The notes beneath the pieces were generated by a model. It ran no database searches. It was not told where the DNA came from and saw nothing but the letters and a program-made list of their open reading frames with translations. From a virus, in the IMG/VR virus record IMGVR_UViG_3300027714_000110, positions 1-25,589 of that record: DNA of 25,589 nucleotides; one strand, 5' to 3'. Made by a program: the position numbers and the translations under genes. Positions 1-25,589 of the stretch are shown in pieces. The stretch's first letter is position 1. Every line of letters begins with the position of its first letter.

Positions 1-1096
1 CGCTGAGCAGTGGCTAACGACCGAAGGTGGTGGTTATGTGGCAGCGGGTGTTGGTGGACCGATCACCGGAAAAGGCGCCCATATATTAGTCATCGACGAC
101 CCTGTAAAAAACCGCGAACAAGCAGAATCTGAGACCGCTCGCCAAACTGCGAAGGATTGGTATACCTCAACGGCCTATACGCGTCTCGCGCCGGGCGGTG
201 GCATCCTCGTTATCCTAACCCGTTGGCACGACGACGACCTTGCAGGTTGGTTGTTGGAACAAGAGAAAGACGGCGGTGATAATTGGGAAGTAATCAAGTA
301 CCCAGCGATCGCTGAAGAAGATGAGAAGTACCGTAAGAAGTACGATCCGTTGCATCCTGCCCGTTATGACGCTGAAGCGTTGATGCGGATACAGAAGGCC
401 GTAGGTCCTCGAGATTGGTCAGCGTTGTACCAGCAGAACCCTGTGGCTGATGAGGGTGATTACTTCAAGATAGGCATGTTCCAGTACTACAAAACTAACG
501 CCCTAGAGAGTAAGAAGCTCAAGATCTATTGCGCGTGGGACCTTGCCATTGGTAAAGCAGACCGTAACGATTTCTCGGTGGGCGTAGTTGTTGGTGTAGA
601 CCAAGAAGACAAGATGTATGTCATGCACGTCGAGCGTGGTAAATGGGACGGTTACGAATTGGTTGAGAAAATCCTTGATGTATATGAGGAATATAAACCG
701 TCGATCGTTGGCATCGAGCGTGGACATATTGAGATGGCGCTTGGGCCCTTCCTAAAGAAGCGGATCGCTGAGCGTGGTCTGTATGAAATGTATTTGATGG
801 AACTGAAAACTGGACGCAGAGATAAAGAAGCTCGCGCCCGTGCCATTCAGGGCCGTATGCAGCAGGGCATGGTGTTCTTCCCTAAGTTCCAACTTTGGAA
901 CGCAGGACTAATAGCAGAGATGTTGCGATTCCCTAACGGTGTACATGATGACCAAGTTGACAGTTTAGCTTGGATCGGATTAATGATGTCCGAAATGTCC
1001 ACTGTCGTAGACCAAAGAATAATTGAAGAGTCCTGGAGAGATAAGCTCCCCGGTCTCATGGCCCCTAACCGCAGTAAATCAGCGATGAGTGCATAG
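1..1096 (+). CDS. Terminase large subunit, C-terminal part (5' truncated by window)
   Basis: This is the DNA-packaging motor protein, an ATPase plus nuclease that cuts concatemeric phage DNA and pumps it through the portal. The reading frame is open from position 2, well before the first GTG/ATG, so the true start and the Walker A region lie upstream. Near the start, AHILVIDDP looks like the Walker B strand of the ATPase. The C-terminal RNase H-like nuclease shows its acidic residues: D in CAWDLAIG (codon 539-541), E in VGIERG (codon 716-718), and the HDDQVDSLAW motif (944-973). This matches gp17-like terminases. It ends TAG and the portal ATG follows after 2 nt, so translation is probably coupled. 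The family is confident; the missing N-terminus cannot be judged here. Confidence 0.93.
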   Translation, partial: AEQWLTTEGGGYVAAGVGGPITGKGAHILVIDDPVKNREQAESETARQTAKDWYTSTAYTRLAPGGGILVILTRWHDDDLAGWLLEQEKDGGDNWEVIKYPAIAEEDEKYRKKYDPLHPARYDAEALMRIQKAVGPRDWSALYQQNPVADEGDYFKIGMFQYYKTNALESKKLKIYCAWDLAIGKADRNDFSVGVVVGVDQEDKMYVMHVERGKWDGYELVEKILDVYEEYKPSIVGIERGHIEMALGPFLKKRIAERGLYEMYLMELKTGRRDKEARARAIQGRMQQGMVFFPKFQLWNAGLIAEMLRFPNGVHDDQVDSLAWIGLMMSEMSTVVDQRIIEESWRDKLPGLMAPNRSKSAMSA

Positions 1097-1098
1097 CT

Positions 1099-3240
1099 AT
1101 GGCGTACAAGAAGTCAAAAAAAATCGATCCGCTTAAAGAAGGGAAGATCGTAGATAACAATTGGGCTCGTTATGTGCGGGCTAGAGATGCGGGCCACACT
1201 GACTACATACGGACGGCGGTCAAGTGCGATCGTTATTATCGTGGTGAGCAGTGGGAACAGGCTGACATTGACGCGTTAGATTCCGAGGGTCGTCCACACC
1301 TTACGATCAATACCATTTTGAGTACCGTCAACACCATACTGGGCGAGCAGTCCTCTAAACGTGCAGATGTAATGTTTAAGCCTAGACGTAACAGCTCAGA
1401 TGAAGTTGCTGCGGTACTCACCAAACTCTACATGCAGATCAGTGACAATAACCAATACGATTATTTAGAAAGTCAGGTGTTCTCTGATGGCGTAATCCAA
1501 GATCGTGGTTACTTTGACATTCGCATGAACTTTGATGATCACATTGAAGGTGAAGTCCAGATCACAGCAGAAGATCCGTTAGACATCTTGCCTGATCCAG
1601 ACGCCAAAGATTATGACCCAACAACTTGGAACGAGGTCATCAAGACTAAGTGGTTAAGCATTGATGACATTGAGCAGCAGTATGGCCAAGAAAAAGCTGA
1701 TCGCCTACGCATGATTGCTGAGAACGGCGAACATCTAAGCCGGGACTCTATGGACTTAGAAGAGCTCCGCGATTCCAATTATGGCGACGTGGGTGAGGGC
1801 GTATACGGCAGCGGTGAAGTTGACGACAAGCGGTCGATTCGAGCGGTGCGCGTGGTTGAAAGACAGCATCGTAAGCTTATTCTAACGCCACATTTTGTTG
1901 ACCAAAAAACTAAAGATATGCGCATAGTGCCAGAATCCTGGGACGAAGAACGCACTGAGCTATTCGCCAAAGAGTACGGCTTAGGAATGCTCAAAAAGTT
2001 AATTAAGAAGGTGCGTTGGACCATCACTGCCGACCAGGTTGTTTTGCATGATGACTGGTCACCGTATAAAGACTTTACCATTGTGCCTTACTTCCCGTAT
2101 TTCAGACGTGGTAAGCCGTTCGGTATGGTGCGCAACTTACTTTCGCCCCAAGAACAACTGAACAAGATCTCTTCTCAAGAACTGCACATTGTTAACACGA
2201 CTGCGAACAGTGGCTGGGTTGTTGAGACGGGCTCCTTAAATGGTATGACATCGGATGATCTCCAAGAACGTGGCGCTCAGACAGGTCTAGTATTGGAATA
2301 CAACCGTGGTTCTAACCCACCACAGAAAATCAACCCGAACCAGATACCAACTGGACTTGATCGTATTGGTCAAAAAGCAGCCAACAACATCAAAGAGATT
2401 TCTGGCGTATCTGATTCCATGCTTGGGCAAGATAACGCAGAAGTGTCAGGTGTTGCCATTCAGGCAAAACAAAACCGTGGACAAATTCAGATCCAGGTTC
2501 CATTAGACAACCTTGCAAAAAGTCGGGTGTTTGTCGCTAAGAATATCTTGTGTTTGATCCAATCGTTCTACACCGAAGAGCGAGTGATTCAGATCACAAG
2601 AGACGATGACCCAATGAAGCCCCGTGAAGAAATGGTACTAAACCAAATGACTCCAGAGGGTGAAGTTGTTAATGACATGACTGTTGGCGAATATGACGTT
2701 GTGATTTCAACCATGCCTGCTAGAGACACGTTCGATGAGTCTCAGTTTGCTGAAGCATTGCAACTACGCCAAGTGGGCATTGCCATCCCAGATGATGCCA
2801 TTATCGAGTACTCACATTTACAACGTAAGGGTGAGCTGGCTAAGCGTATTCGCATGATCACAGGTGTAGAGCAATCGCCAGAGCAGCAAGAAGCAGCGCA
2901 AATACAACAGCAGATCCAGATGGAACAGGTCAAGTTGGAAATGCAGAAGCTCCAATCTGAAGCAGCTAATTTACAAGCGCAAGCTATGCTCGCCGCAGCC
3001 AAAGCTAGCGACATAGAAACCACGCCTGAAAAAGAGATGGCTGAACTAGAAGCGCGCATGGAGATCAAGCGTCAAGAATTGGATGTTCGTATGCAACTGG
3101 CTGAGTTGTCCGCAACTCAAAAAGAGCAAGCTTCCGAAACCCAATCAACCACTAAGATTGCAGCAGAAATACTGCGACTTGGTGCGCAGCAGGACAAAAC
3201 GCAGCAAGAGTACAAGAAACCAAAAAACGTAGTATTTTAA
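1099..3240 (+). CDS. Portal protein, P22-type
   Basis: The portal is the dodecameric ring at one capsid vertex through which DNA enters and leaves; it also nucleates procapsid assembly. The 713-residue length and the N-terminal style (YYRGEQW near residue 45, then RPHLTINTI and a conserved QSSKRADVMFKPR segment) fit P22-like portals rather than shorter HK97-like or T7-like ones. The core contains the LPDPDAKDYD and PYFPYFRRGKPFGMVRNLLSPQ segments typical of this family. Residues about 590-700 are rich in Q, E, A and K with heptad-like spacing and should form a long helix or coiled coil, comparable to the C-terminal barrel of the P22 portal. No strong ribosome site precedes the ATG, consistent with coupling to the terminase gene. 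Confidence 0.9.
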   Translation: MAYKKSKKIDPLKEGKIVDNNWARYVRARDAGHTDYIRTAVKCDRYYRGEQWEQADIDALDSEGRPHLTINTILSTVNTILGEQSSKRADVMFKPRRNSSDEVAAVLTKLYMQISDNNQYDYLESQVFSDGVIQDRGYFDIRMNFDDHIEGEVQITAEDPLDILPDPDAKDYDPTTWNEVIKTKWLSIDDIEQQYGQEKADRLRMIAENGEHLSRDSMDLEELRDSNYGDVGEGVYGSGEVDDKRSIRAVRVVERQHRKLILTPHFVDQKTKDMRIVPESWDEERTELFAKEYGLGMLKKLIKKVRWTITADQVVLHDDWSPYKDFTIVPYFPYFRRGKPFGMVRNLLSPQEQLNKISSQELHIVNTTANSGWVVETGSLNGMTSDDLQERGAQTGLVLEYNRGSNPPQKINPNQIPTGLDRIGQKAANNIKEISGVSDSMLGQDNAEVSGVAIQAKQNRGQIQIQVPLDNLAKSRVFVAKNILCLIQSFYTEERVIQITRDDDPMKPREEMVLNQMTPEGEVVNDMTVGEYDVVISTMPARDTFDESQFAEALQLRQVGIAIPDDAIIEYSHLQRKGELAKRIRMITGVEQSPEQQEAAQIQQQIQMEQVKLEMQKLQSEAANLQAQAMLAAAKASDIETTPEKEMAELEARMEIKRQELDVRMQLAELSATQKEQASETQSTTKIAAEILRLGAQQDKTQQEYKKPKNVVF

Positions 3241-3259
3241 TAAACCAACGGAGGCCCTA

Positions 3260-4288
3260 ATGCCTAAATCCAATGTAAGTGCCAATTTAGAGCACGATGA
3301 TAGTATTGATGATAAAAACTTTGATGAATTCGCAGGTGGTGATGGTCGCGAAGATTTTGACGCAAGTGCCTTAGACCGAGGGGATACGCCCGAAGAGGAA
3401 GCTGACCCGACAGATGCGGCTATTGCACATTTAGTTGAAGTAGCGGACGAAGCCGAGGCAGCCGAGGGCGAAGAAGAAGTCGAATCTGAGTTAGAGAGTG
3501 ACGAAGGTGGACTAGAAGGCGAGGAAGTCGAAGAAGAGGTGGAAGAGGAAGAAGAAGTCAAAGAAGCGGCTACTTCTAAATCTGACGACAAGGCGCACAT
3601 GGTGCCTAAGTCTCGAATGGATGAAGAGATTGCTCGAAGACGGCAACTTGAAGATCGACTCGCTAAGCTAGAAGAAAGTGCGAAGCCTGAAGTAGCGCCT
3701 GAACCTGAGTTCGACTTTGACGGTAAAGAAGCTGAATATATGGACGCAGTGCTCGATGGCGAAACAGATAAGGCCCAAAAGGTTCGCAAAGAGATCCGAA
3801 GTGCTGAACGGGATTCGATGGCTAAAGAGTTGCGTGGGGAAATCCACAACACAACGAATGTAACCAAGCAGCAGTTAGATCTGGATGTGGCTGTTTCAGA
3901 TATGATGGCCTCATACCCAGTGCTTGATTCCAACAGCGACCAAGCTGACACTGATCTTATCGCCGATGCTAATGAGCTCATGGGCATGTATGCAGATAAA
4001 GGTATGGCGCAAGCTGACGCACTGCGTAAAGCGGTGCGTATGACACTGGCATCTAGTATGCCTGAGTTGTTGCAACCCAAAGCCGTTGAGACTAAGCCTG
4101 CTGCTAAAAAGCGTGAGACTGATGTGAACGCTAAGTTGGAAGCCGCTAATAAGCAGCCTGCTAAGCTTGCAGGTGAGAGCGCAGCAACCCGTGATAATGA
4201 CGTTGTTAACATCAGCACCATGACTGACTCGGACTTCGAGAAGTTGTCCGAAGCTCAAATGCATCGTCTGCGCGGTGACTTCGGATAA
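3260..4288 (+). CDS. Capsid scaffold protein
   Basis: This is the probable scaffold that guides capsid assembly and leaves before maturation. It lies between portal and capsid genes, the standard position. The 342-residue protein is very acidic in its first third, with a run of Glu at about residues 87-102 (GEEVEEEVEEEEEVKEA), followed by a charged helical region (ARRRQLEDRLAKLEE). It ends in a small helical tail, FEKLSEAQMHRLRGDFG, as expected for the capsid-binding end of scaffolds. A GGAGG ribosome site at 3250-3254 supports the ATG at 3260. I see no protease motif and no separate prohead protease gene nearby. The role is inferred from position and composition, since scaffolds are poorly conserved in sequence. 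Confidence 0.8.
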   Translation: MPKSNVSANLEHDDSIDDKNFDEFAGGDGREDFDASALDRGDTPEEEADPTDAAIAHLVEVADEAEAAEGEEEVESELESDEGGLEGEEVEEEVEEEEEVKEAATSKSDDKAHMVPKSRMDEEIARRRQLEDRLAKLEESAKPEVAPEPEFDFDGKEAEYMDAVLDGETDKAQKVRKEIRSAERDSMAKELRGEIHNTTNVTKQQLDLDVAVSDMMASYPVLDSNSDQADTDLIADANELMGMYADKGMAQADALRKAVRMTLASSMPELLQPKAVETKPAAKKRETDVNAKLEAANKQPAKLAGESAATRDNDVVNISTMTDSDFEKLSEAQMHRLRGDFG

Positions 4289-4542
4289 TGCGCGAGGAAA
4301 TAGAAGCAGCCTATGAAATAGATTTCCCTGGGCTCTTGTTCATGGACGGTTTGGATAGCGCAATTATTGGAGTATCTCACGTCGGGGATGTTCCAGTAGT
4401 TACGTATTCTGCTGAAAAGATCCTAGAAAACCTCGTTGAGCAAGGCATGGGTATTCATGAGGCTAGAGAGTTCATGTCGTTTAATATTGAAGGGGCTTTT
4501 ATGGGGGAACACACCCCCGTAATAGTCGATGATCTATTTTAA
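4288..4542 (+). CDS. Small conserved phage protein of unknown function
   Basis: This 84-residue acidic protein starts in a TAATG overlap with the scaffold stop, so it is translationally coupled. It carries the pattern MDGLDSAIIGV, YSAEKILENLVEQGMG and FNIEGAFMGEHTPVIVDD. Small proteins of this pattern (DGxDxAIxGV ... FNxxGAxxGExTP) are, as far as I recall, common in many tailed phages, and I know of no established function. Its place in the packaging/head block says little, as such proteins are found in varied settings. A GGGGG/CCCCC hairpin (4503-4518) lies within the last codons. No motif suggests catalysis. Confidence 0.75.
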   Translation: MREEIEAAYEIDFPGLLFMDGLDSAIIGVSHVGDVPVVTYSAEKILENLVEQGMGIHEAREFMSFNIEGAFMGEHTPVIVDDLF

Positions 4543-4553
4543 AGGGGTTACAG

Positions 4554-4583
4554 TTTCCCTTACTTTATAAGCTGTGCTAATAT
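4554..4583 (+). promoter_or_regulatory. Putative extended -10 promoter for the capsid transcription unit
   Basis: TGC followed by TAATAT (4575-4583) fits an extended -10 element of a bacterial sigma-70 promoter. The -35 candidate TTTCCC at 4554-4559 is weak, with an 18-nt spacer. Transcription would begin near 4590 and give a leader of about 240 nt before the capsid start. The -10 overlaps an imperfect inverted repeat (4566-4582), which could be an operator. Sequence evidence only. Confidence 0.45.
4565..4582 (+). repeat. TTATAAGC inverted repeat, copy 1
   Basis: TATAAGC (4566-4572), TGT, then GCTAATA (4576-4582) form an inverted repeat with one mismatch and a 3-nt centre. The TTATAAGC half-site recurs at 4779 and 17217, in each case in a gene-free stretch upstream of a structural gene. 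The repeat overlaps the putative -10 element. It could be a protein-binding site or part of a phage promoter. Confidence 0.5.
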
Positions 4584-4589
4584 ATGTAC

Positions 4590-4778
4590 ACAGGTTCGTC
4601 TTGCAGTACGATAACTGCCAAAGCCTATTGAATCGAAGGCCGTACGACACACGGTAGCATTCGCCAGCTTAAAAAGGCCATGAGTTCGTCCCTCTTAAAA
4701 AGGTCGCTATTTCGTTCGGGCACGACACGTCCAACAGCATGCAGTGGTTGTCGCCCCTGCCTGATTAATGGCGACCGT
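4590..4778 (+). ncRNA. Putative structured 5' leader RNA of the capsid gene
   Basis: This non-coding stretch, between the putative start of transcription and the second TTATAAG repeat, is full of short helices. Three hairpins share an ACGA-type loop: CAGT/ACTG with loop ACGATA (4604-4617), CCGT/ACGG with loop ACGACAC (4640-4654), and GGGC/GTCC, one G-U pair, with loop ACGACAC (4718-4732). Each is preceded by a TCGT or TCGA. A fourth hairpin GTCGCC/GGCGAC (4750-4775) has a 14-nt loop. CTTAAAAAGG occurs twice (4668-4677 and 4694-4703). I do not recognise a known RNA family. It could act as a translational control element, stabilise the mRNA, or bind a protein. Confidence 0.5.
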
Positions 4779-4797
4779 TTATAAGCAGTTCTTATAA
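4779..4797 (+). repeat. TTATAAG inverted repeat, copy 2
   Basis: This is a perfect 7-bp inverted repeat, TTATAAG / CTTATAA, separated by CAGTT, about 34 nt before the capsid ATG. It is followed by an AT-rich stretch. TGATATATA at 4810-4818 resembles an extended -10, but it overlaps the ribosome site, so a promoter here would leave almost no leader. The repeat may instead be an operator or close the leader structure. Confidence 0.55.
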
Positions 4798-4830
4798 TTT
4801 ATTTTAATTTGATATATAGGTGATTTTCTC

Positions 4831-5940
4831 ATGGCATTAACTAATTTTGCCGCTCTAACTTCAGAGCAAAAGACCGTATGGTCTCGCGACTTCTGGCACG
4901 CTGCCCGTAACGCATCCTTCATTAACCAATTCGCTGGTTCTGGCTCTAACGCCATGGTTCAGCGCATTACTGACTTAACTAAAAGTGAAAAGGGCGCACG
5001 CGCTGTTTTAACTTTGCTAGCTGACTTGTCTGGCGACGGTGTGGTAGGTGACTACACTCTAGAAGGCAACGAAGAAGCTCTTTCTAGTTCTGACATCACA
5101 GTTCGTATCGACCAGATGCGTAATGCAAACCGTTTGGCTGGCCGTTTAGCCGACCAAAAGTCTATCGTAAACTTCCGCGAAGCCTCTAAAGATTCATTGG
5201 CTTACTGGATGGCTGACCGTATGGACCAGTTAGCATTTTTAACTTTGTCTGGTTTGGCATACACCAAGAAGAACAACGGTGGTGCTCGTACTGTAGCTGC
5301 AACTGGCCAGAACTTGTCTAACCTTGAGTTTTCTGCAGACGTTACTGCTCCAACCAACAAGCGTACGTTAGTTGCAAAAGCTGACGGCACTGTTGGTACT
5401 GGTAACCTTACTGCTACTGGAATCTTGGGATACAAGAACATCGTCAACCTAAAGGCTTACGCTAAAGATCACTACATGCGTGGTGTTCGTGGCGCAGGTG
5501 GTGACGAAGGTTTCCACATGTTCGTTACTCCTCAAGGCATGGCTCAGCTGAAGTTAGATGCTGACTTCCTAGCCAACGTTCGTAACGCAGGCAACCGTGG
5601 ACCAGTCAACTCTTTGTTCTCAGGTTCTTCTTCCGTAATGGTAGACGGCGTAATGATTCATGAGTTCCGTCATGTATATGACACTTCTGGTGAAGCGGCT
5701 GATGGTAAGTTCGGTGCTGGCGGTGCAATAAACGGGCAACGTGCTTTGTTCTGTGGCGCACAAGCATTGGCAATGGCTGACATTGGCGACGCTGACTGGG
5801 TTGAAGAAACTTACGACTACGGAAACCAGCACGGTATCTCAATCGGTAAGATCTTAGGCTTCCGTAAGCCAAAGTACACAAGCATGGTAACTGGTGACGC
5901 ACAAGATTTTGGTGTAATCACACTAGACACTGCCATTTAA
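4831..5940 (+). CDS. Major capsid protein, N4-gp56 family
   Basis: This is the main shell subunit. The 369-residue protein begins with a Ser/Thr-rich segment and SEQKTVWSRDFWHAARNASF, then GDYTLEGNEEALSSSDITVRIDQMRNANRLAGRLADQ. That combination is typical of the N4-gp56 (Phage_capsid_3, formerly DUF4043) capsid group with an HK97-like fold. The later segments HMFVTPQGMAQLKLDADF and ALFCGAQALAMADIGDADWVEETYDYGNQHGISIGKI also fit. AGGTGA at 4818-4823 is the ribosome site, 7 nt before the ATG. Codon choice favours GGT, CGT and AAC more than in neighbouring genes, as expected for a very highly expressed product. A promoter-like element and structured leader lie upstream and an intrinsic terminator directly follows, suggesting a transcription unit of its own. 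Confidence 0.9.
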   Translation: MALTNFAALTSEQKTVWSRDFWHAARNASFINQFAGSGSNAMVQRITDLTKSEKGARAVLTLLADLSGDGVVGDYTLEGNEEALSSSDITVRIDQMRNANRLAGRLADQKSIVNFREASKDSLAYWMADRMDQLAFLTLSGLAYTKKNNGGARTVAATGQNLSNLEFSADVTAPTNKRTLVAKADGTVGTGNLTATGILGYKNIVNLKAYAKDHYMRGVRGAGGDEGFHMFVTPQGMAQLKLDADFLANVRNAGNRGPVNSLFSGSSSVMVDGVMIHEFRHVYDTSGEAADGKFGAGGAINGQRALFCGAQALAMADIGDADWVEETYDYGNQHGISIGKILGFRKPKYTSMVTGDAQDFGVITLDTAI

Positions 5941-5956
5941 GTAATTAGGGCCTCTT

Positions 5957-5994
5957 CCCCCAGCAGTACGCTGGGGGCTTTTTGGAGTTTTTTT
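5957..5994 (+). terminator. Rho-independent terminator after the capsid gene
   Basis: A perfect 8-bp GC-rich stem, CCCCCAGC (5957-5964) with GCTGGGGG (5970-5977) and loop AGTAC, is followed by CTTTTT and, after GGAG, seven more T. It starts 17 nt after the capsid stop. The T tract is interrupted by the ribosome site of the next gene. The downstream genes must then be reached by read-through or from another promoter. Confidence 0.88.
5984..5987 (+). promoter_or_regulatory. Ribosome site GGAG inside the terminator T tract
   Basis: GGAG sits between the two T runs of the capsid terminator and 9 nt before the ATG at 5997. It decides the start of the next gene in favour of ATG 5997 over the in-frame TTG at 5982, which would lie in the T tract ahead of the GGAG. 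Only read-through transcripts can carry a complete ribosome site. Confidence 0.7.
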
Positions 5995-5996
5995 AT

Positions 5997-6368
5997 ATGT
6001 TGATTTCTGATAAGGCAATGCACGTAAGCAGTACAACCGGCCAATCGGCTTGGTTTGAAGCAGGTGTTGCGCAAGAAGTCCCACCACCTTTGGTGGACGA
6101 ATGTATTGCTATGGGAGCATATCCTGTAGGCGAGAAAAAACCAGCGCAAAAACCTGCTGCTGAAAAGGTCGAAGTAGATGAGGTCTCAGACGAGGACCGC
6201 ACTATGGAGATAGTCACTGCCATCGAGCAGTTGGTAGAGCTAGGCGACACTAAAGCCTTCTCAAAAAATACGGGTGAACCTAAAGTTCGTAGCATAGAAA
6301 AAGTTCTAGGTTACGACATCACTCCTGAGCAGCGCGATGTAGCGTGGGCTGAACTTAGCGAGGCGTAA
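5997..6368 (+). CDS. Hypothetical structural-region protein
   Basis: This is a 123-residue protein of unknown function. The start is set at ATG 5997 because GGAG lies 9 nt upstream; the in-frame TTG at 5982 lies inside the terminator. It has two segments: residues 1-47 (ending PPLVDECIAMGAYPVG), a K/P/A/E-rich linker at about 47-65, and a C-terminal domain with AFSKNTGEPKVRSIEKVLGYDITPEQRDVAWAEL. Such short two-part proteins right after the capsid gene are common in tailed phages and often join head to tail, but I have no motif to prove that here. The next gene overlaps its stop (TAATG). Confidence 0.7.
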   Translation: MLISDKAMHVSSTTGQSAWFEAGVAQEVPPPLVDECIAMGAYPVGEKKPAQKPAAEKVEVDEVSDEDRTMEIVTAIEQLVELGDTKAFSKNTGEPKVRSIEKVLGYDITPEQRDVAWAELSEA

Positions 6369-7021
6369 TGGCCATTTCATCGAACGATATTATTAGTAAA
6401 GCCCAAACGGTTTTACAGGATGTAGCAGCAGCGCGTTGGACAACAACAGAGCTGCTTTCTTGGTTAAACGACGGACAGCGTGAAATCTGTTTGCTCAAGC
6501 CTTCCGTTAGTGCAACTAACCAGTCGGTAACTTTGGTCGCTGGTACAAAACAATCCATCCCTGCTGTGGGTTTGCAGGTGTTGCGAATTGTACGGAATTT
6601 AACTGGGGCCGGTGTCGGCGGAAAAGTGGTTAGTGTTATTAGCCGTGATGTATTAGATATGCGTCAGCCTATGTGGCACACAGCTGCAGCCACTGCGGTT
6701 GCGGATCATTATGTGTTCGATGAGTTAGACCCCAGGACTTTTTATGTATACCCGCCTAACGATGGAAATGGTTACCTCGAAACTGTATATGCAGTAGAAC
6801 CTGCCCAGGTTTCAGTTGGAGGCACTATTACTATTCCAGACATTCACTCAAACAACTTACTAGATTACATCCTTTACCGTGCATATTCTAAGGAAACGGA
6901 TTCCCTAAATGAGCAACGTAGCGCTCAACATTACAAAGCAATGCAGATGTCTCTGGGCATAAAGATTCAACTAGATGCTGTTACTAGCCCGAACACACGC
7001 ACAGTAGCACAACAGGGGTAA
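6368..7021 (+). CDS. Head-tail connector/adaptor protein (DUF6682-like)
   Basis: The N-terminus (DIISKAQTVLQDVAAARWTTTELLSWLNDGQREICLLKP) matches a pattern I associate with the DUF6682 phage adaptor group: a helix, then RWT-x-x-E-L-L-x-W-L-N-D-G-Q-R-E. The middle is beta-rich, and the C-terminal part NLLDYILYRAYSKETDSLNEQRSAQHYKAMQMSLG is helical. Proteins of this type bridge the portal and the tail. It starts in a TAATG overlap with the preceding gene and is followed after 3 nt by the next structural gene. The family assignment is from recall; the position supports a connector. Confidence 0.7.
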   Translation: MAISSNDIISKAQTVLQDVAAARWTTTELLSWLNDGQREICLLKPSVSATNQSVTLVAGTKQSIPAVGLQVLRIVRNLTGAGVGGKVVSVISRDVLDMRQPMWHTAAATAVADHYVFDELDPRTFYVYPPNDGNGYLETVYAVEPAQVSVGGTITIPDIHSNNLLDYILYRAYSKETDSLNEQRSAQHYKAMQMSLGIKIQLDAVTSPNTRTVAQQG

Positions 7022-7024
7022 TTT

Positions 7025-7651
7025 ATGAATTACAAAGACATGGTCAGCCTTCTTCCTTATCACATAGCAGGTTGCCCTGATTTTGTAGTGGAAAAAGCAA
7101 TCAAAGATGCTGTGCTGTCGTTTTGTAAACGCAGTAGCGCATACCGCTTTACCTTAGACCCTATCCTCACAGTTGCAGGGTTGTTTGAATACGATATTGA
7201 GCTACCTAGAAATACGAGCATCACGGATACATATTCCGTAATACATGCCAAAAAAGAGATATTCCCTGACACCGAGCAAGGAGCAACTCACGCAAACCCT
7301 GAGTGGCGCACTGAGAAAAGCACCCCAACGCATTACATACGTCCAAGCAACAAGACTATTTTGTTGGTGCCTGTACCTATCTTGTCGGGACAAAGCGTCA
7401 ATATTCACGCTGCTTTAAAACCAACTCTAAAAGCGACCAGTATTGCTGATGATTTTGTTGAGGATAACGTCGACGGAATAATGGCTGGAGCGATGGCTAA
7501 CTTATTTAACTCTCATGATATGCCATGGGCTAACCCACAGCGCGCAATGAAACATGAGGCAGAGTTTGAAGCCCACATTTTAATTGCAAAGGGTAAGGCT
7601 GATGGACGCAATGGCCCGACTCGCAGAACAGTAAAGTACGGCGGTATTTAG
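7025..7651 (+). CDS. Tail tubular/adaptor-like structural protein
   Basis: This 208-residue protein has the layout of connector or tail tubular A-type proteins: a short N-terminal helix pair (DMVSLLPYHIAGCPDFVVEKAIKDAVLSFCKRSS), a beta-rich middle (LTVAGLFEYDIELP ... NKTILLVPVP), then a helical end (NVDGIMAGAMANLFN ... AMKHEAEFEAHILIAKGKADGRNG). It probably forms a ring below the portal or the upper tail tube. AGGGG about 10 nt upstream is a plausible ribosome site. Its stop overlaps the GTG start of the next gene by one base. The fold-level assignment is inference. Confidence 0.65.
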   Translation: MNYKDMVSLLPYHIAGCPDFVVEKAIKDAVLSFCKRSSAYRFTLDPILTVAGLFEYDIELPRNTSITDTYSVIHAKKEIFPDTEQGATHANPEWRTEKSTPTHYIRPSNKTILLVPVPILSGQSVNIHAALKPTLKATSIADDFVEDNVDGIMAGAMANLFNSHDMPWANPQRAMKHEAEFEAHILIAKGKADGRNGPTRRTVKYGGI

Positions 7652-8085
7652 TGCTTGAGTTAGTAGCTGCAACTAAGAATGAAGTTCGAGAAAACTACTC
7701 TTATTTTGAAGGCGGGATGCGAGACATCATCCATAAGGTAAAAGCAGAGTTTTTGGTTGCTGATATTTACCATCACCTGATGCAGGAAAGTATTCACCTC
7801 TATTGGATCGAGGAAGGCATGGATCGTTTAGGATTCGCGATACTCAGCCAATACGATTCTGGGTATGAAAAAATACCTACTTTAGTGATTGACCACCTGT
7901 GGCTTAGCCCCGGTGTTGATGTGTTCTCAGAGACTCTTGCGGCAGGTTACGATTTAGCCAGCACACTAGGCGTCGAGCGAATAGAATTTAATTCTGCCCG
8001 TTTGGGTTGGGGCAGGCGTGTTATGCAGATGGGTTTTCGACCCGCCTATGTAACATACCATTGTCAGGTAAACAAAAATGGGTAA
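7651..8085 (+). CDS. GNAT-like acyltransferase-fold phage protein
   Basis: This 144-residue protein starts with GTG in a TAGTG overlap; no ATG occurs before residue 22. Segments IHLYWIEEGMDRLGFAILSQYD and KIPTLVIDHLWLSPGVDVFSETLAAGYDLASTLGVERIEFNSAR fit beta strands 2-5 of a GNAT fold, and the end GWGRRVMQMGFRPAYVTYHCQV fits the last helix and strand. The usual acetyl-CoA loop (Q/RxxGxG/A) is not clear, so it may not be an active enzyme. GNAT-like proteins at this position, next to internal virion proteins, are recurrent in short-tailed phages. It could be a structural or modifying protein of the virion. Confidence 0.65.
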   Translation: MLELVAATKNEVRENYSYFEGGMRDIIHKVKAEFLVADIYHHLMQESIHLYWIEEGMDRLGFAILSQYDSGYEKIPTLVIDHLWLSPGVDVFSETLAAGYDLASTLGVERIEFNSARLGWGRRVMQMGFRPAYVTYHCQVNKNG

Positions 8086-8701
8086 TACAGCAAAAAAAGC
8101 ACCGCAGGGTGAATACGAAAAGGCTCTAATCGAGAATGCCACCACAATTTCTGACCGTAATAAAAGACTTTATCGACCGCTTGAAGCTGGCTTTGTTAAG
8201 GAGTCAGGGCGAGATTTTTCTCAAGTCCTTGGCGGTCGAGCAAACGCTGATGCGGCACAGGCATTTTCTTCAAGTCAAGGTGCCGGATTGGGTACTTCCA
8301 ATACTAGTGGTGGCTTTGGCAGCGGTCGTTCTATGATGGGTCAGACCAGACAGGGGGTCATCCAAAATGATGCTCTTGGCGGTGCCTTGGGTTCAGCATA
8401 CTCTAAAGCTCAAAGTGTAAAAGATACCTCACAGCTAGGTGCTTTAAAAACGGGTCAAGGTGGCCGAAGTATAGCTATGCAAGGCTTATCTAATGCAGCA
8501 CGGGCTCAAAACTCTGAGCTTGTGTCTAAAGCCCGAGCAGCCAGCAGCATGCAGTCAACTAATATGGCACTCGGTAATGATCTTGGCGCTGGTCTCTACC
8601 AAAAGCATTTCAAAAAAACTGATACGACTGAACTCGATAAACTACAAAAGCAGATTGACGTCCTGATGCGTCCAGACCGTAAATTTACAATGGGGCCGTA
8701 A
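8078..8701 (+). CDS. Small internal virion protein (T7 gp14-like position)
   Basis: A 207-residue protein rich in Ala, Gly, Ser and Gln, with no membrane or enzyme motif. The N-terminal segment EKALIENATTISDRNKRLYRPLEAGFVKESGRDFSQ resembles the opening of internal virion proteins of other short-tailed phages (a pattern N-x-x-Y-x-P-L-E). A Gly/Ser-rich stretch at about residues 65-90 is followed by a long Ala/Gln/Ser helical part. It overlaps the preceding gene by 8 nt and has AGG at 8066-8068. Two nt separate it from the next gene, which has similar composition. Role: probably packaged in the head and ejected with DNA; inferred from position and composition. Confidence 0.6.
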   Translation: MGNTAKKAPQGEYEKALIENATTISDRNKRLYRPLEAGFVKESGRDFSQVLGGRANADAAQAFSSSQGAGLGTSNTSGGFGSGRSMMGQTRQGVIQNDALGGALGSAYSKAQSVKDTSQLGALKTGQGGRSIAMQGLSNAARAQNSELVSKARAASSMQSTNMALGNDLGAGLYQKHFKKTDTTELDKLQKQIDVLMRPDRKFTMGP

Positions 8702-8703
8702 CG

Positions 8704-9354
8704 ATGATACTAGGTAAAATATTTGACGAGTTGACGAGTGATGAAACCAAGGGCCCTAATACTGGACCTCCATCTAGTGGTTTTGCAGACGGAGATGCAT
8801 ACGTTGACCGAGGCACTAATGACAAAGAAGAAGGTGCAAACAAAGTTGCTCAGTCCGATGAAGGCACAAAAGCTGGAAAAGCTCTTGCGAACATTACGCG
8901 CGACGAGCTAAAAAATTACCTAGACACTTACGGTAAAACTGAAGAGCAGATGCTAGCAGATACAAATAGCACTGCAATGATTGACTCAGCAAAAGGAGCA
9001 TCAACTTTAGGTCAGCAAGTTTCTCAAGGTATGCAGCAACGCACATTGGGCCGTTACGGCGCAAGTATGACGCCTGCTCAAATGGCATCCCAGCAACGTA
9101 TGAATTCACTTGGCAACGCCTCCTCATATGCAGGGGCGGTTAACAACTCCGCAATAGATCAACGTGACCGTAACTTCGGCCTAAAAGCCCAGTTAATGGG
9201 TATGGGTAAAGAACAGTTAAACGTTGCTTTGGGCGGACTGAGCTCAGCTGCGAGTATGGAAGCAGATAGAGAAAACGCGTATCAACAAGCCAGAGCAGGT
9301 GCCTACGCATCGAATATGCAAATGCTAGGTACAATCATCGGTTTTGGAATGTAG
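8704..9354 (+). CDS. Small internal virion protein, second of a pair
   Basis: This 216-residue protein resembles its upstream neighbour in composition. An acidic, Gly/Asp-rich N-terminal third is followed by a Gln/Ala/Ser/Met-rich helical region (LGQQVSQGMQQRTLGRYGASMTPAQMASQQRMNSL). It ends in a short hydrophobic segment, MQMLGTIIGFGM, which could touch a membrane after ejection. The pattern QQRxxxRxGxxxTPAQ is one I associate with internal virion proteins of podoviruses. The start follows the previous stop after 2 nt. The stop overlaps the AGGAG of the next gene. Confidence 0.6.
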   Translation: MILGKIFDELTSDETKGPNTGPPSSGFADGDAYVDRGTNDKEEGANKVAQSDEGTKAGKALANITRDELKNYLDTYGKTEEQMLADTNSTAMIDSAKGASTLGQQVSQGMQQRTLGRYGASMTPAQMASQQRMNSLGNASSYAGAVNNSAIDQRDRNFGLKAQLMGMGKEQLNVALGGLSSAASMEADRENAYQQARAGAYASNMQMLGTIIGFGM

Positions 9355-9363
9355 GAGAAGAAC

Positions 9364-11556
9364 ATGGCTTATAACAACCCCATTTTACAGGCTGTACTGG
9401 GCAACCAGCAGGCAGAGATGCAGAACAAGCAGTTTGAAACTAGTCTCGGACTACAAATTGCTCAGTTTGCTGATAGAAAACAAAACGCCCAAAAAGATCA
9501 GGACTATCGCCAAGCGGTTTTGGGCGAGGATATAAGACAGAACTCGGTAACAGAAAACGCAGCGGCAGATGCGGTTACATTGGAGAAGGAAAGATACGAC
9601 GGTTTGAAAGATCAACGTGCTGCAACCCTAGCGGGCACTAAAGCCACTACTGCGTTTAATAATGCTTCTACACTGGCTCAAGATTTAAAAAACCAAAAGG
9701 AACTATTTAAACCAGCTGCAGGCTTATTTTTCCAAACCATGATGAACTCAGATGGAACTACAAAGAAATTTTCTGACGGACCTGAAGTGGAGGAGGCTTT
9801 CGGAGCTATTATTAATGATCCCGCCGTAGCCAAAAAAATATTACAGGGAGCTGACGGCACAATTTATCGTTTCGCAGGTGCTGTTGATCTTGGTGATGGG
9901 CGTCGTGCGATACAAATTGAGGACCCCAAAAATCCTGGCAAAGTCATGTACATGTCAAAGAATCGAACCGCTGTAGAGGGTGATGATCTAACAGCTATGG
10001 ACCTTATGGGTTTTGATCTTTTAAAGGAGAAGGTGTCAATCGCAATGCATGACGCAATTGGCCGGCCATTAAGTGGTGACTTAAAGGCCATAGCGGAAGG
10101 TATGAATGCAGTAAACGGTGTCCCAAAAGGAACTGGTTTAGTTCTTAATAATAACACTGTCCAAGACTCAGCAGATCTAAGCCAAGCAATTCAGGCTGAT
10201 CAGCAGGCGCAAGTAACACCAGCAGTAGCACCAGCACCAGCACCAGCAGACCCAGACACTAAGTATGCTGACAACTGGAATAGTGCAGTCAAAGCTTCTG
10301 AAAAACGTATGGACCTAATGAGGGAACCGATCGCCCAAATTGATACTAGAATTGCAGAGAACAAAAAACGATTAGAAGATGTCCAAACAAGGGTTGATGC
10401 CTATGGCAGCAAAGTCCCAAAATCGCTACAAACTCAGTTAACAACTTTAACTAAACTAGGCCAACGGTTGGATGATCGCAAAGCGGCGGGTAATGACACG
10501 TTTGACGAAGCACAGCTAGCACACAATAATCTGCTAGATACAAAAGACTACGCTAACGGCATGGCCCCAATGAAGAACGCTAAGGCTAAAGCGAAAGCGG
10601 CGGCTAACATTGTCAAACAAGGAAAGATCAAACCTCAACAAGTTAAAGACCCTGTCCTTAAAGCTGCTGTCAATGCAGCAATTGTTGCAAACCCACCACC
10701 AGCTGCACAAGTACAAGAATCAATTCTAAAGCCGCAGAAAATGACGCCTGCTTTGCTTTACCAACTGCACGTTGCACAAGCCTTGGGTATGATTGATGAT
10801 GAAGCTATTGCTCGGGTGGCTGATTTAGGGGTGTTATCTAAAAGCGGCGTAGAATACATAAAACAACAGATGATAGAAGCAGGAGAGATAACACAAACCG
10901 GCATGAACAATCAGACAGACCTTCTCAAAAAAGCAATGGATATTGCAGGTACTGCAGCCACACCTTATATGACGACAGCGGCGGATGGCACCTTAATAGC
11001 CTTAGATAAGACGACAGGCGAAGAACGCTGGAGGGTATCGGATAGTACTGATGGTAGATCTCAGGCTGATAAAACTAAAATTATGCGACTCCATACTTCG
11101 GACGACGATGGCGCATTAGATTCAGAAGACTCTATGATGACATTAGCACGCGAAGGTACTTTGATGGAGTTGCCTGAACTTGAGCAGAACATATTGGGTC
11201 AACATCTTCAGTCCCATTTAATTGATGAGCTTGCCATTACTGGGATCGGTAGCTTTATTGATTGGGTTCGCGGATCTGACGAAGACGATGTGCATAATCA
11301 GTTACAACATGTGCAGAACAACTTTGCATACGATCCAAATACAAAAGAGATTATGCTTTTCGACGCAAAGGGCAACCAACATGGCGATCGGGATTATTAC
11401 TTAGATAACTTAGATTCAGACGCAATCAAACTCTTGATAACCGATAAAAATCTGTTAAAAACACCTACACAAGTTCAACGCGCTATAAAAACGAGATTAA
11501 AAAAGAAAGTAGACGCCCAAATTGCGGAGATAAAGCGGCTACAGGGGATTAAATAG
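9364..11556 (+). CDS. Internal virion protein, 730 residues (T7 gp15-like position)
   Basis: A large, mostly helical protein placed like the middle internal core protein of T7-type phages. Residues 1-120 are Gln/Ala-rich helices (NQQAEMQNKQFETSLGLQIAQFADRKQ). A compact region at about 130-260 (IYRFAGAVDLGDGRRAIQIEDP) may be a small beta domain. An Ala-Pro linker (VAPAPAPADP) occurs near residue 290, then a coiled-coil-like region (IDTRIAENKKRLEDVQTRVD) and charged Lys/Ala-rich helices. I see no catalytic motif. AGGAGAAG at 9353-9360 supports the ATG. It probably assembles with the 1887-residue protein downstream into the ejected channel; this rests on gene order. Confidence 0.65.
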   Translation: MAYNNPILQAVLGNQQAEMQNKQFETSLGLQIAQFADRKQNAQKDQDYRQAVLGEDIRQNSVTENAAADAVTLEKERYDGLKDQRAATLAGTKATTAFNNASTLAQDLKNQKELFKPAAGLFFQTMMNSDGTTKKFSDGPEVEEAFGAIINDPAVAKKILQGADGTIYRFAGAVDLGDGRRAIQIEDPKNPGKVMYMSKNRTAVEGDDLTAMDLMGFDLLKEKVSIAMHDAIGRPLSGDLKAIAEGMNAVNGVPKGTGLVLNNNTVQDSADLSQAIQADQQAQVTPAVAPAPAPADPDTKYADNWNSAVKASEKRMDLMREPIAQIDTRIAENKKRLEDVQTRVDAYGSKVPKSLQTQLTTLTKLGQRLDDRKAAGNDTFDEAQLAHNNLLDTKDYANGMAPMKNAKAKAKAAANIVKQGKIKPQQVKDPVLKAAVNAAIVANPPPAAQVQESILKPQKMTPALLYQLHVAQALGMIDDEAIARVADLGVLSKSGVEYIKQQMIEAGEITQTGMNNQTDLLKKAMDIAGTAATPYMTTAADGTLIALDKTTGEERWRVSDSTDGRSQADKTKIMRLHTSDDDGALDSEDSMMTLAREGTLMELPELEQNILGQHLQSHLIDELAITGIGSFIDWVRGSDEDDVHNQLQHVQNNFAYDPNTKEIMLFDAKGNQHGDRDYYLDNLDSDAIKLLITDKNLLKTPTQVQRAIKTRLKKKVDAQIAEIKRLQGIK

Positions 11557-11558
11557 TA

Positions 11559-14500
11559 ATGGCCTCATTAGCTGAGTTAGAAACCCTAAGTGAGCAACTT
11601 CGGGGTCAAATAGAAGAAGCTGATAGTGGACTGTCTGATGAACTAAAAGGTCTGGAAGATCAAAGTGCTTCATTACAGATCGACATTGACCAAGGCACAA
11701 GTGTCACACCTACAGGCTTATCACCTGCTGCCGCTGGTCGAGCTGCTGGATGGAAAGGCTTGGGGTCGTCATATTATACATTTAGAGCCGCAGGCAATTA
11801 TTTAATCGGTGATAAGGAAGACGCCGCAAGGGATCTTAAAACTGCTGGACAGTTGGACAACCAAGCTGGACGAATAGGCCAACATCTAGTTAAGTTCGAG
11901 GATTTTGTAACGGACGTTTCTGAATCTTACAAAGGTATAGGCGAAAACAAAGAAGCGGTAGACCTACTCAGCGAATTCGGAGAACTTACTGCATACACTG
12001 CAAACCAAGCGATCCCGTCGGCGTTAGACTCGCTGGCGTGGACATTAGGCGGTTTTGTTGCAGGTGGTTTAACCACAGGTGGTGCAGGTGCAGCGCCCGG
12101 TGCTGTCGGAGGTCTGGTTGCTAAAGGCCAAATAAAACGTGCTGTAACAAAGGCAGTAAAAGCCTACGCAAAGGGTGAGGGAACCCCCGAAGGAGACATG
12201 GTTGCGCGGGACGCGATAAAGAAAATGGCTGCAGAAAAAGCTAGGTCAAAGTTTGGCGTAGCTGGTGCAAAAAAGGCTGGAAAAGCAGGCGCCCTTACTT
12301 CAGGTTATATTCAAGGTACGGCATCGTCATTCGATGAATCTATGGAATCTGATATAGAAAAGAAAGACGCTGCAGAGTTGGCTTTTGCTATGGGTGTCCC
12401 TTTTGCTGTAATGGATTACCTGCCAGAGCTGGCATTTTATAAATCTGTCAAAGGTTTGATCAAAGGAAGCCACATAAAAAAGGGCAGTTATCTACGCAAT
12501 TTAACAGGCGGCGTTGCTAAAGCAGGCGGCGTTCAGGGCTTAAAAGAATTGGGAGCAGAAGCAGGTCAAGAAGGTTTGATGATCGCTCAGCGTTTCATAC
12601 AAGACCCAAACTACGATATTAAAAGTGCCACGATGCGAATGTCCCAAGCGGCATTTTCAGGTTTTGTTGCAGGCAAATCTTTAGGTGGAACAAGCAAGCT
12701 TGCTGGCAACTTGGCTGGACAAGTGCGAGACACCGCTGGATCAGTCAAAGATATTTTAGCAGGGCGTCGATCAGAAGCTGGAACCGAAGTCTCGCTAAGA
12801 GAAAGTCCGCCTGTTAATGGACCTACACCTTTGCTGGAAGGGCCAAACGACGGAACACGTTCAGCTGGTATGGCCACAATGGACGGGGAAAACTTATCCG
12901 CACTAGAACAGGCAAAACAAAGGGCAAAACAAACAGCGCAACTTAGTCCTGAAAATATAGCACAGACGCCACTCGTTGATTTGTTGGCAGCAATCCCAAC
13001 AGACGAAGACGGGAAGCCCATTGCACCAGACGTAAATACGGATGCAAATGCGGCTGCTGCGACACAAGAATTAAATCGGCGTGCTGACGAGATGGGACCA
13101 AACAAGTATTTTGTGCTTGTGCGCCAAGCCCAAAAGAAGTTAGCTGGAAAGCCTAAACTAGAAGACGATGGTAAGACAGAAATTGACCGTGAAATCTTTA
13201 ATGATCCACTCGAGCAGGCGAGCACTCTACCTGAAGCAGGTGCTACTGAACAACGGACTCCACAAGGAGAACTAGAAGAGCAGCCTCCAGGTTATGAAGC
13301 GCGCCTTATAGGGAAAAACAAAAAAGGTACGTCGGTTGTAGAGGGTGATGGATACAAAATAAATGGTAATGGCGTCAAAAAAAGAATGGCGAATTTGCAG
13401 GAAGAAAATCCTGGCATGCAGTATCGCATCGTGCAACTAGACGGCCTTGCTTATATTGAAGAGGTTGTGGAAAGCAGTTTTGACGTTAGCGACATTGTTA
13501 ATGATGGTGTAAAAAAAGCGGTTGCGGGTGTACAAAGGAAAGGTGTAGATCGGACGCTTCCAGCGACAGATCCGCAAGGCAAAGAAACTACTTTAGCTCC
13601 GATAGAATTAACAAAAGCTGGTGAGCGCGCGAACAACAAGGATAAGGCTAACGCGTCGTCTATGACGTACCCTCAGTTACTCATGTCTGGTTTTTTACGA
13701 ATGAACCAAGAGTTGGCGGACAGGGGTTTCAAAATTGACCTCGACAATTTGCCTGACACAACCGTGATAGCAACAGCTAATGGTAAATCTTACACATGGC
13801 TTGATCTAAAAAAAGTATGGGCTGATAGAAAGACTACAGAGGACGGCTCAGCATTTGATGGTGAAGATGGCAGAGCACAAAGATTAATAAAGATCGAAGA
13901 GAAGATCAAAAACCTCCAAGCTTTCATAGAAGGTCTTGACGACCCAGACGGCGTTGTAGGATTAGAAGCGTTGCAAATGCTTAGCGACGCGCTAGGCAAC
14001 TACGAAACATTGGTCGCTGAAGGCGACGCTAAAGCAGACGCCAGTTTAGAAACTGACACTACAGTCATGGGCGAAAATCAAAGCAAGAGCGACGCCAATA
14101 AAAACAGGATTTTAGACGAAGATGGCAAACCCATTATCTATAGTAATAAAAGAGGCACAAAGCCGAAAGTAAACATACCGCAAAGTATTGATAACAGGCG
14201 CAAAGATAGTAAAGATCGAGCGGAAGATCAAAAACCAATGGCCATGTTGAGAAGCCAAAAACGCCAAGAAGCAAAAAGTAAAGCGGATCAGAAAAAAGCA
14301 AAAGCGGCTAGGGCGACTGTTAATAAAGCAACCAAACCTGAACCAAAGCCTCAAGCAGAGAAGAAGCCACTAAAAAACCCCAAGCCTAAAGTGGAAGCTG
14401 GGGCAAAGCCTAAAGTACAAAAGAAAGCAAAGCCTAAAGTGGAAGCTAAAACTCAAACGGGCGAACGCACCTCGAAAAACGGCACAACCGCATGGGGCAG

Positions 14501-17222
14501 TATCCCAGATGTTTTCCAGAATTACATTGATGCTATAACGAAGTCTTTAGGTTTGGACAGCGGTATTAATTTGTTTTACTACGACGAAATGGAAGGACTC
14601 AACTTTCCAGTTGAAGTTAAAGAAGTGTTCCGAAGGCAGTTTAGTGACGGCTCAGCAGCTGCAGTAGTGCAGTTTAGGGGCAAGAGATACATAGCGTTAA
14701 AACTGCAGACAGGTAAGAAAGACAACGCGTATCAACAGGCAAAACAAATATTTGCGCTCGGTCATGAGATAGGTCATATCGTGATGTGGGATATGTGGAA
14801 GTCTCTTCCAAAGGCCCAGCAAGATAGACTTTGGAAACAGTTCAGTAAAGAACGGCTGGTTAAAAAAGCAGGTTCTTATACTTACACAGACGACACCGCT
14901 GGTTTTGAAGAATGGTTTGCTGACCAAGTAAGCGCATGGGCTAAAAAACAATCAGAAAAACCTAGTGATTTTTCTGGAGCGTTCTTTAAAAAAGTAGCAA
15001 AACAGATTACTCAGATCTTTAACCGTTCACGACAGTTTGTAAGACAGCAGCTGGAAGAGGGGCAAAGTGCAGCGAGCCGATCCGCATTACGGGATACAAA
15101 AGAACGCGCCACTTTGAATGAAACCTTTGAACAGTTTCTGGATGAAGTTGCTGGTAAAAAACCAGATGGGTCAGTTAATTTTGTTCTGGTCGGTGGTCCT
15201 GAGTTTGTTAGTCAAACTACAAGGCAGAGCACTCCCCGCAACCGAAAACAAGCTGTTGCGGAAAATAAAACTAAGGTTCCAGACTACAAAGAGTTTTCTA
15301 AAGACCCTATCGCGTTGGCTATTGCTAATCTAATTGATTCAAAAGCGGTGGCCAAACTTACTGAACTATTTAGCCAAATGTGGGGAAGCGATATTGTCTC
15401 CCAGATGTTAAAGGTAACATTGTCTGCCGACCAGTACGCACGTACTAGGTTAGGTAAAAACGGCCCTGCGTTTGCCAACCTCTTTTACAAACGTAGCCAA
15501 GAAGCAGGGCAGGATGGTGATATGCTAAATAAGCAGAATCACGCGATGGATAAATGGAACGCTCAGTACGGTGAAATAATTGGAGAGGATGAAGCTCTTT
15601 CAGCGAAAGTCCTTGAAGAAATGCAAGCTGGTGTTCCCATACAAGAATCAGTCGACCCTAAAATGCGCCAAGAACTAGCAAGTTTTTTCGAGCGTTTCCA
15701 TAAGGATTATCTTCAAAAAAGAATACCTAAAATTGGCTTTATCCAAAACTATTTTCCAGTTGTCTACAACACGGTTGCGATGGCCGAAAACCCACAGGCA
15801 ATGCTCGATGAACTAGAAAAGGCAGGTCTAACAAAAGGCGAAGCAAAAAAAGTGTTTTCAAAAATAATGCAGAACGAAGGTGCGTTTGTAGATCAAATGC
15901 CTATACCAGATTCTGAATTAGCAGGTGCTAAGTTCGATGCAAAGCTACAACGCACATTAAAAAACATGGATAAAAAAGCGATGCAGGAACTGGGGTTTTA
16001 TAAGACCCCGGCTATTGCAGTGCAGTCGTATTTAAAGCAAGCAACTAAACACGCCGAATACAGTGTAGTAGAAGCGAGAGCAGCGGCGTTAATAGAGCAA
16101 ATGAACCCGCAGCAAAAAACCCAAGCTAGAAAAATAGTAATGAGTTACATGGGGCAGTTGGGTGCAGACATAAATCCAAAATGGAATAAATTCCAGTCAT
16201 ACATTGCAGCATTACAGTTTGCCACAACATTACTTTTTGCCACAGTGGCATCACTTACTGATGCGGGTAATCCAATTATCCGAGCAAAGGATATGGATGG
16301 GTTCAAGAGCGCGATGAAAGCGTGGCGTGGTTATATAAGTAAGCAGTCACGGGAAGAGCAAATTGCATTTGCTGAGCGTATTGGTGCAGCGGGACGCGCA
16401 GCAGTGCAAGACGCGTTGATTGCATCTTACAGTTCTGACTTTATGGACGCAGGTGCACGTAGGTGGTCGGACAAATACTTTACAGCAATTGGCCTCGAAA
16501 GTTGGACCCGTATGACGCGAGTTATTTCAGCGAACATGGCTAGAGACTTTATTAGAACTCATGGCGCAAAAGCGGCTGCAGGTGATAAACGTAGCTTGCG
16601 CTATCTTGACGAACTTGGCCTAACGCCAGAAATGGTCGCTAAAGGTTTTGATGTTGAAAATGACTCAGTTAACCTAACAACACCTGAAGGTCTTGCTGTG
16701 CAAGATGCTATTTTAAGTTTTGTTGATGAGGCTATTATTCGACCTAACCCAGCGCACCGACCTGTTTGGGCAAGTGACCCACACTACATGTTGATCTGGC
16801 AGTTAAAAAGTTTCTTCTACTCGTTTGGGCAGGTTGTTGTCGGCGGCGTTGTTCGAGAAGCAAAGGCACGTTGGAAAGAGGGCGATAAGGTGGGCGCTAT
16901 GATGTCGGCTGGTTTGTTGTTTGGCGCACTTATGCCACTAGCAGCACTTGCTCTCCAGGTTCGTGAATTAATTAAAGGCGCGCTGGGCAAAAATGTGGGT
17001 AACGAAGACGAAGGAATTCTAGCTTACTTGTTCGACTTAATGGATCGTTCTGGAATATTAGGCCCATTATCTATTATAAAAGCTATGTTTGACGCTGGAG
17101 ATTATGGACGTAGTGCAACTGTTTCTTTGCTTGGCCCGACGGCTGGAACTATTGAAACTTACTTTACCCGAGACACTTATAACTTAGCAAAACGGCTAAC
17201 TCCCGTTTACTCTCAGTTATAA
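11559..17222 (+). CDS. Giant internal virion (ejection) protein with HEIGH zinc-peptidase domain
   Basis: At 1887 residues this fills the place of the largest ejected core protein (T7 gp16-like position). Visible parts: helical N-terminus; a Gly/Ala-rich hydrophobic stretch at about 155-185; a Lys/Pro-rich linker at about 920-970; then a likely zincin domain with HEIGH at residues 1069-1073 and a downstream EEWFADQ (E1117/E1118), which could supply the third zinc ligand and fits gluzincin-like peptidases. The C-terminal third (about 1540-1887) is helical, with hydrophobic segments near 1550-1570 and 1780-1802 and the segment LIWQLKSFFYSFGQVVVGGVVREA. It resembles domains of phage polyvalent proteins (LPD38-like, low certainty). 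Two nt separate it from the 730-residue gene. The expected role is to enter the host with the DNA; the target of the peptidase is unknown. Confidence 0.8.
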   Translation: MASLAELETLSEQLRGQIEEADSGLSDELKGLEDQSASLQIDIDQGTSVTPTGLSPAAAGRAAGWKGLGSSYYTFRAAGNYLIGDKEDAARDLKTAGQLDNQAGRIGQHLVKFEDFVTDVSESYKGIGENKEAVDLLSEFGELTAYTANQAIPSALDSLAWTLGGFVAGGLTTGGAGAAPGAVGGLVAKGQIKRAVTKAVKAYAKGEGTPEGDMVARDAIKKMAAEKARSKFGVAGAKKAGKAGALTSGYIQGTASSFDESMESDIEKKDAAELAFAMGVPFAVMDYLPELAFYKSVKGLIKGSHIKKGSYLRNLTGGVAKAGGVQGLKELGAEAGQEGLMIAQRFIQDPNYDIKSATMRMSQAAFSGFVAGKSLGGTSKLAGNLAGQVRDTAGSVKDILAGRRSEAGTEVSLRESPPVNGPTPLLEGPNDGTRSAGMATMDGENLSALEQAKQRAKQTAQLSPENIAQTPLVDLLAAIPTDEDGKPIAPDVNTDANAAAATQELNRRADEMGPNKYFVLVRQAQKKLAGKPKLEDDGKTEIDREIFNDPLEQASTLPEAGATEQRTPQGELEEQPPGYEARLIGKNKKGTSVVEGDGYKINGNGVKKRMANLQEENPGMQYRIVQLDGLAYIEEVVESSFDVSDIVNDGVKKAVAGVQRKGVDRTLPATDPQGKETTLAPIELTKAGERANNKDKANASSMTYPQLLMSGFLRMNQELADRGFKIDLDNLPDTTVIATANGKSYTWLDLKKVWADRKTTEDGSAFDGEDGRAQRLIKIEEKIKNLQAFIEGLDDPDGVVGLEALQMLSDALGNYETLVAEGDAKADASLETDTTVMGENQSKSDANKNRILDEDGKPIIYSNKRGTKPKVNIPQSIDNRRKDSKDRAEDQKPMAMLRSQKRQEAKSKADQKKAKAARATVNKATKPEPKPQAEKKPLKNPKPKVEAGAKPKVQKKAKPKVEAKTQTGERTSKNGTTAWGSIPDVFQNYIDAITKSLGLDSGINLFYYDEMEGLNFPVEVKEVFRRQFSDGSAAAVVQFRGKRYIALKLQTGKKDNAYQQAKQIFALGHEIGHIVMWDMWKSLPKAQQDRLWKQFSKERLVKKAGSYTYTDDTAGFEEWFADQVSAWAKKQSEKPSDFSGAFFKKVAKQITQIFNRSRQFVRQQLEEGQSAASRSALRDTKERATLNETFEQFLDEVAGKKPDGSVNFVLVGGPEFVSQTTRQSTPRNRKQAVAENKTKVPDYKEFSKDPIALAIANLIDSKAVAKLTELFSQMWGSDIVSQMLKVTLSADQYARTRLGKNGPAFANLFYKRSQEAGQDGDMLNKQNHAMDKWNAQYGEIIGEDEALSAKVLEEMQAGVPIQESVDPKMRQELASFFERFHKDYLQKRIPKIGFIQNYFPVVYNTVAMAENPQAMLDELEKAGLTKGEAKKVFSKIMQNEGAFVDQMPIPDSELAGAKFDAKLQRTLKNMDKKAMQELGFYKTPAIAVQSYLKQATKHAEYSVVEARAAALIEQMNPQQKTQARKIVMSYMGQLGADINPKWNKFQSYIAALQFATTLLFATVASLTDAGNPIIRAKDMDGFKSAMKAWRGYISKQSREEQIAFAERIGAAGRAAVQDALIASYSSDFMDAGARRWSDKYFTAIGLESWTRMTRVISANMARDFIRTHGAKAAAGDKRSLRYLDELGLTPEMVAKGFDVENDSVNLTTPEGLAVQDAILSFVDEAIIRPNPAHRPVWASDPHYMLIWQLKSFFYSFGQVVVGGVVREAKARWKEGDKVGAMMSAGLLFGALMPLAALALQVRELIKGALGKNVGNEDEGILAYLFDLMDRSGILGPLSIIKAMFDAGDYGRSATVSLLGPTAGTIETYFTRDTYNLAKRLTPVYSQL
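14382..14447 (+). repeat. Lys/Pro-rich coding repeat in the giant protein's linker
   Basis: The 18-nt unit AAGCCTAAAGTGGAAGCT (KPKVEA) occurs at 14382-14399 and again at 14430-14447, with a shorter version (KPKV) at 14406-14417. It lies in a K/P/A-rich stretch just before the peptidase-like domain. This is a flexible, basic spacer that may vary in length by slippage. Confidence 0.75.
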
Positions 17223-17234
17223 GCACAGCTTATA
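17217..17234 (+). repeat. TTATAAGC inverted repeat, copy 3
   Basis: TATAAGC (17218-17224), ACA, GCTTATA (17228-17234) form a perfect 7-bp inverted repeat with a 3-nt centre. It overlaps the stop codon of the giant internal protein (17220-17222). It shares the TTATAAGC half-site and 3-nt centre with copy 1 and lies at about the -35 position of the promoter-like element downstream. No T tract follows, so it is not an intrinsic terminator. Confidence 0.6.
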
Positions 17235-17249
17235 TAATAATGATATACT
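17233..17249 (+). promoter_or_regulatory. Putative promoter for the tail-fibre operon
   Basis: TGATATACT at 17241-17249 is a good extended -10 element (TGn plus TATACT). A second -10-like TATAAT lies at 17233-17238. No convincing -35 is seen; that region is taken up by the TTATAAGC inverted repeat. A small hairpin GCAT-GTCA-ATGC (17256-17267) would be near the 5' end of the transcript, about 30 nt before the first fibre gene. Sequence evidence only. Confidence 0.5.
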
Positions 17250-17294
17250 GTTACGGCATGTCAATGCTGAGAATAACCCTTACATGAGGTAAAA

Positions 17295-17669
17295 ATGGCG
17301 TTTTACGAAACTATAAACTTAGTTAAAGGCGATACGTTGCCTGAACTAAATCTAACACTCCGCGATTCTAATACAGCCGCTGCAGGTTATACCCTGGATC
17401 TTGATAATTCATTGACGTGGGCTCCAATCGATTTAACTGGTTCTACAGTTGTCCTCAAGTTTAAAGCACTAGGCTCTAACACTGTCAAAGCGACAGTGTC
17501 TATGTCCCAACATTCCCCTTCAACAGATGGCAAAGTCTTTATGCAATGGCCTGTTGGTGCGCTTGATACAGCGGGAACTTTTACAGGGGAAGTTGAAGTT
17601 ACTAATAGTTCCGGCGGCATACAAACAGTTTTTGATCAGTTGAAATTTAAGGTACGTGGCGACTACTAA
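17295..17669 (+). CDS. Small beta-sandwich tail protein (BppU N-terminal-like)
   Basis: First gene of the fibre module. The 124-residue protein has the pattern of the BppU N-terminal domain: a start INLVKGDTLPELNLTLRDSNTAAAGYTLDL, then PIDLTGSTVVLKFKALGSNTVKATVSM, and an end of the form GTFTGEVEVTNSSGGIQTVFDQLKFKVRGDY. In other phages such domains attach receptor-binding proteins to the tail. A GAGGT ribosome site (17285-17289) supports the ATG. Its stop overlaps the next start (TAATG). The protein is the bare domain with no extension, so it probably works as an adaptor. Confidence 0.65.
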   Translation: MAFYETINLVKGDTLPELNLTLRDSNTAAAGYTLDLDNSLTWAPIDLTGSTVVLKFKALGSNTVKATVSMSQHSPSTDGKVFMQWPVGALDTAGTFTGEVEVTNSSGGIQTVFDQLKFKVRGDY

Positions 17670-18268
17670 TGGCTATTCATTTACAACAAAATGTAGCAAA
17701 AGCTGAGCTTGCTGAACGTATATATAAACGAATGGAAGCAGCAGGCATTTTCACTGATGCCTCCCCGAAAAACAGAGTGCTGGCGGATATTTTTAATGCC
17801 ATAGAAACTGTATCGCTCGCTATGAATCGGGGGGTAGCTGATAGCATTAGTGCAAACGATGCTTCTTCAATAGACCTAAGCAGGCCAGTAGCAGATACGT
17901 TTAGCGTTTCTGAGACACTTACCAAAACAGTCGCGCAAATTCTCAACGACAATGTTTCTCACCAAGAAATTACCACGTTTCTTTTAGCTCAGAACAAATC
18001 AGACAGTATAAGTTTGTCAGAAGATCTTGGTTGGTCCGTGCAAACCGGGAAAAGCGACACTGTCTCCAACAGCGACACTCTTTCAGTACAGGCTTTTTAT
18101 TTTAGAACGTTGTCTGACACTGTGAGCGTTGGCGAACAAATCGGCATGAACACCCCAAATTATTATAACGACAGTCTGAGCGTAACTGACGTCGCAACAA
18201 TTATTCACCGTCGCGGCGGTTCCGCAATTTTAAACTTCTCTCAATTAAACCAGACCACTTTAGGCTAG
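17669..18268 (+). CDS. Tail protein with 18-residue repeats, function unknown
   Basis: I do not recognise a family. After a helical N-terminus (residues 1-35), the pattern x-D-x-[ILVF]-S-x-x-[DE] recurs at residues 57, 75, 93, 111, 129, 149 and 167, with a degenerate copy (ADIFNAIE) at 39. Spacing is 18 residues throughout except one gap of 20. Examples are ADTFSVSE, SDSISLSE and SDTVSVGE. Such a period fits a beta-solenoid fibre shaft; this is inference. It starts in a TAATG overlap and is followed by an AGGAG site for the next gene. Placement in the fibre module suggests a virion surface or connector role. Confidence 0.65.
   Translation: MAIHLQQNVAKAELAERIYKRMEAAGIFTDASPKNRVLADIFNAIETVSLAMNRGVADSISANDASSIDLSRPVADTFSVSETLTKTVAQILNDNVSHQEITTFLLAQNKSDSISLSEDLGWSVQTGKSDTVSNSDTLSVQAFYFRTLSDTVSVGEQIGMNTPNYYNDSLSVTDVATIIHRRGGSAILNFSQLNQTTLG
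17783..18220 (+). repeat. 54-nt coding period (18-residue protein repeats)
   Basis: Eight units, one of them degenerate, each with a GAC/GAT codon followed by a Ser/Asn/Thr/Ile, a hydrophobic and then usually a Ser codon. The nucleotide sequences of the units have diverged, so the period is clear only in the protein. One spacing is 60 nt instead of 54. Confidence 0.7.
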
Positions 18269-18278
18269 GAGCAACACT

Positions 18279-18707
18279 ATGCTACATGATTCAATAAAAG
18301 TAAAAGGGGCGCTTTCTATCTCGAAGAATGGCGTTGTAGTTCAAGAAATTAACAACCTTGTTGTTGACGCAGGTAAGGCATTAATTGCTTCGCGTTTACA
18401 AGGTGGCGGCAGCGCAGTTACCTACATGGGTGTAGGAACAGGGGCTACAGCAGCGGCAGCGGCCAATACTGCATTAGTGACTGAACTTGACCGTAATGCA
18501 TTAACTGTAAGTGGTGGCACATTGGACGGTACGAAAGTTACGTTTGCTGCTACATGGGCAGCGGGTGATGGCACAGGCGCATTAACAGAAGCTGGTTTAT
18601 TTACTGCAAATGCCGGTGGAACTATGTTGGCGCGCACAGTATTTGCAGTAGTCAACAAGGGTGCGTCAGACGTAATTACGATCACCTGGGACATTACTAT
18701 TCTGTAA
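18279..18707 (+). CDS. Minor tail/fibre-associated protein
   Basis: This 142-residue beta-rich protein has a layout I have seen in many marine-type phage tail modules: NGVVVQEINNLVVDAGKALIASRL, then YMGVGTGATAAAAANTAL, then ALTEAGLFTANAGGTMLARTVFAVVNKGASDVITITWDITIL. The EAGLF...GGTMLARTVF stretch is the most typical part. I know of no proven biochemical function; it is taken as a structural tail component. AGGAG at 18267-18271 precedes the ATG. It is 13 nt from the next fibre gene. Confidence 0.65.
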   Translation: MLHDSIKVKGALSISKNGVVVQEINNLVVDAGKALIASRLQGGGSAVTYMGVGTGATAAAAANTALVTELDRNALTVSGGTLDGTKVTFAATWAAGDGTGALTEAGLFTANAGGTMLARTVFAVVNKGASDVITITWDITIL

Positions 18708-18720
18708 ATAGGGAATCGAC

Positions 18721-19572
18721 ATGTCAATTAAGTATTCTAACAATGCGGCAACTACAGTTGCTACGTCTTTTAGTAACAGTGCAACCGCTCTAGTTGTAGC
18801 TGATGCATCCGAGTTCCCTACCCTTACTGGTAGTGACGAGCTGCGCATCACACTGTCTGATGTGACAAATACTGTATTTGAGATTGTGACTTGTACAGCG
18901 ATTGCAGGAACTACTTTAACTGTCGTTCGCGCTCAAGAAAACACAACAGCAGCAGCATGGGCAATTGGCACTGATGTGTCACTGCGTATTACTGCGGCAG
19001 GTTTAGAAGCAAAAGCAGACAAGACCCAGGTTCTTACAAATGTTCCTGCTGGGGCTTTGTTTACTGACACTAACACTGTTTACAGCTTACCTACTCAGGC
19101 CTCTAACGCTAACAAGTTTTTAAAGACCGACGGAAGCAACGAGAGTTGGGCTGTGGTAGAAGCGCTGCCAAGCCAATCGGGCAATACAGGTAAGTTCTTA
19201 ACGACTGATGGAAGTGCTGCAACTTGGGCAACACAAGGAGCCAACGGCACCGCTGAACGCACAGTGTTTACTGCAACCGCAGGACAAACATCGTTTGCAG
19301 TAACTTACACATCGGGTTTTGTAGACGTGTATTTAAACGGTATAAAACTGCAGATCGCAATAGATTTTACTGGCACTTCAGGGTCAGCGGTTGTCTTAGC
19401 TGTCGGTGCGTTGGTCGGTGATATTGTGGATGTTGTTGCTTACGGTACGTTTACTTTAGCGAACCATTACACAAAAACTCAAACAGATAATTTAATTAGA
19501 TTTGAAATAGATGGGGGAGTCTCTAACTCTACTTATTTAGCAACTCAATTAGTAGACGGAGGAACAGCATAA
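18721..19572 (+). CDS. Tail fibre protein
   Basis: A 283-residue fibre protein. Residues 1-95 form a beta-rich domain (TTVATSFSNSATALVVADASEFP ... TAAGLEAKAD). Two related segments follow at about 123-145 and 149-170, both of the form L-P-[ST]-Q-x(6)-KFL-x-TDGS-x-x-x-WA. Next is FTATAGQTSFAVTYTSGFVDVYLNGIKL (about 181-210), a small domain common in marine phage fibres, and near the end YTKTQTDNLI, a tail-fibre motif. It is likely part of the shaft or base for the receptor-binding proteins downstream. The stop overlaps the next start (TAATG), whose GGAGGAA site lies inside this gene. Confidence 0.7.
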   Translation: MSIKYSNNAATTVATSFSNSATALVVADASEFPTLTGSDELRITLSDVTNTVFEIVTCTAIAGTTLTVVRAQENTTAAAWAIGTDVSLRITAAGLEAKADKTQVLTNVPAGALFTDTNTVYSLPTQASNANKFLKTDGSNESWAVVEALPSQSGNTGKFLTTDGSAATWATQGANGTAERTVFTATAGQTSFAVTYTSGFVDVYLNGIKLQIAIDFTGTSGSAVVLAVGALVGDIVDVVAYGTFTLANHYTKTQTDNLIRFEIDGGVSNSTYLATQLVDGGTA

Positions 19573-20546
19573 TGGCTAGCATTATTCAAATTCGTAGGGA
19601 CACCGCTTCAGATTGGACAAGCGCAAATCCTACATTAGCTCAAGGCGAATTGGCCCTAGAGACAGACACACTAAAATTAAAAGCCGGAGATGGCACAACC
19701 GCTTGGACTTCGCTGGCTTACTACACACTAGGCTCAGTAGGATTCCTAGCCTCCACAGGTGGGGCACTCACAGGAGCATTAACGACTAACTCTACTATAG
19801 ACGGTCGTGATGTAGCCGCTGATGGTGTATTGGCGACTAATGCCATGCCTAAAGCAGGTGGTGCTTTTACAGGAGCCGTAACAACTAACTCTACTATAGA
19901 TGGAAGAGATGTAGCAGCTGATGGTGTACTAGCAACTAACGCATTACCTAAAGCTGGGGGGGCCATGACAGGCCCGATAACGACTAACTCCACTTTCGAT
20001 GGGGTGGATATTGCTACCCGCGACGGAATCCTTACGTCTACTACTGCAACCGCTAACGCTGCTTTACCAAAGGCAGGAGGCGCACTTACAGGCCCGATAA
20101 CGACTAACTCAACCTTTGATGGAAGGGATGTGGCGGCAGACGGAGTACTAGCTACTAATGCATTACCAAAGGCTGGCGGTACAGTCACAGGGTTAATCAA
20201 TCACTCTGACCAGATACTACAGCGTACAGTTTTGAAAGATTATGGTGAGACTAAAGTTGCTATGTCGGCTCATGCTGTAGACCTTGAGTTGGGTAACGTA
20301 TTCACCTACACCCTTTCAGGTGGACAGACAGTAACATTCACTAATCCTCCTGCTTCTGGCACTGCTGGCTCATTTACCATGATCGTCACGAATGGTGGTA
20401 GTGCTACGCTCACGTGGCCTACATCAGTCGATTGGCCTGCTGCTACTGCACCAGCACTCACAGCCAGTGGAGTAGACCTTCTATTCTTCACAACCTGTGA
20501 TGGTGGAACCATTTGGTACGGAACTGCTGTATTGGCTATGGGGTAG
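19572..20546 (+). CDS. Tail fibre protein with Mtd-like N-terminus and 33-residue repeats
   Basis: The N-terminal 50 residues (IIQIRRDTASDWTSANPTLAQGELALETDTLKLKAGDGTTAWTSL) match the N-terminal domain of major tropism determinant-like proteins, which anchors fibres to the tail. Then come four tandem repeats of about 33 residues, form PKAGGALTGPITTNSTFDGRDVAADGVLATNAL, like phage tail-fibre repeats. The last 110 residues (VLKDYGETKVAMSAHAVDLELGNVFTYTLSGGQTVTF ... GGTIWYGTAVLAMG) are a beta domain. This C-terminal domain is repeated in the protein at 22740-23492, where the N-terminus differs. A GGAGGAA site is within the preceding gene. Confidence 0.75.
   Translation: MASIIQIRRDTASDWTSANPTLAQGELALETDTLKLKAGDGTTAWTSLAYYTLGSVGFLASTGGALTGALTTNSTIDGRDVAADGVLATNAMPKAGGAFTGAVTTNSTIDGRDVAADGVLATNALPKAGGAMTGPITTNSTFDGVDIATRDGILTSTTATANAALPKAGGALTGPITTNSTFDGRDVAADGVLATNALPKAGGTVTGLINHSDQILQRTVLKDYGETKVAMSAHAVDLELGNVFTYTLSGGQTVTFTNPPASGTAGSFTMIVTNGGSATLTWPTSVDWPAATAPALTASGVDLLFFTTCDGGTIWYGTAVLAMG
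19760..20195 (+). repeat. Tandem ~99-nt coding repeats in fibre gene
   Basis: About four units encode a conserved TTNST-[IF]-DG core and a PKAGG linker. Three have DGRDVAADGVLATNA; the third reads DGVDIATRDGILTSTTATANA and is longer. A further fragment of the unit (GAMTGAITTNSTFDGVDIAVRD) occurs in the protein at 22740-23492. Variation in copy number would change fibre length. Confidence 0.8.
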
Positions 20547-20549
20547 AGT

Positions 20550-22481
20550 ATGACTATTGAAAGAAAAGTAGGCATGGGGATTGCTGGTCAATCCAGTGGT
20601 GATGGCCCGACTGATGTGGCAGATGTATTTAGTACATTTTTGTATACCCCTGCAACAAGTAATTCTAATGTACCAATCGTCAACGGCATTGATCTTGCTG
20701 GTGAAGGGGGTATGGTTTGGATCAAACAAAGGGACACCGATCGGTATCCCGTTATTGTAGATACGGAGCGAGGAGGGAATAAGGTCTTACATCCTCACGA
20801 AAATTATGCAGGGTACACGCAAGTTATCGTTCAGAGTTTTAATAGTAATGGGTTTACAACAGGCACATCATCATTCGTTAGTGTTGCTGACGAAGATACA
20901 GTCGCATGGACATTCCGCAAGAAGGAAAAGTTCTTTGACGTAGTGACCTATACGGGTAATGGCGCAAATCGGACAATAGCTCATAGTCTAGGTGGCGATG
21001 TGGGTATGATGTTTATTAGGCAGACAAACGCCACAAATGATTGGATTGTATATGTAAAATCGCTAGGTAACGACAAACTTATGTACCTAAATCTTACAAA
21101 CTCCATAGGTAATGACCCTACTGGTGTGATGTGGAACACAACTACGCCAACTAATGACTTATTTTCTATTGGAACACAAGGGGCAGTTAATACTAATGGA
21201 GCAACATACGTAGCCTACTTATTCGCTGACAACTCCTCTGAAGATGCAGAAGATCAGATGATCAAGTGTGGCAGCTATACGGGCAATGGAACAGTAGGGC
21301 GAACTTTAGATTTGGGTTGGGAGCCTCAGTTTATATTATTAAAACGAACAGACTCAGCAGACAATTGGTTTATATTCGACACCACAAGGGAGCAAACTAC
21401 AGGTATATCTGCATACATACGAAATTTAAGACATGAAGAAGGCAGAGGTTTTTATTATATTCCACCAAATCCAACTGGAATTACGTTTAATGCTGCAAAT
21501 GGTGGAGCTTTTAATACTAATAATGCTAAGTACATGTACATGGCAATTCGTGCGCCTATGATGGTCAAGCCAGAAGCGGCTACTGATGTGTTTAGTGTTA
21601 AATCTTACACAGGAAATGGCGCTACTCAAACATTAGATGCTGCATTCGGGCCTGTTGATATGGCTATAGTAAAAAATAAAGAATCTGGTGTTGGCATGCA
21701 ACCTGATATAACAACTAGATTAACCCATGCTGAATTATATACTGATTCCTCTACTGAGGAAGGTTCACGTAATTTTGTAACGTTTGATAGCAATAGTTTA
21801 GTACTTCCAGCACAAAATAATTCAAATACTTCTAACATACCTTTTTCGCTTTTTTCATGGAAACGGGCAAAAGGCTATATGGACTGCGTTGCTTATTCTG
21901 GTACTGGTTCTGCTAGGACACAAACACATTCGCTTGGTGTTGTTCCAGAAATGATTTGGGTAAAGAGTAGGGCTAACTCTAAGAATTGGGCAGTATATCA
22001 TCCGTCAAGTCATGCCGCTGGAAATACACTTTTTCTTAATTTAGATAATGGTGGCTCTGGTGTTGGTGGTTTTCAATCAACCGCTGTGAGTGACACCACA
22101 TTTAATGTAGACACTGCTGAAGAGACAAATAGTAGTGGTTGGACTTACGTAGCTTACCTCTTCGCAACACTGGCTGGCATATCTAAGGTCGGCAGCTACA
22201 CTGGCAACGGCTATAACCAAACTATTAACTGTGGGTTTTCAGCAGGTGCTAGGTTCATTCTAATCAAGCGTATTGGAGCTACGGGTGATTGGTACTTATG
22301 GGATTCTGCTAGAGGAATTGTTGCAGGTAACGACCCACATTTTAGTTTAAACACTGATGCAGAACAAATAACCTCAAACGATTCAATAGACCCTGCAAAC
22401 TCAGGATTTATTGTGAATCAAGTATCTGCAACTAACATCAACGTGTCTAGCGGCACTTACATCTTTTACGCAATCGCATAG
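20550..22481 (+). CDS. Receptor-binding-type tail protein, repeat copy 1 (DUF7483-like)
   Basis: A 643-residue protein of six related units, each about 100-110 residues, starting near residues 30, 132, 240, 350, 447 and 548. Each unit opens with Y-[TS]-G-[NT]-G (the first is degenerate in this copy), then a [LF]-G-x-x-P-x-x-[IM]-[IL]-x-K strand, an N-W motif, and often ends in TYVAYLFA or YIFYAIA. This looks like the repeated beta domain named DUF7483 in marine phage proteins, probably lectin-like; no catalytic motif is visible. It begins MTIERK and directly follows the preceding fibre gene. A paralogue occurs at 23496-25388 and the start of a third at 25400. The likely role is host-surface binding. 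Confidence 0.75.
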   Translation: MTIERKVGMGIAGQSSGDGPTDVADVFSTFLYTPATSNSNVPIVNGIDLAGEGGMVWIKQRDTDRYPVIVDTERGGNKVLHPHENYAGYTQVIVQSFNSNGFTTGTSSFVSVADEDTVAWTFRKKEKFFDVVTYTGNGANRTIAHSLGGDVGMMFIRQTNATNDWIVYVKSLGNDKLMYLNLTNSIGNDPTGVMWNTTTPTNDLFSIGTQGAVNTNGATYVAYLFADNSSEDAEDQMIKCGSYTGNGTVGRTLDLGWEPQFILLKRTDSADNWFIFDTTREQTTGISAYIRNLRHEEGRGFYYIPPNPTGITFNAANGGAFNTNNAKYMYMAIRAPMMVKPEAATDVFSVKSYTGNGATQTLDAAFGPVDMAIVKNKESGVGMQPDITTRLTHAELYTDSSTEEGSRNFVTFDSNSLVLPAQNNSNTSNIPFSLFSWKRAKGYMDCVAYSGTGSARTQTHSLGVVPEMIWVKSRANSKNWAVYHPSSHAAGNTLFLNLDNGGSGVGGFQSTAVSDTTFNVDTAEETNSSGWTYVAYLFATLAGISKVGSYTGNGYNQTINCGFSAGARFILIKRIGATGDWYLWDSARGIVAGNDPHFSLNTDAEQITSNDSIDPANSGFIVNQVSATNINVSSGTYIFYAIA

Positions 22482-22486
22482 GGAGG
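22455..22486 (+). repeat. 32-nt identical 3' end block, copy 1
   Basis: The last codons, stop and following GGGAGG of the receptor-binding gene are identical to 25362-25393 at the end of the second copy. The block carries the ribosome site of whichever gene follows, here the gene at 22493, there the third MTIERK gene at 25400. It would serve well as a recombination junction. Confidence 0.85.
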
Positions 22487-22492
22487 AACATC

Positions 22493-22729
22493 ATGAGTAA
22501 AGCAAGAGACTTTGTTGAAAACAATAGAGGTGTAACCTCAAACATACAAACACAATTAACAAGCGGTGGTGCTATAGCTAGTAAAGTTATATCCGCCAAC
22601 ACTACAGTTGCTGGAGATTCCCGATTTGAAACGGGTAATGATCTTGATATAGCAGCAGCAGCAACTTTAGAAGTACCCTTAACTAGCCTAATAGAAGTTA
22701 AGTTATTCGGCACAATTAAACAACTTTGA
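22493..22729 (+). CDS. Short MSKARD-type tail fibre protein
   Basis: A 78-residue protein beginning MSKARDFVENN, an opening I recall from the N-termini of many marine phage fibre proteins. The rest (SGGAIASKVISANTTVAGDSRFETGNDLDIAAAATLEVPLTSLIEVKLFG) is beta-rich with no enzyme motif. It has GGGAGG 6 nt upstream of the ATG. In other phages this start is usually fused to a longer protein; here the stop at 22727-22729 comes early and the next gene follows after 10 nt, its GAGG overlapping the stop. It may be a small adaptor, or the detached N-terminus of a formerly larger fibre. Confidence 0.65.
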   Translation: MSKARDFVENNRGVTSNIQTQLTSGGAIASKVISANTTVAGDSRFETGNDLDIAAAATLEVPLTSLIEVKLFGTIKQL

Positions 22730-22739
22730 GGAAAATACA

Positions 22740-23492
22740 ATGCCTTTAAAACTTTTAACAACTAATGGCTCCATTACCTTAACCGCAGAAGATGGTTCTG
22801 GTAATGTATCTGCAACTCTTCCACGGGCTGGCTTCCTAGCAGCTAATGGAGTAACTAATGCCAACTTTACTGGCGCAGACCTAGAGATAGGCAAAGGAGG
22901 CACAGGTGCTTCCAGCGCAGGTGCAGCACGAACTAACCTAGATGTAGACCAGGCAGGTACTAATTTACCTAAGTCTGGTGGGGCCATGACAGGTGCTATC
23001 ACTACCAACTCTACCTTTGATGGAGTAGACATTGCAGTACGGGATGCAGTATTAACATCTACGACTACTACTGCAGGAAATGCTAATACCCTTGCAGCAG
23101 CAGCTTTACCTAAAGCTGGTGGCACTATGTCTGGATTAGTCAATATGGCTGATCAAATTGTACAGCGTCCAGTGTTAAAAGACTACGCAGAAACCAAAGT
23201 AGCTATGGCTGCACACGCAGTTGACCTTGAGCTAGGCAATGTATTTACATACACATTATCTGGTGGGCAGACGCTTACCTTTACTAATCCAGCAGCTAGT
23301 GGCACAGCCTGTAGCTTCAGCCTTATTATAACTAATGGTGGTTCAGCTACTCTCACGTACCCATCAAGTGTTGATTGGGCAGCAGCAACAGCCCCTACGC
23401 TAACAGCGTCAGGCATTGACATACTTACGTTTACTACTATTGATGGTGGCACGATCTGGTATGGAATAGTTTCTGGCTTGGCAATGGGGTAG
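22740..23492 (+). CDS. Tail fibre protein sharing its C-terminal domain with the 324-residue fibre
   Basis: A 250-residue protein. Residues 1-60 (LKLLTTNGSITLTAEDGSGNVSATLP, then a GKGGTGASSAGAARTNLDV segment typical of fibres) differ from the Mtd-like start of the 19572-20546 protein. One 33-residue-type repeat follows (GAMTGAITTNSTFDGVDIAVRD), then the same 110-residue C-terminal domain (VLKDYAETKVAMAAHAVDLELGNVFTYTLSGGQTLTF ... GGTIWYGIVSGLAMG). Protein identity in that domain is high although many third codon positions differ. GAGGA at 22728-22732 precedes the ATG. A receptor-binding-type gene follows directly, as in the first cassette. Confidence 0.75.
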   Translation: MPLKLLTTNGSITLTAEDGSGNVSATLPRAGFLAANGVTNANFTGADLEIGKGGTGASSAGAARTNLDVDQAGTNLPKSGGAMTGAITTNSTFDGVDIAVRDAVLTSTTTTAGNANTLAAAALPKAGGTMSGLVNMADQIVQRPVLKDYAETKVAMAAHAVDLELGNVFTYTLSGGQTLTFTNPAASGTACSFSLIITNGGSATLTYPSSVDWAAATAPTLTASGIDILTFTTIDGGTIWYGIVSGLAMG

Positions 23493-23495
23493 AGT

Positions 23496-25388
23496 ATGAC
23501 TATCGAAAGAAAGTTGTTAGGTACTAGCCCCAGTGGTGGTGGTGCGACTGATGTTGCAGATGTGTTTAGTACGTATTTGTGGGCGGGTAATGGTGGTAGT
23601 CAGACTATTACTAACGGCATAGACCTTGCGGGTGAAGGGGGTATGGTTTGGATAAAAAACAGAACTAGCTCCAGTACCCATTCTGTACATGATACTGAGA
23701 GAGGTGTTCATAACGCCATACGGCCCGACACTACTCATGCATCAGGAAGCCAAGACCCATATGGCGTGAGTGCGTTTAACTCAAATGGGTTTTCTTACGG
23801 TAGTGGTGGACACAACAATAACCAAACTGGGCAAGACTACGTAAGCTGGACATTCCGTAAGAAGAAAAAGTTCTTTGATGTTGTAACCTATTCTGGAAAT
23901 GGAGTTACAGGTCGTCAGATAGCACATAATCTTGGTGGGCCTGTGGGCATGATTCTTATCAGATCTACTAATACTAGTAACGATTGGCAAGTGTGGCATA
24001 CAACTACTGGAGCAGCAGGTGCTATGCAATTAAACACAACTGCTGCTGTAAACAATAGTGTATATTGGTGGAACAATACCAATCCTACCAGCACCCACTT
24101 TACATTAGCCGCACGAAACCAATCAAATAATAGTGATGCAGTATACGTGGCCTACCTATTCGCTGACAACTCCTCAGAAGATGCAGACGATCAGATGATC
24201 AAGTGTGGTGGCTATACGGGCAACGCTTCCACACTACAAGATATAAATCTCGGATGGGAGCCGCAGTTTCTAATAGTTAAAGATTCCTCTGCTAGTGGCG
24301 GCTGGTATATGTGGGACAGTATGCGAGGTTGGTTAGGTGGCGCAAATAATGGTGACGGACACCCTTTATATACAAACCAAGCTAGTGCTGAATTTAATAA
24401 TGATGATGTAGGCTTATTATCAAATGGTTTTCAAGTAGCAGATGCTCTTAACACTAACAGTAATTCATACATCTACATGGCAATACGTGCCCCAATGATG
24501 GTTGAGCCAGAAGCGGCTACTGATGTGTTTTCTCTGACCAACGCCACTGGGGCTGTTATACACAATGTTGGATTAGTGCCAGATATGGCAATCTGGACAA
24601 ACACAGCGTCATCAGGAAACAACCGACAGATAGGTAGCAGATTAATTGGTGATTCATATTTAAGAACTAATACTAGTGCTGCTGCATCTAATGCTGGTCA
24701 GGGATGGGATGAGAAAACTGGATATTGGCAGAACCCTAATCATGCTTCAAATATAAATCTTTTGTGGAAACGGGCAAAAGGCTTCTTTGATGTGGTTGCT
24801 TATTCTGGTACTGGTTCTGCAAGAACTATACCTCACTCTCTTGGTGTAGCTCCAGAGATGATATGGGCTAAAAAGCGAAATAATTCTAGGGATTGGGGTA
24901 CAGGTTTTGCTTCGCAAGGATGGACTAAAAGAGGGCCAGCTTTAGACCAAAATGAGACGTCCTATGTTACTAGCGTTTTATGGAATAACACAGCCCCAAC
25001 AGATAGTGTTTTCTCTGTGAGTGGTTTAACACATATAAATGGTTCAGGCGACACTTACATAGCCTACCTCTTCGCCACACTAGCTGGCATATCTAAGGTC
25101 GGCAGCTACACTGGCAACGGCTCTAGCCAGACGATTAACTGTGGGTTTTCAGCAGGGGCAAGATTTGTCTTAATCAAGCGCACTAACGCTACTGGCTCTT
25201 GGATGGTCTTTGATACAGCAAGGGGTATTGTCGCTGGTAATGACCCTTATTTTTACTTGGATTCTTCTTCTGCTCACATTACGGACGAAGATGCTGTTGA
25301 CCCTCATAGTTCAGGTTTTATTATAAATCAAACCAATGGAGATCAGAACGTGTCTGGCTCAACTTACATCTTTTACGCAATCGCATAG
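23496..25388 (+). CDS. Receptor-binding-type tail protein, repeat copy 2 (DUF7483-like)
   Basis: This 630-residue paralogue of the 20550-22481 protein has the same six-unit build. Unit openings include WAGNGGSQTITNGIDLAGEGGMVWIK, VVTYSGNGVTGRQIAHNLGG, CGGYTGNASTLQDINLGWEP, VVAYSGTGSARTIPHSLGV and VGSYTGNGSSQTINCGF. The fourth unit is the most divergent: DVFSLTNATGAVIHNVGLVPDMAIW lacks the YTGNG motif. Unit interiors differ much from copy 1, while junctions are identical in blocks of 19-40 nt. The gene starts right after the fibre gene at 22740-23492 (stop TAG, GAGT, ATG not far from GGGG) and ends with the shared 32-nt block. Likely role: alternative or additional host-surface binding. Confidence 0.75.
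   Translation: MTIERKLLGTSPSGGGATDVADVFSTYLWAGNGGSQTITNGIDLAGEGGMVWIKNRTSSSTHSVHDTERGVHNAIRPDTTHASGSQDPYGVSAFNSNGFSYGSGGHNNNQTGQDYVSWTFRKKKKFFDVVTYSGNGVTGRQIAHNLGGPVGMILIRSTNTSNDWQVWHTTTGAAGAMQLNTTAAVNNSVYWWNNTNPTSTHFTLAARNQSNNSDAVYVAYLFADNSSEDADDQMIKCGGYTGNASTLQDINLGWEPQFLIVKDSSASGGWYMWDSMRGWLGGANNGDGHPLYTNQASAEFNNDDVGLLSNGFQVADALNTNSNSYIYMAIRAPMMVEPEAATDVFSLTNATGAVIHNVGLVPDMAIWTNTASSGNNRQIGSRLIGDSYLRTNTSAAASNAGQGWDEKTGYWQNPNHASNINLLWKRAKGFFDVVAYSGTGSARTIPHSLGVAPEMIWAKKRNNSRDWGTGFASQGWTKRGPALDQNETSYVTSVLWNNTAPTDSVFSVSGLTHINGSGDTYIAYLFATLAGISKVGSYTGNGSSQTINCGFSAGARFVLIKRTNATGSWMVFDTARGIVAGNDPYFYLDSSSAHITDEDAVDPHSSGFIINQTNGDQNVSGSTYIFYAIA
25083..25122 (+). repeat. 40-nt identical block shared by the two receptor-binding genes
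   Basis: Identical to 22173-22212 in copy 1. It encodes the junction into the last unit (AGISKVGSYTGNG). Other identical blocks of the pair are 20538-20557 with 23484-23503, 21252-21271 with 24189-24208, 21569-21593 with 24506-24530, 21858-21876 with 24765-24783, and 22455-22486 with 25362-25393. Confidence 0.85.
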
Positions 25389-25399
25389 GGAGGCATATA

Positions 25400-25589
25400 A
25401 TGACTATCGAAAGAAAGTTATTAAGTACCAGCCCTAGTGGTGGTGCGACTGATGTTGCAGATGTGTTTAGTACATTTTTGTATACTGGTAATGGCGGCAC
25501 TAATGTTATTAATAATGGAATAGACCTTGCTGGTGAAGGCGGTATGGTCTGGATTAAATGTAGAAATGTTACCAATAACCATTACATTG
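25400..25589 (+). CDS. Receptor-binding-type tail protein, repeat copy 3 (3' end beyond window)
   Basis: An open frame of 63 codons from ATG 25400 to the window end. It begins MTIERKLLSTSPSGGATDVADVFSTFLYTGNG and continues INNGIDLAGEGGMVWIK, clearly the same family as the two upstream proteins and closest to copy 2 at its start. GGGAGG at 25388-25393 is the ribosome site. Unlike the first two copies it has no separate fibre gene before it; it follows copy 2 directly. The remainder cannot be judged. Confidence 0.8.
   Translation, partial: MTIERKLLSTSPSGGATDVADVFSTFLYTGNGGTNVINNGIDLAGEGGMVWIKCRNVTNNHYI

Follow-up and report, generated by a model that had tools for sequence, protein, structure and literature searches.

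The locus raises the question of whether the DNA in front of a phage major capsid protein (MCP) gene encodes a conserved folded RNA and, if so, what such an RNA would do for the capsid message. In the window, by which we mean the whole 25,589-nucleotide stretch of viral DNA analysed (IMG/VR record IMGVR_UViG_3300027714_000110), 288 nt separate an 84-aa ORF (end 4542) from the MCP gene (4831–5940, + strand; PF13252, phrog_334 major head protein). A sequence-only reading had described this gap as a structured leader of simple hairpins with ACGA loops, and each element was located where it had been placed: the loop ACGATA (4608–4613) inside a GCAGT/ACTGC stem (4603–4607/4614–4618), ACGACAC (4644–4650) inside CCGT/ACGG (4640–4643/4651–4654), a second ACGACAC (4722–4728) inside GGGC/GTCC (4718–4721/4729–4732, with one G-U), a fourth stem GTCGCC/GGCGAC (4750–4755/4770–4775) and two copies of CTTAAAAAGG. 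The 84-aa ORF itself (4288–4542; phrog_13182) lies between a scaffold-like gene and the leader, and many relatives seem to lack it or to carry other ORFs.

Folding of the window leader as a single sequence gave an MFE of −74.3 kcal/mol that was not beyond chance (z = −1.1, 29 of 200 shuffles being as good), and single-sequence folding was rejected as proof on account of this z value and of its blindness to pseudoknots. Searches of Rfam 15 at gathering thresholds, made with the window and 13 loci from several clades, returned 0 matches, and searches at E ≤10 and E ≤1 returned only chance-level, sub-threshold matches, in agreement with the earlier statement that no described RNA family matches. 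Since the window alone offered neither a significant fold nor an Rfam match, the claim needed testing on relatives.

The MCP protein as query retrieved 80 loci from viral contigs, the upstream regions of which carry the leader too, and a separate scan with a 15-base RNA motif from clade B (another clade, its MCP ~65% identical to that of the window) yielded 120 stretches. An alignment of 59 non-redundant clade B leaders (A1) was used for a covariance model (R1) that included zero window-clade sequences. R1 matched the window leader at 4592–4745 on the + strand with E = 5.4e-6 in 514 kb, and at E ≤0.005 it matched 74 of the 75 MCP loci searched (the window included, and seven of the loci being in the model), the exception being L080. 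Loci of clade C (L036 type) and of the L029 type, neither of which was in the model, were matched at E ~1e-16 to 1e-22 and ~1e-5 to 5e-3, respectively. Models of the window clade (R2) and of clade C (R3) cross-detected other clades, and R1 matched 24 of 48 more distant MCP loci.

Cultured relatives found by DNA similarity showed no similar leader, and R1, R2 and R3 gave no significant match to the leaders of KPP25, CRPAP1904, AP1, phiA008, BcepMigl, PEp14 and KLEP18-1, even though the KPP25 MCP is 55% identical. As the leaders of KPP25, AP1 and phiA008 were unmatched by all three models, a bench system must begin from synthetic leaders. In Burkholderia phage BcepMigl (L206:2163–2357) a CsrA-like regulator gene is situated just 5' of MCP and no such RNA was found there; this gene is a hint of RNA-level control of capsid mRNA in this MCP group. 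The 81 pattern matches obtained in host genomes were discarded as essentially all chance, and the lone strong hit among them (L250) seems to come from a phage contig that had been assigned to a MAG, its length, position and score being equal to those of viral contig L123.

Comparison of the clade B leaders resolved six pseudoknots in a row, whose places correspond to six in the window (PKa–PKf). PK1 ([U/A]CGU - S2 - ACGAUA - S2'), PK5 (UCGU-n-CUCC-ACGAUAC-GGAG) and PK6 (GGA-n-AGCCG-CUCC-n-CGGCU) take a compact form in which an upstream strand pairs into a hairpin loop. PK2 (CGGC-C-CGU-A-GCCG-UAAAAA-ACG), PK3 (CGCC-U-GCA-n-GGCG-UUAAACC-UGC) and PK4 (CGAGG-U-CGC-A-CCUCG-UUAAUAA-GCG) are classical H-type pseudoknots with a one-base first loop and an A-rich crossing loop (76%, 54% and 55% A; 6, 7 and 7–8 nt long, respectively). 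Each leader contains the UCGU/ACGAUA module two or three times, the letters being kept and the stems varying, so that the earlier remark on loops staying alike while stems differ was borne out among relatives. The simple hairpins, by contrast, require revision: their stems covary and are retained, whereas an upstream UCG(U) is the partner of each ACGA loop and the remaining stems too belong to pseudoknots, of which there are six. Three ACGA loops were seen at first because the second unit of the window is of the UCG/ACGA type.

Three other interpretations of these elements were abandoned. The idea that the clade B loop CUCC acts as an anti-Shine-Dalgarno (anti-SD) sequence by pairing with GGAG was dropped, as upstream GGA is available to the loop as a partner (GGA:UCC, GGG:CCC), and it was further weakened by the pattern used to fetch clade B, which fixed those CUCC/GGAG letters. 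A long-range pairing of the PK1 CGU with a late ACG, proposed by RNAalifold, was disfavoured since in sequences whose CGU differs the local pairing persists (UCGC:GCGA, UCGG:CCGA). An RNA anti-CRISPR, that is, a solitary CRISPR-repeat mimic, had been raised by the combination of a hairpin and UUAAA repeats, and these are explained by the covarying pseudoknot strands.

Unit number was also found to vary. A clean internal loss of part of PK3–PK4 in one leader (L038:2828–2969) suggests that units can be deleted, and in four distant loci on the KPP25 side (L431, L432, L434 and L442) only a few units, of the UCG...ACGACA and GGAG-UUUCGA-CCUCC-UAAAAAGUCG types, are kept ~130 nt before MCP.

Covariation among homologues, the check on which the earlier claim depended, was strong. 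In A1, 18 of 44 pairs changed on both sides in comparison to 11.5 in shuffles, with a covariation score of 0.257 (0.098 shuffled; ≤0.050 with partners slid); the pseudoknot helices PK1–PK4 alone scored 0.113 versus 0.079 shuffled. In the clade C alignment (A3, 27 sequences), 27 of 46 pairs changed on both sides versus 14.2 in shuffles, with a score of 0.329 (0.161 shuffled; ≤0.078 slid), and the pseudoknot helices alone reached 0.233 (0.109 shuffled; ≤0.070 slid). Variants of the clade C PK3 S2 helix included GUCA:UGGC, ACUA:UAGU, GGUA:UACC, CGCA:UGCG and GUUA:UAAC, and those of PK4 S2 included CGU:ACG, CGC:GCG and CAU:AUG. Because shuffles ignore kinship, events were also counted by parsimony on independent MCP protein trees, which for nested helices gave 103 double changes in clade B and 44 in clade C (147 together) and for pseudoknot helices 16 and 25, respectively (41 together). 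The fourth pair of PK1 S1 was U-A in 118, C-G in 10, G-C in 10 and U-G in three of 146 distinct leaders with five failures, hence 141 paired in comparison to 114.6 expected. All 605 cells of the window-clade alignment (A2, 12 sequences) were paired (100%), and seven pairs changed on both sides, including those of an extra enclosing stem, P0.

These values bear on a simpler account in which the nested stems are real and the pseudoknot pairings coincidental. It is true that several pseudoknot helices have only 3 bp and do not vary, that 21 of the 59 clade B sequences do not form the third pair of PK2 S2, and that the window clade shows no change in the loop-pairing strands, for which reason the window's own pseudoknots rest partly on homologues. 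Nevertheless, the clade C score for pseudoknot helices alone, the 41 double changes within them and the fourth pair of PK1 all argue against coincidence, and we consider this account very improbable.

The three alignments together held 124 G-U cells and 35 A-C cells, an excess indicating that the folding strand is + strand RNA. An element acting as DNA, such as an origin, packaging site or recombination site with a folding single strand, might be suspected from the short repeats and the palindromic promoter region adjoining the leader. This strand-specific tolerance of G-U, and a place and strand fixed before MCP only, make it the least probable of the explanations considered. Judged from the R1 match, the R2 model and the A2 structure, window 4590–4776 (+ strand) is a cis-placed 5' leader of the MCP mRNA with a conserved fold of six tandem pseudoknots, as had been claimed for a conserved structured RNA leading the capsid gene; the clade-B-only model matches it and its helices covary in all three alignments.

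We infer transcription of the leader region from the strand-specific G-U pairs and from a promoter-like sequence. An extended −10-like element, TGC-TAATAT (4575–4583, + strand), predicts a transcript start at ~4590, just 5' of the RNA, whose P0 stem starts at 4592. Sigma70-like boxes were read by eye at the equivalent place in relatives (for example TTGCAT-N17-TAATAT in L073), while a promoter consensus scan of the window called no site at TGC-TAATAT, the −35 box being poor. Automatic promoter placement anchored on wrong sites, and promoter claims therefore depend on reading of the sequences. In several clade B loci (L103, L096, L116 and others) the −10 is contained within a palindrome such as ATATTAG-CTGT-ACTAATAT, ~10–35 nt before the RNA, and a similar ATTAGTGGCACTAAT recurs between the RNA and the SD in some clade B loci; palindrome and recurrence together are a possible operator for a regulator.

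All parts of the window leader lie on the + strand. P0 (4592–4596:4622–4626; whole 4592–4626) encloses PKa and shows double changes between C-G and U-A in both directions. PKa pairs S1 4597–4599:4608–4610 (UCGU:ACGA when 4596/4611 is counted) and S2 4603–4607:4614–4618, the latter with a G-C to A-U change. PKb (4633–4654) combines S1 UCG:CGA (4633–4635:4645–4647), invariant in the window clade, with S2 CCGU:ACGG (4640–4643:4651–4654), all four pairs of which changed on both sides there. PKc (4656–4678; S1 AGC:GCU, 4656–4658:4667–4669; S2 GCC:GGC, 4663–4665:4676–4678; crossing loop UAAAAA) is invariant in the window clade, and in its counterpart, PK3 S2, double changes number 12 (clade B) and 13 (clade C). 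PKd (4682–4706; S1 GAG:CUC, 4682–4684:4692–4694; S2 CGUCC:GGUCG, 4687–4691:4702–4706, with one U.U; crossing loop UUAAAAA) is likewise invariant there, and the S2 of its counterpart PK4 covaries through the three variants given above. Each copy of CTTAAAAAGG is made up of an A-rich crossing loop and the beginning of S2', one copy in PKc and the other in the adjacent PKd.

PKe (4712–4732) joins S1 UCGU:ACGA (4712–4715:4722–4725) to S2 GGGC:GUCC (4718–4721:4729–4732), which takes G-U, G-C and A-U forms in the window clade and has numerous double changes in clade B. The partner of the PK5 CGU in relatives may be the loop ACGA or the following ACGG, neither of which varies. PKf (4741–4775) is formed by S1 GCAG:CUGC (4741–4744:4757–4760) and S2 GUCGCC:GGCGAC (4750–4755:4770–4775); its pairs are present and invariant in the window clade, and its counterpart PK6 alternates between GGA:UCC and GGG:CCC in relatives. 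An A/U-rich hairpin, UUAUAAG-CAGUU-CUUAUAA (4779–4797), is located between PKf and the ribosome-binding site, and a hairpin of different sequence was seen by eye at its place in relatives. An SD-like AGGTG (4818–4822) stands 8 nt 5' of the MCP start codon, ~42 nt beyond the structured leader, and an SD-like motif was present in 83 of 83 non-redundant leaders.

Linkage to the capsid gene was close to uniform. Among the first 100 motif-found loci there were 92 RNA matches, 86 of which had MCP on the same strand 45–67 nt downstream; in the remaining six the sequence ends before the MCP place, so that 86 of 86 testable loci carry MCP. Eighteen long records (up to 63.7 kb) were searched; 17 contained exactly one RNA copy and the other, the distant L377, none. 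On this evidence the RNA appears specific to the MCP message, no other message having been found with it. A separate trans-acting small RNA lying before MCP by happenstance would account for a promoter-like sequence of its own and for the dense structure. Its invariable place 45–67 nt before MCP and its absence elsewhere in the records searched speak against this, as does the lack of a conserved attenuator or terminator within the leader or between leader and MCP (13 of 86 with weak matches, mostly at other sites), and we give it very little credence.

A terminator does follow the capsid gene. In the window, a strong intrinsic terminator, CCCCCAGC-AGTAC-GCTGGGGG-CTTTTT (5957–5983, + strand), begins 16 nt after the MCP stop, and terminators whose stems reach 7 bp or more follow MCP in 49 of 86 non-redundant relatives in comparison to 0–2 in shuffles. 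The SD (GGAG) and ATG of the next gene lie directly 3' of it with no room for a promoter (5941–5999), and the downstream genes therefore probably depend on read-through. This apparent requirement, together with structured RNA right 3' of a promoter-like sequence, is what favours processive antitermination, in which the nascent leader would bind RNA polymerase like HK022 putRNA and carry it past the post-MCP terminator into the late genes. However, an HK022 putRNA consists of two stem-loops in ~70 nt, and no pseudoknot has been described for it; the leader is restricted to MCP, and the terminator looks made for use. We consider antitermination unlikely. Elsewhere in the window, three tandem paralogous DUF7483/tail-fibre-like genes (20550–22481, 23496–25388 and 25400–25589; the two full ones 48% identical, the N-terminus of the third 64–73%) alternate with repeat-rich genes at 19572 (Mtd_N) and 22740 that are 60–69% alike, an amplified receptor-binding module.

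The leader probably guards or tunes the phage's most heavily made message, and the reading we favour, with a probability of roughly 40%, is that it serves as a 5' structural shield raising the lifetime and output of capsid mRNA. The leader would head a mainly single-gene capsid mRNA, with the pseudoknot string beginning a few bases from the expected transcript start, keeping enzymes of the RppH/RNase E or RNase J type away from the 5' end and leaving no long single-stranded run in the untranslated leader. The ribosome-binding site would sit outside the string in an A/U-rich stretch; the capsid mRNA would outlive its neighbours and give more protein, and the terminator after MCP would set a lower level for downstream genes. 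A requirement of RNase E and RppH for single-stranded 5' termini explains stabilisation by 5' structure (PMC3997798). Structure from the expected first bases, its end well before the SD and an abundant virion protein fit a role in stability and output. Against these points, predicted SD accessibility in local folds was only moderate (mean unpaired 0.45), and since one 5' hairpin is enough for mRNA stabilisation in E. coli, a shield alone would hardly seem to need six pseudoknots whose ACGA/CGU letters are invariant.

An alternative is a control element in which a protein of the host or the phage, perhaps even the capsid protein, would dock at the repeated modules for feedback or timed translation in the manner of T4 gene 32, where one pseudoknot 67 nt 5' of the start nucleates autorepression across a U/A-rich stretch (PMC3014915). 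Conservation of the two or three UCGU/ACGAUA modules despite changing stems, and a pseudoknot array followed by an A/U-rich stretch with the SD, are in keeping with this. The conserved letters may, however, simply serve the pseudoknot fold, no binding protein is known for the leader and MCPs of this kind are not known to bind RNA; we consider docking possible but less probable than the shield. More speculatively, the leader could exemplify a new class of modular phage regulatory RNA. Such a pseudoknot array, variable in length, would offer capsid protein, another late protein or RNA polymerase a specific place to bind and would tie the making of capsid to assembly in a dsDNA phage; this we regard as conceivable but doubtful.

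T4 gene 32 is essentially the single textbook example of phage mRNA controlled by a pseudoknot, and a 2010 review considered it perhaps the sole viral pseudoknot in translational autoregulation (PMC3014915). Here the capsid message of a large group of uncultured tailed phages from the environment has retained about six consecutive pseudoknots through deep divergence. The leader offers a small and testable model for studying how capsid dosage is set in DNA phages, and the leaders together supply RNA structural work with a natural collection of minimal pseudoknots. They are also a candidate new Rfam family, with the literature compared being open-licence papers and an earlier description elsewhere being possible.

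Several H-type pseudoknots in a row occur in the 3' UTRs of plant RNA viruses, as in the upstream pseudoknot domain of tobamoviruses. The leader is alike in its stacked units, whereas theirs are at the 3' end of RNA virus genomes, and no kinship is implied. The STAXI motif (Weinberg et al. 2010; PMC2864571) is likewise a tandem pseudoknot unit, in two to three copies near genes of phage or mobile-element type. STAXI units, however, lie near Ssb, topoisomerase, antirestriction and integrase genes and often have UUCG tetraloops, while the leader has two unit types and six units at a fixed site before MCP (86 of 86), and the STAXI model did not match the leader RNAs at gathering or lax Rfam thresholds. 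HK022 putRNA is also a cis-acting structured phage RNA near a transcript start, but one of ~70 nt and two stem-loops in early operons that binds RNA polymerase (PMC9378689), in comparison to ~187 nt and six pseudoknots. The T4/RB69 gene 32 leaders share a 5' pseudoknot upstream of an A/U-rich ribosome-binding region (PMC3014915, PMC535899) and differ in having one pseudoknot, a gene for a ssDNA-binding protein and proven autorepression, where the present leader has six, a capsid gene and no known ligand. Stabilising 5' stem-loops such as those of E. coli papA and ompA (via PMC3997798) are single and not a conserved multi-pseudoknot family, but structure near the 5' end, as predicted for the capsid mRNA, is their feature too and the working principle of the proposed shield.
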